The notes beneath the pieces were generated by a model. It was not told the DNA's origin, did no database searches, and saw only the letters and a list, made by a program, of their open reading frames with translations. A DNA stretch of 61,129 nucleotides from positions 1-61,129 of IMG/VR virus record IMGVR_UViG_3300022752_004478. One strand, 5' to 3'. Source of the DNA: a virus. Below are positions 1-61,129 of this stretch, in pieces (position 1 is the first letter of the stretch; each line of letters starts with the position of its first letter). The position numbers and the translations under genes are program-made.

Positions 1-420
1 AAGACCATATGTAATTGAATTTAAAATATTTGAATTATGAACAACAATGTTATTTGCATAATATTCACCAAATCCTTCGACTTGAATATCTACTAGGTCT
101 TCTCTTTTAGACTTATCAAGTGCTATATATTTAATTTGTTCAATACCATCTTTGGTACGAATATTTATTTTTGATATGTTATTAATTATATTTTCAATTT
201 TAATGAACTGACCCAAATCATTTTTAATCAAATGGTCTTTTGAGCCACAAAGTCTTTTTCCTGAATTTGTCTCAATTGTCCAATATTCTGAATCTTTAGA
301 TGTTATGTCATAAGTTAATATTTTTGAATATCCACAAGGAGTTTCAACCTCAATATTTAATTCAGGTAAAAAATCTTTTAAAAATCTAAGATTTTCAATC
401 TTTATTTGTTTTTCTGTCAT
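1..420 (-). CDS. gp46: C-terminal half of gp46/SbcC-like recombination ATPase, led by a split-intein C-part (runs off window)
   Basis: The frame opens with ATG at 418-420 and runs off the left edge. Residues 1-129 form a C-intein: a block-B-like SKDH motif near residue 60, a DIQV block F near 111-114, and the terminal VVHN. The next residue is Ser(+1), followed by the extein SNILNSITYGL. That extein continues the Walker A motif GENQVGK left hanging at the end of the gene at 5497-6834, restoring GENQVGKS and the helix after it, as in SbcC/Rad50/T4 gp46. The rest of gp46 (coiled coil, Walker B) must lie outside the window. It overlaps the end of the HAD-like gene by 26 bases. No catalytic ATPase residue beyond the P-loop Ser is visible here. 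The intein reading is highly confident; the gp46 identity rests on the partner half. Confidence 0.88.
   Translation of the reverse strand, partial: MTEKQIKIENLRFLKDFLPELNIEVETPCGYSKILTYDITSKDSEYWTIETNSGKRLCGSKDHLIKNDLGQFIKIENIINNISKINIRTKDGIEQIKYIALDKSKREDLVDIQVEGFGEYYANNIVVHNSNILNSITYGL
34..420 (-). other. C-part of an atypical split intein (129 aa)
   Basis: This is the coding segment of the C-intein. It starts at its own Met and ends in VVHN, directly before Ser(+1). It carries blocks B, F and G but no block A, and no LAGLIDADG or HNH endonuclease is visible. Block F has Asp at the F:4 position (LVDIQV), as in ordinary class 1 inteins. The split lies between blocks A and B, the layout known from AceL-TerL-type split inteins with very short N-parts. 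Its partner is at 5500-5586 on the same strand. Confidence 0.88.
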
Positions 421-970
421 TTTCAAGAATTGGAAATATATCTGTTATTGTATTAATTTTAATAGGGTGATTTTCAAAATTATTATCAGGGTCAAATAAA
501 ATAATTTTAGTATTGGTAAAATTTAAATCTTTTAATTTGTGATTAGCTGTTAATATGTAATCAAAATTTTCATTTATATATTCTTCAAATTTATTATAAA
601 ACCTTATTTGGTCAAAATAAAAACCTGCTGAAAAATTTGATAAATAAAATGCTGTTAAGTTTCTAAATTTATAACCCTCTCTTGAGATAATAATAATCTT
701 ATATCCTTGTTCAGATAATTCGGGATATATTTGATTTAATTGTGCAATTAACTCTTTTGATGGAAGAGTTGATTTAGCAAACAATTCATAAGAATATTGA
801 AATAGAAAATCTTCCAATTCATTCTTTTCAAAATAAAAAGAAAGTAATGGATTGTATGGGTCAATTGGTTTTTTTATTTCCCTATCAGAATATTCAATCT
901 GATAATATATTTCAAATTTTTTTATAAAATCTCTTAAAATACCATTTATTTCTATAGCCAAGGTCTTCAT
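395..970 (-). CDS. HAD-like hypothetical protein
   Basis: A 191-residue protein, counted from ATG 968-970. A 22-residue upstream extension in frame is aromatic and basic and is unlikely to be coding. The opening LAIEINGILRDF resembles the first HAD/nucleotidase motif but has Glu and Asn where the two catalytic Asp residues should be. A later IIIISREG resembles HAD motif II and LFDPDN a terminal acidic motif. The fold is therefore probably HAD-like, with the nucleophile lost. It ends 26 bases inside the C-intein gene, which suggests translational coupling. It diverges from the glycosyltransferase gene at 1022. Its role is unknown; an inactive HAD regulator or a degenerate nucleotidase are both possible. 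Confidence 0.5.
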   Translation of the reverse strand: MKTLAIEINGILRDFIKKFEIYYQIEYSDREIKKPIDPYNPLLSFYFEKNELEDFLFQYSYELFAKSTLPSKELIAQLNQIYPELSEQGYKIIIISREGYKFRNLTAFYLSNFSAGFYFDQIRFYNKFEEYINENFDYILTANHKLKDLNFTNTKIILFDPDNNFENHPIKINTITDIFPILENDRKTNKD

Positions 971-1021
971 GAAATAAATATAGGATTTTTTGTCGTATTT
1001 TAATGAAAACGTAAAAAAATA

Positions 1022-2095
1022 ATGGATAGGATACAAAAACTAAATGAAATTCTAAATAACATTAGTAGTAATAACTATAATGTTTATCTGTATGTTCCTT
1101 CTATTCCTGATACTGTTTATTCAATGGCAGTAGAAGAAATATACAAAATTTGTTTCTTTTTAAGAAAAAACAATTATAATGCTTTTTTAATTACGGGTGA
1201 AGATGAAAAAGAACCTGAATTTAAAATACCTAATTTTCTTAGCGAAGAATTAAAATCATTACCGCATCTTTCACCTAGAAAAGATAATATTAGCGTATCT
1301 GTTAATGATGTATTGATTGTTCCTGAATTTTTTGTAAATGTAATGCATCAAATTTCTGATGCAAAAATTCAATGTGAAAAAATCGTTCTTTGTCAATCAC
1401 AAACATACATGCTTGATTCTTTACCACCAAATCATACTTGGGCAGCATGGGGTTTTAGTACAATTCTAACAACGTCTGAACAATTAAAAGAATTTATTCA
1501 AAGAAATAGTAGAGTAAATTATAATATTGAAAATTATAAAATTGGTATACCTAGTTATTTTAAGTCAAGTAAAATTAAAAAACCAATTATTATGTATTTT
1601 TCAAGAAATGATTCTGATATCAAAAGATTGTCAAAGATTTTCTTTATGAAATATCCCGAACTTTCTTGGGTATTATTTGAAAGAGTACAGGGTTCTGAAC
1701 CATTCATTACAAGAAAAGAACTTGCAGAAAAAATGAGTGAAATACCTGTTCTACTTTGGCTTGATAGAGATGCAGGTTTTGGAACATTGCCACTTGAAGC
1801 AATGAAAAGTGGTGCTGTAGTTGTTGGTATGATTCCTGAAATTGAAAAAGATTATCTTAAAATAGATGATACCGCAATTTGGTCAAGTTCAATTGAAGTT
1901 CTTGCTGAACAACTTGGTGTTGTTATTAAAGAATGGTTGATTGATAATATACCTTCAGTTGTATATGAAAATATGGAAAAAGTTTCTTCTGAATATACAG
2001 AAGAAAATCATGAAAAAACACTAATTCAAGCTTTTTCAAATATCATTGAAAATAGAAGAAATTTAATTAAACAAGCAATAGAAAATGGAAATTAA
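1022..2095 (+). CDS. Glycosyltransferase, GT-B-like
   Basis: A 357-residue protein related to the gene at 19262-20218. Both share an N-domain stretch ending in a valine/isoleucine-rich VIPE motif, a VLCQSQTYML / VLAQSWIYIL motif, and a C-domain TLPLEAMKSGA / TLPLESMAANT motif that is the usual nucleotide-sugar-binding end of GT4 enzymes. It should transfer a sugar from a nucleotide donor, but donor and acceptor cannot be told. It overlaps the next glycosyltransferase gene by 11 bases and so is probably co-transcribed with it and the sigma gene. The upstream region has CGTATTTTAAT about 20 bases before the start, an element seen again before 48246. Confidence 0.75.
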   Translation: MDRIQKLNEILNNISSNNYNVYLYVPSIPDTVYSMAVEEIYKICFFLRKNNYNAFLITGEDEKEPEFKIPNFLSEELKSLPHLSPRKDNISVSVNDVLIVPEFFVNVMHQISDAKIQCEKIVLCQSQTYMLDSLPPNHTWAAWGFSTILTTSEQLKEFIQRNSRVNYNIENYKIGIPSYFKSSKIKKPIIMYFSRNDSDIKRLSKIFFMKYPELSWVLFERVQGSEPFITRKELAEKMSEIPVLLWLDRDAGFGTLPLEAMKSGAVVVGMIPEIEKDYLKIDDTAIWSSSIEVLAEQLGVVIKEWLIDNIPSVVYENMEKVSSEYTEENHEKTLIQAFSNIIENRRNLIKQAIENGN

Positions 2096-2888
2096 TAAAT
2101 TAGATTTAACAGTAATCATTCCAATTCATAATTTGGAAAATGATTTAGACAAAGAATTGTTTCAACAATCAATTGAATCTTTGTTTAACCAAAATAATAA
2201 CATTACACCTAGTGAAGTTATTATTATAACAAATAAAGAAACTCAAAAAGAAATTAAAACAGATAGACCAATAAGATTTGTCATTAATAATGAAACATCT
2301 GATAATATTCAATCACAAATAAATATCGCAGTTGAAGAATCTAAAACAGATTTCTTTATGGTATTAGATTTTGATGATGAATTAACATCAATCTATTTTT
2401 CAAATGTATTGAATTATATGCAAGAAATGAAAAATGTTGATATGTTTCTTCCAATAATTGCAGATGTTACAATGGATAAAAAAATTCATAGATATATCAA
2501 TGAAATTAATTGGGCAAAAGATGTAACAAATGATAAACACGGTTATTTGACAATGGAAACATTGATGAATTATAATCTTGTTTCAATTAATGGTGCGGTT
2601 ATAAGAAAAGAAAAATTCCAAGAAGCTGGTGGATTGAAACCATCAATTAAACTTAGTTTTATTTATGAATTTTTAATGCGTTTTACAAATATTGATGGAA
2701 TTACATATACAATTCCTAAAATCGGATATTTGAGAAAATTCGGTAGAGAAAATTCTTATCTAAGTGAACAATCTAAAATGGATGGTGATGAGGTTACTTT
2801 TTGGTGGAATCTTGCTAAAAAAGAATATGTTTGGCCTCATGATAGGAACAAAACATATGTAAAGAAGCAAGAAACACCAGTAATTTGA
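2085..2888 (+). CDS. Family 2 glycosyltransferase (GT-A)
   Basis: A 267-residue protein. It begins with a GT2-type beta strand, LTVIIPIHNLEND, followed by FFMVLDFDDELTS. The acidic DFDDE is the DxD-type metal and nucleotide-sugar site. It overlaps the upstream glycosyltransferase by 11 bases. The two probably work on the same glycan as the big minus-strand cluster, although they are separated from it by the gp47/AAA block. Donor and acceptor are not predictable. No membrane segment is visible, so a soluble enzyme is expected. Confidence 0.8.
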   Translation: MEINKLDLTVIIPIHNLENDLDKELFQQSIESLFNQNNNITPSEVIIITNKETQKEIKTDRPIRFVINNETSDNIQSQINIAVEESKTDFFMVLDFDDELTSIYFSNVLNYMQEMKNVDMFLPIIADVTMDKKIHRYINEINWAKDVTNDKHGYLTMETLMNYNLVSINGAVIRKEKFQEAGGLKPSIKLSFIYEFLMRFTNIDGITYTIPKIGYLRKFGRENSYLSEQSKMDGDEVTFWWNLAKKEYVWPHDRNKTYVKKQETPVI

Positions 2889-2890
2889 TA

Positions 2891-3688
2891 ATGTCTGAGG
2901 AAATAAAAAAAAATAAAAGAGGCAGGAAGGCAAAACCCGGCTCTGTAAAAGAATATTTTACCGATGAAACAGAAAAAGCTATTGTTAGATATAATAGCCC
3001 CGACTGTTCATTGGATGAAAAAAATCAAATATACGATAAAGATATTCATAAAGCACTTAAAAAACTTGCTTATTTTACAGCAAAATCTTATTTTCTTTAT
3101 TTCTCAAAGCGTTACACAATAGAAGATATGGAAAATGACCTTCTGATTTTTGCCTTTAATAACCTTCATATGTTCAATCCCGAAAATATAAATAAAAAAG
3201 GTGTTAAATCAAAGGCATTTTCCTATTTCTCTACAATATGTAGAAACGAAGCAAAACATATATCAGAAAGAAATTTTAATCAAGATAAAACAAGTGATGA
3301 TGTTGTAGAAAATATAAATCTATTTGAAAGAGATATTTCATTATCATATATTATTAATGAAAATCTTGATGAAGATAATGATAATAATTATATAAAATTA
3401 GTTTTTTTAGGTATATGTAATGAAATAAAAAATAAAATAGAAAACGATAAAACACTAAAAGAAATAGATGTTAATGTGGGTTATTCATTAATTTCAATTA
3501 TTGAAAATTTTAATTATATTAATGAACCAACTGAATCAAAAATGAGCCTTTTCTTTATAAATAATAGAGTTATTGATATGATTTGTGAAATCACAAATAA
3601 TAAATATAAAAAACAAGAAATTAAAAAATCACTTAAATCTTTTAAATCACTCTATAAAAAATTAAAAGAAGATTACTTATCTATCTGA
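2891..3688 (+). CDS. gp55: gp55-like late sigma factor
   Basis: A 265-residue protein from ATG 2891; a TTG six bases upstream, overlapping the previous stop, is possible but less likely. The N-terminus is basic (KKNKRGRKAK). Residues of about 55-130 look like sigma region 2: a long helix, then YTIEDMENDLLIFAFNN, FNPEN, and AFSYFSTICRNEA. This matches the pattern of T4 gp55, where an aromatic/PE motif is followed by PFAYFTQI. No region 4 helix-turn-helix is obvious, again as in gp55, which uses the sliding clamp instead. The family role is to direct host RNA polymerase to late promoters of the type TATAAATA. Such elements occur in this window inside the palindromes near 3835, 43868 and 52678. 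Identification is by motif pattern only. Confidence 0.68.
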   Translation: MSEEIKKNKRGRKAKPGSVKEYFTDETEKAIVRYNSPDCSLDEKNQIYDKDIHKALKKLAYFTAKSYFLYFSKRYTIEDMENDLLIFAFNNLHMFNPENINKKGVKSKAFSYFSTICRNEAKHISERNFNQDKTSDDVVENINLFERDISLSYIINENLDEDNDNNYIKLVFLGICNEIKNKIENDKTLKEIDVNVGYSLISIIENFNYINEPTESKMSLFFINNRVIDMICEITNNKYKKQEIKKSLKSFKSLYKKLKEDYLSI

Positions 3689-3831
3689 GGTTTTTGATTT
3701 GTATCACAACCACAATCTTTTTTGTAAGATGTATTACTTAACAAAAAAACAACAAAAGAAACTATTGAACTAATCCAATAATTTTCAAAGAAAAATTGTA
3801 ATACGAAAAAGCACAATAAAGCATGTAGCAT
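3673..3831 (-). CDS. Small membrane protein (52 aa)
   Basis: A 52-residue frame, ATG at 3829-3831 and stop at 3673-3675, overlapping the end of the sigma gene antisense by 16 bases. Residues 2-31 are almost wholly hydrophobic or aromatic (LLCFFVLQFFF, IVSFVVFLL), with room for one or two short membrane segments. A polar tail with a CGC motif follows. Its start lies 3 bases from the palindrome at 3835-3851, so it looks like a late gene transcribed away from the baseplate gene at 3857. A holin, antiholin or spanin-like helper is possible, but nothing specific identifies it. Confidence 0.5.
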   Translation of the reverse strand: MLHALLCFFVLQFFFENYWISSIVSFVVFLLSNTSYKKDCGCDTNQKPQIDK

Positions 3832-3834
3832 AAC

Positions 3835-3851
3835 CTATTTATATTAAATAG
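3835..3851. promoter_or_regulatory. Palindromic late-promoter-like element (divergent)
   Basis: CTATTTATATTAAATAG, with 6-bp arms CTATTT/AAATAG and a 5-base spacer. The minus-strand reading contains TATAAATAG, equal to the T4 late promoter TATAAATA plus G. It lies 5 bases before the ATG at 3857 and 3 bases before the ATG of the minus-strand gene at 3831, so it may drive both. Confidence 0.6.
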
Positions 3852-3856
3852 AAAAA

Positions 3857-4159
3857 ATGGACGAATTTAATATGTATGAAGGTTTTATAGATGATGATAC
3901 ATTCGCAACATTACCATTCTTTAATATACCCGAAACAGAAAATGACGCATATGTAGAATGGACCGTTGGTGATAGATTAGATAAATTAGCTTATAGATTC
4001 TATGATAATCCAGCACTATCAAAATTTATATTGTTGGCCAATCCACAATACTTAGCAGAAAGCGATATAGAAATTGGTGACATAATTAGAGTGCCACTAA
4101 CTAAAGATGATATGTTTAGTTTTATTAGACAAAAAGTAGAAGAATCAAAACTATTCTAA
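3857..4159 (+). CDS. LysM-domain baseplate wedge protein, gp53-like
   Basis: A 100-residue protein. Its centre has the LysM pattern of tail and baseplate proteins: YVEWTVGDRLDKLAYRFYDNP, then a helix ending in LANP, then IEIGDIIRVPL. T4 gp53, a baseplate wedge subunit, has the same kind of core but is about twice as long. It stands alone on the plus strand between minus-strand genes and directly behind the palindrome at 3835-3851, which fits a late structural gene. Its last 9 bases overlap the convergent KTSC gene. A tail-completion (gpX-like) LysM protein is the main alternative. Confidence 0.6.
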   Translation: MDEFNMYEGFIDDDTFATLPFFNIPETENDAYVEWTVGDRLDKLAYRFYDNPALSKFILLANPQYLAESDIEIGDIIRVPLTKDDMFSFIRQKVEESKLF

Positions 4160-4399
4160 GATTCTAATACCATTGTATCTGTTCTTTATAAACTCAATAA
4201 ATGCCTTTCCTGTTGATTCTGAATCTTGTAGTTTAACATAATCTTCAAAACTAACATTGTCATATCTATATGTTAAGTTGCCCTTAACAAAAGTTATATG
4301 CAAAGTGTTATTGTTGGTATCATAAATTGATGATACGATGTTTGATGAATCATAGGTAGCATTAATGAATCCATCTTCTTGTGTTACATTTGTTGTCAT
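4151..4399 (-). CDS. KTSC-domain protein
   Basis: An 82-residue protein that is nearly all one domain. The pattern SSNIVSSIYD, a beta pair TLHITFVKG, YRYDNVSFEDY and STGKAFIEFIKNRY fits the small KTSC domain found in many phage and bacterial proteins of unknown role. Its start overlaps the stop of the AAA gene at 4396 (ATGA), so it is probably translated with it. Its 3' end overlaps the convergent LysM gene by 9 bases. Function is unknown. Confidence 0.6.
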   Translation of the reverse strand: MTTNVTQEDGFINATYDSSNIVSSIYDTNNNTLHITFVKGNLTYRYDNVSFEDYVKLQDSESTGKAFIEFIKNRYNGIRILE

Positions 4400-5496
4400 A
4401 GATTTAATAATTCTTCATGTAGTTCTGAAATATTGTTAAAAGTTTTATCTGTTTGAAGATTAAATATTTTTTTTAAATCTTCAATTAAGTTTTCGCTTGG
4501 TTTTTGAACTTCTAATAAAACATCTGTTCTACCTTTTCTTTTAATAGCATCATCAATTTTATCAAGTTCATTTGTAGTTATTATAAATATAACATCATTT
4601 GGTGTATATATCCCATCTAAAATATTTAAAATGCAAGAAAGTGAAATTTTTACATCAGAATCTTTCTTTTCTTCTTTTCTATTGATATCATCTAATAAAC
4701 AATCAATATCTTCAAATAGTACAATTGATTTCTTTGGTCTATCCGAAATTAAAGCAATTAGATTAGCATCTGTCATATCTTTTGATAGGTTAACAGCCAT
4801 TATATCTCTTTTGGTATAATTAGATATACCTAATGACAATGATGATTTTCCTGTTCCGGGAGGACCATAAAATAAATATGTTCTTTTGTATCGTATACCA
4901 TACTGTTCGTATTTTTCTTTTGATGAATTAAATCTATCTAAATCATTTTTAAGAAATTCAGATACATGATTATCAAGATAAATATTATCAAAAGTTTTAT
5001 TTATGACTTTACCTGCACATCTAATTTCTCCATTAAAGTTATAAAAATACTTTATATATTTATTACCATAATTATTATCAACATAATCCATCAATTCTTT
5101 TAGAATTGTCTTGTTCCTACAAAATATCATAAACATATGTTTATTATTCTTATATGGTGTCATACTATTTTGGATATTTTCAGCATTTTTCAATACTAAA
5201 AATCTATTTCCTTTAAATTTAAAGTAAATAAATCCTGAGTTATAAAACATATTAACATCAAAATTATCTGAACTTATAAAATTATCATATAATGTTCTAT
5301 AGTAAAGATTTTTAATAGAACTATTTTTTTCAGATAAGACAAAGTTTTGAAAAGAATAAAAGAAAAAAGAACTTTCTTCAATTTTCATTGAACAAATAAC
5401 TCTATCTCTTAATGTAGTTAATACAAAAAGAAAAAATTGTTTGAAGTAAACTAATGTACCTCCAAGAATGAGTGTTAATAATACTGTTTTATCCAT
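4396..5496 (-). CDS. BCS1-like AAA+ ATPase with N-terminal membrane anchor
   Basis: A 366-residue protein. Residues 4-28 are hydrophobic and probably span the membrane. The AAA+ core has Walker A GPPGTGKS at 211-218, Walker B SIVLFEDID at about 253-261, a sensor FIITTNELDKID, and an arginine-finger-like RKGRTD. The sequence between anchor and core and the TTNELDKIDDAIKRKGR pattern are those of the BCS1 branch, whose mitochondrial member moves a folded protein across a membrane. It starts one base after the gp47 stop, so it shares that transcript. Its phage role is unknown; membrane-linked remodelling of a phage or host protein is an inference. Confidence 0.75.
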   Translation of the reverse strand: MDKTVLLTLILGGTLVYFKQFFLFVLTTLRDRVICSMKIEESSFFFYSFQNFVLSEKNSSIKNLYYRTLYDNFISSDNFDVNMFYNSGFIYFKFKGNRFLVLKNAENIQNSMTPYKNNKHMFMIFCRNKTILKELMDYVDNNYGNKYIKYFYNFNGEIRCAGKVINKTFDNIYLDNHVSEFLKNDLDRFNSSKEKYEQYGIRYKRTYLFYGPPGTGKSSLSLGISNYTKRDIMAVNLSKDMTDANLIALISDRPKKSIVLFEDIDCLLDDINRKEEKKDSDVKISLSCILNILDGIYTPNDVIFIITTNELDKIDDAIKRKGRTDVLLEVQKPSENLIEDLKKIFNLQTDKTFNNISELHEELLNL

Positions 5497-6834
5497 TTAT
5501 CTTAAAAATTCAGGTAAATAACCTAGTTTACTTATTATTTCTTCTTTATTATATCTAATATTAATCTTTGTTTCAGGATGAACACATTTACCAACCTGAT
5601 TTTCTCCATAGATTTGAATAATTCCATTCTTATCAGTTAAATCAAGTTCATATCTTTCTCCATGTGATTTAAAGTTATCTAGTACAATCTTTTTAACTTT
5701 CCAATCATAAAATTGATTCTCTACATCCTTTTCAATTAATGAACTAATTTCACTATCAAGTGCCAAAACATCCTTTATAAAATCTTCATTATGATTCTTT
5801 GATTTTAGAAAATTAATAAACTCTTGCCTTACACTATCATCATTATTTAAATCAATTGTTTCATCAAATTCTTTAATCTTTAAAGATTTATTAAGAATTT
5901 TTGATTTATCAAATTTGATAGTGGTGAATTCGCCATATTTAGATTCTAAGTGTTTCTTTATTTTTTGCTTGTTTTCAACATTAAATGTTGAATATTGGTC
6001 CATCCAATGAATTTTAAGATGGTTATATTTACCAATATTTGTAAGTTCAATATTTAGATTTTCATAATCATAATCTTCATGGATATATACATTAAAATAT
6101 TTATAATCAGAGATTATTTCTTTCTTTTCAAAAGTCTTTGCTTCAATATCCCATAAAAGATAACCATGAAAAGCATTATCACCTTCACCATAATTGGTAC
6201 AATATAATGATGATGGGTAAGCAAAAAATTCCTTTCCATTTTTTTGATATGATTGTTGGAGATGTATATCTCCTGCCATCACAATATCGCCTTTAAAATC
6301 AGCAAGAGAAACAATATTACTATCGGTATGTAATTGCCCATTTTGGAGATAGCATCCATTAATTGGGTCATGGAAAAGGTCAATATAAAACTTATTATTA
6401 TCACGCTCTTCTTCATTGAATTCAATCCAAGGTGATTTTCTGTCAGGGTGATACCAAACAGCAAAAGTAATGTTATCAAGTTCAAAAAGGCTTGTTGTGT
6501 CATAATAGTGTATATTAGGATTATTAATAATCTCAATAAGCATCTTAATAGATGACATTCTATTGAGATTTGATTTCATTATATCATGGTTACCATCAAT
6601 AATAACAATAGGTGCAATACTTGCACAAGATGTTAAAAAATCACCTGCAATGACATTAATTTCATTAAATGGTTTTACATAATTATGAAATAAATCACCT
6701 GCAATTACAATTAAATCAGGTTTGTCATTTAAAAGTGATTTAATCGTTTGAGAGGAAATATGTTTTTGCTCAGAAATCCTTTCCAAGTTATTTTGGAAGT
6801 GAATGTCGGCAAGATGGGCAACTTTGCGAATCAT
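5497..6834 (-). CDS. gp47: gp47/SbcD-like nuclease fused to the gp46/SbcC N-terminus and a split-intein N-part
   Basis: A 445-residue protein. Residues 1 to about 370 are an Mre11/SbcD/gp47 phosphoesterase with metal-binding motifs ADIHF (D10, H12), GDLFH (46-50), GNHD (81-84) and GDIH (188-191). From about residue 377 a second protein begins without its own Met: VKKIVLDNFKSHGE, then IIQIYGENQVGK (to 416). This is the gp46/SbcC N-terminus and Walker A. It breaks off after the P-loop Lys into a 29-residue N-intein starting CVHPETKI and stops. The partner C-half is at 1-420. Trans-splicing would give one gp47-gp46 polypeptide that resects and processes DNA ends in recombination-dependent replication. 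A TATATTTG box lies directly upstream, so the mRNA may be leaderless. Confidence 0.88.
   Translation of the reverse strand: MIRKVAHLADIHFQNNLERISEQKHISSQTIKSLLNDKPDLIVIAGDLFHNYVKPFNEINVIAGDFLTSCASIAPIVIIDGNHDIMKSNLNRMSSIKMLIEIINNPNIHYYDTTSLFELDNITFAVWYHPDRKSPWIEFNEEERDNNKFYIDLFHDPINGCYLQNGQLHTDSNIVSLADFKGDIVMAGDIHLQQSYQKNGKEFFAYPSSLYCTNYGEGDNAFHGYLLWDIEAKTFEKKEIISDYKYFNVYIHEDYDYENLNIELTNIGKYNHLKIHWMDQYSTFNVENKQKIKKHLESKYGEFTTIKFDKSKILNKSLKIKEFDETIDLNNDDSVRQEFINFLKSKNHNEDFIKDVLALDSEISSLIEKDVENQFYDWKVKKIVLDNFKSHGERYELDLTDKNGIIQIYGENQVGKCVHPETKINIRYNKEEIISKLGYLPEFLR
5500..5586 (-). other. N-part of the split intein (29 aa)
   Basis: The coding segment starts with Cys1 (TGT, 5584-5586) directly after the P-loop Lys and ends at the stop. 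CVHPETKINIRY matches intein block A (Cys1 with the conserved Thr and Ile). Twenty-nine residues is far shorter than the roughly 100 of ordinary split inteins, and resembles AceL-TerL-type N-parts of about 25 residues. Its C-part is at 34-420. Confidence 0.88.
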
Positions 6835-6838
6835 GTAT

Positions 6839-6846
6839 CAAATATA
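6839..6846 (-). promoter_or_regulatory. Bacteroidota-type -7 box for the gp47 gene
   Basis: On the minus strand the sequence reads CCGTATATTTGATACATG. TATATTTG fits the Bacteroidota sigma consensus TAnnTTTG. It ends 4 bases before the gp47 start codon, so the mRNA would begin at or next to the ATG. No clear -33 TTG element was seen. Confidence 0.5.
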
Positions 6847-6852
6847 CGGTTA

Positions 6853-7737
6853 TTAAATTAATTTTAATAAATTTTCTATCCGATTTTTATATGTATGATT
6901 TTCTTTCACAAAAAGTATTGACTCTCTTATTAATTTTGTATTTTTTTCTTTTTCCGAATTAATTAAGTCGTGGTACAATTCGGATGGATTTTCATTGAAA
7001 ACAACAAAATCCCCAAAAAACTTTTTAACATTTTCAGAATTTGTTCCTGTTAATCTTCCATAGCTAATATTTTTAAAAACCCTACATGGAATATAACCAC
7101 ATTCTCTATGCCAATCACCTCTTAAATCAACACTAACCAAGCTTTTCCTAATTAATTCTTTATTATCTTCGTCTGAAATATGATTAACATTTGTAAAATT
7201 CTTATTATTTTTTTCACATTCAGATTTAAACTTGTAAATTTCATTTATATTATCGTGTTGAGTACCAACATATATTACATTTTTTTCTGATTCATTAAAA
7301 AAATCGTTTTCATTTTCATAAATTTGATTTGGTGTTAAATCAGTACCCCAGGGTTGATAAACTGTTTTTGTTTTTTCATCCCAAAATGACCAATCATTAA
7401 TTCTTTCTACGCTATTTTCTTTATGATAAGCAGAAATACCATCATCACAATATTTTAAATAATTTGCTAAATTTATGAATGATAAATTATTCTCAATATA
7501 TTTATCTAATTTAGTATGATGTAAAATATATTTACAAGTTTTATTTAATGGGATATTATGTTGTGTTTGGTCTTCGGTAAGAAAAATTGAATTATCAAAA
7601 TTAAAATTTGATGTATCATCTTTTTCGTCTAACCAATAAGCATCAAATCCCATGTATTTTGCTGCTTTATAATATGATGAATGGATATAACTATGTGTAT
7701 GTCCGTTATACTTATGACCCCAAATTATTAATTTCAT
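6853..7737 (-). CDS. Glycosyltransferase-like protein, GT-B type
   Basis: A 294-residue protein, last in the minus-strand sugar cluster. It starts MKLIIWGHKYNGHTHSY and has a C-domain with VIYVGTQHDNINE, VDLRGDWHRECGYIPCRVFKNISYG and FNENPSELYHDL. This is the layout of GT4-type C-domains, where an Arg/Glu-rich loop binds the nucleotide sugar and the protein ends in a crossover helix. The shared alternation of Rossmann-type strands supports GT-B, but the exact family is not recognised. Its ATG lies 26 bases inside the end of the UDP-galactopyranose mutase gene, so a galactofuranosyl donor is an attractive but unproven guess. Confidence 0.6.
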   Translation of the reverse strand: MKLIIWGHKYNGHTHSYIHSSYYKAAKYMGFDAYWLDEKDDTSNFNFDNSIFLTEDQTQHNIPLNKTCKYILHHTKLDKYIENNLSFINLANYLKYCDDGISAYHKENSVERINDWSFWDEKTKTVYQPWGTDLTPNQIYENENDFFNESEKNVIYVGTQHDNINEIYKFKSECEKNNKNFTNVNHISDEDNKELIRKSLVSVDLRGDWHRECGYIPCRVFKNISYGRLTGTNSENVKKFFGDFVVFNENPSELYHDLINSEKEKNTKLIRESILFVKENHTYKNRIENLLKLI

Positions 7738-8821
7738 TTTCTACTGTTTTTAATGCTTGTCCTATAACTTGATGCATATCATAATATTGATATGAACCTA
7801 ATCTACCACCAAATATAAATTTTTTTTGTAAAGAATTACTTTTTTCTTTATAATATTTATATTTTTTATTGTTTTTATCATCATTTATTGGATAATAAGG
7901 GATATCATTTTTTTGATAATTTTTAGGATATTCTTTTGTTATCCATGTAACATTTGATTTTGAGTTTTCAAAATGTTTGTGTTCTGTTATTCTTGTATAT
8001 GGTATATCATATTCTGTATAGTTTATAATAGAACTACCTTGATAATCATCAATATCTATTAATGAATTTTCAAATTTTAAACTACGATACTCTAATTCAC
8101 CAAATTCATAATTAAAAAATTCATCTATTTTGCCTGTAAAAACTATTTTTTTACTAATTGATTCAAAATATTCTCTATTTTTAAAAAAATCTGTATTTGT
8201 TCTAATTTCTATACCATCTAATAATTTATCAAATATTTGTGTATATCCTCCAATTGGTATTCCTTGATACTTATCAAAAAAATAGTTATCATCAAAATTT
8301 GTTCTAATTGGTAATCTTTTAATAATTGAAGTTGGTAGTTCTTTTGGGTCTTTATTCCATTGTTTTTTTGTATATCCTTTTATAAAAATATTGTATATAT
8401 CTTCACCAACTTGTGATAATATCCATTCTTCTAAATTATTTGGATTGTCATTTTTTATTTTTACTGAATTAATTTTTTCTATAGCTTCTAAAGGTGTTCT
8501 AACACCCCAAATTTGTTGAAGTGTCATTAAATTAATTGGGAATGAATAAATATTATTTTTATAAAAAACTTTTGGTGAATGTTTATAATTGTGAAAATCA
8601 GTAAATTGATTTATCCAATTCCATATTTTTTTATCATTAGTATGAAAAATATGTGGACCATATTTATGTATATTTATATTATCTTTATTTTCAGTATAAC
8701 AATTTCCTCCAATATGATTTCTATTTTCAATAATTAAACATTTCTTACCTATTTTATTCATTTCATAGGCAAAAACTGAACCAAAAATACCGCTACCAAC
8801 TATAAGATAATCATAAATCAT
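7712..8821 (-). CDS. glf: UDP-galactopyranose mutase
   Basis: A 369-residue FAD enzyme, the normal length for the bacterial family. It opens with the dinucleotide-binding loop LIVGSGIFGS (residues 6-15), then ENRNHIGGNCYT and the family hallmark KYGPHIFHT. Further on are RLPIRTNFDDNYF, the substrate-loop tryptophan region, and a C-terminal FAD contact GRLGSYQYYDMHQVIGQAL. It converts UDP-galactopyranose to UDP-galactofuranose, the donor for Galf-containing glycans, in the cytoplasm. It overlaps the genes on both sides by 4-26 bases, so it is a fixed part of the cluster operon. All expected motifs are present, so it is probably active. Confidence 0.93.
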   Translation of the reverse strand: MIYDYLIVGSGIFGSVFAYEMNKIGKKCLIIENRNHIGGNCYTENKDNINIHKYGPHIFHTNDKKIWNWINQFTDFHNYKHSPKVFYKNNIYSFPINLMTLQQIWGVRTPLEAIEKINSVKIKNDNPNNLEEWILSQVGEDIYNIFIKGYTKKQWNKDPKELPTSIIKRLPIRTNFDDNYFFDKYQGIPIGGYTQIFDKLLDGIEIRTNTDFFKNREYFESISKKIVFTGKIDEFFNYEFGELEYRSLKFENSLIDIDDYQGSSIINYTEYDIPYTRITEHKHFENSKSNVTWITKEYPKNYQKNDIPYYPINDDKNNKKYKYYKEKSNSLQKKFIFGGRLGSYQYYDMHQVIGQALKTVENEINNLGS

Positions 8822-10167
8822 AAAATAAAATTTTTAAGGTCTTCTGGTGTTCCCAAGCCATACATTTTTTCCGCATTAAAATTTTTTATTTTTTTACCAT
8901 CTTTAATTGCTTCATTAAAAACAGGACAAACATAAAATTCATTATTTACTCTAATATTTTTTTCAATCATTTGTTCTGCATATTTTACAAAATCAGAACC
9001 ATTTTTCCAATAATAAAAACCAACAGTAGCAATATTTGAAATAGGATTTTTTTCGGCAACTTCAATTACATTATTGTTTTCATTTAACCTTACAAATGAC
9101 CATTTTGGATGTGTTGATTCAAAAGTAACAATACCACCATCTGCATCTGATTCATTCATTTTATACATAAATTCTGTAGAATCCCATTCAACATATTGGT
9201 CTGAATTGGCAAAAAATAAAGGTGAGTCATTATTAATGTATTCTTTTGCTAATAATGCTGTACAGGCAGCACCTTGAGTAATACCATCTGTTTCAACAAT
9301 TTTACAATTTGGTGAAATTAAATTTAATAAAGAATCTAAATTATATTTTTGTCTATGTTCTTTTTGAACAACAAAAATAAAATTAGCATCAACATTTAAA
9401 TTTTCAACAACAACTTGAATCATTGGTTTATTGTTTATATCTATTAATGGTTTTGGAAAAGTATAACCAGCCTCTTTAAATCTACTTCCAGAACCTGCCA
9501 TAGGTATTAAAACATTTAATTTTTTATCAGTCCATTTTGGTTTCATATATTTACTTACAGATTCAATTTCTTTAATTTTTTCGTTAATGTTTTTATAAAA
9601 TACGTCATTGGGTGACTTAACTCTTAAAATGTGTGAATTGCTTCTGTTCGCTGCTAATAAACCATATGGGGAATCTTCAATTATTAATGTTTCTTCTGGC
9701 AAAACATTAATTTTAGAAATAGCGGTCCAATAAATTTCGGGATGTGGTTTACTATTATTTACATCTTCATTAGATAAAATTAAATCAAAGTATTCTATAA
9801 TACCTAATCTACTAAGAACAGTAAGAATTGTTTTCCTTATGCTATTTGAACATACTGCTAATTTATATCCTGATTTTGATAATAAATCCATACAAACTAT
9901 AAGTTGATATGATTTATCTAAATTTTTTAATGCTTCAAGAGTATATTTTTGTTTTTCTTCCCAAATATTTTTAAAATATTCCTTTGGAAGACCTTTTTTT
10001 TCATGTAATATTTCTAATTTTTGATTGGTTTTTAGACCATCATAAATTGATAAATGTTCATCCCAGTCAATAGCATATTCTTTTAATGCTTTATTAAATG
10101 CTTCAAAATGTATATTTTTAGCTTCTACTAAAACACCATCTAAATCAAAAATAATTAATTTAATCAT
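8818..10167 (-). CDS. HAD phosphatase / sugar nucleotidyltransferase fusion
   Basis: A 449-residue two-domain protein. Residues 1 to about 205 are a HAD phosphatase of the beta-phosphoglucomutase type: IIFDLDGVL with both catalytic Asp residues, VCSNS (motif II), SKPHPEIY (Lys motif III) and IIEDSPYG (motif IV). Residues from about 215 are a nucleotidyltransferase: LIPMAGSGSRF, FPKPLIDI, ANSDQY and a late VAEKNP. The second half should couple a sugar phosphate to an NTP to form a nucleotide sugar. The first half may trim or isomerise the same sugar phosphate. Both halves keep their key residues. The gene lies just upstream of glf, with a 4-base overlap, and so may supply substrate for the cluster. 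The sugar is unknown. Confidence 0.8.
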   Translation of the reverse strand: MIKLIIFDLDGVLVEAKNIHFEAFNKALKEYAIDWDEHLSIYDGLKTNQKLEILHEKKGLPKEYFKNIWEEKQKYTLEALKNLDKSYQLIVCMDLLSKSGYKLAVCSNSIRKTILTVLSRLGIIEYFDLILSNEDVNNSKPHPEIYWTAISKINVLPEETLIIEDSPYGLLAANRSNSHILRVKSPNDVFYKNINEKIKEIESVSKYMKPKWTDKKLNVLIPMAGSGSRFKEAGYTFPKPLIDINNKPMIQVVVENLNVDANFIFVVQKEHRQKYNLDSLLNLISPNCKIVETDGITQGAACTALLAKEYINNDSPLFFANSDQYVEWDSTEFMYKMNESDADGGIVTFESTHPKWSFVRLNENNNVIEVAEKNPISNIATVGFYYWKNGSDFVKYAEQMIEKNIRVNNEFYVCPVFNEAIKDGKKIKNFNAEKMYGLGTPEDLKNFIL

Positions 10168-10185
10168 ACAAAATATAGTATAATA

Positions 10186-10977
10186 TTAAATTAATATTTT
10201 TTCATTGTTAAATATATTAGAATATGTTTTACTATCATCTAATATTGGATTTTCTCCAATTCTATACCCTTCTGAATACCATTTTTCTGTTTCTGGTCTA
10301 TTTGCTACTTTATATAAAGGGTTTCTGTCTTTATAAGTATCTGAATCATGATAAGTATCTAGAAAAAATGTAACATTTTCATACAAGTAATCAGACATTA
10401 TATCACATGCTTCATGTGGTGTTAATATTATTTCACCATTATATAATTCATTAAAAAATTTCTTAGGTATAAATAACATTAAGTCATTAATTCTGTGTCT
10501 ATTTTTTGCCCAAGTTTTATGGTGTGGTACTTCTAAAGGATTTAAAAATGATGTTATCCAACAAATAGATGGATATATTATCTTATCATAATTTGAATTA
10601 AATACTTCTAAAAATTTTTCTTTTAAAATTAAATCAATTCTTAAAAAGAAAATAAAATCAATATCATTTTCTTTTTGTGTTAAAAACAATGCCTGATTAA
10701 ATAAATTATCATATCCTATTGGATTATCAATAATAATTGACTCAACATCATATGATTTAAACCATTCTAATAAATTATCATTATACTGTGTATTATATGT
10801 TATTAATTTGATTTTAATATCAATATTATCTCTTATTTTAGAAAAAAAAGCTAATTGTGACTTTGTGGCTAATTCTTGTTCATGGAAAGATTCGGGTATA
10901 CCACGAACTCTACTTCCTTGTAAACCATATCTAAAAGATTCACCAATAATACAAAAAACACCTTTTTGTTTTTTCAT
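10186..10977 (-). CDS. Glycosyltransferase-like cluster protein (family unassigned)
   Basis: A 263-residue protein beginning MKKQKGVFCIIGESFRYG. The middle has DIDFIFFLRIDLILKEKFLE, a hydrophobic strand ending in an R-x-D motif where GT-A enzymes have DxD. It is followed by aromatic-rich sequence with a GGE-free acceptor region. No family was recognised with certainty. Its place between a nucleotidyltransferase and another GT-A-like gene suggests a role in the same glycan. It is separated by two bases from its upstream neighbour and 18 bases from the next gene. Confidence 0.5.
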   Translation of the reverse strand: MKKQKGVFCIIGESFRYGLQGSRVRGIPESFHEQELATKSQLAFFSKIRDNIDIKIKLITYNTQYNDNLLEWFKSYDVESIIIDNPIGYDNLFNQALFLTQKENDIDFIFFLRIDLILKEKFLEVFNSNYDKIIYPSICWITSFLNPLEVPHHKTWAKNRHRINDLMLFIPKKFFNELYNGEIILTPHEACDIMSDYLYENVTFFLDTYHDSDTYKDRNPLYKVANRPETEKWYSEGYRIGENPILDDSKTYSNIFNNEKILI

Positions 10978-10979
10978 GA

Positions 10980-11921
10980 TTAATTTAAATCTCTAAAAAT
11001 TATTTTTTTAATTTGTTCTAATTTATGATTTGCATATATTGGATTATAAAAATTTTGATATCCAGTACCTGATTTAAAATGAATAATTGGTGATTTAGTT
11101 ATATCAGTATCAATTGATTGTATAATATCAATATGTATTGGATTTAAAAAATCATAATTATCTATAAATAATTCTTTTAGTTTAAAGAAGTTATTAATAT
11201 AATATTCTTCATAATTTTCTATATCATTTTCATATGGAAATGATTTTTTGTCTGAAAATCTATCACCCCCTAAAAGATGTAATTTTTTATTATTCATATC
11301 AAAACTATATCTAATATTACCATTTAAATGGGTGTCAAAATTATTATTTATAATATCATATATATTCCAAAATTCAAAAAATCCAATATCGTTTTTATCT
11401 ATTTTTTTTAATAATTCAGATGTTTGACCACCCATATCGCTAATGCCTTCAACTGGATTCCAAATAAATAATTTTGTTAAATTATTTGAATTAAAAAATT
11501 CACTATCGAATAATAAAACTCCATCCCACATATAATAAAGAGAATTATTTAGTCTATATTGTGGATTTATTATAATTTTTTTATTATCCATTAGACTTTT
11601 ATAATCTAATTTGTTTATAAAAAACATATCTGAATGAATTAATAAAATATAATCAGATATATTCTTTTGCATTGTGTCTCTAAACCAATTTAACTGTTCT
11701 ACATAATATGTTATAAACCCATTATTTGGCCCAATATATTTAATACATTCAATATTGTTATTTTTGCAAATGTTATCAATTTCATCCGCATTATTAGTTG
11801 ATGCATTAACAACAATTAATTCTGTGTCAGCATCTTGCATGTAAAGTTTGTATGAATCAATTTGTAATTGAAGATACTCAGGGTTTCTATCAGGAAATGT
11901 AAATATTTTTAACTTTTTCAT
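10980..11921 (-). CDS. GT-A-like glycosyltransferase (family unassigned)
   Basis: A 313-residue protein. MKKLKIFTFPDRNPEYLQLQ and ELIVVNASTNNADEID have the first strand and helix of a GT-A fold. DYILLIHSDMFFINKLD supplies an HSDMF motif at the place of the DxD metal site. The C-terminal half is rich in Asn, Asp and aromatic residues with no further motif I can name. It is packed between an FkbM-type methyltransferase gene (1 base away) and another cluster gene (2 bases). It probably transfers a sugar in the same pathway; donor and acceptor are unknown. Confidence 0.55.
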   Translation of the reverse strand: MKKLKIFTFPDRNPEYLQLQIDSYKLYMQDADTELIVVNASTNNADEIDNICKNNNIECIKYIGPNNGFITYYVEQLNWFRDTMQKNISDYILLIHSDMFFINKLDYKSLMDNKKIIINPQYRLNNSLYYMWDGVLLFDSEFFNSNNLTKLFIWNPVEGISDMGGQTSELLKKIDKNDIGFFEFWNIYDIINNNFDTHLNGNIRYSFDMNNKKLHLLGGDRFSDKKSFPYENDIENYEEYYINNFFKLKELFIDNYDFLNPIHIDIIQSIDTDITKSPIIHFKSGTGYQNFYNPIYANHKLEQIKKIIFRDLN

Positions 11922-11922
11922 T

Positions 11923-12654
11923 TTAATTATTTTCTAATAGACTTTTTAATACTAATAACGCACTACCATCATATATAACTTCTTGACCATTCGGCCATAA
12001 AATTTTTTCTGTTTTTCCACCACATACTACAATATGATTAGGTAAATGTTTTTCAACAAAAGAACCCCATGTGTCATTTAAAAACTTCAATTCATCTGTA
12101 TAATCAATACCATATTCTTTATTTGTGTGAAATTCAATTTCAATATATGGGATATTTTTTAATAGTGTTGAGTTTTCAATAAAATTGTATTCAGCACCTT
12201 CAATATCTATTTTAATAAATTCTACTTCACCTTCAAAAAAGTTTTTATATTCATTAATTATATCTTCTAAAGTAATTGTTTTAATTAAAGTAACATTTTC
12301 TGTTGATTGATATGACCAACCACCTACATTTCCTCTTACTTTACCTAATTGAATAAAGTCTTTATTATAAAATAAGGCTTTATTAATTACTTGTCTTTTT
12401 TTATCATCTTTAATTCTTTCTGTGATGTAATTATAATTTTCTACCATAGCCTCAACAAGTACGGCTTTTTTTAATGAAGGAATATTTTCAAAAAATATAT
12501 CCGAAACACCTCCAGTACAAGAACCAATATCTATAAAGTTCTTTATTTCTGCTTTTTTTAAAAAGTCAATAACTTTTTTATAATACCCTGAATTATTCCA
12601 CTCATTTATTGTATAACTTAGGTGTTGATTTAAACTATCTGTAATGCCAAACAT
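11923..12654 (-). CDS. FkbM-family methyltransferase
   Basis: A 243-residue protein with the SAM-binding motif FIDIGSCTGGVSD and the acidic VLVEAMVENY after strand 2. The FkbM signature FIKIDIEGAEYNFIENS follows. FkbM enzymes O-methylate sugars and other small groups using S-adenosylmethionine. A second, unlike FkbM protein is encoded at 15107. In this cluster the likely acceptor is a sugar hydroxyl on the phage-encoded glycan; this is inference from position only. Confidence 0.85.
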   Translation of the reverse strand: MFGITDSLNQHLSYTINEWNNSGYYKKVIDFLKKAEIKNFIDIGSCTGGVSDIFFENIPSLKKAVLVEAMVENYNYITERIKDDKKRQVINKALFYNKDFIQLGKVRGNVGGWSYQSTENVTLIKTITLEDIINEYKNFFEGEVEFIKIDIEGAEYNFIENSTLLKNIPYIEIEFHTNKEYGIDYTDELKFLNDTWGSFVEKHLPNHIVVCGGKTEKILWPNGQEVIYDGSALLVLKSLLENN

Positions 12655-12657
12655 TTT

Positions 12658-13527
12658 TTATTTTTTTATTAAATATATGTACTTTTTTTCTATTAATTGT
12701 AAAAATTCTATAGAATAGTCATTTTCTAGTTTAATTTCTTGAAAATTACCACTTCTAAAGAATAAGTCACTTTTATTATTTATATGATTTGTTATATTAT
12801 TTTTAATATGTTCATTATTAAATTCTTGATGTGCATATGCGTCAATTTTTTCTTTTATTCTATTTTCACCACCCATAAAAGATAAATGCCATCCACCATT
12901 ATTTACAACTTTATTTGTTAATTTATTTTGTCTAATAAAATTTAAAGAATTATTTTTTAATGTATACCAATTTGTTAGTTTAGGACCACTCCAATTTTCT
13001 TCTTTTAATAAATTTATGTAATAATAAAACATTTTTTGTCTAAAATCTATTACACCATTATTAAAATTTTCAGTATTTATTTTTAATTCGTTTGGGTTTG
13101 GAAATTCATCAATATCTGAAATAACTATTAAATCATCATCAGAACAATCAATCAAACCCATTATAATTGATTCTCTTTGAAAAATTTCCCTACCCCATTG
13201 TTTTTCATTTCTAGACCATCCTGAAGATTCTTGCACATATTTTAATATATTATTTAAATAAAAATCTTTATTGTTGGTTGGATTATGAATAAATGGTAAA
13301 TTATAAAAATCATTTGGTGTATTATCTATAATTACATGTATAATCTTGTCTTCAAAATCTTTGAATAAAGATTTATTTTCTTCAAAAAAAAGTTTTTTAG
13401 GTTTCCCTGAAAAAGTTATTGTTGATTCAACTATAACAAATTTATCAACAATATTATTTAATAAATTTAAACGTAAATCTAATAAGTCTAATTCATTAAA
13501 AAATAAAAAACAATCGTAAACTTTCAT
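12658..13527 (-). CDS. Family 17 glycosyltransferase
   Basis: A 289-residue protein with the GT17 pattern: MKVYDCFLFFNELDLLDLRL at the N-terminus, KFVIVESTITFSGKPK, EKQWGREIFQRE, and the acidic site DDLIVISDIDEFP. GT17 contains beta-1,4-N-acetylglucosaminyltransferases, and phage and bacterial members are common in surface-glycan clusters. A late GGWHLSFMGG motif also fits. The catalytic DxD-like DIDE is intact. It sits 3 bases after the FkbM gene's start region and 1 base from the next methyltransferase, inside the one long operon. Confidence 0.8.
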   Translation of the reverse strand: MKVYDCFLFFNELDLLDLRLNLLNNIVDKFVIVESTITFSGKPKKLFFEENKSLFKDFEDKIIHVIIDNTPNDFYNLPFIHNPTNNKDFYLNNILKYVQESSGWSRNEKQWGREIFQRESIIMGLIDCSDDDLIVISDIDEFPNPNELKINTENFNNGVIDFRQKMFYYYINLLKEENWSGPKLTNWYTLKNNSLNFIRQNKLTNKVVNNGGWHLSFMGGENRIKEKIDAYAHQEFNNEHIKNNITNHINNKSDLFFRSGNFQEIKLENDYSIEFLQLIEKKYIYLIKK

Positions 13528-13528
13528 A

Positions 13529-14170
13529 TTAATATTTTTTTATAAAAATAATACTTCTATATAAGTGAATATAATCAATATTAGATTCCCACCAATTTAA
13601 TTCACCTCTTATTTTGTTTTGATAGAAATTATCAGATTCTAAATTATCAATTTCAGCTAATCCACATTTTCCATTTGAATTAGTAAAATCTAAGAGTTGT
13701 TTAATTCTATCCATAAATTCAGTATCGTTTGGACTAAAATCATCCCAATAACAACAATGTAAATCTTCAACAACATAAATTCCACCGTTATTTAATAATG
13801 GGAATAAAAAATCAAAACTTTTTTTCATATCTCTACTTATGTGAGAACCATCATCTATAATTATATCAAAAGGACCATGTTCTTTATTTATTTTATCTAA
13901 AAGATTTAAATCTTTTTGGTCACAAATAAAAGTTTTAATCCTTTCACTATCAAATCTAGAACAGTCAACAATATCAATTCCATAAATTTTTGATTTATTA
14001 AAAAATTCTTCCCAAGTCTTTAAGGAAAAACCATTTTGTATTCCAATCTCTAATATTTTTAATTTCTTATGTCTTATTTTTTCAAAATAAGAATTGTATT
14101 TTTCGGAATAGTTATGTAAATTACTACCCTTATCAGTACCGTATTTTAAACAAATGTCATTTAATGTCAT
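13529..14170 (-). CDS. Class I SAM-dependent methyltransferase (sugar O-methyltransferase type)
   Basis: A 213-residue protein. LTDKGS-like YGTDKGSNLHNY near the N-terminus, ILEIGIQNGFSLKTWEEFF (motif I), IYGIDIVD (motif II), DIIIDDGSHISRDM (metal or acceptor loop) and VVEDLHCCYW follow the pattern of O-methyltransferases acting on deoxysugars in antibiotic and cell-surface glycans. It is one of four methyl-transfer modules in the cluster. The exact acceptor cannot be told. Confidence 0.75.
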   Translation of the reverse strand: MTLNDICLKYGTDKGSNLHNYSEKYNSYFEKIRHKKLKILEIGIQNGFSLKTWEEFFNKSKIYGIDIVDCSRFDSERIKTFICDQKDLNLLDKINKEHGPFDIIIDDGSHISRDMKKSFDFLFPLLNNGGIYVVEDLHCCYWDDFSPNDTEFMDRIKQLLDFTNSNGKCGLAEIDNLESDNFYQNKIRGELNWWESNIDYIHLYRSIIFIKKY

Positions 14171-14171
14171 A

Positions 14172-15104
14172 TTAGTATATATTTAAGTTATTTTCATATT
14201 TTAATTTTAATTGTAAACATTCATCAAATGTGTATAGTTTACCATTTCTGTTTAAATATTGCCAATTTGGTATCAAAGAGTCACCACATGACCAATATCC
14301 ATCACTATTTTTGTAATCAGCCCAATACATTGGTGCAATAACATTTACATTATCATTTAACCAAATAGGCCAAAATGAAAAACTAGATGCTGATATTATT
14401 GCATTTTTAGCATTTAATAGTATTGTCCAATCCATCCAAATAGGGCCACCAATATGATGATTTGCCTTAAACTTATCTTGTTGGCCTGTTTTTGAAGCAC
14501 CAATTATTTCAATTTCAGGGAAAAGTGATTTTGAAAAATTATAGTCATCTGTAACAATGTAAAAAATCATATTTGGATTGATTAAAGACATTTCTTTAAT
14601 GGCATTATCATAATAGTCTTTATATAAAATTGATGTACTTGCGTGAAAATCACCACCTCTAATATGTATAATGCATATATTCTGGTCCGAAAAATCTAAT
14701 ATATTTTTTTCGCTTTTAATTTTTATCCAATTTTTAATTATATTTTTATATTTAAATATATAATTAATTGATTGCATATTACCATCAATCTTAGTATTAT
14801 CTTTAATATTCAAAAGATTGTCATCTAATTTAGATATATCTAAACCATTACTATGTCTAATTATTAATTCTTTATAATAATTTTGAATTGTATTTGGTAA
14901 TGTATTTGGTGGTCCACCTTCAGGTCCATCACCACCAATTACTTCGTTTCCAAAGTCTATTTCCAAAAATTCTTGACCTTTAAATTTATAGTTTGATTGT
15001 ATGCCAAATTCATATTTATTTTCATATGCAATGCACCTAGTTACAAAGTAGCACCAAAGTTGATTACCTAAACCCTGACCATTATAAAATTCAGTAACTA
15101 TCAT
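14172..15104 (-). CDS. Family 11-like glycosyltransferase (alpha-1,2-fucosyltransferase type)
   Basis: A 310-residue protein. NGQGLGNQLWCYFVTRCIAYE is the GT11 N-terminal motif (G-G-L-G-N-Q-L-F in most members). IIHIRGGDFH corresponds to the HxRRGDY donor-binding motif. AIISASSFSFWPIWL matches the conserved S(T/N)SFSWW. The second Arg of HxRRGD is Gly here, a small deviation seen in a few relatives. GT11 enzymes transfer fucose from GDP-fucose, or a related sugar, to a terminal galactose. In this cluster that would be a capping step. Confidence 0.78.
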   Translation of the reverse strand: MIVTEFYNGQGLGNQLWCYFVTRCIAYENKYEFGIQSNYKFKGQEFLEIDFGNEVIGGDGPEGGPPNTLPNTIQNYYKELIIRHSNGLDISKLDDNLLNIKDNTKIDGNMQSINYIFKYKNIIKNWIKIKSEKNILDFSDQNICIIHIRGGDFHASTSILYKDYYDNAIKEMSLINPNMIFYIVTDDYNFSKSLFPEIEIIGASKTGQQDKFKANHHIGGPIWMDWTILLNAKNAIISASSFSFWPIWLNDNVNVIAPMYWADYKNSDGYWSCGDSLIPNWQYLNRNGKLYTFDECLQLKLKYENNLNIY

Positions 15105-15106
15105 AG

Positions 15107-15727
15107 TTATAGGTTTTTGTTTCTCAATAAAACGTCACTTCCAAAATCATGAACAACTTCCCAATCGTTTCCTAATAAAGATAAAATCTTATCTAAATTG
15201 GGTTGATTTTCATAAAATTCTCTATTTGCATACTCAGTATACAAAAACTTAACTTTATTTTTAAAAGTTTCCTTACCACCAATAATCATCAAATCTTCAG
15301 CACCTTGAACATCTGCCCAAATAAAATCTATAATATTAATATTATTTTTTTCACAAAAAGTATCTAATTTTATTGTTTTTACTTTGATTTGTTCATCAAA
15401 ATAAATCCAATTCCATTCATTTAAATGTTCTTTAGGTGGTTTTATACTACCTGAATATCTCAAATCATTAGGATTATCTGTTCTAGACCTATTAAAGGTA
15501 ATTTCACCATCTAAATCAGAAATAACCCCCTCAAAAAGATTAAAATTATTATAATTAATTTTTTCTTTAATTAATTTAATATTTGAAGGGTCTGGTTCAA
15601 ATGAAAATAAATTTAAATATTCAAATGTATTGATAAAATCTAATGTATCTTGACCATCTGCTGCACCAATTTCAAAAATTGTTGGATTTTCTTTATTGAT
15701 TAAATTTTTTATTTGATTTTTATTCAT
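15107..15727 (-). CDS. FkbM-family methyltransferase
   Basis: A 206-residue protein. PTIFEIGAADGQDTLDF is the SAM-binding motif, NLFSFEPDPSNIKLIKEK the strand-2 acidic motif, and IIDFIWADVQGAEDLMI the FkbM signature, with W-A-D-V-Q in place of the usual K-I-D-I-E. It is clearly of the same superfamily as the product of 11923-12654, but the two differ at most positions and are not a recent duplication. It probably methylates a different sugar hydroxyl. The gene is flanked by gaps of 2-3 bases. Confidence 0.8.
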   Translation of the reverse strand: MNKNQIKNLINKENPTIFEIGAADGQDTLDFINTFEYLNLFSFEPDPSNIKLIKEKINYNNFNLFEGVISDLDGEITFNRSRTDNPNDLRYSGSIKPPKEHLNEWNWIYFDEQIKVKTIKLDTFCEKNNINIIDFIWADVQGAEDLMIIGGKETFKNKVKFLYTEYANREFYENQPNLDKILSLLGNDWEVVHDFGSDVLLRNKNL

Positions 15728-15730
15728 GAA

Positions 15731-16387
15731 TTATAATTTAGTATAAAATACGTTATTTTTACCATGAAATCCAAAAGGAATTATATTTTCTATTTCAGGA
15801 ATATATGCCTCATGAGAAAAATATTTTGCAACTTCTAGAGGTGCAAATTTACAATCGTTATCTTCGTAAAGATGTCTATACATTGCACAAATAAATCCAT
15901 CTTCATTGTAAAAACCATGAAATGGTCTCCATTTTAATCCGATTTTATTAGCAAGTTTTATTAATTTTCTACTCCTTAGTGAAAAACCACCATTTCCAAC
16001 TCTAAATATATTGCCAAAAGCATCTCTATATGAAAAATTATCTCTTGGTAATTGAAATGGTGCGCCAATATAATCATAATCTAAAAATTCATCTCTCCAA
16101 GATTCAGGATTTATTACATATCCATCTGTTTGTATAGTTAATGCAAACTCAGTATCAATATAATTTTCTAACTTATAAATCATAGAGTAACTATATTCGT
16201 CAATATTATTAATTTTATCAATATGACAATACTCTATTTTAGTTGGTAAATAACTAGGTTTTTCATGAGTTATCAATTTGATTGATGCAAATTCAATTTT
16301 TTCTGAACTTAATTCTAAAACCTTAATGCATTTATCAATATCAACAGATGACATTAATACTAATGTAACATTATCTAATTTTAACAT
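15731..16387 (-). CDS. DUF5672 putative glycosyltransferase
   Basis: A 218-residue protein. The pattern fits DUF5672: an N-terminal Rossmann-like strand VTLVLMSSVDIDKCIKVL, FALTIQTDGYVINPESW, DYIGAPFQ, GNGGFSLRS and FYNEDGFICAM, ending with HEAYIPEI and FGFHGKN. Members occur in glycan loci and resemble GT-A enzymes: QTDG stands in the DxD position and GNGGF in the acceptor loop. Its ATG overlaps the end of the GT2-methyltransferase gene by 7 bases. Confidence 0.72.
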   Translation of the reverse strand: MLKLDNVTLVLMSSVDIDKCIKVLELSSEKIEFASIKLITHEKPSYLPTKIEYCHIDKINNIDEYSYSMIYKLENYIDTEFALTIQTDGYVINPESWRDEFLDYDYIGAPFQLPRDNFSYRDAFGNIFRVGNGGFSLRSRKLIKLANKIGLKWRPFHGFYNEDGFICAMYRHLYEDNDCKFAPLEVAKYFSHEAYIPEIENIIPFGFHGKNNVFYTKL

Positions 16388-17700
16388 ATTCTTTCAATTA
16401 TAGTAAGTCCATTATTATTTGTAAAATGTTCTTTTATTTTCCAATTTTTATTTTCTTCTAAGAAATCAATTAATGCTACATATAAACCTCTTTTTTCAAT
16501 TTTATCAGTAATTATATTATCCGAAACTTTACCATTTGTATAAAAATCCTCATCTTTATATCCAAATGTAACTGTATCATGTAATGCAATCCACTTATTA
16601 ACTTTACTTTCATGTTTTCTTAATTCTTTAGAAAGTTGGTTATAAGTATGTAATGTATCAATAAAAAGAAAATCTGTTTGTTCTATATCCATTTTCAAAA
16701 CATCACCTTCAACAAATTTAAAATCTGTTTCACACAATTTAGCAAAATCTATTGTTTCTTTTTCAAATGGTTTAAAAAAATGGTAATTTAAATCAATTGC
16801 AACAAATTTTTTCGGTTTACCAATAATAAATGCTAAAGTTGATACTGCAAATCTAGTTCCCATTTCGGTAACATGACTACATTCAGATGCATATTTTCTC
16901 AATGTTGGTAAGTGTTCATTTATGTCAACAATTCCTCTAGCATATTTTGTGTTATGGTCAAAATCTAAATTAACAAATTTTTTAAATTTTTCTTCTGCTT
17001 CTAATAATGAAATTTCTTTAGAGTATCTATCTTTTACAATTTTTTCTTCTTTAATTTTTAAATCATTTGGTATTGTATCACTTAATCTATTTCCCCATAC
17101 TCTATTGACAACTGTAACCTCATAAAGAAATGATGGTTCTCCATATTTATCATACATTTTTTTATAAAAATCAACATCCATCATCCATATTAATGACTCA
17201 TCAAAAAATACAATATCTTCGTTTTTAAATGATACGACACTTGGTGAACTTAATGTGTTATTACCTAAGTAAATTTGACTATTCCATTTTGGATGAAATT
17301 CATTGTAAAGATTATAACCATCATTTGAATGTTGGCAAGATGTTACAACCCATTTTGGAGAATTTTCAACTATAAATTCATGGATTTTTTTTAAAGAATT
17401 TATATTGTATAGAAAATCGTCTTGAAAGATTATTTTAATCCATTCTCCTTTTGAATTTTTAATTGCATTATTTAAATTAGCAGATGAACTTCCAATAAGT
17501 TCATTATTTTTTAAATATGTTACATTATAATTTTTGCATAGTTCTTCAATTTCATTATTTAAACTATGGTCTGAAATAATAACTTCAAAATCTTTAAAAG
17601 ATTGTATAAAAATTTTTTCTAAATTATACTCTAAAAACTCAACACCATGACCATGCATTTCGTATGTTGGTATTACTATGGAAAAAAATGGTTTATTCAT
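16381..17700 (-). CDS. GT2 glycosyltransferase / methyltransferase fusion
   Basis: A 439-residue two-domain protein. Residues 1 to about 245 are a GT2 enzyme: FSIVIPTYEMHGHGVEFLE, VIISDHS, FQDDFLY and WMMDVDFYKKM. Residues from about 255 are a class I methyltransferase: VTEMGTRFAVSTLAFIIG, FVAIDLN, FVEGDVLKM, DFLFIDTLHTY and IALHDTVTFG, the Methyltransf_24 pattern. The fusion should add a sugar and methylate it, or methylate the growing end as a stop signal. It overlaps its upstream neighbour by one base and its downstream neighbour by 7. Confidence 0.8.
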   Translation of the reverse strand: MNKPFFSIVIPTYEMHGHGVEFLEYNLEKIFIQSFKDFEVIISDHSLNNEIEELCKNYNVTYLKNNELIGSSSANLNNAIKNSKGEWIKIIFQDDFLYNINSLKKIHEFIVENSPKWVVTSCQHSNDGYNLYNEFHPKWNSQIYLGNNTLSSPSVVSFKNEDIVFFDESLIWMMDVDFYKKMYDKYGEPSFLYEVTVVNRVWGNRLSDTIPNDLKIKEEKIVKDRYSKEISLLEAEEKFKKFVNLDFDHNTKYARGIVDINEHLPTLRKYASECSHVTEMGTRFAVSTLAFIIGKPKKFVAIDLNYHFFKPFEKETIDFAKLCETDFKFVEGDVLKMDIEQTDFLFIDTLHTYNQLSKELRKHESKVNKWIALHDTVTFGYKDEDFYTNGKVSDNIITDKIEKRGLYVALIDFLEENKNWKIKEHFTNNNGLTIIERIC

Positions 17701-18431
17701 TAATATATTTGTTTAAATTTTGGTTTATTATTTATTTCAATATGTACTTCTGTTTGTAATGTTTGATTTAGTACATGGTCTGATATTGGGTTGTGGATGT
17801 TATAAAGATATAAGAATTTATCTATAAATTTTACTTTCTCATACCCTGCAATTTCCATAATTGGGTACATCATTGCTACATCATATGTAATTCTATAGAA
17901 TTTACCATCCTTATCCTTCATACAAGAAAAATCAGGGTCTTGTTTTTCTATGTCTTTATAAACTGATGACCTAAAAGTTCTTAAATGGGAAACCATCCAA
18001 GGTGAATTTCTTAAATTATTAAATTGTTCCCTTGTATATTGTCTTGCAAAGCCATTTCTACCATCTGTCCATACTGCTTGACCGTATGTAATTAAACAGT
18101 TGTTTTCATTGTAATAGTCATTTAGGTATGAAAGAACTTTATTTCCATAAAATGCATCATCTCCATCTAAAATAACAATAATCTCATCATCTTCTGAATG
18201 ATTCATAATACAGTTATGAAGATTTTCAAGAGCAGTTAAATTAACCTCATTTCTAATCTTTATAAATTTATCATTATCATCAATTAAATCAAGAGTTGCA
18301 TCTGTTGATGCATCATCAACAAATATTACTCTATAATTTTTATAATCTTGTGATATAATTGAACCAACACATCTTTCAATAAAAGGTGCTGCATTATAAA
18401 AACAAACTAATATTAAAAATTTATTTTGCAT
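17700..18431 (-). CDS. Family 2 glycosyltransferase
   Basis: A 243-residue GT2 enzyme. LILVCFYNAAPFIERCVGSI, VIFVDDASTDAT and IVILDGDDAFYGNKVL carry the strand-1, DDASTD and DGDD (metal site) motifs, all intact. It lacks a membrane segment, so it is soluble. It overlaps the next gene upstream by 11 bases. It is the most typical GT2 protein of the cluster; donor and acceptor are unknown. Confidence 0.85.
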   Translation of the reverse strand: MQNKFLILVCFYNAAPFIERCVGSIISQDYKNYRVIFVDDASTDATLDLIDDNDKFIKIRNEVNLTALENLHNCIMNHSEDDEIIVILDGDDAFYGNKVLSYLNDYYNENNCLITYGQAVWTDGRNGFARQYTREQFNNLRNSPWMVSHLRTFRSSVYKDIEKQDPDFSCMKDKDGKFYRITYDVAMMYPIMEIAGYEKVKFIDKFLYLYNIHNPISDHVLNQTLQTEVHIEINNKPKFKQIY

Positions 18432-19260
18432 TTATTTTAAAAATAGGTTGTATTTCTTGATGTGGTGAAGTAATTTCATTAAAATTCATTTTATTTAAAT
18501 CAATAATAACACCATCTAAATACATTTCATTTAAATCTTCAGATGAATAATTATATTTTCTACCTGACAAATTTTTAAATGTTTCTTGAACTCTATTGAT
18601 TGGTGAATTAACAAGTTTACTATTCTTATATGATGAAATAATCATTTCAGGTTTAGTAAAATTAGATAAAAAAGCCTCAAATAAATTTGGATTAGCGTAT
18701 TCCAAAATTTCACAAAGATTCTTAATGTATTCAGTTTTAAATATATGCCCATCTAATGACATTGGATATGCATAATCATTCGTTCCATCTTTAACTTTCC
18801 AAGAAATTACAGGTTCAATTAAGTCTACATCATAAAAAAAATTATGTGTATTATAATTATTTAATTTATTCAATTTTTGCATTGTGTAACAATTAACAGT
18901 ATTTAATCCCAAACGCAATGAAAAACAATTTGCCTCCGTTAGCATAAAAATATTATGTAACTCATCATTATTTAACTTAAAAGGTTGATATATAATATCA
19001 TCATCAGTAAAAAATATGGTATATTTTGAATCATTAAAAAGCGATAAAACATCATTTTTAAAAGATTCTTCTTTTTTATATTTAAATTGTGGATATAAAT
19101 CCCTAATTGTATTATATCCTCTATTATATTCATCATTTGATGCTTTATAAAGAATATTTAATGTATAATCCTCAACATTAAAATTTAATAAAATAGACTC
19201 AAGCAATAAATGAAGTTGCATTGCTCTATCTTTTGAAAAAATAATTACGTTTAAAAGCAT
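18421..19260 (-). CDS. GT-A-like glycosyltransferase (family unassigned)
   Basis: A 279-residue protein from ATG 19258-19260, which avoids overlap with the upstream gene; an ATG 18 bases further up is possible. LNVIIFSKDRAMQLHLLLES resembles the first element of GT-A enzymes. YTIFFTDDDIIYQPF gives a DDD acidic site where the metal and nucleotide sugar bind. A later AYPMSLDGHIF adds an acceptor-loop look. The family is not recognised. It sits in the operon between a GT2 and a GT4-like gene. Confidence 0.65.
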   Translation of the reverse strand: MLLNVIIFSKDRAMQLHLLLESILLNFNVEDYTLNILYKASNDEYNRGYNTIRDLYPQFKYKKEESFKNDVLSLFNDSKYTIFFTDDDIIYQPFKLNNDELHNIFMLTEANCFSLRLGLNTVNCYTMQKLNKLNNYNTHNFFYDVDLIEPVISWKVKDGTNDYAYPMSLDGHIFKTEYIKNLCEILEYANPNLFEAFLSNFTKPEMIISSYKNSKLVNSPINRVQETFKNLSGRKYNYSSEDLNEMYLDGVIIDLNKMNFNEITSPHQEIQPIFKINAK

Positions 19261-19261
19261 A

Positions 19262-20218
19262 TTACTTATAAGTTTCAAATATCTCTAAAATACGATTTTT
19301 TTCCTGTTCTTCAGTATATAAACTTAATGTTTTCTCATAATTTGAGAAAAGTTTACTTTCATCAAGTTCATCATTAAAATATTTTTCAACAACTTCTTTT
19401 AATTTCTTTGCAAGTCCAAGGCAATCACCATTAGTGACCATAAACATATTCTCATTATCAACAGCGTAGTCTTTTACACCCATATCCCAACCAATAACAT
19501 GGGTATTCGCTGCCATTGATTCCAATGGTAATGTGGCCACACAAGCAATTTCATCGGTATAAAGTGTAAATGCTGATTCTGAAAGAAGTTTAGAAAATGT
19601 TGGTTTATCATATCCTCTTAAACGAAGAAATGGTATATGTTTAAATTTTGGACTAAGTGATTTAAACATATTTATTATAGTTAAAACTTTCATTTCATTT
19701 TCCTGTCCTCTACTTGAAAAACATATTCTTGGTTCTTTTTGTAATTTTTTATTAAAATATGTTGTATCTATTGAATAATTATATGTTTGAATAGTTAATC
19801 CTGGCATTATCTCATCAATATAATTTTTTAAATTTAATGAGGGTGTAATTACATTTGTAATACCCGATTCTTTCCAAGACTTTACTTTTGGCATTGAATT
19901 TAAAATATAAATCCAACTCTGTGCAAGAACGGTTCTCTTACACTTCATATTCTTCGTAGAATCAATCAAATTACCAAAACCTTCAGGTATTACCAATAAA
20001 TCATTTGAGTCGATTTTAAAGCTGTCTAGGTGGTTAATTCTAACCTTTGGAATATGTTCAATACTAAATTCCATCCAAGTTGGATTGAATGTCTCTTGAC
20101 CTTCATAAAGAAGAGTAACATCATAACCATTATCAGCAAGAATCTTTGCTTGCTTAAATAAAACACCCATTCCACCTGAAGGATGATTCAGGTTTGGGCA
20201 ATAATAATAAACTTTCAT
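19262..20218 (-). CDS. Glycosyltransferase, GT-B (GT4-like)
   Basis: A 318-residue protein that opens the sugar cluster. MKVYYYCPNLNHPSGGMGVLFKQAKILA is the typical GT4 start, with a glycine-rich loop. VLAQSWIYIL, ICFSSRGQENE and CVATLPLESMAANTHVIGWD form the C-domain donor site. It is a paralogue of the product of 1022-2095. It is the first of the fifteen sugar genes on the minus strand, and its start lies two bases from the end of a small unknown gene. Confidence 0.78.
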   Translation of the reverse strand: MKVYYYCPNLNHPSGGMGVLFKQAKILADNGYDVTLLYEGQETFNPTWMEFSIEHIPKVRINHLDSFKIDSNDLLVIPEGFGNLIDSTKNMKCKRTVLAQSWIYILNSMPKVKSWKESGITNVITPSLNLKNYIDEIMPGLTIQTYNYSIDTTYFNKKLQKEPRICFSSRGQENEMKVLTIINMFKSLSPKFKHIPFLRLRGYDKPTFSKLLSESAFTLYTDEIACVATLPLESMAANTHVIGWDMGVKDYAVDNENMFMVTNGDCLGLAKKLKEVVEKYFNDELDESKLFSNYEKTLSLYTEEQEKNRILEIFETYK

Positions 20219-20219
20219 T

Positions 20220-20417
20220 TTAAAAGGGGATTTCTAAACCAAATGTTTCAATAATTTTGTAGTCAGAGTTAAAATTATCAATTAAATATGTTTTTTTAGG
20301 TTTATGTTTTAAATCCAAAAATTCAATATAATAAGTTTCTTTTGTTTTTTCCAAAAGTTTTATTTTTCTAGGTTGACCAGAAGATTCTTTCACGATATAT
20401 ACATTTCCTATTTCCAT
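20220..20417 (-). CDS. Small hypothetical protein (65 aa)
   Basis: A 65-residue protein. It reads as short beta strands with Lys/Glu turns (VYIVKESSGQPRKIKLLEK, YYIEFLDL), consistent with a small SH3- or Tudor-like barrel, but no family is recognised. It lies between the replication block and the sugar cluster. An AT-rich leader with TATATTTATA precedes it. Confidence 0.5.
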   Translation of the reverse strand: MEIGNVYIVKESSGQPRKIKLLEKTKETYYIEFLDLKHKPKKTYLIDNFNSDYKIIETFGLEIPF

Positions 20418-20437
20418 AATATAAATATATTATATTT

Positions 20438-21115
20438 TTAATTAAACTTTGGATTCTGAACTTCTTTATCAGATGCTTCTACACCCCATGCGCTAACGAT
20501 TAAATAACCGTTTTTAACAGGTTGAAGAACAATTGGGTCATCTTTTACGATATCAACCAATTTATGACCTTGAACCCTTGCATTTTTCATGTTTAATTGG
20601 TCTTTTGTAGCAATAATTAAAAGTCCTGTACCTGTTGTATATTGAGATTCTTTGGTATATGAATTTGCAATGTCAATTTTATCAACTTTAAAATTAATAA
20701 TTTCTTTTTGATTTCTTTCGGGAATGCTTCCAATAAATCTATCAACATTTGTTAATAGTAAACCATATTTTTCACATATTCTAACTACCGAATCTTCATT
20801 TATAAACTTATTAAATGGGTATTTAAATGAATAATAGTCAATGGTTTGTTTAGTTTTCTTTGATTGTTCAATTTTTTGAATCTCTTCCTTATGTTCTTTA
20901 ATATTTTTTTCACTATTGAAACCCAAACTCATTAACTTTTCATAATCCTTCGCCTTTGATTCATCAATAGGTGTTTGTAGTATTAATTCAGCTTCTTTTA
21001 GAAGTAAATCATGTGCAGAATATACTTCATTGTGAATATCTTCAATTAATTCTACATTTGATTTTTCATCAAACATTGGGTCTAATTTAACATTTTTAGG
21101 AAGAATAGTTCTCAT
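20438..21115 (-). CDS. Hypothetical phage protein with coiled coil (225 aa)
   Basis: A 225-residue protein. The first half is helical and charged (HNEVYSAHDLLLKEAELIL, KEHKEEIQKIEQSKK), probably a coiled coil. The second half is a mixed domain with VRICEKYGLLL and GTGLLIIATKD. No family is recognised. The late-type element at 21119-21135 ends 3 bases from its start codon, so it may be expressed late, although it lies next to replication genes. A structural or assembly role is possible. Confidence 0.5.
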   Translation of the reverse strand: MRTILPKNVKLDPMFDEKSNVELIEDIHNEVYSAHDLLLKEAELILQTPIDESKAKDYEKLMSLGFNSEKNIKEHKEEIQKIEQSKKTKQTIDYYSFKYPFNKFINEDSVVRICEKYGLLLTNVDRFIGSIPERNQKEIINFKVDKIDIANSYTKESQYTTGTGLLIIATKDQLNMKNARVQGHKLVDIVKDDPIVLQPVKNGYLIVSAWGVEASDKEVQNPKFN

Positions 21116-21118
21116 ATG

Positions 21119-21135
21119 TATTTTAGTATAAATAG
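21119..21135 (-). promoter_or_regulatory. Late-promoter-like element before 21115
   Basis: Minus strand CTATTTATACTAAAATA, with the left arm intact and the right arm degraded compared with CTATTT-N5-AAATAG. Its end is 3 bases from the start codon, matching the spacing at other copies. Confidence 0.4.
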
Positions 21136-21143
21136 TTTACAAC

Positions 21144-21515
21144 TTAAAAAGTTTCAATAAAAATATTTAAATAAAGAATGATTTTTTCTTCATCATAAGA
21201 GTATAAAACATGTTTATGGTCTGATATAAACCTATCAAAAGATTTAACTAAATAAATTTCATTTAGATAGTTATTTCTAGCATATAGTTCAAAGAATAAA
21301 TCATAGATAAAGTTTATAATTCTTTTTGAATTTCTAAGTTCTTTTCTATTATAGAAATTATTATAAATATAATTATGCATTGATTCAAGTTTCAATGCAA
21401 CATGTTGATTTGGCAAATCAAGCATTAAATCTTGTTTCCATCTTTGTAAAGCAAGAACACCCTCTTTTGTAGAGGGTGTTTTTGTTCTATAAAAATATAG
21501 ACTATTATCTATCAT
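21144..21515 (-). CDS. Hypothetical protein next to the helicase (123 aa)
   Basis: A 123-residue, mainly helical protein with many Tyr, Phe, Asn and Lys residues (YIYNNFYNRKELRNSKRIINFIYDLFFELYARNN contains most of the helix-forming stretch). Its start overlaps the end of the gp41-like helicase gene by 4 bases, so the two are translated together. A helicase loader or accessory factor, the role of gp59 in T4, would fit the position, but no gp59 motif is visible. Confidence 0.45.
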   Translation of the reverse strand: MIDNSLYFYRTKTPSTKEGVLALQRWKQDLMLDLPNQHVALKLESMHNYIYNNFYNRKELRNSKRIINFIYDLFFELYARNNYLNEIYLVKSFDRFISDHKHVLYSYDEEKIILYLNIFIETF

Positions 21516-22969
21516 AGTGATTTTAATAAATCTAATTCTGATTTTTTAGCCATATTTTCAACAAGAAGTTGTCTTGTATCTTGAACTTCTTCATATTCGC
21601 TATCAATGATTTCATCATCATCAAATTCTTCAATAACAGAGCCTGTTGGTAATGATAATTCAAATCTCATGTGTGCTGTATCAAAGAATGAGTCTTCAAA
21701 CAAATGACCTGATGGTGATATATTTGATTTAGCAAGGTGAAATGTTGCACGATTATTATTTCTATCATCGCTATCACGGCCAATAGTTAATACTACTTGT
21801 GCTTTTTTAACTTTTGCGACAGAACCGCCTGAATCATTCAAATCTAGAATTTTCTTATTATTTGATTCTTTTTTTGCTTGAGTTGCTGTCCATCCGCATA
21901 TATCAAATTCAACAAGCATATCAAGTATAGCAGCAACAACTTCTTTTTCTCCTTGGTATGGATTATTTTGATTTGATAGGTGAGATATCATTTCATCGAC
22001 ATAATCAATGTTAATCATATCGAATTTATAACCGACCTTTTGTTGATATTTAATAATCCAATTTTTTAGTTTTGGAACTGTCATTTCATTGGATGGGAAT
22101 CGCATAATTTTTATTAGGCCAAGGTTTTTGCCTTTAATTTTTGCTATTTCTTCTTTTGCTCTTAGAGTTGCTTTTTCGGGGTCTTTTTGTGCATCTCTAA
22201 AACTAAGACCTGTAAGTGCTGTTGATACAAGTAGTTTCACATCTCTAATTTCATTTTCACCAAAAATTACATGAAGTACTTTTTTTCCTTGTTTAAATGA
22301 ATTTACTGTAAAATTGGTTAATATTGTAGATTTTCCTACTCCTTGACCTGCTAGAATCATTCCCAATTTACCTTTAGGTAGACCTGTAATGATATTATCA
22401 AGTTGTTCAAGACCTGTTGATATAAAGTCTCTATAACGCTGTGTAAATAGTGTTTCATCGAAATCTTCAACATCATCGGGGTCATCATCTTCGGTTCCTA
22501 TATTGATAATTTTTCTTATTTTTTCCAAAACATTATCAAGAAGAAGCAGGTCATTGCTTTCTACAATATTTTTAATATCTCCTTCTGAAAGATTTTTTAG
22601 TTCTTGAACTTGAATAAATGCATTTGTTGTTTTTTTAATGAATTCAAAGTCATTCCTTTCTTTACCATCTAAAAGATTTTTATAATCTTTATGGATATTT
22701 GATAATTCATTTATCCAAGCATCTTTTTGTTCTTTTGTATGATTTTTATTTGCTTTTATGATTTCGCCAATATTACGCAATGTTGGCAAATTATTATATT
22801 CTTCTACATATTGTTTAACTAGTGAGAATATAATTTTATGTTTTTCTTCTGTGAAGTGGTTTGATTCAAGTTTTGTTACTACATCTTTTGGGAAATCGCT
22901 ATAAAAAATGTGAAATAAGATTCTTCTCTGATGTCTATCAGAGCCAAGAGAAAGCATGTTGTTACGCAT
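21512..22969 (-). CDS. gp41: Replicative DNA helicase, gp41/DnaB-like
   Basis: A 485-residue protein, close to T4 gp41 in length. A helical N-domain (to about 160) is followed by a RecA-type core with Walker A AGQGVGKS (207-214), then KKVLHVIFGENE, YKFDMINIDYVDEM (Walker B), TATQAKKE and a late VLTIGRDSDD. This order is that of DnaB-family 5'-3' helicases, which unwind the replication fork as a hexamer and bind primase. The core is intact and no intein is present, in contrast to gp46 and PhoH. The acidic tail ends in SELDLLKSL. Confidence 0.88.
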   Translation of the reverse strand: MRNNMLSLGSDRHQRRILFHIFYSDFPKDVVTKLESNHFTEEKHKIIFSLVKQYVEEYNNLPTLRNIGEIIKANKNHTKEQKDAWINELSNIHKDYKNLLDGKERNDFEFIKKTTNAFIQVQELKNLSEGDIKNIVESNDLLLLDNVLEKIRKIINIGTEDDDPDDVEDFDETLFTQRYRDFISTGLEQLDNIITGLPKGKLGMILAGQGVGKSTILTNFTVNSFKQGKKVLHVIFGENEIRDVKLLVSTALTGLSFRDAQKDPEKATLRAKEEIAKIKGKNLGLIKIMRFPSNEMTVPKLKNWIIKYQQKVGYKFDMINIDYVDEMISHLSNQNNPYQGEKEVVAAILDMLVEFDICGWTATQAKKESNNKKILDLNDSGGSVAKVKKAQVVLTIGRDSDDRNNNRATFHLAKSNISPSGHLFEDSFFDTAHMRFELSLPTGSVIEEFDDDEIIDSEYEEVQDTRQLLVENMAKKSELDLLKSL

Positions 22970-22985
22970 TATTGTTATTTAGAAA

Positions 22986-23783
22986 TTAGTTGTAAGAATA
23001 ATCGATTTTAAGAAGTTTTTTCTTTTCTTCTTGTGATAAAACTTTTAATTCATTGTATGAAATTTCATGTTTTTCCATAATTTGATAATCATTATATTGT
23101 GCATCGATATCTGCCTTTTTTATATGTGTTTTTATTACATTGCATATTTCATTATTTATTTTAATGAATTCTTCTGATAAGATAGAATCTGGATTAAAAT
23201 TAAAAACTGTAAATTTTCTTTGAATTATATAATTTTCATTAAGGTATAATGCAAAATCAAATTGTAGTTCTTCAATAAATTCAATTTGTTTAATTTTTGT
23301 AAATGGTATTGTTGATTTTGCTTGAATATCAAACAAAGAATCATTATTTACTTGAAGATTTTTCTTATAAAACAGTTCATTTGTATTATCTTTTAAAGAT
23401 ACAACAATCATATATTTATCATTAATTCTATTAAGATTTGTATCAATGGTATTTTTATTTATATTTTTATCAATAAGTGATGATGTATATGTTTTATGTT
23501 TATCTTTAAGGTATTGCCATCTATAATTTAATTTCTTATCCCTTAAATCATCAATTTTAATAGTTATTGGTTTATTATTACTATCAATACCAACATAATA
23601 TTTATTTGAAAGTTTTTGTGTTGGTATTGATAAAACTTTTTGTAAAACTTTTCTTATTTCAGGTACAAGTTCTTTAATATTTACTGTTTGTCTAACTATT
23701 GTGTTATAACAATCAGCATCAAATATTCTTTCTGATAGAATGTTTCCTTTGTAAGAAATTGAGAACTTAAAATAATTATTCAT
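22986..23783 (-). CDS. Hypothetical protein in replication block (265 aa)
   Basis: A 265-residue protein from ATG 23781-23783; a TTG 18 bases upstream would overlap the exonuclease stop. The sequence alternates beta strands (YFKFSISYKGNILSERIFD, MIVVSLKDN, FDFALYLNENYIIQRKFTVF) with a Lys/Glu-rich helical end. No family is recognised. It lies between the exonuclease and the helicase in the minus-strand replication operon, so a role in DNA replication is a reasonable guess. Confidence 0.45.
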   Translation of the reverse strand: MNNYFKFSISYKGNILSERIFDADCYNTIVRQTVNIKELVPEIRKVLQKVLSIPTQKLSNKYYVGIDSNNKPITIKIDDLRDKKLNYRWQYLKDKHKTYTSSLIDKNINKNTIDTNLNRINDKYMIVVSLKDNTNELFYKKNLQVNNDSLFDIQAKSTIPFTKIKQIEFIEELQFDFALYLNENYIIQRKFTVFNFNPDSILSEEFIKINNEICNVIKTHIKKADIDAQYNDYQIMEKHEISYNELKVLSQEEKKKLLKIDYSYN

Positions 23784-23797
23784 TGCTTTGTATTTAA

Positions 23798-24877
23798 TCA
23801 AATATGCGTGTTTTTTTTATAAAAATCCTTTTCTCTGATAATAACAGGATAAAAAGGTTCATGGAATCTTATGAAATCTGCATTAAAATTTTGAAGAAAT
23901 GAATCTTCTGACATCATTTTTAATAAATTTTCTTCACCCCTGCCATTTGGGTCCAATGGTTCTTCTGCAACTAAACAAAGTTCTGCCATTGCCTCCTTTG
24001 TTAAGAAAGGCTCAAGTAAATTAATTATCTTATAATTGAGTTTATATTGTTCTAAACCTACCTTACCAAATGTTTTGAAAATACCTTCATAAATATTTTC
24101 AAGAACTTTAAGAGGTTTCTTTTTATTATTAATCCTTTGTTCATTTATATCTCTTGCCTCTTTAATTATTGTGGCTGCTTTAACTTTTTGGGTTTGAATT
24201 TTTGGAAAATATTTAATAAGTGTATTTTCACCCAAACCATCAATACCACTAATATTATCAGAATCATCGCCACACATAGTTTTAATAATTGTAAGATTAG
24301 TGTAATGATGTTTAAAAAGAAGATAGTAATTTTTTTTAGTAACATTCTGTTTTAAATTAGCTAAATAAACAGAAACATTATCATATTCTAATAATTGACA
24401 AATATCTCTATCATTTGTATAAATAGTTATATTCTCTTTATAATGATACTTTTGACAGTAATATGAAATCATATCATCAGATTCAATTTTATCAACTTGA
24501 ACCTGCCTTATGAATAATTCCTCAAGATAATTTTTTACTCTAACCATTTGCCAAAGATATGATTCTTTCTCCTGCTGTTGTTTTCTAATCTCAGCAGGTG
24601 TTAAGTCAATCTTTTTATACCATTCTTTTCCTTCACGATTGGCTTTATATTCATTGTAAATATCATATCTTAATTTACCTGAATTCTCTCCATCCCAAAA
24701 CACAACAACTTTGTTAATATTTTGGGAACGGATGAGACTTCGGGTTTGTATTATAAATTGATAAAGACCACCTATGTGCCGTTCTCCATTAAATGTGTGT
24801 TTTGCACCATTAAATGAACGCTTCATTAAGTAATTACCATCAATTAATAATGTATTTACAGAGAATTTATATACCAT
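23798..24877 (-). CDS. rnh: 5'-3' exonuclease, T4 RNase H/FEN-like
   Basis: A 359-residue protein, slightly longer than T4 RNase H. LLIDGNYLMKR has the first metal Asp (D13). VVFWDGENSGKLRYDIYNEYKANRE is the conserved arch region. VDKIESDDMISYY and YTNDRDICQLL carry the central acidic cluster. MCGDDSDNISGIDGLGENT is the helix-hairpin-helix with the last metal ligands. All expected acidic residues are present. It removes RNA primers and processes 5' flaps on the lagging strand. Its ATG overlaps the uvsX stop by one base. Confidence 0.88.
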   Translation of the reverse strand: MVYKFSVNTLLIDGNYLMKRSFNGAKHTFNGERHIGGLYQFIIQTRSLIRSQNINKVVVFWDGENSGKLRYDIYNEYKANREGKEWYKKIDLTPAEIRKQQQEKESYLWQMVRVKNYLEELFIRQVQVDKIESDDMISYYCQKYHYKENITIYTNDRDICQLLEYDNVSVYLANLKQNVTKKNYYLLFKHHYTNLTIIKTMCGDDSDNISGIDGLGENTLIKYFPKIQTQKVKAATIIKEARDINEQRINNKKKPLKVLENIYEGIFKTFGKVGLEQYKLNYKIINLLEPFLTKEAMAELCLVAEEPLDPNGRGEENLLKMMSEDSFLQNFNADFIRFHEPFYPVIIREKDFYKKNTHI

Positions 24878-25923
24878 TATTCATCATTAGCTTCTTCAAC
24901 AGTTTCAATTTCTTCCATTGAAGCTGCTTCCAAATATTCAAGAAACTGATTTGAATGTTCTTCTAAATATTTTTTTTCATCTTCTTCAAGAATAAATCCT
25001 TCTGCGGTAATAATTAATTTACCTCTTGTTGATAGATTTGTTACATGATTTTTCTTTACTTCAACTTTTGTTCTAGTACCCCAAACAATTTCTTTGCCTT
25101 TCTTTTTAAGTTTCATTAAAGATGTACCTGAATTAGTGTCATTACCAAAATTAATAACAATAGCTGAATCTTGTGGTAATGATTTTCCACCTTTTGGTGT
25201 CAATTTTGGTAGTTGACCATATGTTTGTGGTAATTCGGTCCAAGGTTGTACAATAGAAAATAAAGTATTAGTATGTGTATTTTTTTCAGCAATACTCATA
25301 TTAATTCTTGGAATTACGGATGCACCGAATTCATGTGCTAATGCAGTTGCAACCCATTGAGGATTAAACTGATTATCATTTTTAACACCTTTATCACAAT
25401 TTAATTTACCAATAGAATCAATTAAAAATAGAATATCATATGGTAATTTACCTGATTCTTGGTCATCCATAAATTTATGCATTAATTTTGCAAGTTCTTC
25501 TACTGTGTTAAAATTGTTTCTGTCACAATAGATGAAAAATCCATCATAAGATACTGCACCTGTTTCTTCATCAATGATTTCTTCTACTTCAAAACCCATT
25601 TTTATGGCATGTTCCCACCTATGTTTTTGTTCGGTAATTAAGAAAATTGGTAGAATTCCCATTTTTTGTGCTGAAATAGCTGCTTCAAGCATCAATGTGC
25701 TTTTGCCTGTTGATTCATATCCTGTAACAACATGGCTATGTGACATACACAAACCTTTAAGTCCTGTAATTTGCATAAATGCAGGAGAAACAGGAATCCA
25801 CTTTTCGGGTTTATTTTTATGTGATACGCTAATTTTTTTGTCTTTTTTGTAATCAGACAAAGAAAATTCTTTCTTTTTTATTGGTTTTTTTTCTTCAGGG
25901 TTATCTGATAATGTTCTAGCCAT
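24877..25923 (-). CDS. uvsX: UvsX/RecA-like recombinase
   Basis: A 348-residue protein. HVVTGYESTGKST (Walker A, 68-76), PIFLITEQKHRWEHA with the catalytic Glu98, and YDILFLIDSIGKL (Walker B) are in the expected order. LPQDSAIVINFG and MKLKKKGKEIVWGTR fit the later core strands. The C-terminus is acidic (EEIETVEEANDE). It forms filaments on single-stranded DNA and drives strand exchange for recombination-dependent replication. The P-loop is uninterrupted. It is separated from ssb by a strong terminator. Confidence 0.9.
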   Translation of the reverse strand: MARTLSDNPEEKKPIKKKEFSLSDYKKDKKISVSHKNKPEKWIPVSPAFMQITGLKGLCMSHSHVVTGYESTGKSTLMLEAAISAQKMGILPIFLITEQKHRWEHAIKMGFEVEEIIDEETGAVSYDGFFIYCDRNNFNTVEELAKLMHKFMDDQESGKLPYDILFLIDSIGKLNCDKGVKNDNQFNPQWVATALAHEFGASVIPRINMSIAEKNTHTNTLFSIVQPWTELPQTYGQLPKLTPKGGKSLPQDSAIVINFGNDTNSGTSLMKLKKKGKEIVWGTRTKVEVKKNHVTNLSTRGKLIITAEGFILEEDEKKYLEEHSNQFLEYLEAASMEEIETVEEANDE

Positions 25924-25948
25924 AATAAATTATTTTAATTTTCAATTA

Positions 25949-26011
25949 TAAAAAAAGGGTACGACAAAAACAAACAACTAGTGGAGAATTTGAATGTTAT
26001 GCCGTACCCTT
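25949..26011 (-). terminator. Rho-independent terminator after ssb
   Basis: On the minus strand AAGGGTACGGCA pairs with TGTCGTACCCTT (12 bp including one G-U), closing a loop of about 33 bases and followed by seven or more T. It lies between the ssb stop and the uvsX start. The large loop is unusual and may allow partial read-through into uvsX. Confidence 0.8.
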
Positions 26012-26023
26012 ATTACCCTTCAA

Positions 26024-26911
26024 TTAGAAAGGTAATTCGTCATCGTCCTCGTCACCAACTGTAGAAACTATTGGTGTTTTTGTGCTTACATTACTGACTG
26101 TTGCTTTTTGAGTATCAACAGGAGAAACAGATGACATTTCAAAATCCGCTTCAGTATCATCCTCATCAACAAAGATTTGAGACTGATTCAATGAATTATT
26201 CATAGATGCGGATTTATTTTCGCCAATATCATATGTAGCGTTTTTAATTGCTTCATTGATAAGTTCAATTTCTTTTAAGAAGAAATCTTGTTGTTTTTTT
26301 CTATTGTCAATGGTAACCATTTCTCCATCAACTTTTTTGGTTACTTCAAAAGAAGGAATATCCTTTGCATTATATTTCCAATCAACCTTTGTTGAATCTT
26401 CCATATATACACCAAAGTTTTTACTTCCTGATATCCAATTTTTTGAACATCTTAAAGCAAGATTAAATCTTTTGGTTTCTGTTTTATCGACAGACTGAGA
26501 GATGTATAGTTTAACATATCCAAGTCTATCATTAGCAGCCAACCAAGCAAGAGAATTTACAAATCCAAAGATGTATGTACTTACTCTTTTATCTTGTGAA
26601 ATGAATGGTAAATCAAGTACAAATATTTCACCACAATCATCGGTGAATTCAAAATTCACCTTTGGATTAGGTACTTTTGTTCCATCTGTTCTTGTAATTA
26701 CATTATCAATAAGTGGTGTGATTTTGGTCAAATACCCATAAAAAGGTTTAGGATAGTTGTTTTGGTCAACCATCGGAACCTTTTCATAATGACCATCATT
26801 GTTTCTCTTGTTTACAACGAAAAATTTCGATGTGATTTTGTTGTCATTTGACTTTGTTGAACCCAATGACATGTAGGTTCTGTTTTTTCTTTCGGATGAT
26901 TCAAATCCCAT
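26024..26911 (-). CDS. ssb: Single-stranded DNA-binding protein
   Basis: A 295-residue protein. A core with OB-fold character (FYGYLTKITPLIDNVI, VNFEFTDDCGEIFVLDLPF, YVKLYISQSVDKTETKRFNLALR) is followed by a low-complexity linker rich in Ser, Thr and Val. The tail DEDDDELPF closely resembles the DDDIPF tail of bacterial SSBs, which docks partner proteins. T4 gp32 has an acidic tail too, but not this form. It lies at the head of the replication operon with its own TATATTTG box about 45 bases upstream and a terminator behind it, so it is probably made in excess. Confidence 0.82.
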   Translation of the reverse strand: MGFESSERKNRTYMSLGSTKSNDNKITSKFFVVNKRNNDGHYEKVPMVDQNNYPKPFYGYLTKITPLIDNVITRTDGTKVPNPKVNFEFTDDCGEIFVLDLPFISQDKRVSTYIFGFVNSLAWLAANDRLGYVKLYISQSVDKTETKRFNLALRCSKNWISGSKNFGVYMEDSTKVDWKYNAKDIPSFEVTKKVDGEMVTIDNRKKQQDFFLKEIELINEAIKNATYDIGENKSASMNNSLNQSQIFVDEDDTEADFEMSSVSPVDTQKATVSNVSTKTPIVSTVGDEDDDELPF

Positions 26912-26955
26912 AATGTTAAAAATTTAAAATTGTTAAAAATTAGTTATTGTTTAAA

Positions 26956-26963
26956 CAAATATA
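26956..26963 (-). promoter_or_regulatory. Bacteroidota-type -7 box for ssb
   Basis: The minus strand reads AACATATATATTTGTTTAAAC. TATATTTG fits TAnnTTTG. The leader to the ATG would be about 40 bases, unlike the very short leaders at other copies. No clear TTG -33 box was found. Confidence 0.5.
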
Positions 26964-27003
26964 TATGTTTTTTTGTAAATAGTCCGTTTTTAGTGAAAAA
27001 AAA

Positions 27004-27378
27004 TTAAAGATTTGGGTTTTCCCTCCTTTTTTCGTTCACAATATGTATGTAATCATGGTGTATTTTTTCTTTAGTTGTAAATCCATATCTTACCATATTT
27101 GCTGCATCTTGTTCTTCTAATGTTTTAAATAAATTAAAATTTTTAATAACAAAATCATATTGTGTTTTTGTCGGTATATAATTCCCACCTGCTGAACTAT
27201 AATCAAATTTACTTTTTGAGCGTCTTTTTTCTTCTTTTTCTTTTTTTCTTTTTTCGTATGCATCCTTTTCTATTGGGTCTTGCATTTTAGTAGCAAATGC
27301 TTTCCTCTGTGCTGCGGATGGTTTCCACTTATACGCTTCTTTTAGTATTATATGTTTTATATATTCTTTAATATTCAT
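27004..27378 (-). CDS. Hypothetical basic protein (124 aa)
   Basis: A 124-residue protein. The N-half is very basic and helical (KWKPSAAQRKAFATKM, then a KKEKEEKRRSKSK run). The C-half has GGNYIPTKTQYDF and AANMVRYGFTTKEKIHHDY. No family is recognised. The basic run suggests nucleic-acid contact or a scaffold-like role. It follows the tail protein gene at 27380 by one base and ends the tail operon. Confidence 0.45.
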   Translation of the reverse strand: MNIKEYIKHIILKEAYKWKPSAAQRKAFATKMQDPIEKDAYEKRKKEKEEKRRSKSKFDYSSAGGNYIPTKTQYDFVIKNFNLFKTLEEQDAANMVRYGFTTKEKIHHDYIHIVNEKRRENPNL

Positions 27379-27379
27379 T

Positions 27380-29359
27380 TTAGTTAGTAATTCTGAATTT
27401 CACATAGTTAGAGTTCGGATACTGAATTCCATTTTTATCCAATGCTCTAATTTCAATTGTATAATCATGTGATATGAACCAAGAAAAATCAATCTCTGTA
27501 AAATATTCATCATTGACTTTTGATGCTTTTGTAAAGGGGATTACATCAATCTGATTCTTTCCTTGATTTACATAAATTCTAAATTCAATATCTCCAATAA
27601 TATTTTTTAATATTCTTGTTTCAATTAGTCTTTTTGCTCTAAAAATTAATCTTTTTAAACCTACCTTTTTTGTAATTATTTCATTTTGTTTAATACCTAA
27701 AACATTTATAAAAACATCACTACCGTATGTTAAACTTATTCCATCATTTAAATCAATTTTTGATATATTAAATTGTTTTTCAAGAACTTTGTTTTTACCA
27801 TTTTGTGTGTAATACCATCTACTATAAAATATTTCTATATCTTGATAATCTTCAGAATCAATTGTATGGCTAATTTTATAATTAAAATTATTTAATTGAG
27901 TAAATGCTGATGAGTTATAAATAATATCACCATTTGAATCAATTATTTCAAATTTATTTAATGAACTTATTGAAGATTGTGAAACAAAGAAAAAATCATT
28001 TGGAACATCAAAATTCATACAACATAAATCATCATTAACTCTATCATTATATGTTGTTTCTAAAAATGGTTCAAAAAATGTTTGAGTATATTTTGAAAAA
28101 AATGTAGTTACATTTTTAACATCGGATGTTAATGATTCTGTATTTGCTGAATATGCAATACATATACCGTTATTTGGCTGACCCGAAAATAAAATACCAT
28201 TTACATAATTGGTAATATCAACTTCAATATCTTCATTGCCAATTTCAAATCTTTGACTTGTTATTATTGATAAATTTGTTGCTGCTGTTGTAAATGTAAA
28301 TGATGTTTGTACAATATTTGAAAAATCAAAATTATCAAAAAAGAAATTATAATTATCACTTATACCACTTGTTCCATCTATCTTTAAAGATAATGTATAT
28401 GATGTATTTCCTGTAAAAGAACTAGGAACTGTAAAAACTTTTGATAAAGTATTCCATGTTAATGAACTTGATAATGAATTATATTCAACATTTGAATTTA
28501 ATGTTATACCACTATCTAAACTAGGTGTTAATTCAAGATATACTCTCTTGTAATCGCATGTATAACTGCTTAAATCTAAAAATTTACAAGATAATGAATA
28601 TATTGTACTTGCTGATGTATTAGATGTTATAGTTAAAGGTGTTGTAAATGTAAAAAGTGTATTAGTTGGTGAATTAAAAGAATAATTTAATGGGTCAGAG
28701 TTTTTTAACAACAATGAACTATTACCACTATACTTATATAATGTAGATGATGTTAAAACACTATTCAATGTGTCACTAGTAACACCTGATATGTTTAATT
28801 CAAATGTTCCAAAATCACCATCAATAAATTGATTTTGTGTGTTTGCTGTAGTAATTCCTGTTGCTGTAATTATATCATCTATATAATCACTATTATTTAA
28901 AAATACTCCAGGTTGTGTCCATGTAATTTGAGGATTTTTTCTGTTAAACCAATTTGCTGATGATTTATTTAATTCAACCTCTCTATACTGTCTATCATTA
29001 TAGATATAATCATATCCTGTTCCTTCATCAAATGAATCAGAAAGTTTTATAAAAACCAAATCAAAACCACTTGCCCTTTTTGAACTTATAAAATCAACAC
29101 CAATATATCCATCATTTAATGCAATACAATTTTTTATTTTTAAAAAATGAGATTGTATTGTATTTTGATTTATTGTATTGCTACTAATCTTTGATTTTAA
29201 AGAATCAACGTCAATATTAAAAACATAACGACTAACATATGTTGTTGCTGAATTATTTGTTCCACCATATGATAATTCAATTATTGGATTTCTTGAACTA
29301 TTAGTGTAAGAATTCCTTATTAATGTCGCTTGTTTTTTAAAATATGACCTAAAAATCAT
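27380..29359 (-). CDS. Large structural (tail/baseplate) protein (659 aa)
   Basis: A 659-residue protein rich in Ser, Thr and Asn. The central part (about 185-360) has a string of beta strands (YSFNSPTNTLFTFTTPLTI, YTLSLKIDGTSG, FFFDNFDFSN) like a carbohydrate-binding jelly-roll domain. The C-terminal part (about 480-659) has regular Ig- or fibronectin-like strands ending VKFRITN. No enzymatic motif is visible. Its place in the tail operon suggests a virion surface or baseplate protein that may bind sugars on the host. The assignment is by composition and context only. Confidence 0.5.
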   Translation of the reverse strand: MIFRSYFKKQATLIRNSYTNSSRNPIIELSYGGTNNSATTYVSRYVFNIDVDSLKSKISSNTINQNTIQSHFLKIKNCIALNDGYIGVDFISSKRASGFDLVFIKLSDSFDEGTGYDYIYNDRQYREVELNKSSANWFNRKNPQITWTQPGVFLNNSDYIDDIITATGITTANTQNQFIDGDFGTFELNISGVTSDTLNSVLTSSTLYKYSGNSSLLLKNSDPLNYSFNSPTNTLFTFTTPLTITSNTSASTIYSLSCKFLDLSSYTCDYKRVYLELTPSLDSGITLNSNVEYNSLSSSLTWNTLSKVFTVPSSFTGNTSYTLSLKIDGTSGISDNYNFFFDNFDFSNIVQTSFTFTTAATNLSIITSQRFEIGNEDIEVDITNYVNGILFSGQPNNGICIAYSANTESLTSDVKNVTTFFSKYTQTFFEPFLETTYNDRVNDDLCCMNFDVPNDFFFVSQSSISSLNKFEIIDSNGDIIYNSSAFTQLNNFNYKISHTIDSEDYQDIEIFYSRWYYTQNGKNKVLEKQFNISKIDLNDGISLTYGSDVFINVLGIKQNEIITKKVGLKRLIFRAKRLIETRILKNIIGDIEFRIYVNQGKNQIDVIPFTKASKVNDEYFTEIDFSWFISHDYTIEIRALDKNGIQYPNSNYVKFRITN

Positions 29360-30036
29360 TATGTATTTTTGATTATATCTTTTATGTCTGTATCACTTAA
29401 TTCAGTTTTTTTATAAACTCCTGAACTCATGCCCTTTTCATTTTTATTATATTGGTCATTGCCATAATATAAAGAACCATTTACCAAATCTGTTCTTCCA
29501 TGTTTAGCAAAATATTCATTCCAATAATCTTCAATAGATTGCGCCCCTGTTGTTGTTTTAACCATCTGATTTAAAGACTCAAGAGGTGTTGGTGGTGTTA
29601 AATTATCAACCCTTTGATTTATTTGATTAATTTTTGAAGACATTTCATCAACATTATTTGTAATATCAGAAGTTTTTTGATTTAATACTGTTAAAATTTT
29701 AACAGAATCATTTATATATTTTGTTAAATTATCTATTTTTGATGAATGTATTTTTAATAAATCAGTTGCAGTATCCTCAAATGTTTCATTGTCGTTTACA
29801 TCGACATCTATATCTGTTTTATTCTCTATTGGCTGTATTTCTTTTTCTTGATTAGTTTTCTCAACATTATTTTCACCTTCAATAGCACCTGATATTTCAT
29901 CAAATACATCAACAGATTGATTTTCATCACCTATAATGTCTTCTTCTTGTTCAAGAACAGGCTCTTTTTTTACTTGATATTCAAGCAAAAACCTAAAACG
30001 GTCATATGATTGTGTTTTTTTGTTTCTGATTTTCAT
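29359..30036 (-). CDS. Hypothetical coiled-coil tail-operon protein (225 aa)
   Basis: A 225-residue protein from ATG 30034-30036; an earlier start would overlap the upstream gene. It has a basic N-terminus, a long acidic low-complexity stretch (EEDIIGDENQSVDVFDE), then a coiled coil (about residues 90-160: KYINDSVKILTVLNQK, DEMSSKINQINQRVDNL) and a Gly/Asn-rich end. The layout suits a connector or trimeric fibre-like component. Its last bases overlap the start of the next structural gene by one base. Confidence 0.5.
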   Translation of the reverse strand: MKIRNKKTQSYDRFRFLLEYQVKKEPVLEQEEDIIGDENQSVDVFDEISGAIEGENNVEKTNQEKEIQPIENKTDIDVDVNDNETFEDTATDLLKIHSSKIDNLTKYINDSVKILTVLNQKTSDITNNVDEMSSKINQINQRVDNLTPPTPLESLNQMVKTTTGAQSIEDYWNEYFAKHGRTDLVNGSLYYGNDQYNKNEKGMSSGVYKKTELSDTDIKDIIKNT

Positions 30037-30037
30037 A

Positions 30038-30244
30038 TTACTGCTCAAATTTAACTTCTTTAAGTAATTGCCTACCATCAGTAGTTACATACTTTTTATT
30101 GATTATTTCACTATGTTCAAATAAACCATCTTTAACTTTAATGATTACTTGATTTTCTTGTTTTTCTTGAATATTATCATCATCTTGATATTCATCAGCA
30201 GAGATTATTTCTGAAAGTTTTTTGTTTAAATCTTTTTTATCCAT
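30038..30244 (-). CDS. Small hypothetical protein (68 aa)
   Basis: A 68-residue charged protein (MDKKDLNKKLSEIISADEYQDDD at the start, then a short beta pair VIIKVKDGLFEH and VTTDGRQLLKEVKF). No family is recognised. It is tightly spaced with the neighbouring tail genes, so it is probably made with them. A half-copy of the late element (ATTTATAAAAATA) lies about 25 bases upstream. Confidence 0.45.
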   Translation of the reverse strand: MDKKDLNKKLSEIISADEYQDDDNIQEKQENQVIIKVKDGLFEHSEIINKKYVTTDGRQLLKEVKFEQ

Positions 30245-30261
30245 AATCGTTTTTCTTATAA

Positions 30262-30900
30262 TTAGTGTTTATTTTTATAAATGAAATATGGTATTGTCTT
30301 TTCAATAAAAAAACTATCCTGACCTTGAAATAAATTGATAAAATAATTGTAAATCTTTAAATCAATATCATTATAATAATTATTCATATCGCTTAAAAAA
30401 TTATTTAAAATTTTTAAATCTAATAATTCAAACCAAAAAAATTCATTTAAATTAATAATATAAATTTTATTGCATTGATTTGAATAACAATAAATCATCT
30501 TTTGGTTTTGATAAAAAATGTCTATGTTATTTTTATTGAAAAATTCTATCAATCCATTCCTTTCATTTATATTGCTAAAAAATAAATCAATAATCTCAAA
30601 TTTTAAAAATTTTAAATAATAATTGTGAATATTTATTATAAATTGTTCATACTTCTTTAAAAACTCAGATAAATATTCTTCAGGTGAATAGCACCAATAT
30701 ACATTATCCTTAATATGATTGTTATCCAATTCAATCTGATTCGGATATAACTCCCTTGCTTTTTTTATGCCTATTATTAGCAATGGTTTGTCATATAAAA
30801 TCTCATTAACAAATGAAAATTTCTTTGTCAATGGATAATGTGAATAGGTGGATAAATACGGATTTGTTGGTTCAATGCCGTACAAATATGCTAATTCCAT
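30262..30900 (-). CDS. Hypothetical protein (212 aa)
   Basis: A 212-residue protein from ATG 30898-30900. It is rich in Tyr, Phe, Asn and Ile and mostly helical, with WCYSPEEYLSEFLKKYE and a repeated IYNYFINLF type of helix. No motif is recognised. A TATATTTG box lies 9 bases upstream of the start, so unlike its structural neighbours it may be an early or middle gene. A small regulatory or host-takeover role is possible. Confidence 0.45.
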   Translation of the reverse strand: MELAYLYGIEPTNPYLSTYSHYPLTKKFSFVNEILYDKPLLIIGIKKARELYPNQIELDNNHIKDNVYWCYSPEEYLSEFLKKYEQFIINIHNYYLKFLKFEIIDLFFSNINERNGLIEFFNKNNIDIFYQNQKMIYCYSNQCNKIYIINLNEFFWFELLDLKILNNFLSDMNNYYNDIDLKIYNYFINLFQGQDSFFIEKTIPYFIYKNKH

Positions 30901-30909
30901 ATAATTGCA

Positions 30910-30917
30910 CAAATATA
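30910..30917 (-). promoter_or_regulatory. Bacteroidota-type -7 box before 30900
   Basis: The minus strand reads CTCCGTATATTTGTGC. TATATTTG fits TAnnTTTG, preceded by CCG exactly as at the gp47 gene (CCGTATATTTG). It lies 9 bases from the ATG. Confidence 0.5.
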
Positions 30918-30944
30918 CGGAGAATTTTTAGATTTGCCGTAATT

Positions 30945-33900
30945 TTATGCAAATAATACCAAGTATTTTAAATAAAGATTATAATCGAGTCTGTAAAGAT
31001 TATCTGAATCTCTTACCTCAAAATGAAGGTGTGGTTTTAGTGGGTTGCCATCTTGACCCGGACCAAGTGTTCTTGCACGACCTGTATTTCCTGTTTTTCC
31101 TAATAATTGATTAACATCAATAACATCATTAAATTTTAAATTATTTATATAAGGACTAAATTCTTGCAAGTGAGCAAAATAAAAATATTTATTTTCTTTA
31201 TTATTTTTTAATAAAATATAATTACCATATCCATTTGGGTTGACATCTTTTGTAATAAATATAGTATTAGGTAGTGAAAACTTTAAATTTATTCCAGGAC
31301 GTGTTCCTATATCAATAGCACCATGTACTATACCATTTGTTCTTAAATATTTACTTGTAACTTCAAATCCTTGAAAAAAACTTGGTGTTCTTTTCTGAAT
31401 ATCATCAATTTGTTGTGGTGTTAGATTGGTTATTCTTGATGGTATACCTATTTTTTCCAAAGTTTGCGTATAAAAATTATTTCTAACAAAATCAACAATT
31501 TCTTGTTCTACAATTGGATTAACATCTTTTTTAAGTCTATATCCTTTAAATGTTGTTTCAAGTCTTTGTGTATCTGAATTTATATTATGTGTTACATTAT
31601 AAACAATATAAAGACCCTCAAATATTGGCATAAACTCCAAATAATAATATTGAGTTGGTTGTATTCCCATATTACCATAAGGAATTTTTATTGTTGATGT
31701 ATAACTTTGTTTTTGATATACATTCAATAATGATTGACCTTTTGGAATTGCAAGTGAATTACTTGCATTTGAAATAACCTCTGATTGTATTCTTAATCCT
31801 TCATCAGTATTTTTTAATGATTCTGTTGAATGTTCAAAATTAGAAAAAACAATCTGATTTTGTATTCCAGTATATTTTACTAAAAATGCACTTAATGTTT
31901 TACCTGATTTGGTAAAATCTGCGGGTATTGAATTTTTCTTTATACCATCATCTGATATTGTTGAGTTTGGTGGTCCATTTGGATTACTTGATAATCCACC
32001 AACATACATCGCTATAAATAATGGTTTTGTTGTTATTTTCTGATTTATATCAATTTTAAATAAATCATTATAACCTTTTGTATCCGTTAAAAAACCTTGA
32101 AAAGGATAAAACCAAAAATTATTATTTGATAATAATCTACTTATTGCACTAAAAAGACTTACATTAGTATCTTGACTATCCGAAAGTAATGTTTTTATGT
32201 CTAATACTGCTTTAGTACTAATATCATTATATGCCCTATCAACAAATTTAAAATTTTCTTTTATATTAAATTGATAATTTTCTTTTTTGTAACCAAATAA
32301 ATAATTTTCATATATTACCTGAAAAGATTTATAAACAGCCAATTTTACTTCATTATCACGCATTTGACTCCTATATCCTTTTAGCTTTTCTTCTAATGTT
32401 TCTTTATCCTTTTTTACTAATTCAGATAAAACAGGTAATAAATTTTTTAAATATTGTGCATATAAAGAATCATTAGGTAAATAAAAATCAACAATAATAT
32501 CACTTGTAAATTCTAATGAATTAACAGATAAATAAACAGGTTCAAATAAAAATTTTTCTAGTTTTGTTATTTCTTCTGCATTAGTTGTTATTATATCTGA
32601 CCCATCATTATTTTTAATATTAATGCGATATGTATCTAAATCAATATTGTTATCTTCATCTCTATTAACATTATTAGTTACTTGATATCCATATTGATTA
32701 TTGATTTGATTAATTTCGTTTGATAATTTTATTAAATAATTATAAAAATTTGTTTTTTTTATTATTCTAAATTTAAAATTAGCACCTGAATTTAAAGTAA
32801 AGGGAATATAGAAGTAAATATTATCTTCTGAAGATGGTGTATTATTTGAAATAAAACTTAATCTTTTTGCTAAAATAATTAACAAAATTTTAGGAATTTC
32901 AATAAGACTTGGAAATTGACTTCTATCAAATAATTCTTTAAAGTTAAAAATTGATTTGTATAATCTTTGTGTTTCAACATATGGTTGTGTATAATATATA
33001 TATTTTGGTGGTTCTTTTTTTATAACATCTTTATATGGATTTTCATAAATAAAATCACTTTTACCATCAACCTCTTTATTATCAGGTATATATAAAACAT
33101 TATCTAATGTAATTTTAAAATTATCGCTTAACCCATTTACACTTTTCATGTAAGTGGTTATAATATCGGAAGATTCAGAAACATTATTTGAATTTATTAA
33201 ACTTGGCTCTCCTGTATTTGATACTGTAACATAATCAATACCACCTTTTAATGCGACTGCAATACCCATGTTTTTTGAAACACCATCTGGTACAACAATA
33301 GAATCATTTTTAGTTATTGATAATGGTTCTTTTGGGTTATTTGTAAAATAATTTTCATCAGTAAATTGATTTTTTAAATTTATAAAATAATTTTTTATTT
33401 TATCATCGGCAAGCATTAATGCAAATGCAATATTTCTTGCTTCTGTTTGAATAAATGATAAAAATAATTGTTCTTGATTATCAGTATTATTAACACCACT
33501 TTCAAATAAATCTTTAAAAAAATCTTTAAAAGATGCAACGCTATTATTATTATTTGTCCAACCTGTATATGTGGATTCAATAGCGGTAATTTTTAAATTA
33601 ACATTTGTAAAAATTAAAAATCTTTCATATATTAATTGACATATTTCTTCTGGGTTTTGTGATTGATATATATTGGGTGCTTCTCTTTTATCTGGGTTTA
33701 AATCTGTTCCAAATTTATATATTTCTCTTGGGTTTACAGGTATATATTTATTTGAACCATCTTCATTTTTAGAATTTGCTAAATCAGTTAGCAAATTAGT
33801 AATTTGTGACTGTATAAAAGCTTCTAAAAATTCTTCAATAAAAATAACTTCATCCCAATTTTGAAAATTTGGATTTTTTCCCGGATATATAAGAGTATTT

Positions 33901-35351
33901 ACACCATTAATATTTTCAACAACTGTTGGAAAACCTATTTTATCATATGTTTGATTTGTATTTCCATATCTAGCATTATCTAAAAATCCTTTTTCACCAG
34001 CTTGAAATATTTTATCCATTAAAATATTATAATCATCAAACATTAGTTTAAAAATATTACCAATTTTTAGTCCTGTAGTTCCTAAAGATTCTGTAACTAA
34101 ATTTTGTAATCTATCTGTTAGTGAAGAGGCATATTCATTACCCAAATCTTCAATTTGTTGTCTTAACAAATCTATTGTTTTTGATAATCCAGAGTAATCA
34201 ATAAAATTTGGTTTATTAAAAATACCTAAAGCTAAATTATTTGGGTCAGTTAGTGATGTTGTAATATCAAATTTTATTAAATCCCTATAGTTTTGTTTAC
34301 TTATTACATCATTTTTATTTTTAATATCATCATTTATAGCATTACTAATTATATTATATTCAGAAGGTTGTATTGGTAATGAAGGTGTTAATACTGTTTT
34401 AAATGTTATTTTGGATTGATTATTATCAAATGTTGATGATTCTAAATAAGTTGTAATTCTTGTTTGTGATGTTTTATCTGTTATTTTTTTGTATCCTTGT
34501 GATTCCGTAACCACAAGTGTTAGATAATCTTTTTCTTTATCTAAAGAAACTTTTATATCATTTAATGATGTAATTTTTTCTTCAATTTTTCTTATTTCAT
34601 CTTGATTTCCTTTTTCTTGGTCTGATTCAACTTCTTGATTTATTTTTTCAAATAATCTTTTTGAATTAATAATTAATTCATGAAAACTTTTAATAATATT
34701 ATCATCAACATTTGGTTTTTGTCTACCAAAATAAGGAACAGCTTGTAAATAATTTAATGGAAGGTCTGATAGAGGTGCGAATCTATCTCCAATAAATTTG
34801 CTATTGATTGTAAAGTTTCCTGAATCATCAATTGATATATCATCTCTTATTTTTTGTAATCTATATTCAATTGTTGGACCAAAACCACCTTTAATTCTTA
34901 GATTAAAGATTGGGTATGGTAGTTGAAACATTTTTGCAAATTTACTATTAAAATTATTTAAAACATTTCCTCTAACATCATGAAATGTTATTGCAACTTG
35001 TGGTATTTTATTTGCATCAAAAGTTATGTCAATATTTTTAATACCAAAACCCTCATATTCTTTTCTATTATCTTCTGTATAATTTGTTGAATAATAATTT
35101 ATATCTTTTTGTTTTTTATCTTTTCTATTAAAATATCCAGTTATTATTATTTCTTCACCTGAAGAAACATTTGAATTATTAACAACACTACCATTTGCTA
35201 TTTGAATATAGTTGCTATTTCTAGGTTTCATTGTTAACTCAGCAAAAGACCTAATATCTTCTATTGCAGGTATACCATTATCTAATTTTTGTAATAATGG
35301 ATTATTTCCTAATATTACTTTATTTGGGTCTACTAAATTAAAATTATTCAT
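30945..35351 (-). CDS. Giant baseplate hub protein with C-terminal M23 peptidase
   Basis: A 1468-residue protein, the largest in the window. The N-terminal 250 residues have hub-like beta structure (ITGYFNRKDKK, VAITFHDVRGN, FNLRIKGGFGPTIEY). Long helical and Asn-rich stretches follow. From about 1338 to the end is a peptidase M23 domain: HGAIDIG (H1343, D1347), a mid-domain FAHLQ (H1394), and HLHFEV (H1441, H1443), with GYGNYILL and GKTGNTG. The zinc ligands H-D-H and the catalytic His are all present. It probably cuts peptidoglycan cross-links at the tail tip during entry, as gp5 lysozyme does in T4. The start follows a palindrome by 26 bases. Confidence 0.82.
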   Translation of the reverse strand: MNNFNLVDPNKVILGNNPLLQKLDNGIPAIEDIRSFAELTMKPRNSNYIQIANGSVVNNSNVSSGEEIIITGYFNRKDKKQKDINYYSTNYTEDNRKEYEGFGIKNIDITFDANKIPQVAITFHDVRGNVLNNFNSKFAKMFQLPYPIFNLRIKGGFGPTIEYRLQKIRDDISIDDSGNFTINSKFIGDRFAPLSDLPLNYLQAVPYFGRQKPNVDDNIIKSFHELIINSKRLFEKINQEVESDQEKGNQDEIRKIEEKITSLNDIKVSLDKEKDYLTLVVTESQGYKKITDKTSQTRITTYLESSTFDNNQSKITFKTVLTPSLPIQPSEYNIISNAINDDIKNKNDVISKQNYRDLIKFDITTSLTDPNNLALGIFNKPNFIDYSGLSKTIDLLRQQIEDLGNEYASSLTDRLQNLVTESLGTTGLKIGNIFKLMFDDYNILMDKIFQAGEKGFLDNARYGNTNQTYDKIGFPTVVENINGVNTLIYPGKNPNFQNWDEVIFIEEFLEAFIQSQITNLLTDLANSKNEDGSNKYIPVNPREIYKFGTDLNPDKREAPNIYQSQNPEEICQLIYERFLIFTNVNLKITAIESTYTGWTNNNNSVASFKDFFKDLFESGVNNTDNQEQLFLSFIQTEARNIAFALMLADDKIKNYFINLKNQFTDENYFTNNPKEPLSITKNDSIVVPDGVSKNMGIAVALKGGIDYVTVSNTGEPSLINSNNVSESSDIITTYMKSVNGLSDNFKITLDNVLYIPDNKEVDGKSDFIYENPYKDVIKKEPPKYIYYTQPYVETQRLYKSIFNFKELFDRSQFPSLIEIPKILLIILAKRLSFISNNTPSSEDNIYFYIPFTLNSGANFKFRIIKKTNFYNYLIKLSNEINQINNQYGYQVTNNVNRDEDNNIDLDTYRINIKNNDGSDIITTNAEEITKLEKFLFEPVYLSVNSLEFTSDIIVDFYLPNDSLYAQYLKNLLPVLSELVKKDKETLEEKLKGYRSQMRDNEVKLAVYKSFQVIYENYLFGYKKENYQFNIKENFKFVDRAYNDISTKAVLDIKTLLSDSQDTNVSLFSAISRLLSNNNFWFYPFQGFLTDTKGYNDLFKIDINQKITTKPLFIAMYVGGLSSNPNGPPNSTISDDGIKKNSIPADFTKSGKTLSAFLVKYTGIQNQIVFSNFEHSTESLKNTDEGLRIQSEVISNASNSLAIPKGQSLLNVYQKQSYTSTIKIPYGNMGIQPTQYYYLEFMPIFEGLYIVYNVTHNINSDTQRLETTFKGYRLKKDVNPIVEQEIVDFVRNNFYTQTLEKIGIPSRITNLTPQQIDDIQKRTPSFFQGFEVTSKYLRTNGIVHGAIDIGTRPGINLKFSLPNTIFITKDVNPNGYGNYILLKNNKENKYFYFAHLQEFSPYINNLKFNDVIDVNQLLGKTGNTGRARTLGPGQDGNPLKPHLHFEVRDSDNLYRLDYNLYLKYLVLFA

Positions 35352-35377
35352 AAATATATTTAAAATATTATAGTATT

Positions 35378-35393
35378 CTATTTTTATAAATAG
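35378..35393. promoter_or_regulatory. Palindromic late-promoter-like element
   Basis: CTATTTTTATAAATAG: perfect 6-bp arms CTATTT/AAATAG with a 4-base spacer, 26 bases upstream of the hub gene start (minus). The plus strand contains TATAAATAG. The greater distance resembles that at the minus-strand genes starting at 40821 and 52649. Confidence 0.5.
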
Positions 35394-35447
35394 AGTTTTA
35401 TTTTTTTTAATTAAATCCTTTATGTATGGTTTCCATTTTTTCCAATA

Positions 35448-36374
35448 TTATTTTGTTCTTCTTGTTGATAATTTCACATTGGATATTATCTCATCATATC
35501 CTCTCTCAAAAACAACTAAATTATCATTAACTTTTTTAATGAATAATTTATGATATGATGTTGGATAGTTAATTGATAAATATTTTCTTACATTAAATTT
35601 AATTGGAAAACTACCAATTAATTTTGCTTTCTTATTATATTCTAATAAATTTAAAGAAGAAGATTTCTTTTTTATTTTAGAACCCCAAGATTTGGTTCTA
35701 TTAAAATCATTAGATATAAAAGAATTTGAAACACCTAAATAATCATTATCATCATTATAAAGATTTAAACCAAAGTGGTTTGGATTATCCTTTTTTATTG
35801 AATCTCCTTTGGTTTTACTCTTTTCTAGATTATAACCTCTTTTAAACTGTCTCCTAACATTATCACTTCCTACTTCATAGCGTTCCATTAAATCTTGGCT
35901 AACAAGATATTTTTCAAATTCCAATCTATTTTTATATTTAAATTGTTTTTTTAAAAAATATTGCTCTTTAGCACTAAATGTTAAAAACTTAAGCGTTCCA
36001 ATATCCGATATGTTCAAACTAAAACTCGTCTTACTTATTATACGTTCATCATAATCACTTTCAATGTAAACTAATCTTTTAATCTTATTTAATCCATTTA
36101 TAAATAAAGTATTTGTCTTTGGATTATATCCAAAATACTTTTTTGAAATTAATGAATTAATATGTTTATTTAATGTTCTTTGACTTATCCCAAGATGATT
36201 GCAAACATCATTCTTAATGCCATTATTTAACTTGCAATTTCCTGATGTCCTGAAAGCAAAACTTAAATATGTTTTAAATTCATTAAAGTTATATGTTGAA
36301 GAAGACATAATACGACTTACCATCGCCAATGGGATGTGCAAGTGTGTCCTTTCAAAATTTTTAACTTTTTTCAA
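35448..36374 (-). CDS. Winged helix-turn-helix DNA-binding protein
   Basis: A 308-residue basic protein. Residues of about 35-85 form a winged helix: a helix with FRTSGNCKL, then NDVCNHLGISQRTLNKHINSLI (recognition helix) and KKYFGYNPKTNTLFING (wing). The rest is basic with no motif that I recognise. The start is TTG at 36372-36374, because the protein-like sequence begins there and a TATATTTG box lies 18 bases upstream; ATG at 36323 is the fallback. It sits between two late tail genes but has its own early-type promoter, so it may be a regulator. A transferred plasmid-type replication protein is another possibility. Confidence 0.6.
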   Translation of the reverse strand: MKKVKNFERTHLHIPLAMVSRIMSSSTYNFNEFKTYLSFAFRTSGNCKLNNGIKNDVCNHLGISQRTLNKHINSLISKKYFGYNPKTNTLFINGLNKIKRLVYIESDYDERIISKTSFSLNISDIGTLKFLTFSAKEQYFLKKQFKYKNRLEFEKYLVSQDLMERYEVGSDNVRRQFKRGYNLEKSKTKGDSIKKDNPNHFGLNLYNDDNDYLGVSNSFISNDFNRTKSWGSKIKKKSSSLNLLEYNKKAKLIGSFPIKFNVRKYLSINYPTSYHKLFIKKVNDNLVVFERGYDEIISNVKLSTRRTK

Positions 36375-36391
36375 AAAAGATAAGTTGAAAT

Positions 36392-36399
36392 CAAATATA
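36392..36399 (-). promoter_or_regulatory. Bacteroidota-type -7 box before the wHTH gene
   Basis: The minus strand reads GAACATATATTTGATTTC. TATATTTG fits TAnnTTTG. It lies within the short gap before the gene at 36374 and just after the tape-measure stop, giving a very short leader to the TTG start. Confidence 0.5.
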
Positions 36400-36414
36400 T
36401 GTTCTTTTTTAAAA

Positions 36415-38949
36415 TTACTTGGGCTGATTCTGCTTTCTTGTCATTATTTTTATCCTTTCATCAACCATTTTTATAAATTTGTCTCCCGCCACATCAACAT
36501 TGATTGTACTCTTTAGAACAGCATCCCCATCAAGCTGTACCTTAAAAGAAGCATTTGCAAAAAGTTTTTCAAGAGCATTTAATTTTGAAATATCAATAGC
36601 ACCGATTTGAGCAACCAATGCAGCCATCTCTCTCATATTCTTTATGTCTTTGTCAACAAATTTTAAATTCTGTAATGGTACAACATTGCTAAAATCTAAT
36701 GCAGTTATTCCTGCTAATGCAAGACCAATAGATGCTAAACCTAATACACTTAAAGGATTAGATAACATATAAGCAGCACCTGCAATACCCATCATTCCTA
36801 AACCAATGTTAGTTAAATCAATATTACCAAGACTTGCAAACCCTTTAGCCATTTCACCAATTCCTTCCGCAGCCAATTTAATACCAAAACCAACACCCAC
36901 AGCAGCAGCACCAAAAGCAAGCAATCCAAGCGCAGTTGCTTTTGTAGCAGCACCCAATGCTAAAACACCCACTACAAGTGGTCCTGCTAATGTAGCACCA
37001 AGAGTAATCAATGAAGTTGTTAATGCAGTTAATTGCGTATCTGTTAATTTACTTATTGATTCAGAAAGTGATGCAGCACCTTCAGCAGCCATTTTAAAAC
37101 CATAACCAATACCAACTGCCGCAACACCAATCGCAGCCAATTGAGCAGCATTACCTAAACCCGCACCTAACATTTGTTTACCTGATAATAGTTGTGAACC
37201 GCTTTGTGGTGTTGTAGTTGATGTTCCACTTCCAAATAATTTACCCAAACCAGGAACTTTTGATAAAACACCACTTAAAAGAGATGGTATTTTAAGTACC
37301 ATTTTTGTTAAAATCCCTGCAATACCTGTTGATAATAATAAAATTGCAGCAGGTATAGCAAGAGCAATTTCATTCATTTTTCCTGTAGTTTCATCTCTGA
37401 AAAAATCTATAATTTTATTAAAACCTTTTAAAACATAATTTATAGCATCTAATATTGGTAACAATGTAGACTTTAATTGCATAATTGTATTTTCAAATGT
37501 TTCATTAAAAGTTTGAGAATCTTCTGCTCTTTGTTTTAATGTTTTTTCTGTTTGTCTTAATATTTCCAATTGGTCTTCTGTTAATTGGTCTATTCTTACA
37601 TTCTTACCACCTATTTCAATTGTACCTATTGTTGAACCTTTACCAAATGAAGCCAACTTTGCTATCATTTCCTTTTCTTCATCAGTACCAATAAAAATTT
37701 GACTTTTTGCAAGGTCAATTTTAGCCATTTCTTTTGTTGACTCTACCAACTTACCAACTTCTTGACCTGTTAATTCTGCAACAGACCTAAATTTGTCCAT
37801 ATCAATATCAGAGACATCAAAAATACCTTTCTCTTTATTGAAACTAGCCATACCTTTTGTAAGTTTAGCCATTTCAACAGCAAACTCTTCGGGTTTATTT
37901 CTTGCAAGGAATGAAAGTTTAAATTCATCCATTTTAGCAAATTCACCACCCAATACTCTTAAACCAGCACCTGCTTCAAGCAATCCTTCAAGTGTCCTGA
38001 ATTTTTCACCAGCAGCAAAAGCACCTTCCATTGAAAATTTAAATTTCTCAGATGCTTGAACCATATTCTTCAAACCTTCAACTCCATTTTGAAATCTATA
38101 TTTATTAAGTTTATCAATATTTGCTGTTATTCCTTTTAAAACATTTGAAGAATTTAATCCAAGTTTGGCAGTTTCATTTACAGTACCTTCAATTAATTTA
38201 GTTGCATCTTCAACAGATGAACCAAGTGATAACATATTACCAACAAACTGTCCTGCTTCTGCATTTGCCAAACCCGTTCCCTTGGCAATTAAAACCATAT
38301 TTGCAACTTGTTTTTCATTAAAAACAGTTGCCCTTCCAGTTAATTCATTAACTTTACTTTGTATTTCAACAATGTCTTGAGCAGAAGCACCAAACCTTTG
38401 TGCAGCATTTGTTGCTTGATACATTTGCTCTCTTAATGATTCAGCCCTATTTCCAGATAATCCTAAATTTAATGTTAAGGTTCGTATTTGTTTATCAACT
38501 GTCATTAAATATGATGATATACTTCTAATCCCAAATTCTTGTTTTGCCCAACTTTTTGCTTGTTCATATAAATCAGTACCATATGCTTTTAAAATATTAG
38601 AATTTTCTTCAAGTATTTTTCTTTCTTGGTTGAGTACATATTTTCTTTGTTCATATAATTCTAATTCTTGTTGCAATAATTTTATTCTTTCATCATCTAA
38701 AGCAATTCCAGCCGCTAAAAATTCGTTTATTCTTTTCTTACCTTTTTCTAGTTGTTCTGTAAGAAAAATTTCTTCTTTTTTCTTTTCATTAATTATTTTT
38801 TGAGCATTTTCATAACTACTTATTGACCTGTTTTGGTCATCTAAAATACCACTAAGACGATTATATACATCAGTTAATTGTTCAGCAGTATTAAGATTTT
38901 GTCTTGCTAAATTTAACGCATCTTCAGCGTCTTGTCGGTTCATTGCCAT
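36415..38949 (-). CDS. Tail tape measure protein
   Basis: An 844-residue protein. The first 120 residues are a long charged coiled coil. A region rich in small residues and Gln/Asn follows (GASAQDIVEIQSKVNELTG, GTGLANAEAGQFVGNMLSLGSS). From about 540 to 760 there are repeated hydrophobic helices with Gly and Ala (IALAIPAAILLLSTGIAG, LGALTVGVLALGAATKA-like stretches), which insert into the membrane during ejection in known tape measures. The length would correspond to a tail of roughly 120 nm at 1.5 angstrom per residue; this is a rule-of-thumb figure. It follows the gp26-like gene pair and precedes the hub gene, as in many long-tailed phages. Confidence 0.82.
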   Translation of the reverse strand: MAMNRQDAEDALNLARQNLNTAEQLTDVYNRLSGILDDQNRSISSYENAQKIINEKKKEEIFLTEQLEKGKKRINEFLAAGIALDDERIKLLQQELELYEQRKYVLNQERKILEENSNILKAYGTDLYEQAKSWAKQEFGIRSISSYLMTVDKQIRTLTLNLGLSGNRAESLREQMYQATNAAQRFGASAQDIVEIQSKVNELTGRATVFNEKQVANMVLIAKGTGLANAEAGQFVGNMLSLGSSVEDATKLIEGTVNETAKLGLNSSNVLKGITANIDKLNKYRFQNGVEGLKNMVQASEKFKFSMEGAFAAGEKFRTLEGLLEAGAGLRVLGGEFAKMDEFKLSFLARNKPEEFAVEMAKLTKGMASFNKEKGIFDVSDIDMDKFRSVAELTGQEVGKLVESTKEMAKIDLAKSQIFIGTDEEKEMIAKLASFGKGSTIGTIEIGGKNVRIDQLTEDQLEILRQTEKTLKQRAEDSQTFNETFENTIMQLKSTLLPILDAINYVLKGFNKIIDFFRDETTGKMNEIALAIPAAILLLSTGIAGILTKMVLKIPSLLSGVLSKVPGLGKLFGSGTSTTTPQSGSQLLSGKQMLGAGLGNAAQLAAIGVAAVGIGYGFKMAAEGAASLSESISKLTDTQLTALTTSLITLGATLAGPLVVGVLALGAATKATALGLLAFGAAAVGVGFGIKLAAEGIGEMAKGFASLGNIDLTNIGLGMMGIAGAAYMLSNPLSVLGLASIGLALAGITALDFSNVVPLQNLKFVDKDIKNMREMAALVAQIGAIDISKLNALEKLFANASFKVQLDGDAVLKSTINVDVAGDKFIKMVDERIKIMTRKQNQPK

Positions 38950-38952
38950 ATT

Positions 38953-39831
38953 TTAAATTTTATTAAAAGTTTTTAGCGTGTATTTTGTTTTTTGAACATT
39001 TCCAGTTCCTTTTATATGAACATAACAATCTTTTTGTGTATTTTGATTCTTCTCAAAGTCATCATTTGTATATATATAATAAATATCATTACCATCTTTT
39101 ATATATGTTATTTTTCTAAAACTAGGAGGAGGTAAATTTCTTGATAAAATTCCCTTAACATTATTAAGTATAACATTACAATATCCATCAATTTTATTTA
39201 TTATATTTGTTACTGCTGATAATTTAGGGTTAAACTCAATATCTAAACTATATTGATTATTATTACTTAATTTATTACTACTAATTGATAAATCTTTTAT
39301 ATTTGTTGATATAATACCCATAAAAAAATTAGGATTTATATTAGTAGTTTGATAATTTGATAATTGATTAAGATTGGCAAAAATGTAACGCTTATTAACA
39401 TAATTAAAAACATTTGTATCATTTACTTGGAAACTAAAAGCAAAGGATTGTCCTTTTGGATTATTAAAAAATGTTTTAACATCATAATCAGTTTTTGAAC
39501 TTACATCATAAAGCTTTAATGTACCCCATTTTTTTCCATTTTCTTCCGTTAAAGCTTTAACTTCTTCATCATAATATGGATATAAATTTATTTCATTAGT
39601 AGATTCATTTATATTTATTGCAAATAATACATTTTTATAATCTAATACTCTTGTTGAATTTGTACTATAGGGATATTTATATATACTTAAATTTAAGGTT
39701 ACTATTTTTTCAAAATATGGATTAGAAAAAGTATTAAAACCTCCTTTTTGTGTAATTAATTTAGAACGTAACAAATTAGAAGTTGAAAAAACATCAGCTT
39801 CACTTAATATTTTATAAGATAATATCTTCAT
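38953..39831 (-). CDS. Hypothetical tail protein (292 aa)
   Basis: A 292-residue protein from ATG 39829-39831; an earlier ATG at 39858 would overlap the upstream gene. It is mainly beta structure with FEKIVTLNLSIYKYPYS, VLFAININE, YSLDIEFNP and an end with DIYYIYTNDDFEKN. The gene lies just before the tape measure gene and right behind a late-type element, so a tail tube, initiator or hub subunit is likely. No family is recognised. Confidence 0.5.
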   Translation of the reverse strand: MKILSYKILSEADVFSTSNLLRSKLITQKGGFNTFSNPYFEKIVTLNLSIYKYPYSTNSTRVLDYKNVLFAININESTNEINLYPYYDEEVKALTEENGKKWGTLKLYDVSSKTDYDVKTFFNNPKGQSFAFSFQVNDTNVFNYVNKRYIFANLNQLSNYQTTNINPNFFMGIISTNIKDLSISSNKLSNNNQYSLDIEFNPKLSAVTNIINKIDGYCNVILNNVKGILSRNLPPPSFRKITYIKDGNDIYYIYTNDDFEKNQNTQKDCYVHIKGTGNVQKTKYTLKTFNKI

Positions 39832-39835
39832 ATTA

Positions 39836-39852
39836 CATTTTAATATAAATAG
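39836..39852 (-). promoter_or_regulatory. Late-promoter-like element before 39831
   Basis: Minus strand CTATTTATATTAAAATG. The left 13 bases are identical to the palindrome at 3835-3851 and the right arm is degraded. Its end is 4 bases from the ATG. Confidence 0.42.
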
Positions 39853-39854
39853 AA

Positions 39855-40142
39855 TCAAATATCTTGATAACCTGCTGCTCTTTCTTTTTCTTTCAATAAC
39901 TTTTGATTTTTTTCCAAAAGTATTGTAATTATATTTTTCCTCATGTATACTGGCATCATATACATAACATCATTATATGAATAATTATTTTCAACAAGAA
40001 AGTTAACTTCGTGTGCTATAACTTCCTCATACTTTTGCTCTTGGATAAAAAAAGTCGAAACCAAGGGTAATTTTCTGACGAAAAAAGTCACCTGTGAATT
40101 TGCCTTCAAATTCATAATTGTAATCAAGTCCTGGTTCAACAT
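39855..40142 (-). CDS. gp51-like small protein overlapping the gp26-like gene; possible frameshift product
   Basis: The open frame runs from 40142 to 39855 and overlaps the end of the gp26-like gene (40027-40821) by 116 bases in the +1 frame. The unique part (EQKYEEVIAHEVNFLVENNYS, MPVYMRKNIITILLEKN) is helical and charged. No ATG lies just after the upstream stop, so it either starts inside the upstream gene (ATG 40140-40142 or 40113-40115) or is reached by a frameshift. A run of seven T (40047-40053 on the plus strand as A) lies in the overlap. In T4 gene 51 follows gene 26 in this position. The translation mechanism is undecided. Confidence 0.5.
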   Translation of the reverse strand: MLNQDLITIMNLKANSQVTFFVRKLPLVSTFFIQEQKYEEVIAHEVNFLVENNYSYNDVMYMMPVYMRKNIITILLEKNQKLLKEKERAAGYQDI

Positions 40143-40821
40143 CTAAAATATATGTTCTCAAATCTAGTGAATCTATTGGTGGCATAAGTTTAACAAACTT
40201 TTCAATAAATCCTCTATCTGATTCACCTGCAATTGTTTGTATTTGTGCAATAATTCTTTCTTGTATTTCAAAAATTGGTGAATCATTTTTATATTTTGAA
40301 ATTTTTTCAAGTCTTTGGTCTAATTTTTTCTTTTCACCATAAGTTAGTAGTTTAAATGTTAGGTCTACTTTACATAATGGTAATTTAAAATTAAATGTCA
40401 AATCAGTATTATCAGGTTTAACAACTTCTTTATATTTAATTTCTGATAGTTTTACTACAGTATCGAACATTTTTCCATCTGTATCACGAACTTGAACAGG
40501 ATATTCATCACCATAAGCAAATCTTCTTAAAAACAATAATACTGCATCTAAATCACCTGTTAATAAATCTTCAACACGCATATTTGCATTGAATTCAGGG
40601 TCTTTAATTTTATTTTTTGCTAATAATTCAATACCTGTACCATTTTTAATATAGTTTTCAGAAAGAAGGTATTGTTCATCAGAAGCTGTCATATATTCAA
40701 CCATGAGTTTATCAACTCCTGTTTCATAAAAAACACCTTGTGAAGGTAATTCAACGTAGTCAGATACTACTTTTGGCAATAAGCTATCTAGCTTAGATTT
40801 AACATTTGGTATATTTTCCAT
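40027..40821 (-). CDS. Baseplate hub subunit, gp26-like
   Basis: A 264-residue protein. Its layout fits the T4 gp26-like family: VSDYVELPSQGVFY, VEYMTASDEQYLLSENYIKNG, LDAVLLFLRRFAYGDEYPV, and the typical end ITLGFDFFYPRAKV, where relatives end in a hydrophobic FFxP motif. The conserved ASDE motif and a long helical second half support it. It lies upstream of the tape measure, with a small overlapping gene behind it, the relative order of T4 26-51. It starts 28 bases from a degraded late element. Confidence 0.6.
   Translation of the reverse strand: MENIPNVKSKLDSLLPKVVSDYVELPSQGVFYETGVDKLMVEYMTASDEQYLLSENYIKNGTGIELLAKNKIKDPEFNANMRVEDLLTGDLDAVLLFLRRFAYGDEYPVQVRDTDGKMFDTVVKLSEIKYKEVVKPDNTDLTFNFKLPLCKVDLTFKLLTYGEKKKLDQRLEKISKYKNDSPIFEIQERIIAQIQTIAGESDRGFIEKFVKLMPPIDSLDLRTYILDVEPGLDYNYEFEGKFTGDFFRQKITLGFDFFYPRAKV
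40047..40053 (-). other. Candidate slippery T7 run (frameshift site)
   Basis: On the minus strand GAC TTT TTT TAT (frame of 40821) can be re-read as ACT TTT TTT ATC. This is a +1 or -2 shift into the open frame ending at 39855. Tail assembly chaperones of many phages use such shifts (usually -1; Mu uses -2). No downstream pseudoknot was identified by eye. Confidence 0.35.
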
Positions 40822-40849
40822 AGATAAAATAATTTAATATAATTAGTAA

Positions 40850-40866
40850 CTATTTATTATAAAATA
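40850..40866. promoter_or_regulatory. Degraded late-promoter-like palindrome (divergent)
   Basis: CTATTTATTATAAAATA, between minus-strand gene 40821 and plus-strand gene 40878. The left arm CTATTT is intact and the right arm is one or two bases off. It lies 28 bases from the minus start and 11 bases from the plus start. Confidence 0.38.
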
Positions 40867-40877
40867 AAATTAATTAA

Positions 40878-41753
40878 ATGCATACTGTTTCTGAAATTTG
40901 GTTACCACAAGTAAAAGATGAAAACATTAATGAAATACTTCATGAATTAGAAGATATTGGAATAATTGTTAAATCTGTTTTGATTGGACCTAGTTATTTA
41001 AAGCCTCTACAAAAAAAGGTATCAAAACCAATAATTGATGAATTAAATAATATTGTTGACAATGATGGTTATTTACCAAAAGTTTGGGTTGATGCCAATA
41101 ATAATATTTTAGATGGTCATCACAGGTCTTACGTTTATCAATCTAGACCTGATATTGATAAGATTGAATGTTATAAAATTTTTTTAAATTCTAAAGATGC
41201 TTGTAGGATTTTAAATAAAATACAAGACAGAATAGAATTTAAAAAAGAATATGGAATTAAAAGTCCAAGCACATTTAATATGATGGACACTATTCAAAAA
41301 GAAATTAACAGTGTTCAATATCCAAAACAAAATGCTAAATATCTTGGACCCGACAAAGAACAGGAACAGCAAAAAGAAAAATTAACATTTGATGATGTTA
41401 CAAATAAAACATGTACACTATATTCTGTAAGACCTTTTGATAAAGGTAATACTTCAGGTTTTATTATGTCTTTTACAAAGGACAAGGGATATGATAAAGA
41501 ATATGAAATTCTTTTTGATAAGCTTTTAAATGTACCAAAAGAAGAAATGGATTTATATGAACCATTTTATTTAGCTGGTATGTATATGCTTGACCCAAAT
41601 TTTGAAAAAGACCCTATTAAAATTAAAAAAATGGCATCTGATGTTAATAAAGTTTATGCTGAATTTATAAAAGATAGATTGAATGGTTTTGCAAAAAGGG
41701 GTGGATATGATGGTATAAATTTTGGTGATAAATTAATGCTTATAATTACTTAA
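40878..41753 (+). CDS. ParB-like N-terminal domain protein
   Basis: A 291-residue protein. The first 100 residues have the ParB/sulfiredoxin fold signature: SVLIGPSYLKPLQ, VWVDANNNILDGHHRSYVY, and a following helix. The G-H-H-R motif is the nucleotide-contacting loop of ParB. The remainder is helical and ends with RGGYDGINFGDKLMLIIT; the YDGI pattern is seen in some polyvalent and ADP-ribosyltransferase-like modules, but this is a weak resemblance. It is co-transcribed with gp25 (one-base overlap). A CTPase, nuclease or toxin-like role is open; position suggests a late-expressed or virion-delivered protein. Confidence 0.55.
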   Translation: MHTVSEIWLPQVKDENINEILHELEDIGIIVKSVLIGPSYLKPLQKKVSKPIIDELNNIVDNDGYLPKVWVDANNNILDGHHRSYVYQSRPDIDKIECYKIFLNSKDACRILNKIQDRIEFKKEYGIKSPSTFNMMDTIQKEINSVQYPKQNAKYLGPDKEQEQQKEKLTFDDVTNKTCTLYSVRPFDKGNTSGFIMSFTKDKGYDKEYEILFDKLLNVPKEEMDLYEPFYLAGMYMLDPNFEKDPIKIKKMASDVNKVYAEFIKDRLNGFAKRGGYDGINFGDKLMLIIT

Positions 41754-42142
41754 TGGCAAATAATAGAACAATATCAATAAATTTTCCATTTAATGATGAT
41801 GATGAAAGTGGAAAATTTTTAAAAATGAATACAACATCAGTTGATGATGTTCGTTCATCACTGTATTTTTTTATCTCAACAAGAAAGGGAGAAAGATGGT
41901 ATGACCCTGAATTTGGAACAAGTCTTTATGAATACATTTTTGAAAAAAATGATGACATAACAGCCAGAGAAATAAGAGATTCAATTAAAACTGATGTTGA
42001 AAAATATTTTAATAATGTTACAATCCAAGAAATAGCGATAGACCAATCAGAAAATACAAATAAACTCACAATTAACATATCTTTTATATATACAAATCTG
42101 TATAATACAGAAACAGATGACTTAACTTTTGTTTTTGGTTAA
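41753..42142 (+). CDS. gp25: Baseplate wedge protein, gp25-like
   Basis: A 129-residue protein, the normal size for the GPW/gp25 family. YFFISTRKGERWYDPEFGTSLYEYIFE is the conserved core, with the EFG/S motif at the family's invariant place. A helix ITAREIRDSIKTDVEKYF and a final beta pair follow. It is part of the baseplate inner wedge with gp6 and gp53 and primes sheath assembly. It overlaps the ParB-like gene by one base. Confidence 0.88.
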   Translation: MANNRTISINFPFNDDDESGKFLKMNTTSVDDVRSSLYFFISTRKGERWYDPEFGTSLYEYIFEKNDDITAREIRDSIKTDVEKYFNNVTIQEIAIDQSENTNKLTINISFIYTNLYNTETDDLTFVFG

Positions 42143-42174
42143 AATTTGACGTATTATACTTCAAATTTTATTTT

Positions 42175-43584
42175 ATGAGTAAACCAAAAATATTGATTAC
42201 AAACATGGATGTTCATGGTGTGAATTTTTATCGCTCTGAACAACCTGCAATATCCCTATCAAAACTTTATGATGATGAATTTGAAATAGATTATATTAAA
42301 AATATTGATTGGAATAACAATGATTTCTTAAAACAATATGATATAATTCATGGACATAGAACACTTTGTGATTTTTCTCAAATGCCAATGCTTGTTGAAA
42401 AATTACATTCATTTGGAATTTCTGTTGTACTTGATATTGATGATTATTGGGAGGTTTCCAAAGAACATCCTCTTTATTTTGCAGTTAAAAAAGATGGACT
42501 TAAAGAAAAAATTATTGGGAATCTTAAAATTGTTGATGCAGTATCAACAACAACACCTGTTTATGAAAATTATATTAAACCATACAATAAAAATATTTTA
42601 ATTATTCCAAATGGTATAAATAGAAACCTAAAAGAATGGACTCCGGCAGATGATAAATGTACATATGATAAATTAAGAATACTTTATCTAGCAGGTTCAT
42701 CTCATTTGCAAGATGTTTCTCTTCTAAAAGATAGTTTTGAAAAACTTGTTGATGATGTATCAATTTCAAATAAATTTCAAGTACATCTTTCAGGTTTTGA
42801 CCTTAGAGGTACAACAACAAACTATATTGTAAATGAGGAATTTATAAAAGAAATACAATCTATTGGTATTTTTAATGAAAAATTATATAAAAAATTAATG
42901 GCAAATAATTTTGATATAGTTAATACAGAAGAAATACCAAGATACATTGTTGAAAAATATAATAATAGCGCAATTACAGAACAAACTAGACCAATTAAAC
43001 CACAGGAAACAGTTTGGACAAGATATGAAGAAATTTTCACATCAAATTATAAACTTATTAAAGATAAAGATTATTATAATTTCTTGATGAAATTTGATTT
43101 GGATGCTGTTTATGAAAAACAGTCAGAACAAAACTATTTTAGACACAAAACACAAGGTCTTTATAAATTTGCAGCAAATTATAAATTTGGTGATGTAGCA
43201 CTTGCACCAATTAAAGTATATGGTAAAGGTGTAAATGATGATAATTCAGATAATCGTTATCAATTCGCTAAATCAAATCTTAAAGTTATTGAAGCAGCAT
43301 TCCATAAAGTTCCAGTAATTGCCTCAAATGTTCCAATTTATAATCATGATAAAGATTGGGTTGATGGAAAAAACATTTTATATGTAAATCCCGATAGACA
43401 ATACAAAGATTGGTATAAAAAAATTAAATATTGTATCAATAATCCAAATCATGTTAAAGATATGGGAGAAGCTGCATACGAACTTGCATGTAAAAGATAT
43501 GACATTGATGTTTTAAGTCATATCAGAGCAGACTTTTATAGAAAATTAATCAAAGAAAAAAAAGAAAATTATCAACTAGTTTGA
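42175..43584 (+). CDS. Glycosyltransferase (GT4-like) inside the tail region
   Basis: A 469-residue protein. KILITNMDVHGVNFYRSEQPA at the N-terminus, VVLDIDDYWEVS and NILIIPNGI (domain boundary), LRILYLAGSSHLQD, VALAPIKVYGKG and AAFHKVPVIASNVP (C-domain donor site) fit GT4 enzymes of tetratricopeptide-free type. It stands between gp25 and a membrane protein, far from the sugar cluster. It is preceded by CGTATTATACTTCAAAT, a possible promoter of its own. The position suggests it glycosylates a tail or fibre protein, but this is inference. Its end overlaps the convergent small gene by 13 bases. Confidence 0.75.
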   Translation: MSKPKILITNMDVHGVNFYRSEQPAISLSKLYDDEFEIDYIKNIDWNNNDFLKQYDIIHGHRTLCDFSQMPMLVEKLHSFGISVVLDIDDYWEVSKEHPLYFAVKKDGLKEKIIGNLKIVDAVSTTTPVYENYIKPYNKNILIIPNGINRNLKEWTPADDKCTYDKLRILYLAGSSHLQDVSLLKDSFEKLVDDVSISNKFQVHLSGFDLRGTTTNYIVNEEFIKEIQSIGIFNEKLYKKLMANNFDIVNTEEIPRYIVEKYNNSAITEQTRPIKPQETVWTRYEEIFTSNYKLIKDKDYYNFLMKFDLDAVYEKQSEQNYFRHKTQGLYKFAANYKFGDVALAPIKVYGKGVNDDNSDNRYQFAKSNLKVIEAAFHKVPVIASNVPIYNHDKDWVDGKNILYVNPDRQYKDWYKKIKYCINNPNHVKDMGEAAYELACKRYDIDVLSHIRADFYRKLIKEKKENYQLV

Positions 43585-43859
43585 TTTGAATCTTGTTCAA
43601 CTTCTTCTTTAACATTTCTATTAATATAATTTTTTTGCATTATTAATGCACTAATGAATGCAAAATCTTCTAATAATAAAGCATGGTCAATTTCATTTTT
43701 TTTAACCATTATTGAAATTGCTTCAAAATGAAACCATAATACAGGAATGAAAAGTATAATAGCAAGAATTCTTGTCAATGACGTTTTTTTAGAATTACTG
43801 TCTCTTAAAATGTCATTTATAAATTTTACAAAAGTAGGATTTCTAAAAAAATTGAACAT
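43572..43859 (-). CDS. Small membrane protein, possible holin
   Basis: A 95-residue protein. TRILAIILFIPVLWFHFEAISIMV (about residues 28-52) is a clear membrane helix. ALLLEDFAFISALIMQKNY is a second, weaker one. The ends are charged, with NRNVKEEVEQDSN at the C-terminus. It lies between plus-strand tail genes and diverges from the fibre gene at a palindrome, so it is a late gene. A holin-like role is plausible from size, topology and timing; no signature proves it. Confidence 0.55.
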   Translation of the reverse strand: MFNFFRNPTFVKFINDILRDSNSKKTSLTRILAIILFIPVLWFHFEAISIMVKKNEIDHALLLEDFAFISALIMQKNYINRNVKEEVEQDSNQTS

Positions 43860-43867
43860 AATTTTAT

Positions 43868-43884
43868 CTATTTAATATAAATAG
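43868..43884. promoter_or_regulatory. Palindromic late-promoter-like element (divergent)
   Basis: CTATTTAATATAAATAG, arms CTATTT/AAATAG around AATAT, containing TATAAATAG on the plus strand. It lies 7 bases before the ATG at 43892 and 8 bases before the minus-strand ATG at 43859. It is the reverse complement of the palindrome at 3835-3851. Confidence 0.62.
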
Positions 43885-43891
43885 TTTTATA

Positions 43892-45943
43892 ATGAGTTTC
43901 ATACAAAAAAGTGATGCAATCGTAATTAATACCAAATTAACTAATGCAGGTAGATTATTGCTTGCAAGTGGCTCTTTAACATTTAAAAAAATTGAATTTG
44001 GTGATTCAGAAGTTGATTATGATTTCTTGAGAAATAATGAATCAATTATCGATGGTAGTGATTTAATAATTATGCGACCAAAAGATGCAAATCCAAGCAT
44101 TAAATATCCGCTACCAATAATAGAAGGTCAAGCAGAAACAAAATCAACAATTACAGCAGTTAATCCACAAGCAGTATCAGTAGTAAATACAGCATCACAA
44201 AGAGGATTCTTTACAGGTTCAACAACAAACGGTTTTACAGCATTTACAAATACATCATATATATTAGATAAAAGAGTTATACCATCTAGCGGAATGACAG
44301 GTGGTACAATTCTTACAGTTGATTCAACAAGCAATTTTACAACAGGTGCTTGCCTTTTAATTGATATAAGAAATCCAAAAATAACAGCATTCACAAATAC
44401 AACAGGTGCAATCGGTGAAGACTATCCAAGACCTTTTATTTGGTATAAAGCACTATCAATAAATGGTAATAACGTAACAGTAGATAAACCATTGCCAAAT
44501 TTTTCAGGGCAAGGTGGTACAGTTAATAGTGTTGTTTATGTATTTCCAGCAAATAATGCTGTAGATAATTACTATAGTACAGGAACTTCCGTTTCTTATT
44601 GGAATGATAATACACTAGCATTTAATTCAAATTGTAATATAGCAAGTGATGATGTAAAAGTATGGAACTTTAATATTATTTATAAATATGCACCCGCAGG
44701 TGTTACAAATGGATTAATACCACCATACTACGATAGTGCAATATTTTCAGGTTTTAAAGAATATATACAAGGATTTACTTCAAAATCAGGTGATACTATG
44801 TTAGGTATTGTTCACTTTACAAATAAATCAATATCAAACTATTATGGAGAAGGTTTTAATGGTAATACATTCAAAATTGATTTACCAACAGTAATGTATC
44901 ATAAGAAAAGTGCAACAACATTGGGAATAACACTCAAATCCTCAGGCTCAACATTAACAGGTGCTAAAAAAATACAACCAACAACACTAACTGGTTTTAC
45001 AACAGAATATTATGACCTTATTGAAACAACATCATTAAGCGTTGTTGGAAAAGTATTCAATGATTTAAAAATAGCAATAATCGAAGACCAAGAAATACTA
45101 AATGCCATTTCTCTAAAATCTAATAGGTCTTGGACATTACCTGATGCTAATTTTACGTTGAGAACATCAAGTAGTGGTGAATTACCTATTTTAGGCGCAT
45201 CGACAAGTGAAAATAGTTATTTGGCTATAACATACTTACTTGGTTCAAATAATAATTATAGTGCCACAACAAATTACGGCTACTCAACAGGTATTCATTG
45301 CGGATATATCACAAAACTTTATCCACAAAATTTACCACAAGTTGCTCAATTTATTATCCCATCCAATGATTTGCAATTCATGCAATCTTCAGCAGGGTTA
45401 ACAGCAGGAACAGGATTTAATGCTAATAAATTTTTTATTATTGCACAAAAAGTTCCTCTAAATTCTGAACCCGACCCAACTTCTTGGCAATTAATTGATT
45501 TTACACCAAAATTAATTAATTATAGTTCTTGGAGTGCAACAACTATTCCTGTTGCAAATTTAGCAAATCAATTATATAGTTTTACAAATGCAGAATATAC
45601 AGCAGGTACAACATATAATATTGAAACATATATAGGAGCATTACCAACTACATCATCACCAAATGATGGTTTATCTTTTGGAGAAGAAAGTATACTTCTT
45701 GGAAACATTAACTGCGATATAAAAGCAATTGTATATAGAACCAAAATAGGTCAAAGATTAAATTTTAATCAATATAATACATCAAATAATCCAACATTCG
45801 ACAACACAGAAGATGATGTATATGTAACTGAAGCAGGTATATATGATGACAACAATAACTTAGTGGCAATAGGAAAGTTGAATACACCAATTAAAAAGAA
45901 TGGCAACAAACTATTTACATTAGAATTAGACATGGATTTTTAA
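43892..45943 (+). CDS. Tail fibre/collar-like protein (683 aa)
   Basis: A 683-residue protein. The N-terminus NTKLTNAGRLLLASGSLTFKKIEFGDSEV matches the start of tail-collar fibre proteins, where LT-x-aG and a following GDS motif are conserved. The middle is beta-rich and Thr/Asn-rich. The end VTEAGIYDDNNNLVAIGKLN is shared with the product of 46772-48232 (TSVGLYNKFGELIGIGKMS). It heads a three-gene plus-strand unit of virion proteins and follows a strong palindrome, so it should be late and abundant. Confidence 0.65.
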   Translation: MSFIQKSDAIVINTKLTNAGRLLLASGSLTFKKIEFGDSEVDYDFLRNNESIIDGSDLIIMRPKDANPSIKYPLPIIEGQAETKSTITAVNPQAVSVVNTASQRGFFTGSTTNGFTAFTNTSYILDKRVIPSSGMTGGTILTVDSTSNFTTGACLLIDIRNPKITAFTNTTGAIGEDYPRPFIWYKALSINGNNVTVDKPLPNFSGQGGTVNSVVYVFPANNAVDNYYSTGTSVSYWNDNTLAFNSNCNIASDDVKVWNFNIIYKYAPAGVTNGLIPPYYDSAIFSGFKEYIQGFTSKSGDTMLGIVHFTNKSISNYYGEGFNGNTFKIDLPTVMYHKKSATTLGITLKSSGSTLTGAKKIQPTTLTGFTTEYYDLIETTSLSVVGKVFNDLKIAIIEDQEILNAISLKSNRSWTLPDANFTLRTSSSGELPILGASTSENSYLAITYLLGSNNNYSATTNYGYSTGIHCGYITKLYPQNLPQVAQFIIPSNDLQFMQSSAGLTAGTGFNANKFFIIAQKVPLNSEPDPTSWQLIDFTPKLINYSSWSATTIPVANLANQLYSFTNAEYTAGTTYNIETYIGALPTTSSPNDGLSFGEESILLGNINCDIKAIVYRTKIGQRLNFNQYNTSNNPTFDNTEDDVYVTEAGIYDDNNNLVAIGKLNTPIKKNGNKLFTLELDMDF

Positions 45944-45944
45944 T

Positions 45945-46754
45945 ATGGGATTTATACCACAAATTAACACAAAAACACTATACGCATACCTTACACCAAA
46001 AGGTAGAGAATACATATTATATGGTAACAAAGAAGATTTCCAAATAGCATATTTTACTCTTCATGATGATGATGTAAATTATTTTGTTTCAGCAAATATA
46101 TCAGCAGGTACAACATCAAAATATTTAACTCTGCCAAGCGGATTTGTTCCTGACATCACAGGTGATGCTGATACTTGTATTAAAAGCATCGCACAAGGAA
46201 CAAACATAGATACTATGTCTTCTCTTTCAGGTTCTTCTATAACTGACCCAATATCAAAAAGATTAACAGTTGGTAGAATCGGTACTGATGGAAATATTAA
46301 TACAAGAGTTTTGGATATGGGTTTTGTTGGAAATACTAATACTATACAAGGTGTTTCACTAAATCCTGCATCAACCACATATACAGTTTCACCCCCTCCA
46401 CAAGTTTCACTTTTTCCACCTAGTGGTGGTGATAATACTCCTGTCGGTCCAAATGAATGGTTAAATACACAATTTAATGTTGAAATCGTAGAAAGTAATG
46501 GTGGTGCAACTGATTTTACAATAAATGGGGTTTCAGAAAGTAAAGTTTTAATTAAACCTACGGCAGTAACAACATTTATTAATATTACATTTAAAAAGGG
46601 AAGCAGAGATTCTTTAAACGGGTCTATATCAATTAATTTCAAAATCAAAATAACACCTATCCGTTCATTTGTAAATTTAACTAATAGTTTAATTACTTAT
46701 AATGCTTCTATTCCAAGTGGAGGTGGTGGTGGAGGAAATCAGTCATTACAATAA
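45945..46754 (+). CDS. Tail fibre/baseplate-associated protein (269 aa)
   Basis: A 269-residue protein. The start LYAYLTPKGREYILYGNKEDF resembles the N-terminal motif of its upstream neighbour (LT-x-x-G-R), followed by QIAYFTLHDDDVNYF. Residues of about 155-255 look like one Ig-like domain (VSLFPPSGGDNTP, ITFKKGSRDSLNGS, SINFKIKITP). The C-terminus is a run of Gly (GGGGGGNQSLQ). ATG follows the previous stop by one base, so the two are coupled. It is probably a fibre connector or adaptor. Confidence 0.58.
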   Translation: MGFIPQINTKTLYAYLTPKGREYILYGNKEDFQIAYFTLHDDDVNYFVSANISAGTTSKYLTLPSGFVPDITGDADTCIKSIAQGTNIDTMSSLSGSSITDPISKRLTVGRIGTDGNINTRVLDMGFVGNTNTIQGVSLNPASTTYTVSPPPQVSLFPPSGGDNTPVGPNEWLNTQFNVEIVESNGGATDFTINGVSESKVLIKPTAVTTFINITFKKGSRDSLNGSISINFKIKITPIRSFVNLTNSLITYNASIPSGGGGGGNQSLQ

Positions 46755-46771
46755 AATAAAAATATAAAAAT

Positions 46772-48232
46772 ATGTTTTACAAAAAAGTAGAGAAAACAAG
46801 TGATAGTCCAGATGCAAGTTTAGGTTTTCAAAGTTCAGTAACAACAACAGAAAACCAACTTGATAGTCAAGTATTATTCACTTATGCAAATTTAAATACG
46901 GTAACAACACCATATGGCAATTTATTTAAATCTTTAAGACTTCCAATTACAACCGATGAAATAACTGCATTTACAAGCACACATCAAAATAGTGCAATTG
47001 GATTTTTAAATAGAGAAGAAATTATTGTTGCTGAAATACCAAAAGGTCAATATGGTGAACTTATTGATGGTAAAACATTTAGTTTAAAAATACCTGTTGT
47101 TTTAAGTGGTGTTGCAACATCAACAACTATTTACGGTTCTTATTTTGGTTTTGATGGAACAGGCACAACAAAAACATTTGTTAAAAATTTAAATAACGAA
47201 AGATGTGAAGGTAGAAGTTTTGTTGGAAGTTTGGGAGCAGCAAGTTCACCAAATTCAAATATTACTCTTTTGTATTCTAACGATATACAAAGACCAAAAG
47301 GCTCAAGACAGGTAGATACACTAGTTAATGACCAATCAATAACTTTAAGTGAAAATGCAGTTAGCGAAGCAACAGCTTATGTTTTTAGCGGAGTTTCAGC
47401 AAGCACAAATGATATTATTTATTTTAAAATACAAGCACAAGTAATAAAAGGCAGTAATCCTGATATTAGCACTATAAAAGTAGCTGTTGGGGGCGGTATT
47501 CAAACTATTAATAAAAATGATGTGACTGTTATAACAAAATCAAATATAACAAATAGTCCATTGAAAATGTATTTTAGCGATGATACATTCACAACTAACA
47601 ATACTGATACACCATTAATTATTTCAATATATAAGGTTACAATTAGTAGTTTATCTTGGGATAGATGGACAGTAAGCAATAAATTTCCAACAGATGAAAA
47701 TAATTTTACAACGGGTAAAAGATATGCAATTTATGATGGTTTTTATATAAATATTCCTGGTAACAGTAACGCAAATTTTGTTAAAAGCTATGATAAACCT
47801 GTTGGTATATTATATAATGACAAGGGATTAGCTGTAATTACAGATTCAACTTTGGTATCGGGTTTTAGATATTCAGCAGGTACTTCTTCGGGATATAATA
47901 ATATTGCATCAGGCAATACATATACAGGTGATGAAAATTTTGCAAAGATTTATTTTACATCATCAACTTTATGTCAATCACAATATAAGTCAGTAACAAC
48001 TGAATATGTACAAAACATTATGTGTATTGCAATGCCAAATGAATTTTTTTATACAAATAATTCTACATATCCTGAAGCATATGATGAGAATGTAACAAAT
48101 AGACCTACATTCATAACATCTGTTGGTTTATATAATAAGTTTGGTGAGTTAATTGGTATTGGCAAGATGAGTGAGCCTGTAAAGAAAGAAAAGGAAAGTA
48201 TCATACCATTTAATGTTAAGCTAAAGCTATAG
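46772..48232 (+). CDS. Tail fibre-like structural protein (486 aa)
   Basis: A 486-residue protein with many beta strands (TFSLKIPVVLSGVATSTTIYG, DTPLIISIYKVTISSL). The C-terminal ITSVGLYNKFGELIGIGKMSEPVKK parallels the end of the 43892-45943 product, so both probably use a shared attachment domain. No enzymatic motif is seen. It ends the fibre unit. An AT-rich leader of 17 bases precedes it. Confidence 0.58.
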   Translation: MFYKKVEKTSDSPDASLGFQSSVTTTENQLDSQVLFTYANLNTVTTPYGNLFKSLRLPITTDEITAFTSTHQNSAIGFLNREEIIVAEIPKGQYGELIDGKTFSLKIPVVLSGVATSTTIYGSYFGFDGTGTTKTFVKNLNNERCEGRSFVGSLGAASSPNSNITLLYSNDIQRPKGSRQVDTLVNDQSITLSENAVSEATAYVFSGVSASTNDIIYFKIQAQVIKGSNPDISTIKVAVGGGIQTINKNDVTVITKSNITNSPLKMYFSDDTFTTNNTDTPLIISIYKVTISSLSWDRWTVSNKFPTDENNFTTGKRYAIYDGFYINIPGNSNANFVKSYDKPVGILYNDKGLAVITDSTLVSGFRYSAGTSSGYNNIASGNTYTGDENFAKIYFTSSTLCQSQYKSVTTEYVQNIMCIAMPNEFFYTNNSTYPEAYDENVTNRPTFITSVGLYNKFGELIGIGKMSEPVKKEKESIIPFNVKLKL

Positions 48233-48245
48233 CGTATTTTAATTT

Positions 48246-48866
48246 ATGGAAATTATTAATTTTAAAGATTTGGGTATAATTATACCCAAGGATAGGGTTT
48301 TTATATCATTTGATATATCTACTAGTTGTATTGGTTTTTCTATGTACAATGAAAATTTTGATTTAATATCTGTAAAGGCTTTAAAGATGTCAACAAATAA
48401 AGATTGCCAAGATGACCCTGAAATTACTAAAGGCGATGGATTTAAAAAATTTGTAGAGCAGTTACAGATTTACGAAATAATTGATATATTTGTTGAGGAG
48501 CCTTTGGTGAAGTCAAACAATGTTTACACGGTAAATAAGCTTTTAAAATTCAATGGAATATGTTCATATATTTTAAGAGACAGTTTAGGCATAATCCCAA
48601 AATTTTTGAGTGTAGACGAGGTTAGGAGAATATTTTGCCCTGAGATGACCGAATATGACGAGAAAAAAAATAAATTCATATTGAAGTTCAAATCAAGAAA
48701 AATTGACCCAAAAAGTTATATATTTAATAAAATATCAAAGGAGTATGAAAATATTTCTTGGTTAATAAATAAAAACGGCAAGTTCAAAACTGAGAATTAC
48801 GACATTAGCGACTCAATTGCACTTGCAAAAGCATCTTTTAAGAAATTTTATGAAAAAGAATATTAA
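48246..48866 (+). CDS. RuvC-like Holliday junction resolvase
   Basis: A 206-residue RNase H-fold nuclease. VFISFDISTSCIGFSMY holds the first metal Asp (D23). IIDIFVEEPLVKS holds the Glu (84/85). NYDISDSIALAKASF holds the C-terminal Asp pair (D186/D189). Spacing and order follow RuvC. It would cut four-way junctions formed in recombination and packaging; T4 uses an unrelated enzyme (gp49). It opens a nuclease module within the tail region. CGTATTTTAATTT upstream may be its own promoter. Confidence 0.78.
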   Translation: MEIINFKDLGIIIPKDRVFISFDISTSCIGFSMYNENFDLISVKALKMSTNKDCQDDPEITKGDGFKKFVEQLQIYEIIDIFVEEPLVKSNNVYTVNKLLKFNGICSYILRDSLGIIPKFLSVDEVRRIFCPEMTEYDEKKNKFILKFKSRKIDPKSYIFNKISKEYENISWLINKNGKFKTENYDISDSIALAKASFKKFYEKEY

Positions 48867-49362
48867 AAAAGAAGACAATAGAATTTATGTAGACTTGCTC
48901 ACAACGATAAACAGGTTTAGTTATTTTTCATGCGAAATGATTCTCCCTGAAGACATTGACAGTTTTTTTGAAGAATATGGAAAGGAGTATGAAAATCCCG
49001 AAATGTTTTTTGAGACACTTGACCCTATTTTAGAGCAATCTGATAGGGTTATGTATTTAACTGGAACATTGGTTGATGTTGAGTATATAAATTTTATAAA
49101 TACATGGGAGCAAATATCAATTGAAGATAAAAAAAGACATATAAAAGAAGATTTTATTGATTTATTAATTCCTGTTACAATTCACTATTCCAACAATGAA
49201 AGTTTCACTACTCTTTATGTTATTGACCTTTTTAAAATAAAAACAAAAAGAAGAAAGAAAACAGAAATCGAACTACAATCAGAATTGGACGATGCTGTAA
49301 AATCAGAAAATTATGAATTAGCTGTAAAGATTAGAGAAAAAATTAAAAAAATTAAAAAATAA
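48850..49362 (+). CDS. UVR-domain protein
   Basis: A 170-residue protein from ATG 48850, overlapping the RuvC-like gene by 17 bases; an upstream TTG in frame is unlikely. The C-terminal 30 residues (ELQSELDDAVKSENYELAVKIREKI) are a UVR motif, as in UvrB, UvrC and McsA, where it mediates protein contacts. The rest is a mixed domain (YVDLLTTINRFSYFSCEMILPED, DLLIPVTIHYSN). No catalytic motif is visible. In this module it may link a nuclease to a partner. Confidence 0.6.
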   Translation: MKKNIKKEDNRIYVDLLTTINRFSYFSCEMILPEDIDSFFEEYGKEYENPEMFFETLDPILEQSDRVMYLTGTLVDVEYINFINTWEQISIEDKKRHIKEDFIDLLIPVTIHYSNNESFTTLYVIDLFKIKTKRRKKTEIELQSELDDAVKSENYELAVKIREKIKKIKK

Positions 49363-49364
49363 TT

Positions 49365-50942
49365 ATGATTAAGAAATCAACAATTACACCGGATAGTAGA
49401 GTTAATACTGCTATTGATATTTTAAATAATTGCATCAAAAACAATAAAACAATAAATCAAACAGAACAATACGAAGGTTTTGTAAGAAAAGTTATAATTA
49501 GCAAATCTAGTAAAGATGCTATTGGTTATAGTAAACTAATAGACATATATAATGAATATCTAATTTCAAAGAAAAAATTTGATAAAAGTTCTAACAAAGT
49601 TAGTTTAGATGTAGTTGAAAAATATGATAATAGGAGTAGTTGGTTAGCAAATCGTGATGAGAATAATAAAATCATTGATTATTCATTTACAATTTATATT
49701 CAAGATGAAAAACCATTTATTGGTAAATTAACAAGACAACAACTTGAAACAATTCATCAATATTATCCACATGTAACAATGATGAATGTTTCTTCTTACT
49801 TTCCTTACTTAACATTTCAACAATTTAAAAGGATATTAAGATGCTTTAATATAACTAAAGATTCTTTATTTCCTTTACATATTTTAGAAGAACATAGCGA
49901 AGAAGAAATTGCTGAATTTGCATTAAAAAACAAAGCATCAGCTAGTCTAAATAAAATTGTTGAAAAAAGGGCATCCTTTATTGAAAAGAAATATTTTGAA
50001 AGTCAAGAAAAAATTTATGACCTTGAAAATATTCATAAGTTTATTGAGGAAACTATTGAAAAATATTATAATAGGAATAAACAAGAAAAAGAAGAATTAA
50101 AAAACGCTGAAATATTAGGAAAATATAGTGATATTTGTTACTTAATGTATTCTGATATACATTATGGCAAAAAATATGATAACCCTGTATTTGGTAGAGG
50201 TTATAATAAAGATATTGCACATGAAAGAATGATGCAAATTGCAAAAAAGACAGTAGATTATATTAAATTTAAAAATCTTAATAGTCTTTATATTCTTTTT
50301 GGTGGTGATATGTTTGAATCAGTAATGACAGGGGGAATGAGAAGCGAACATTTAAGAAGTATGGACCTAGTTGGTATTGACCAAATCCTATATGGTGTTG
50401 ATTCTCAAATTGAGTTTTTAAATTATTTAAGAATAAATTTAGGAAGTCAATTTCCAATTGTAATTACATGTATTGGGGGAAATCATGACCGCATAGGTAT
50501 TGACAGAAATGATGACCAAGAAAGAACAGGCTCTCTAATTGCCTATCATATGATTAAAAGGCATTTTAGCAATGACAATTTTATTTGTATAACTATACCA
50601 AGAAAACCTGTTCATGTTGAAAAGATACAAAATCATGAATTAAATGATTTGTGCATTATTGCACATCATGGTGATGCTGAAATTATTAAAAAGAAAGGTC
50701 ACGAACTTGTTAATCTTTATGGTATTGGTACATCTGGTTATCACTTGGTTGTAAATGGACATTGGCATTCAACGGATATTTCATTTAATGCGGGTACAAA
50801 TTATATGGAAATTTCATTACCATCAGTTTGTTCAGTTGATGAATTTATTTTAGATAGATTAGGGAATAATCAATTACCTGGTTTTTTACTTGGTGTATGT
50901 GAAAATTCAGGTTTTAGTTTTTCAAATGAAGTTTTATATTAA
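49365..50942 (+). CDS. Metallophosphoesterase with N-terminal extension
   Basis: A 525-residue protein. Residues of about 260 to the end are a calcineurin-like phosphoesterase: YSDIHYG (D264, H266), FGGDMFES, IGGNHDR, IAHHGDAE and VNGHWHS. All metal ligands are present. The first 250 residues are helical with a region HVTMMNVSSYFPYLTFQQFKRI that resembles a DNA-binding helix pair, but I cannot name it. The 2-base gap to the UVR gene and the exonuclease behind suggest a DNA-processing role; this is a second phosphoesterase beside gp47. It could also be a nucleotidase. Confidence 0.72.
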   Translation: MIKKSTITPDSRVNTAIDILNNCIKNNKTINQTEQYEGFVRKVIISKSSKDAIGYSKLIDIYNEYLISKKKFDKSSNKVSLDVVEKYDNRSSWLANRDENNKIIDYSFTIYIQDEKPFIGKLTRQQLETIHQYYPHVTMMNVSSYFPYLTFQQFKRILRCFNITKDSLFPLHILEEHSEEEIAEFALKNKASASLNKIVEKRASFIEKKYFESQEKIYDLENIHKFIEETIEKYYNRNKQEKEELKNAEILGKYSDICYLMYSDIHYGKKYDNPVFGRGYNKDIAHERMMQIAKKTVDYIKFKNLNSLYILFGGDMFESVMTGGMRSEHLRSMDLVGIDQILYGVDSQIEFLNYLRINLGSQFPIVITCIGGNHDRIGIDRNDDQERTGSLIAYHMIKRHFSNDNFICITIPRKPVHVEKIQNHELNDLCIIAHHGDAEIIKKKGHELVNLYGIGTSGYHLVVNGHWHSTDISFNAGTNYMEISLPSVCSVDEFILDRLGNNQLPGFLLGVCENSGFSFSNEVLY

Positions 50943-50948
50943 TAATTT

Positions 50949-51668
50949 ATGATTACAAATTTTGAAATTGATAATGGTATCATTATTGACATTGAAACAG
51001 TATCCGAATATTCATCATTTTATGAATTTAACAAGAATAAACCATCTTTAGCATCTAGTTTTTTAAAAAGAGCAAAATGGTACGCTGATAATGAATATAG
51101 ATGTGATTTAGATGATGAACTTTTAAATGAGATTTATCTTAAAAAAGCACCTCTTTATTCAGAATATGGTAAAATCATTGTAATTTGTTGTGGTGGATTT
51201 AAGGGTGATGAATTTGGTAAAATTTCATTTTCATCTGAAGATGATGAAGCACAAATTATTAACAACTTTTTTACATTTATTAACAAAAAGATTTCAAAAA
51301 CTCCAACAAGTTGTATTGTTGGTTATAATATTAATTCTTTTGATGTTCCTTTTATTATAAAAAGAGCATTTGTTAACAATATTTTACAAATTCCAACAAT
51401 TTTTAAGATTTTTGATAAAAAACCTTGGGAATTATCAGCAAAGTTTAAAGACATATTTCTTCTTTGGCAAATGAACACAAAAAACTTTGTTTCTTTAGAT
51501 GCTGTTGCTAGTTGTTTAGGTCTTGAAACACATAAAGATACTATGGATGGGTCAATGGTTGGTTCAACATTTCATATTGAAAAAAATCTACAAAAGATTA
51601 TCGATTATTGCGAGATGGATGTTGAGTTAACAGGGAAAGTGATGAAAAGACTAATGCTTAATGGTTAA
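50949..51668 (+). CDS. 3'-5' exonuclease, PolB-exonuclease-like (DnaQ fold)
   Basis: A 239-residue protein. GIIIDIETVSEY has D14 and E16 (ExoI motif), IVGYNINSFDVPFI the ExoII motif, and IIDYCEMDVELTGKV the ExoIII motif with Tyr and Asp. These are the DEDDy active-site residues, arranged as in proteins related to the exonuclease domain of DNA polymerase B. It should remove 3'-terminal nucleotides. Its end overlaps the next gene by 8 bases. Confidence 0.8.
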   Translation: MITNFEIDNGIIIDIETVSEYSSFYEFNKNKPSLASSFLKRAKWYADNEYRCDLDDELLNEIYLKKAPLYSEYGKIIVICCGGFKGDEFGKISFSSEDDEAQIINNFFTFINKKISKTPTSCIVGYNINSFDVPFIIKRAFVNNILQIPTIFKIFDKKPWELSAKFKDIFLLWQMNTKNFVSLDAVASCLGLETHKDTMDGSMVGSTFHIEKNLQKIIDYCEMDVELTGKVMKRLMLNG

Positions 51669-52230
51669 AGAGATATTAATAAATCCTATTGATAATTTTG
51701 TCAAAGAGGAGACAAGCAAAAAATATATTATTATATGTGATACATTAAGAGATAATTTTGATAAATACATCCTTTCATTGAAAAAAAAGGATTATTGTCC
51801 ATCTTATGTTATTAAAAAAGATGGTACTATACATAAATTTTTTGATGAAAAGTATTATTCAAATTTTTCAAATATTGAAAAGATAAATAAATCGTCAATT
51901 TTTATTGCTCTTGAGAATTCGGGTAGATTAACAAAAAATGATGACAATTTTATCAATTGGTGTGATGAAATTATAGATAATAAATATGCCAAGGAAATAT
52001 CAATTAATAATAAATTTGAATATTATGATATTTATACAAAAATTCAGACAGAAAACCTTGGTTATTTAATATTACATTTAACAAATAAACATAATTTAAA
52101 TTTAAAAAGAATAAATTTGAATAAACAGGATGAAAATACTATTATTTTTTTAAATCAAATTGACATATTTTCATACTCACCAAATCCAAGTCTAAATTTA
52201 GAAAAAGTAAATTCAACCATATTTGGTTAA
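51661..52230 (+). CDS. Amidase_2-like protein, probably degenerate
   Basis: A 189-residue protein. KKYIIICDTLRDN, SYVIKKDGTIHKFFDEKYY, NKSSIFIALENSG and YLILHLTNKHNLNLKRI follow the strand and helix order of N-acetylmuramoyl-L-alanine amidases of the Amidase_2/PGRP fold. The expected zinc ligands (the His after the first strand, a mid His, and the H-x-D-P end) are absent: the end reads SYSPNPSLN. The protein may have kept only the binding fold. Its gene overlaps the exonuclease gene by 8 bases and the convergent gene by 4. Confidence 0.5.
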   Translation: MVKEILINPIDNFVKEETSKKYIIICDTLRDNFDKYILSLKKKDYCPSYVIKKDGTIHKFFDEKYYSNFSNIEKINKSSIFIALENSGRLTKNDDNFINWCDEIIDNKYAKEISINNKFEYYDIYTKIQTENLGYLILHLTNKHNLNLKRINLNKQDENTIIFLNQIDIFSYSPNPSLNLEKVNSTIFG

Positions 52231-52649
52231 AATTTCACTTGTTTCATGTCCATTAATTCCTGAATCATTTTCTGCACCTCATCTTGGTCTTCTTTAGATA
52301 AAGAAGCATCGTCTTTTTGATTAGTTTTAGATTTATTATTTTTAAAATCTAAGTCTCCAAATATTTTAACACCATTAAGGTGTTTAGTAATTAGGTCGGT
52401 TTTCATCTTTAAATACTCTTTAAAAGCGTTCAAAGAGTTATTCCTTGATTGCTCTAGTTGAGCCATTAATTGAAGCCTTACAGGGTCTTCTACGCTGTCT
52501 GAGCCTAATTCTTCAATGATTCTTAAGACAAAGTTATAATGTCTTATACCCATTTGTTTATAATGTTCCAATACACTATAAACTTCATTCATGTGTTTTT
52601 CAATACTTTCCTGTGTTAGAGATAATTTAGAGCGTTTAGGTCTAGGCAT
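52227..52649 (-). CDS. Hypothetical helical protein (140 aa); small-terminase-like possibility
   Basis: A 140-residue protein with a basic N-terminus (MPRPKRSKLSL), several amphipathic helices (SIEKHMNEVYSVLEHYKQMG, QLMAQLEQSRNNSLNAFKEYLKM) and an acidic coiled end (SKEDQDEVQKMIQELMDM). The helical-hairpin plus coiled-coil plan is like that of small terminase subunits, but no DNA-recognition motif is certain. It is the sole minus-strand gene here and diverges from gp6 at a palindrome, 28 bases from it. Confidence 0.4.
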   Translation of the reverse strand: MPRPKRSKLSLTQESIEKHMNEVYSVLEHYKQMGIRHYNFVLRIIEELGSDSVEDPVRLQLMAQLEQSRNNSLNAFKEYLKMKTDLITKHLNGVKIFGDLDFKNNKSKTNQKDDASLSKEDQDEVQKMIQELMDMKQVKF

Positions 52650-52677
52650 ATTGTTTATTATAAGTAGTTAAAAAATA

Positions 52678-52694
52678 CTATTTAAGTAAAATAG
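52678..52694. promoter_or_regulatory. Palindromic late-promoter-like element (divergent)
   Basis: CTATTTAAGTAAAATAG, arms CTATTT/AAATAG around AAGTA. It lies 8 bases before the ATG of gp6 (52703) and 28 bases before the minus-strand ATG at 52649. Confidence 0.55.
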
Positions 52695-52702
52695 ATATTT
52701 AA

Positions 52703-54517
52703 ATGGCAACAGTTTTAAACTATAATAAAAGGAACTTTTTTGAGATAAAAGAGGAAATAAAAAGTTTTATAAGGAGTAATTATCCCGAAGCATTTTTAAA
52801 TTTAGAGGATAATTCTGTTGGTTCTGTTTTTATTGATATTTTAGCGGGTACAAGTGAGATGAATTATTTCAATCTTGACCGTGTATTTCAAGAAACACAA
52901 CTTGAAAATGCTCAATTAAAAAAATCATTATTTAACATTGCAAAGAATCTTGGTGTTAAAATACCAAATAGGAAACCATCTGTTACATTAATTAATATTA
53001 GTGTAACTGTACCTGCACAAAATGATTCATACAATGAAAGTTATTTACCTATAGTAAAAGCAGGTACTCAGTTTACAAATGGAACCATAATATTTGAATT
53101 ACTTGATGATGTTGATTTTTCATTGGATATATCAAATCAAGGAATAGCAAATAGGACAATTATACCAAATTTAAATAACTTCAATGAGGTAGTTACATAT
53201 ACAATAACAAAACAGGAAATTGTTTATAATGGAGAAACAAGAATTGCAAGAAGGTTTGTAACAAATGAAGAATCGAAACCATTTTATCAAATAGTTTTAC
53301 CTGAAGATGATGTTATTGATATAACATCAATTATTGTTAAAAGTGGAAATATAACAACAGTTCCAACTGATGATGAATTTAATGACCAAGACTTACAATA
53401 TTTTCAATTAGATTATTTAGCTGAAAATGAAATATTTATTGAATCTTCACCTACCATTTCTGTAAATGGTGTAAGAAAAGGTGTTTGGAAAAAAGTAAAG
53501 AAAAAATTTATTAAAGAATTTAGTGATTTAGGTTTTTGTAGAATTACATTTGGTGGTGGTAGTGGTTCATTGAATATATTTAATAATACATTAGAAAATC
53601 TTGATAATTTTTCAAAAATTGAATCTTATCTTTATAATACATCTTTAGGTGAAAAAATACCAGGGAACTCAACAATATACATTAAATATAGAGTTGGTGG
53701 TGGATTTAATACTAATCTTGGTCCAAATAGTATAATTAATATTACCAATAGTAATGTAATAGTAAATGGACCAAATGCAAGTATTAATCAATCTGTTTTA
53801 AATACACTAAGTTGTACAAATCCAATTCCAGCATTGGGTGGAAGAGATACTTTAAACATAGATGAATTAAGAAATATGATATCTTATAATTATTCTGCAC
53901 AAAATAGAGCAGTTACATTAGAAGATTATTATGCAATTCTTTTTAGAATGCCCGGAAAATTTGGTGTTCCATTTAAATTTACAACATCTTTAAGAAATAA
54001 TAAAATTATTTATAATATTATTGGATTAGATTCAGAAAATAGATTAAATAACACATCAACAGACCTTTTAAAAGAAAATATTACAGAATTTTTAACTTCA
54101 TATAGAATGGTTAATGATTATATAGAAGTTGAAGATGGTCAAATTTATAATATTGCATATAATATAAATGTTTTAGTTGAAAAAACAACTACCAATGATT
54201 TTGATATTATTGCAAGAGTAATTAAAGAAGTATTAGATTTTCATTCTGTTTTTAAATCTAAAATTGGTGAAAATATTTACATTGGTAGGTTAATAGAAGC
54301 AATTAATAACGTACCTAATATAATAAATATAAATTCAATAAGAGCATTTAATAAAGTTGCTGGCTTATATTCTTCAAATATAATGAATACATTGTTTTTA
54401 GATAATACTACAAGAGAAATTGATTTGACCGATGGTACACTTTATAATTCTTACGATGGTATTTTTGAAATAAAATATAATAATGATATTAAAATAACGG
54501 TATCTAAATTAGGATAA
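52703..54517 (+). CDS. gp6: Baseplate wedge protein, gp6/J-like
   Basis: A 604-residue protein, close to T4 gp6 (660). The N-terminal SNYPEAFLNLEDNSVGSVFIDI and AGTSEMNYFNLDRVFQETQLENAQ are typical of gp6/baseplate J proteins: an acidic DN motif, then helices ending in A-x-L-K-K. GVKIPNRKPSV follows, and a late NISYN-like SYNYSAQNRAVTLEDYYAIL stretch is the family core. It builds the hexagonal ring of the baseplate with gp25 and gp53. It opens a plus-strand structural unit behind a palindrome. Confidence 0.85.
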   Translation: MATVLNYNKRNFFEIKEEIKSFIRSNYPEAFLNLEDNSVGSVFIDILAGTSEMNYFNLDRVFQETQLENAQLKKSLFNIAKNLGVKIPNRKPSVTLINISVTVPAQNDSYNESYLPIVKAGTQFTNGTIIFELLDDVDFSLDISNQGIANRTIIPNLNNFNEVVTYTITKQEIVYNGETRIARRFVTNEESKPFYQIVLPEDDVIDITSIIVKSGNITTVPTDDEFNDQDLQYFQLDYLAENEIFIESSPTISVNGVRKGVWKKVKKKFIKEFSDLGFCRITFGGGSGSLNIFNNTLENLDNFSKIESYLYNTSLGEKIPGNSTIYIKYRVGGGFNTNLGPNSIINITNSNVIVNGPNASINQSVLNTLSCTNPIPALGGRDTLNIDELRNMISYNYSAQNRAVTLEDYYAILFRMPGKFGVPFKFTTSLRNNKIIYNIIGLDSENRLNNTSTDLLKENITEFLTSYRMVNDYIEVEDGQIYNIAYNINVLVEKTTTNDFDIIARVIKEVLDFHSVFKSKIGENIYIGRLIEAINNVPNIININSIRAFNKVAGLYSSNIMNTLFLDNTTREIDLTDGTLYNSYDGIFEIKYNNDIKITVSKLG

Positions 54518-54518
54518 T

Positions 54519-55778
54519 ATGAGTATTGGTTCAAGTAAATCAAAAATTTTTGATAAAATAAAATTATATTCAAGTATTGCAAATTCAGACATTGATAATA
54601 AAAGTTTTTCATCTTTGTTATCAACAAGCAATAATCCTTATGAATTTTTATTTGACATAATAAAAACAACATCAGGTGAAGGTGGGTTAGAAACTCTAAC
54701 ACAAGTTGTTTTATCAAAAGTGATAACACAATCATTTTTAAATAAATTAAGTGATAAAATATATAATATTATTGGCAAAGCAGCACCGGAAAATTTAACT
54801 ATTAATAACACAACATTTGATGTATCTGTTAAATCAATTGACCCAACAAATTCTTTTAAAAATCTAAATACAGTACAAAATTCAATTCCATTTAATCAAA
54901 CAATCTTTAATCAAGTTTTATCAAATCCAAATAATTCAGTTTCTTTTAATTTAATTCAAAATGAAGCATATACAAAACAACTTAAAATGACTTATGATGA
55001 AGTCACTAAAAATATTAAAACAGAAATACCACAAATCACATCAAATGACTTAATTATTGGTTTAAAATCATTAATTGGTCCTATGTTTAGTGCAAATGTG
55101 ATTATTAATGAAATTATTAATATTCTTTTTCATACCGATTTTAAAAAAGAAGATGCACAAATTTTGACAATGATTCGTTCATATACAAATTATGAATCAA
55201 AAAATGGATTTAAAATGGATTTAAAAAAATTATTAGATTTAGAATTAAATACTAGTGTAGAAGGATACAATATTGATGTAAACTGCTTTAGAGAAAACAT
55301 AACAGTCACAAAAGAACAAATTGACAAATTAATACAAGAACCTACTGTACAGAATTTTCGTGTTTTAATTCCTGAATTTCTTGATGAAACATCACAAAAT
55401 GTAAAAAATGATTATTATAAAAACATTATAAAGGCTATAATTGAAGCAATACTTTCAATAATAATAAAACAACCTGTTATAGTATTTTTTATTTCACTAT
55501 GGTATAAAATAGTTGATTTTTTTGCTGATTTAAATGAATTTGAATTTGACATTCCTGGTTTATTTGAAAAATTTAAAGATTGGCTTGAACAAATATTTGA
55601 TGATATTTACAGAGAAATTTTTTGCGTTATTTTTAATTGGATTAAAAAACAATTAATAAAATTAGTTGTATCTGTAACAATTATTTTATTAAAAGAACAA
55701 TTAGAAAAAAGAAAAGGTATATTAGAGTCTTTAACAGGTTCTAGATTTACTCAAAGAAGTAGAGAATTTAATATATGA
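54519..55778 (+). CDS. Hypothetical baseplate/tail protein (419 aa)
   Basis: A 419-residue protein. It has a Ser/Asn-rich N-terminus, a central helical region (LIIGLKSLIGPMFSANVIINEIINIL) and a C-terminal third of long amphipathic and hydrophobic helices (IIEAILSIIIKQPVIVFFISLWYKIVDFF; LIKLVVSVTIILLKEQLEK). The last helices could insert in a membrane. It starts one base after the gp6 stop and overlaps the next gene by 4 bases. A wedge or tail-tip protein acting during ejection would fit. Confidence 0.5.
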   Translation: MSIGSSKSKIFDKIKLYSSIANSDIDNKSFSSLLSTSNNPYEFLFDIIKTTSGEGGLETLTQVVLSKVITQSFLNKLSDKIYNIIGKAAPENLTINNTTFDVSVKSIDPTNSFKNLNTVQNSIPFNQTIFNQVLSNPNNSVSFNLIQNEAYTKQLKMTYDEVTKNIKTEIPQITSNDLIIGLKSLIGPMFSANVIINEIINILFHTDFKKEDAQILTMIRSYTNYESKNGFKMDLKKLLDLELNTSVEGYNIDVNCFRENITVTKEQIDKLIQEPTVQNFRVLIPEFLDETSQNVKNDYYKNIIKAIIEAILSIIIKQPVIVFFISLWYKIVDFFADLNEFEFDIPGLFEKFKDWLEQIFDDIYREIFCVIFNWIKKQLIKLVVSVTIILLKEQLEKRKGILESLTGSRFTQRSREFNI

Positions 55779-56173
55779 TAGATAAAGTTTTTAAAGAAGC
55801 AATAGAAAGTTTAAATAACATTCTTGCAATAAAAGAATTACCAAATGTTGGTGTTGTACCACCACAACTTGCTGCACTATCAAAATCTAGAGGTGGTATG
55901 TCAGCAATAAGAGCAGCTAATAAAGTATTAGAAAAAAAGAAAGAATTAGGATTACCAACAGGAAACCTAGAAGATGGTAGCGCAAATGATGATGATATAC
56001 TTTGGTATATAGCAATTCAAAGTATGTTGGATGAAATAACTAAAGAAGCAAAAATAACTTCTACATCTATTCCAGGAACACAAATTGTAGCATCAGGTGG
56101 TAATGCAGGTGGACCTATTGTAGTTTATGGCGCAACAACAAGTTTTTCAGATGGTGGTACAATTATTGAATAA
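55775..56173 (+). CDS. Hypothetical structural-operon protein (132 aa)
   Basis: A 132-residue protein. The N-half is helical (KEAIESLNNILAIKELPNVG, RGGMSAIRAANKVLEKKKELG) and the C-half Gly/Thr/Ser-rich (IPGTQIVASGGNAGGPIVVYG). No family is recognised. It overlaps the upstream gene (ATGA) and so should be made with the baseplate proteins. Confidence 0.45.
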   Translation: MIDKVFKEAIESLNNILAIKELPNVGVVPPQLAALSKSRGGMSAIRAANKVLEKKKELGLPTGNLEDGSANDDDILWYIAIQSMLDEITKEAKITSTSIPGTQIVASGGNAGGPIVVYGATTSFSDGGTIIE

Positions 56174-56195
56174 TAACACATATATTTAAACAAAT

Positions 56196-56492
56196 ATGCA
56201 TTTACAAGAAATTTTAGAAAGAAATTTATCATCTTTTACAAAAGAAAAAAATGATGTACTAATCAAATCAATAAACTATTTGGTTGATGAATTTACAGAA
56301 AATCAAAAACAATTAAATCTTCTTTTAGATGAAATTGAAAACAAACCAATTGAAGATGATTTTTTCTTTAAAAATCTTAAAAAAGAAGACTATAAGAAAA
56401 AAGCAGAATTGTTAGAAAATAATATTTTAACAATAGAAAAAAGATGGTCCGAATTGGTTCTCATTCTAAATGAGCGTTTTAACAAAAAATAA
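56196..56492 (+). CDS. Coiled-coil hypothetical protein (98 aa)
   Basis: A 98-residue protein, nearly all helical and charged: IKSINYLVDEFTENQKQLNLLLDEIENK and AELLENNILTIEKRWSELVLILNERF are coiled-coil-like. No family is recognised. It is the last gene of the plus-strand structural unit and ends at an AT-only hairpin. A chaperone or small assembly factor is possible. Confidence 0.45.
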   Translation: MHLQEILERNLSSFTKEKNDVLIKSINYLVDEFTENQKQLNLLLDEIENKPIEDDFFFKNLKKEDYKKKAELLENNILTIEKRWSELVLILNERFNKK

Positions 56493-56520
56493 ATTTTTTT
56501 TTGTTAAGTTAATTTTTTTT
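56481..56520 (+). terminator. Weak terminator-like hairpin and T-runs
   Basis: AACAAAAAA pairs with TTTTTTGTT just downstream, followed by further T-runs. The stem is almost all A-T, so it is weak. It separates the structural unit from the sigma-70 gene at 56547. Confidence 0.3.
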
Positions 56521-56546
56521 TGAATTTTTGTGTTTTATAATTGACC

Positions 56547-57389
56547 ATGAAAAAAATTGATTCAAAAACGATAATAATATCGAAAGACTCCGCAGACATT
56601 TTAAAATTTTATTACCAAGAATTGAGAAAAATAAAGTTAATTCCTAAAGATGAGGAAATAAAACTTTTTTTTGAGTATAGGGAAACAAAATGTGAAAAAA
56701 TCAAAAATTTATTAATAAATAATAACTTGCGTTTTGTTTTGAATGTGTCAAAACATTATCATAGTGGTTATTTTTATGAGTTGAGTGATATAATTTCATC
56801 AGGAAATATAGGTTTGATTAAAGCAATTGAACAATTTGACCCATATAAAGGTTTTAAATTTAGTACATATGCCATATGGTGGATAAAACAATCTATATTG
56901 GATGGTATTAGCAAAGAATCAAAAATGCTAAAGCAACCAATAAAGCAACATAGTGTCAATAAAAAATATTTAGAATTAAAAAATAATTTTTATAATAAAT
57001 ATGGTTTTGACCCAAATATAGAAGATATATCAGAAGAATTAGGGGAAATAACAGCAAGTGAAATAATTGCTAAATCTATTAGCGCAATAAATGATAATAA
57101 TATTTTTTCATTAAGCACCGAAATAAATTCAGCAGAGAATTTGACATTTGATGATATTTTATCATCATCATTGATGGATGATAATAAAATTATATCTGAT
57201 ATAGACTTAAACAGTATTAATTTTAATAAACTTACTAAAATGCAAAAGTTGGTTTTATCTTATCTTTATGGTTTTGAAAATAAACCTGAATTAAGTTTAA
57301 AACAAATTGCAGATATTTTAAATATGTCAGAAAAGAACGTAAAAAATATACTTGAAAAAGCATTTAAAACAATTAAAAATGATTTATAA
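56547..57389 (+). CDS. Sigma-70 family RNA polymerase sigma factor
   Basis: A 280-residue protein from ATG 56547; a TTG six bases upstream is less likely. It has the domains of a full sigma-70: region 1.2 (YYQELRKIKLIPKDEEIKLF), region 2 (LRFVLNVSKHYHSGYF, then SDIISSGNIGLIKAIEQFDP and FKFSTYAIWWIKQSI), a region 3-like stretch, and region 4 with a helix-turn-helix (LSLKQIADILNMSEKNVKNIL). The WWIKQ promoter-melting motif is intact. It should bind host core polymerase and direct it to a set of phage promoters. Its end overlaps the primase gene by 11 bases. Confidence 0.88.
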   Translation: MKKIDSKTIIISKDSADILKFYYQELRKIKLIPKDEEIKLFFEYRETKCEKIKNLLINNNLRFVLNVSKHYHSGYFYELSDIISSGNIGLIKAIEQFDPYKGFKFSTYAIWWIKQSILDGISKESKMLKQPIKQHSVNKKYLELKNNFYNKYGFDPNIEDISEELGEITASEIIAKSISAINDNNIFSLSTEINSAENLTFDDILSSSLMDDNKIISDIDLNSINFNKLTKMQKLVLSYLYGFENKPELSLKQIADILNMSEKNVKNILEKAFKTIKNDL

Positions 57390-58332
57390 CTTGCTTGAAT
57401 CTGTATTTGGATATCCAAAGAACAATGCATCAACACAAATACAATTTAATTGTCCTGAATGCGCTAGATTAAATTATGGGATACCTGATAACAAATACAA
57501 TCTTGAAGTAAACATATCCTTAAACAATAAAGGTAAATACAATAAGGTTTGTAAATGTTGGAAATGTGGTATTTCAGGACCACTTTTTTTTGTGTTTAAA
57601 AAATATGCTACAAAGTCACAAATAGCAGAATTTTTAAAATATGAAAACGAGCCAATTATTTTTTCTCAAATAAAGAAATTTAAAATATTTAGATTACCAA
57701 AAGAATTTATATCTTTTAAAGATATGGATAAAAATAATCCATTACATTTAGAAGCTTATCAATATTTAAAAAATAGGAAAGTTGCAGATGCAATAATAAA
57801 AAAAGATAATCTTGGATTTTGCCTTGATGGTTATTATAAAGATAGAATTATAATTCCATCATACGATTTAGATAATAAATTAAACTTTTTTGTAACAAGA
57901 ACATTTAAAGATGATTATTATAAATATAAATTACCAAAAGCAGATAAAAATGAAATTATTTTTAATGAAAAAAATATAAATTGGAATTCAACTGTTTATA
58001 TTGTTGAGGCATATTTTGAATATACAACAATCCCAATAAATACAATCATATTGTTGGGTAAATCTTTACAAGATAATATATTATCAAAATTAATTAAATA
58101 CAAACCAAATGTTGTTATTATGTTAAATCCCGATGCGATTGAAAAAAGACATGATTTCAACCATTCAAAAAAACCCAATTCTTCTTTAGAAATTCAGGAA
58201 CGATTATTGAGTTTAGGTTTAACAAATGTTAAAATACAAACATATGAAAATGACGATGATTTAAATGAAAATATGAAAAAATATGATAAAAATTATATAT
58301 TTGAATTGATGAAAAAAAAATTAGAACAATAA
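57379..58332 (+). CDS. gp61: DNA primase, gp61/DnaG-like
   Basis: A 317-residue protein from ATG 57379; an upstream TTG lies within the sigma gene. Residues 25-63 are a zinc ribbon (C25-P-E-C28 and C60-W-K-C63). The remainder is a TOPRIM-type primase: YLKNRKVADAIIKKDNLGFC, YYKDRIIIPSYD, VYIVEAYFEY with the TOPRIM Glu, and VVIMLNPDAIEKRHD with the acidic pair. The TOPRIM motifs are less regular than in DnaG. It should make RNA primers with the helicase encoded at 21512, though the two genes are far apart. Confidence 0.78.
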   Translation: MIYNLLESVFGYPKNNASTQIQFNCPECARLNYGIPDNKYNLEVNISLNNKGKYNKVCKCWKCGISGPLFFVFKKYATKSQIAEFLKYENEPIIFSQIKKFKIFRLPKEFISFKDMDKNNPLHLEAYQYLKNRKVADAIIKKDNLGFCLDGYYKDRIIIPSYDLDNKLNFFVTRTFKDDYYKYKLPKADKNEIIFNEKNINWNSTVYIVEAYFEYTTIPINTIILLGKSLQDNILSKLIKYKPNVVIMLNPDAIEKRHDFNHSKKPNSSLEIQERLLSLGLTNVKIQTYENDDDLNENMKKYDKNYIFELMKKKLEQ

Positions 58333-58358
58333 AAAAAAAAAATAAATGGAAAAATTAA

Positions 58359-58880
58359 ATGTTAAATATAGAAAAAGAAAAATTAGATAAAGAAATATAT
58401 AAAAAATATGAAAAATTAGTATTAAACTATTTCTACTCTAAAACCTCAGATGCACAATTATCAAAAGAGTTGAGTGCAGAAACAATGAGTAAAATAATTA
58501 TAAATTATCACAAAAAATTAAACAAAAAAACTTTAGATAATTGGGTTTTTACTGTTACACAAAATCATTTTTATGATTATGTTAGAAAAATTAATAGAAA
58601 AAAATATAAAAAATATACTTCATTAGAAGAAAATTCACAAAAAATTGATTCTGTTTATATTACATCGGATTATGAAAAACAATTCGATTCTGTTAATGAA
58701 ATAATGAAAATTTGTAAAGATGAAACCTTAAAAAATTTTTATGAATATAAATATTTGAAACATTATGACAATAAGACGATTATAAAAAAAATGAACTTTT
58801 CATATCAAAAAATAAAATATTTTGATGAAAAATTGATATTATTTTTAAAGACAAATCTAACTGATGACCTATTTACATAA
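58359..58880 (+). CDS. ECF-like sigma factor
   Basis: A 173-residue protein. SAETMSKIIINYHKKLNKKTLDNWVFTVTQN is the region 2 helix pair (W-V/L-x-x-T/I-x-x-N motif) and FYDYVRKINRKK follows. The C-half (KNFYEYKYLKHYDNKTIIKKM, SYQKIKYFDEKLILFL) corresponds to region 4. This is the two-domain plan of extracytoplasmic-function sigmas. The region 4 recognition helix is divergent. It is the third sigma-like gene in the window and lies between primase and phoH. Confidence 0.65.
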   Translation: MLNIEKEKLDKEIYKKYEKLVLNYFYSKTSDAQLSKELSAETMSKIIINYHKKLNKKTLDNWVFTVTQNHFYDYVRKINRKKYKKYTSLEENSQKIDSVYITSDYEKQFDSVNEIMKICKDETLKNFYEYKYLKHYDNKTIIKKMNFSYQKIKYFDEKLILFLKTNLTDDLFT

Positions 58881-58886
58881 AAATAA

Positions 58887-60707
58887 ATGAGTGTGAATAG
58901 AAAAATAAAAAAATACAATACGGAAGAAAGTGAGGTTGATAAAATAAAAGAAATTAAAAATCAAATCAGAAAAAAGATTGGAAAGCCATACTTAAAAATC
59001 AATCCAAAAAATGAAAACCAAGAAAAATTCATAAAAGAAATATTGGAAAATGATTCAATGTATGTTATTGCAACAGGGGTGGCAGGATGTGGTAAAGCCC
59101 AACCGCTAACATCTAAAGTCTTAACAATTAATGGATGGAAATTATTTAAGGATATAACACTATCTGATATTGTTATTACACCCGATAATAAAACTTCTGA
59201 AATTATTGGTATATATCCACAAGGTATTAAAGATATATATGAAATAACATTTGAGGATGGTAGAAAAGTTGAATGTTGTAAAGAACATCTTTGGAAAGTT
59301 TTTGAATATAATAAAAATGTAAAACATAAAGAAAATTATGATGGTTATAAAATTCTTTCTTTAGAAGAAATTCTTAAAAAAGAAAATAGACTTAAAGCAG
59401 GAAGATTGTATATACCTTTAGTTGAACCAATTAGTTTATTAACTAATGAAATAGAATTACCAATAGACCCATATTTATTAGGTATTTTGATAGGGGATGG
59501 TTGTTTAGGCAATAATCAAGTATCTTTTAGTAGTGCTGATGATTTTATTATTGAAAAAATAAAAAATATAGTTAACGATAAATTACATGTAATCACAAAA
59601 ATTAATAAATACGATTATAAAATTATAAAAAATAAAGAATTATTAAAACATAATGATTCTAATTATTTTATGGATAAAATAAGAGAATTAAAATTAGATG
59701 TTAATTCAGACAAAAAATTTATACCTGAAATATATAAAAATTTATCATTAAACGATAAAAAAGAATTATTAAAAGGTTTATTTGATAGTGATGGAACAAT
59801 TGGTAAAAATGGTAATATTAGCTACTCAACAGTATCAAAACAATTAGCAATTGATATACAAGATATTTTATGGTCAATGGGTTGTATTTGTAAAATAGTA
59901 GAAACTCAAAAATATTATAAAGATAAAAATGGTGATAAAAAAGCAGGTAAGTTATGTTATAGGCTTAATGTTAGAACAAATAAACATAGTGATTTATTTC
60001 ATTTACCTAGAAAATTAGAAAGAATACCATTAAATTATCAATATAATAATTTAAAATTAAGAATAAAAGAAATTAATTTAAAATCTTCCGAAGAAGCTGT
60101 TTGTATTTCAATAAAAAATGAAAATAAATTGTATATAACTGATAATTATATTGTCACACATAATACATTTATCGCTTTAATTCAAGCAATAAACTTATTA
60201 CTTTCAGATGATAATAACTACACAAAAATTAGAATATTTAAACCTTTAAAACAACTACAACATGAAGATGTTGGAACACTCCCCGGAGGTGTTGAAGAAA
60301 AATTAGAATATGTATTAATGTCTTATTCAATGCAATTAAATAAACTAATTTCTCCAATTGCTTTAGAAATATTATTTAAAGAAAAAATCATTGAAATTAT
60401 ACCAATGGGTAATTTAAGAGGTTTATCTCTTGATAACATTAATATTTTTGATGAATTCCAAAATGTATCAATTGATAACAGTGAAACTGTATTAACACGT
60501 TTAGAAGAAGGTGGTAAAATGATTATTATTGGAGATATTCGTCAAAGAGATTTTAAAGATAAAAACGATAATGGATTAATGTTTTTAACTGAACATTTTA
60601 AAGATTTTGATGAACACATAAAAGTTGTCGAATTTGTTGATTCAGACTGCGTAAGAAGCCCTTTAATCCAAAAAATAACCAAACTATTTGATGATAAAAA
60701 AAGATAA
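58887..60707 (+). CDS. phoH: PhoH-like ATPase interrupted by a class 3 intein
   Basis: A 606-residue precursor. Residues 1-70 and 427-606 together make a 250-residue PhoH-like ATPase, the phage size. Walker A is GVAGCGK joined to T427 (TFIALIQAINLL), and RIFKPLKQLQHEDVGTLPGG, NINIFDEFQN (Walker B) and IIIGDIRQRDF follow, as in PhoH. Residues 71-426 are an intein (separate entry). After splicing the P-loop reads GCGKTFIA. PhoH-like proteins are RNA- or DNA-associated ATPases of unclear phage role and are common marker genes of marine phages. Confidence 0.9.
   Translation: MSVNRKIKKYNTEESEVDKIKEIKNQIRKKIGKPYLKINPKNENQEKFIKEILENDSMYVIATGVAGCGKAQPLTSKVLTINGWKLFKDITLSDIVITPDNKTSEIIGIYPQGIKDIYEITFEDGRKVECCKEHLWKVFEYNKNVKHKENYDGYKILSLEEILKKENRLKAGRLYIPLVEPISLLTNEIELPIDPYLLGILIGDGCLGNNQVSFSSADDFIIEKIKNIVNDKLHVITKINKYDYKIIKNKELLKHNDSNYFMDKIRELKLDVNSDKKFIPEIYKNLSLNDKKELLKGLFDSDGTIGKNGNISYSTVSKQLAIDIQDILWSMGCICKIVETQKYYKDKNGDKKAGKLCYRLNVRTNKHSDLFHLPRKLERIPLNYQYNNLKLRIKEINLKSSEEAVCISIKNENKLYITDNYIVTHNTFIALIQAINLLLSDDNNYTKIRIFKPLKQLQHEDVGTLPGGVEEKLEYVLMSYSMQLNKLISPIALEILFKEKIIEIIPMGNLRGLSLDNINIFDEFQNVSIDNSETVLTRLEEGGKMIIIGDIRQRDFKDKNDNGLMFLTEHFKDFDEHIKVVEFVDSDCVRSPLIQKITKLFDDKKR
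59097..60164 (+). other. Class 3 intein with LAGLIDADG endonuclease (356 aa)
   Basis: It begins with A71 (not Cys/Ser), block A AQPLTSKVLTINGW. Block B ECCKEHLWKVF has H134 (B:10) and W136 (B:12). Block F AVCISI has C406 (F:4). Block G YIVTHN has T424 (G:5), then H425-N426, and T427 is +1. This Trp/Cys/Thr set with a non-nucleophilic first residue is the hallmark of class 3 inteins, in which C406 is the first nucleophile. The endonuclease motifs are YLLGILIGDG (196-205) and LLKGLFDSDG (294-303), each with its acidic residue, so homing activity is likely intact. Confidence 0.9.
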
Positions 60708-60961
60708 TGAAAAAGTTTTTAGATAACATAGCACACAGTAAATTAGGTAAAATTTTAGACCATCTTTTTCTAGATTTTACTCTTTTTTTACCCAAATTTG
60801 CACTATATTTAATTATACCAACTTTTGTATTTTCATTTATGAATCTGTTTGGTATTAAATGGATAACAGATATGTTTTTAATAAATATGACATTATTTAT
60901 TTTGCCATTTTTTATTTTGGGATGTATATGGTTCATATATAGAACAACAAGTTTAGACTAA
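60707..60961 (+). CDS. Small membrane protein (84 aa)
   Basis: An 84-residue protein with two membrane helices (FLPKFALYLIIPTFVFSFM, about 27-45; ITDMFLINMTLFILPFFILGCIWFI, about 53-77). The N-terminus is amphipathic (KKFLDNIAHSKLGKILDHLF). The start overlaps the phoH stop by one base (TAATG). It ends just before a terminator. A holin or accessory membrane factor is possible; nothing identifies it further. Confidence 0.55.
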   Translation: MKKFLDNIAHSKLGKILDHLFLDFTLFLPKFALYLIIPTFVFSFMNLFGIKWITDMFLINMTLFILPFFILGCIWFIYRTTSLD

Positions 60962-60975
60962 CAATTACAAAACAT

Positions 60976-61011
60976 ATCCTGTTTGTGGTAAAATATAAGC
61001 AGGATTTTTTT
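60976..61011 (+). terminator. Rho-independent terminator
   Basis: ATCCTGTTT pairs with AAGCAGGAT (9 bp, one G-T) around a 12-base loop, followed by seven T. It closes the unit that ends with the small membrane protein and precedes nrdB. Confidence 0.85.
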
Positions 61012-61031
61012 ATACTTTAAATTAAAAAAAA

Positions 61032-61129
61032 ATGATTACAGAAAAAAGAAATTATTACAGACCTTTTGAATATGAAGAAGCATATAACTTCTACATTAAA
61101 CAACAATTAGTTCATTGGACTAAAGATGA
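61032..61129 (+). CDS. nrdB: Ribonucleotide reductase beta subunit, N-terminus only (runs off window)
   Basis: The visible 32 residues from ATG 61032 include YYRPFEYEEAYNFYIKQQL and VHWTKDE-like VHWTKD. This matches the N-terminus of class I NrdB (x-x-PFEY-P-W-A-Y-x-x-W-x-x-QQ-x-x-HW). NrdB holds the di-iron site and tyrosyl radical that drive deoxynucleotide synthesis. The metal ligands lie beyond the window. It is preceded by an AT-rich leader right after the terminator, so it starts a new transcription unit. Confidence 0.8.
   Translation, partial: MITEKRNYYRPFEYEEAYNFYIKQQLVHWTKD

What the first reader, a model, noticed from the sequence alone, without database searches (positions are those of the whole stretch)
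1..6834. gp46/SbcC is fractured and rejoined by an atypical split intein
Seen directly: the minus-strand gene at 5497-6834 ends in the P-loop GENQVGK followed by a 29-residue N-intein (CVHPETKI...). The minus-strand gene at 1-420 starts with a 129-residue C-intein ending VVHN, then SNILNSITYGL. Joining the exteins restores GENQVGKS and the helix after it. Split inteins in fractured phage genes are known for gp41, NrdA, NrdJ, IMPDH and TerL. A split between blocks A and B with such a short N-part is known from AceL-TerL-like inteins. I do not know of a described case in gp46. The precursor would have no intact P-loop, so recombination would depend on trans-splicing.
Basis: partly seen in the sequence, partly recalled or inferred. 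Interest (0 to 1): 0.92.

Follow-up and report, generated by a model that had tools for sequence, protein, structure and literature searches.

The report
Split intein in phage SbcD–SbcC gene
A family of uncultivated large phages encodes its DNA-repair nuclease-ATPase (an SbcD–SbcC fusion) in two far-apart pieces that apparently must be joined by a split intein cut exactly into the ATP-binding loop, a new host gene for a known kind of self-splicing element.

Summary
The window is a whole IMG/VR contig. Its 5497-6834(-) gene is not gp46 alone. It is an SbcD (Mre11/gp47) nuclease fused to the start of SbcC (gp46), running into the Walker A loop GENQVGK and then a 29-residue N-intein. Gene 1-420(-) is a 129-residue C-intein ending VVHN, then SNILNSITYGL, then the contig end. 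Six other contigs that reach both sites (five distinct sequences) show the same two parts 4.0-5.8 kb apart, with opposite-strand genes between. Untruncated C-parts supply the missing SbcC: zinc hook CPSC, signature, Walker B ILLLDE and IIEH. Twenty-five distant relatives have an uninterrupted SbcD–SbcC P-loop, so the empty site is documented. The joined intein matches gp41-1 by profile (E=3.8e-7), and the C-part model's best fold match is VidaL. The scan also found sister inteins in gp41 helicase: contiguous, split in place, and fractured around a reverse-strand HNH endonuclease. All catalytic residues except the block F histidine are invariant, and the intein is under purifying selection. I found no published gp46/SbcC/Rad50 intein in the open-access library searched. 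It is a new member of a known kind. Splicing itself is not shown.

The parts
5587..6834 (-). N-extein, 416 aa: SbcD/Mre11-like nuclease (about residues 1-365) fused to the first lobe of SbcC up to Walker A GENQVGK
   Evidence: Metallophos 1e-11; sbcd TIGR00619 2.5e-12; phrog_35725 fusion family 5.8e-21; PDB S. aureus SbcD 1.3e-11 by profile and 3.5e-15 by fold; SbcC-lobe motif NFKS...GIIQI.GENQ.GK aligned to intact fusions
5500..5586 (-). N-intein, 29 aa, CVHPETKINIRYNKEEIISKLGYLPEFLR (block A with Cys1), stop codon 5497-5499
   Evidence: Profile match in all N-part contigs; TIGR01445 intein_Nterm spans N+C when joined, best 6.9e-5, 6 of 6 members; CVHPETK shared with inteins of gp41 helicases
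34..420 (-). C-intein, 129 aa, with blocks B (SKDHL), F (LVDIQVEG..YYANN) and G (VVHN)
   Evidence: PF14890 sub-threshold, 6 of 6 members; gp41-1 intein 3.8e-7 by profile; AF2 model best PDB matches VidaL 1.8e-6 and gp41-1 1.6e-5
1..33 (-). Start of C-extein, SNILNSITYGL (SbcC after Walker A Lys); the rest (about 716 aa) lies beyond the contig end and is read from relatives
   Evidence: Continuation in L005, L008, L009, L018: zinc hook, SGSGMER signature, ILLLDE Walker B, IIEH
421..5496 (.). Interval between the halves: BCS1-like AAA ATPase (-), KTSC-like protein (-), baseplate-wedge/LysM protein (+), unidentified 264-aa protein (+), two glycosyltransferase-like genes (+), HAD-like gene (-); no homing endonuclease recognised
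   Evidence: ORFs, Pfam/PHROG, same order in relatives; the KTSC, glycosyltransferase and HAD labels are by eye only

Best explanation
A class-1-like mini-intein inserted between Lys and Ser of the SbcC Walker A loop was broken near its N-terminus, between blocks A and B. The SbcD-SbcC fusion gene is now two separate genes. The first makes SbcD plus the first SbcC strands plus a 29-aa N-intein; the second makes a 129-aa C-intein plus the rest of SbcC. After translation the two intein parts associate, Cys1 attacks, the N-extein moves to Ser+1, Asn158 cyclises with help from His157, and one SbcD-SbcC chain with a restored GENQVGKS loop is released. Shown: the anatomy, the seamless empty site in relatives, conservation of catalytic residues, purifying selection, and fold similarity. 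Inferred: association, the splicing chemistry, and the need for splicing before any ATP binding.
For: Both halves occur together in all contigs long enough, 4.0-5.8 kb apart. Joining gives exactly the intact homologue: window GENQVGK|SNILNSITYGL and relatives' ...YGTTFDTLKKEKNRDNKFIN against LR756501 GGENQQGKTTIIDAICFILYGTTISTQKTEKNGNNRYIN. 25 of 25 distant fusions have an uninterrupted P-loop. The joined intein profile matches gp41-1 3.8e-7 and intein_Nterm across the split. C-part model to VidaL 1.8e-6. Contiguous sister inteins in gp41 match positions 1-158. C1, S89/H92, D140, H157, N158 and +1 Ser invariant in the clade. NG86 dN/dS medians: N-intein 0.14, C-intein 0.20, exteins 0.08 and 0.15.
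Against: No splicing was measured. Pfam intein scores are below the curated cut-off. The histidine usual in block F is missing in the whole clade (EG-G[EQ]YYANN instead of xNHRYY). The C-intein diverges faster (57-75% identity for most pairs, one at 92%) than the exteins (77-96%). The AF2 model of the C-part alone is only moderate (mean pLDDT 64).
Confidence: 0.92

Rival explanations
1. The split intein is present but splicing is conditional (redox, DNA, temperature or stoichiometry of two separately transcribed genes), so it acts as a switch on SbcCD activity. This is a refinement of the best explanation rather than its opposite.
For: Halves are in different transcription contexts with opposite-strand genes between; the insertion is at the Walker A Lys-Ser bond, so activity should be nil until splicing; conditional splicing in a recombinase intein (RadA, ssDNA) is described in the literature (cited in PMC8987985); the block F His is lost.
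Against: Nothing in the sequence requires regulation; no extra domain on either half.
Confidence: 0.15
2. The intein has decayed and the two polypeptides work as a non-covalent pair, or SbcD works alone while SbcC is being lost.
For: C-intein evolves faster than exteins; sub-threshold Pfam score; block F His missing.
Against: Cys1, block B His, block F Asp, block G His-Asn and Ser+1 are invariant; dN/dS of both intein parts is well below 1 and that of the SbcC ATPase half is about 0.11-0.15. A loop broken between the Walker A Lys and Ser with 29 and 129 residues attached could hardly bind ATP.
Confidence: 0.05
3. The split is an RNA-level or assembly matter (trans-spliced intron, misassembly, frameshift) and not a protein intein.
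For: The window contig ends 11 residues into the C-extein, so it alone cannot exclude this.
Against: Independent contigs from several metagenomes have the same arrangement; the sequence at both break points is intein coding sequence with HINT matches; a stop codon ends the N-part at the same place in seven of eight N-part sequences (three codons later in L003).
Confidence: 0.02

Closest known systems
VidaL split intein (PDB 6VGV; 16-aa N-part)
   Same: Atypical split after the first strands; Cys-dependent; best fold match of the C-part; closest solved sequence (1.7e-9) of the sister gp41 intein in L071
   Different: N-part 16 against 29 aa; the gp46-clade N-part has an extra conserved tail (KLGYLPEF)
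gp41-1 intein (fractured phage helicase)
   Same: Best sequence-profile match (3.8e-7); mini-intein in a phage replication ATPase; Ser+1 (Ser+1 of gp41-1 from memory)
   Different: Split at the canonical endonuclease site; different extein
AceL-TerL and GOS-TerL atypical split inteins (25 and up to 37-aa N-parts, per PMC13014065)
   Same: Short N-part, split between blocks A and B, phage gene
   Different: Terminase extein; these split after the first helix (S2), whereas here alignment to contiguous sisters leaves that helix in the C-part
Fractured genes with split inteins (Dassa et al. 2009, recalled; MIJ3 PolB in PMC6892783)
   Same: Host gene broken into two distant genes joined by a split intein
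   Different: No homing endonuclease found between the halves; halves 4-6 kb apart with several unrelated genes. The sister gp41 loci L071-L073 do have the endonuclease
SbcD-SbcC single-chain fusions of jumbo phages (phrog_35725; Tenacibaculum PTm1, Chryseobacterium MA9V-1, megaphage LR756501)
   Same: Same gene fusion and domain order
   Different: Uninterrupted P-loop, no intein there

Membership tests
Intein (HINT, class 1) | Nucleophile Cys/Ser/Ala at position 1 | tested here: met
   Cys1 in all N-parts
Intein (HINT, class 1) | Block B T/SxxH | tested here: met
   S89..H92 invariant
Intein (HINT, class 1) | Block F Asp | tested here: met
   D140 invariant in LVDIQVEG
Intein (HINT, class 1) | Block F His | tested here: not met
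   EG-G[EQ]YYANN in all six C-inteins aligned; sister gp41 inteins keep NHRYY. Not strictly required where block G His is present (general knowledge)
Intein (HINT, class 1) | Block G His-Asn and C/S/T at +1 | tested here: met
   HN|S invariant
Intein (HINT, class 1) | HINT fold | tested here: met
   C-part AF2 model matches VidaL, gp41-1, NrdJ-1, Hedgehog; moderate pLDDT; joined model not run
Intein (HINT, class 1) | Precise insertion in an otherwise intact gene | tested here: met
   Empty site in L022 and 24 others
Intein (HINT, class 1) | Splicing activity | not testable with these tools
   needs co-expression
Atypically split intein | Two genes, N-part 15-37 aa, split between blocks A and B | tested here: met
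   29 and 129 aa; range from PMC13014065
Atypically split intein | S1 (after beta2) or S2 (after alpha1) site | tested here: inconclusive
   Alignment to contiguous sisters suggests S1 plus an extra N-tail; tail modelled as a short helix at modest confidence
Fractured gene with homing endonuclease between halves | Endonuclease gene in the interval | tested here: not met
   None recognised in the window interval; same gene order in relatives
SbcD/Mre11 | Phosphoesterase motifs and metal ligands | tested here: met
   D10, H12, D47, N82, H83, H155, H191 invariant across 24 sequences; Asp189 in place of one His
SbcC/Rad50 | Walker A, zinc hook, signature, Walker B, H-loop | tested here: met
   GENQVGK+S, CPSC, SGSGMER, ILLLDE, IIEH; Rad50 chain 1.2e-7; SbcC_Walker_B 9e-6, just below cut-off

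The most novel reading that the evidence does not exclude
A split intein placed at the Walker A Lys-Ser bond of a fused SbcD-SbcC makes DNA-end processing an AND gate of two separately transcribed phage genes, so that splicing times recombination during infection; the conserved extra N-tail (KLGYLPEF) would be a dedicated docking or control element not seen in other atypical split inteins.
Probability: 0.12. Interest if true: 0.8.

Novelty: new member of a known kind. Interest (0 to 1): 0.55.

Why it matters
It adds SbcC/gp46, within an SbcD–SbcC fusion, to the short list of phage genes known to be fractured by split inteins, at a site where ATP binding should be impossible before splicing. 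The related gp41 loci found here give what looks like a stepwise series (contiguous, split in place, fractured with an endonuclease), which makes the open question of how atypical split inteins arise testable by comparison. A natural 29-aa N-part intein with Ser+1 may also be a useful ligation tool.

Tried and rejected
Reading past the left edge of the window is impossible because it is the contig end, so relatives were used. Pfam, PHROG and NCBIfam on the single halves gave only weak intein hits. The intein has no tblastn match in 50,697 phage records. The fusion was not found by a pattern scan of 84,980 prokaryote genomes (low sensitivity). The PF14890 profile search of the contig missed it. 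Paper searches for a gp46, SbcC or Rad50 intein found no report; the 2009 fractured-genes paper and the 2012 natural split intein paper are not held. An Rfam intron in L055 was sought and not found.

Full report
What was checked. The window is a complete IMG/VR record of 61,129 bp. The two minus-strand ORFs exist exactly as described. The N-part (5497-6834) ends GENQVGK then CVHPETKINIRYNKEEIISKLGYLPEFLR and a stop. The C-part (1-420) begins MTEKQIKIENLRFLKDFLPELNIEVETP, has a 129-residue C-intein ending VVHN, and breaks off after SNILNSITYGL because the contig ends.

The gene is an SbcD–SbcC fusion. The N-part hits Metallophos (1e-11), sbcd (2.5e-12), S. aureus SbcD by profile (1.3e-11) and by predicted fold (3.5e-15), and phrog_35725, a 1,376-position family of fused phage proteins. 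Metal ligands are invariant over 24 sequences, with one His replaced by Asp.

Relatives supply the missing half. A scan of viral contigs gave nine loci with 88-92% identical N-parts; further scans gave complete C-parts. In L009 the C-part is 856 aa from the conserved ATG: C-intein, then about 727 aa of SbcC with zinc hook CPSC, SGSGMER, ILLLDE and IIEH. The profile of this extein hits Rad50 at 1.2e-7. Every record long enough to hold both halves has both, in the same order and strand, 4.0-5.8 kb apart, with baseplate-wedge, unidentified and glycosyltransferase-like genes on the opposite strand between them. L005 and L006 are identical, so the count is six distinct sequences including the window.

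Empty site. Searching with the N-extein alignment gave loci at 33-42% identity; with megaphage LR756501 (L022) there are 25 distant fusions. All have an uninterrupted P-loop. Most are read as single ORFs of about 1,100-1,250 aa; L053/L057 are 1,437 aa because of an insertion in SbcD, L055 is interrupted in SbcD, and L045 is cut by its contig end. Several of the 25 are near-copies of each other. L022 reads GGENQQGKTTIIDAICFILYGTTISTQKTEKNGNNRYIN; joining the exteins of the window clade gives GENQVGKSNILNSITYGLYGTTFDTLKKEKNRDNKFIN, with no residue gained or lost.

It is one intein. A profile of the joined 158 residues hits the gp41-1 intein in the PDB (3.8e-7), and intein_Nterm spans the break, matching all six members (best 6.9e-5); the Pfam intein model matches all six but below its cut-off. 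AlphaFold2 of the C-part (moderate confidence) best matches VidaL (1.8e-6), then gp41-1 and other inteins. The profile search over 3,818 ORFs of the loci returned only intein-bearing ORFs.

Sister inteins show a path. A scan with the joined alignment found inteins with the same start CVHPETK[IV] inside the Walker A region of gp41-like helicases (ALAG|TGVGKS; helicase by PHROG). L066, L069/70 and L074-77 are contiguous. L067/68 are split in place, the 21-aa N-part stopping just before the ATG of the C-part. L071 (15-aa N-part) and L072/73 (18-aa N-part) are fractured around a reverse-strand HNH homing endonuclease. This makes a plausible route, inferred and not demonstrated: contiguous intein, break between blocks A and B, separation by an endonuclease, later rearrangement. 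No endonuclease was recognised in the SbcC interval.

Selection. Cys1, block B Ser and His, block F Asp, block G His-Asn and Ser+1 are invariant in the clade. Median NG86 dN/dS is 0.08 (N-extein), 0.14 (N-intein), 0.20 (C-intein), 0.15 (C-extein). The C-intein changes fastest but is still constrained. The block F histidine is absent in the whole clade, and the N-part carries a conserved tail (EEII.KLGYLPEF) that contiguous sisters lack in the alignment.

Known or new. Published natural N-parts range from 15 to 37 aa (PMC13014065), so 29 fits. No report of an SbcC, gp46 or Rad50 intein was found in the open-access library, which does not hold the 2009 and 2012 key papers. The intein has no match in 50,697 phage records. 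I rate it a new member of a known kind in a new host gene; splicing is inferred, not shown. A marine origin was not tested; a Bacteroidetes host is only hinted at by weak matches to Flavobacterium phages and by the hosts of the fused homologues.

Noticed in passing
L071:8707-11236: gp41 helicase in at least three pieces: 15-aa VidaL-like N-intein, reverse-strand HNH endonuclease, then a C-part that itself ends in a second N-intein (CIYAEEEVTLIDG..., PF14890 30 bits at its end). Two split inteins in one helicase.
   Followed up: partly
L067, L072, L073, L066, L069, L074: Sister gp41 Walker A inteins in contiguous, in-place-split and fractured states, a natural series for the origin of atypical split inteins.
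   Followed up: partly
L053:8780-13090 and L057: SbcD-SbcC fusion with a contiguous LAGLIDADG-type intein in the GNHD motif of the SbcD nuclease (PF14890 38 bits, PF14528 weak).
   Followed up: partly
L055:10001-14303: SbcD-SbcC gene interrupted near the GHIH motif by an endonuclease-like ORF; no Rfam intron found.
   Followed up: partly
window:4396-5496: BCS1-like AAA ATPase directly after the N-part in most relatives (after a 202-aa ORF in L005), absent in L009.
   Followed up: no
L074-L077, ORF after gp41: A second C-intein-like start in the next ORF (profile positions 128-158), suggesting another split intein in the same helicase.
   Followed up: no

Follow-up and report, generated by a model that had tools for sequence, protein, structure and literature searches.

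What kind of intein interrupts the phoH gene of the virus record IMGVR_UViG_3300022752_004478, does it look functional and mobile, and is PhoH an unusual place to find it? The window, by which we mean the whole stretch of DNA analyzed, spans 61,129 bases with a G+C content of 25.5%. Its gene set is of the tailed-phage kind and includes baseplate and tape-measure matches, a DnaB-like helicase gene, and sigma-factor-like and primase-like genes directly upstream of phoH. The open reading frame (ORF) at 58887-60707 (+) encodes 606 aa and matches the Pfam family PhoH (PF02562, E 1.4e-37) over residues 412-601, as well as LAGLIDADG_3 (E 2.2e-12) and PF14528 (E 7e-13). A sequence-only reading of this locus had proposed a class 3 intein with two LAGLIDADG motifs and had remarked that PhoH seemed an unusual host for that class.

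The excised product, its length, and its site could be fixed because intein-free relatives were available for comparison, rather than by motif guessing. The search for such alleles, which the sequence-only reading had suggested, was successful: nine close IMG/VR relatives encode PhoH without an insert, namely L004 (= L045), L005 (= L051), and seven further loci. These genes encode a continuous PhoH of 250-252 aa, reading GAGKTF or GCGKTF. The intein interrupts the PhoH P-loop after GCGK, directly before T, and its boundaries are exact (Table 1). Its removal leaves a protein of 250 aa (606 - 356), which is identical to the intein-free L004 PhoH at 244 of 250 residues and has a PhoH domain (PF02562) with Walker A and Walker B motifs.

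Table 1. Parts of the phoH ORF and key residues of its intein, in window coordinates (fractions refer to 48 aligned sequences)
Feature	Position	Strand	Remarks
N-extein of PhoH	58887..59096	+	70 aa, P-loop end ...ATGVAGCGK; set by PF02562 and intein-free homologues
Intein, very probably class 3, with LAGLIDADG endonuclease	59097..60164	+	356 aa; boundaries set by intein-free alleles and homologues
Codon of Ala1 (position 1 lacks a nucleophile)	59097..59099	+	Ala in 43/48
His64, block B:10	59286..59288	+	48/48
Trp66, block B:12, W of WCT	59292..59294	+	48/48
LAGLIDADG motif 1, LLGILIGDGC, from intein residue 127 (Asp134)	59475..59504	+	Asp134 in 47/48
LAGLIDADG motif 2, LLKGLFDSDGT, from intein residue 224 (Asp230/Asp232)	59766..59798	+	Asp230 in 48/48
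Cys336, C of WCT at block F:4, presumably the nucleophile and branch point	60102..60104	+	48/48
Thr354 (G:5, T of WCT), His355, Asn356	60156..60164	+	48/48
Thr+1, second nucleophile, doubles as Thr of the PhoH P-loop	60165..60167	+	Empty alleles read GxGKT
C-extein of PhoH	60165..60707	+	180 aa and stop, begins T(+1)FIALIQ; PF02562 match

We follow the published definition and mechanism of class 3 inteins (PMC4031507, PMC7664689, PMC7891396). The residues that had been named in support of this class are all in place: ORF residue 71, which is residue 1 of the intein, is Ala instead of the Cys or Ser of a class 1 start, and W136, C406, and T424 in ORF numbering are W66, C336, and T354 of the intein, with H425, N426, and T427 being H355, N356, and the +1 Thr. 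Among 48 aligned sequences from the window and IMG/VR, H64, W66, C336, T354, H355, and N356 are all invariant. A second set of 23 aligned sequences (the window, the IMG/VR locus L003, and phage records) has invariant H64, C336, T354, H355, and N356 and a nearly invariant W66, which is Ile in two Lactococcus phages. Because W, C, and T are kept in all 48 homologues, and because relatives of the intein occur in 474 phage records (E<1e-5), this arrangement is not a matter of chance.

An intein of class 1 or class 2 could in principle have lost its first nucleophile by chance, in which case the direct attack on the N-terminal junction would come from Thr+1, and Cys336 would be incidental. Ala1 is the state of class 2 inteins too, and in a phmmer search gp41-1, a class 1 intein, came out as the closest individual sequence of a solved intein. 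We nevertheless regard this explanation as very unlikely. Class 2 inteins known to date are Mja KlbA orthologues that use Cys+1 (PMC4031507), whereas the window intein has Thr at +1 and PhoH as its host. At position F:4, most class 1 references have Asp, as opposed to Cys in 48 of 48 members of the window's family, and a profile of that family found the solved class 3 DnaB inteins 6rix (E 8e-27) and 6bs8 (E 2e-26) as its top matches in the PDB.

A phylogenetic tree also argues against chance loss. Since the answer on class must not be built into the tree, it was computed from the splicing blocks only, after masking of position 1 and the three columns of the triad, leaving 115 columns. A 100/99 branch has the class 3 rows and gp41-1 on one side and the nine remaining class 1 rows on the other. 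The window intein lies inside the starred clade of nine P-loop class 3 inteins (97/92), where its clade mates are inteins of phage helicases, a terminase, PhoH, and plasmid TraD. The placement within class 1 that would have overturned the original proposal was rejected, both with phage ribonucleotide reductase class 1 inteins (AU p 0.0006) and with mycobacterial class 1 inteins (AU p 2e-5). The test did not reject a basal placement in which the window intein falls immediately outside the rest of the class 3 rows (AU p 0.14), and the deep order within class 3 is weak because the tree rests on 115 columns. The class 3 assignment is backed by the residues, the invariance of the triad, the masked tree with its common descent with known class 3 inteins, and the profile match to solved ones, and we conclude that the P-loop of this phage PhoH ATPase is very probably interrupted by a class 3 intein that is full-length and mobile.

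An AlphaFold2 model built from 48 sequences (mean pLDDT 91.9, pTM 0.91) predicts a complete HINT and LAGLIDADG protein. In VIA-align comparisons, the whole model resembles PI-SceI, an intein with an endonuclease (Z 27.9, 327-344 residues). The splicing part alone resembles the class 3 mini-intein Msm DnaBi1 (Z 19.3, rmsd 1.6, 123 residues) as well as Mch DnaB1 (Z 18.4), with gp41-1 tied at 18.6; such likeness of fold does not by itself tell the class of an intein. Both LAGLIDADG motifs that had been noted were found with their acidic residues, of which Asp134 and Asp230 are conserved, and the two helices that carry them sit in a predicted PI-SceI-like fold, as in LAGLIDADG homing endonucleases.

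By analogy with class 3 inteins that have been studied, we infer how the window intein might splice. Cys336, forming a triad with His64 and Thr354, would attack the N-terminal scissile bond after Lys70, and the N-extein would be held on Cys336 as a branched thioester before moving to Thr+1. Asn356 would then cyclize with the assistance of His355, and an O-N acyl shift would yield a seamless 250-aa PhoH with its GCGKT P-loop restored. Because the intein interrupts the P-loop, PhoH would presumably be unable to bind ATP, and thus be inactive, until spliced. The LAGLIDADG domain, in turn, would cleave phoH alleles that lack the intein, at their P-loop codons, and the intein would be copied in when the break is repaired.

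Another idea is that the intein is a regulatory switch of PhoH rather than a plain selfish element, with splicing awaiting a signal such as redox state through a reversible disulfide between Cys336 and Cys61 of block B. This idea would add to the class 3 assignment, not replace it. Cys61 (window 59277-59279, B:7) precedes the catalytic His by three residues, and 36 of the 48 aligned sequences have Cys there (CxxH); the stress toggle of M. smegmatis DnaBi1 is a disulfide between the catalytic Cys and another Cys (PMC6195587). However, PhoH does not need the intein, because most relatives of the window PhoH lack it, and the conservation of Cys61 is also compatible with a structural or catalytic role. 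We therefore consider a regulatory role unlikely. The more specific proposal for the CxxH phage clade, in which the Cys61-Cys336 disulfide restrains splicing and PhoH ATP binding is turned on only in a reducing cytoplasm or after stress, is quite unlikely in our judgment. As a separate observation, B:7 is Thr in class 1 and Asp in the mycobacterial DnaB inteins of class 3, versus mostly Cys in the window's family.

L003 is the only very close second carrier, with an intein at the identical site that is 96% identical to that of the window. Between these two inteins dN/dS is 0.088, which points to purifying selection, as expected for a working protein. The intein could instead have decayed, with splicing and homing dead and PhoH a pseudogene, and we hold this to be extremely improbable: besides the low dN/dS, the frame is open, all catalytic residues are present, the acidic residues of the endonuclease and the block D Lys207 are kept in the alignment, and the full AlphaFold model is confident.

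The same pair of carriers bears on the history of the class 3 intein. Their dS is 0.18 in the intein, compared with 0.82 in the N-extein, 0.63 in the C-extein, and 0.60 in the upstream gene, and third-position contrasts gave Fisher p values of 6e-8 and 9e-6. Because the intein is less diverged than the exteins and the upstream gene, it must have entered at least one of the two genes well after the phages parted; judged by these divergences, it is younger in phoH than the divergence of the gene itself. The intein thus looks recently mobile, and homing is likely. The intein-free and intein-carrying alleles of very closely related phages offer a ready-made before-and-after comparison for homing and splicing.

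The intein-free sister L004 belongs to a phage that is otherwise about 98% identical to that of the window. Six of the seven differences in the N-extein fall within the final 21 nt before the junction, and 14 of 51 differences fall within 81 nt at the insertion site, a cluster that suggests imported flanks, i.e. co-conversion. We rejected this cluster as proof of co-conversion, since a comparable one lies 750-840 nt upstream, at the end of the primase-like gene: 23 differences in about 91 nt (58254-58344), which is likely a recombination tract. Because of this second cluster, general recombination, which is common here, could explain the cluster at the insertion site as well.

The expectation that PhoH would be an unusual host for class 3 is contradicted by hosts in mycobacteria, Vibrio phage 1.161.O, and IMG/VR. 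Class 3 inteins in PhoH of M. fortuitum and M. xenopi had already been aligned (PMC6195587, Fig. 6a). Among the best matches in 148 genomes of the genus to which M. leprae belongs, thirteen loci carry full class 3 inteins, their hosts called PhoH by the stretch around the site, the flank length, and the literature rather than by a Pfam scan. Their insertion site reads VAPLxYMRGR↓TL(N/S)D (arrows mark the insertion point), and the corresponding stretch before Walker B in the solved PhoH 3b85 is AYMRGRTLNDAFVILDEAQN. The host in Vibrio phage 1.161.O is PhoH (PF02562, E 6.7e-31) with the intein at the P-loop site. Among the 80 best IMG/VR relatives, 8 have PhoH hosts at the P-loop site (by our own PhoH HMM, E below 1e-50); L003, already known as a carrier, is counted among them under the handle L219. 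Most of the other loci are P-loop proteins of other kinds, split at the identical GK↓T or GK↓S point.

PhoH is therefore a repeated, not an exceptional, host of class 3 inteins. A single PhoH-specific lineage that unites the phage and mycobacterial PhoH inteins was considered and rejected, as the sites differ and the tree does not allow one clade (AU p 0.002); class 3 inteins have thus invaded PhoH at least twice, at two different sites. This makes PhoH, whose gene is common in phages and whose function is under debate, a recurrent landing place for class 3 inteins, and the habitat of the class appears to be P-loop NTPases generally rather than a few named proteins. A count in 2020 gave 1701 class 3 inteins, 82.5% of them with LAGLIDADG motifs (PMC7891396). 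In the literature searched, whose coverage is incomplete and from which we claim no absence, we found no account of class 3 inteins that interrupt PhoH at its P-loop, and nothing turned up on inteins in connection with phosphate starvation and metagenomes.

Several known systems resemble the window intein in different respects. Those of Aeromonas phages AerS_266 and D6 (L007/L006) are 37.7-39% identical to it over the whole intein and share the GK↓T insertion, the HLW of block B, Cys at F:4, and the terminal THN; AerS_266 likewise begins AQPL, whereas D6 has Leu at position 1, and the host of both is a helicase-like ATPase instead of PhoH. The intein of Vibrio phage 1.161.O (L008), annotated merely as a hedgehog/hint domain protein, has a PhoH host, the P-loop site GSGK↓T, and the full WCT set, but it is about 38-41% identical and its host is a PIN-PhoH fusion. 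The mycobacterial PhoH inteins (M. fortuitum and M. xenopi in PMC6195587; here L163-L175) share the host, the AQP start, WCT, and full length (347-359 aa in the loci read); unlike the window intein, they interrupt PhoH immediately ahead of Walker B, at MRGR↓TLND, and form a separate clade of the tree. Msm DnaBi1 and Mch DnaB1 (6bs8, 6rix) are class 3 inteins with a P-loop GK↓S insertion and the common splicing fold, yet they are mini-inteins without an endonuclease and have DxxH in block B where the window intein has CxxH.

Further related inteins were observed along the way. The Lactococcus phages LW81 (L014:892-1953) and 949 (L015:901-1947) have inteins that are 81% identical to each other and lie in an AAA-type ATPase. 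They were rejected as PhoH cases: the LW81 host, annotated as PhoH, matches AAA_24 and not PhoH. Both inteins have Cys at F:4 and Thr at G:5 with Ile in place of Trp; at position 1, LW81 has Cys and 949 has Ala. In the tree they group with gp41-1 (90/91), which itself lands on the class 3 side although it is class 1; class 3 as one clade excluding gp41-1 was not rejected (AU p 0.29). By their residues and placement, the two inteins look like intermediates between class 1 and class 3, which is relevant to the published argument that class 1 does not readily give rise to class 3. Inteins with Cys1 (CQPYSS or CQPL) that retain Trp, Cys F:4, and Thr, so that both possible first nucleophiles are present, occur in IMG/VR at L246:2001-3134, L248, L235, L255, L257, and L260-L263.

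In L003, the PhoH-intein carrier, a second intein (L003:8795-9919) interrupts the large subunit of ribonucleotide reductase. It reads Cys1 ... Phe-Asn↓Cys, has Cys at F:4 and Thr at G:5, and lacks the Trp. Outside phages, the IncC plasmid pKAZ5 (L217) has an intein of class 3 type with an endonuclease in the P-loop of TraD, a conjugation ATPase (GSGK↓T), and similar sites occur in plasmids of Enterobacter, Citrobacter, and Klebsiella. Lastly, the intein-free sister has, adjoining its ribonucleotide reductase gene, a gene at L004:4846-5667 (-) whose protein has a start (MYKIYALIDPRTKTICYIGQTKNK) like that of GIY-YIG endonucleases.
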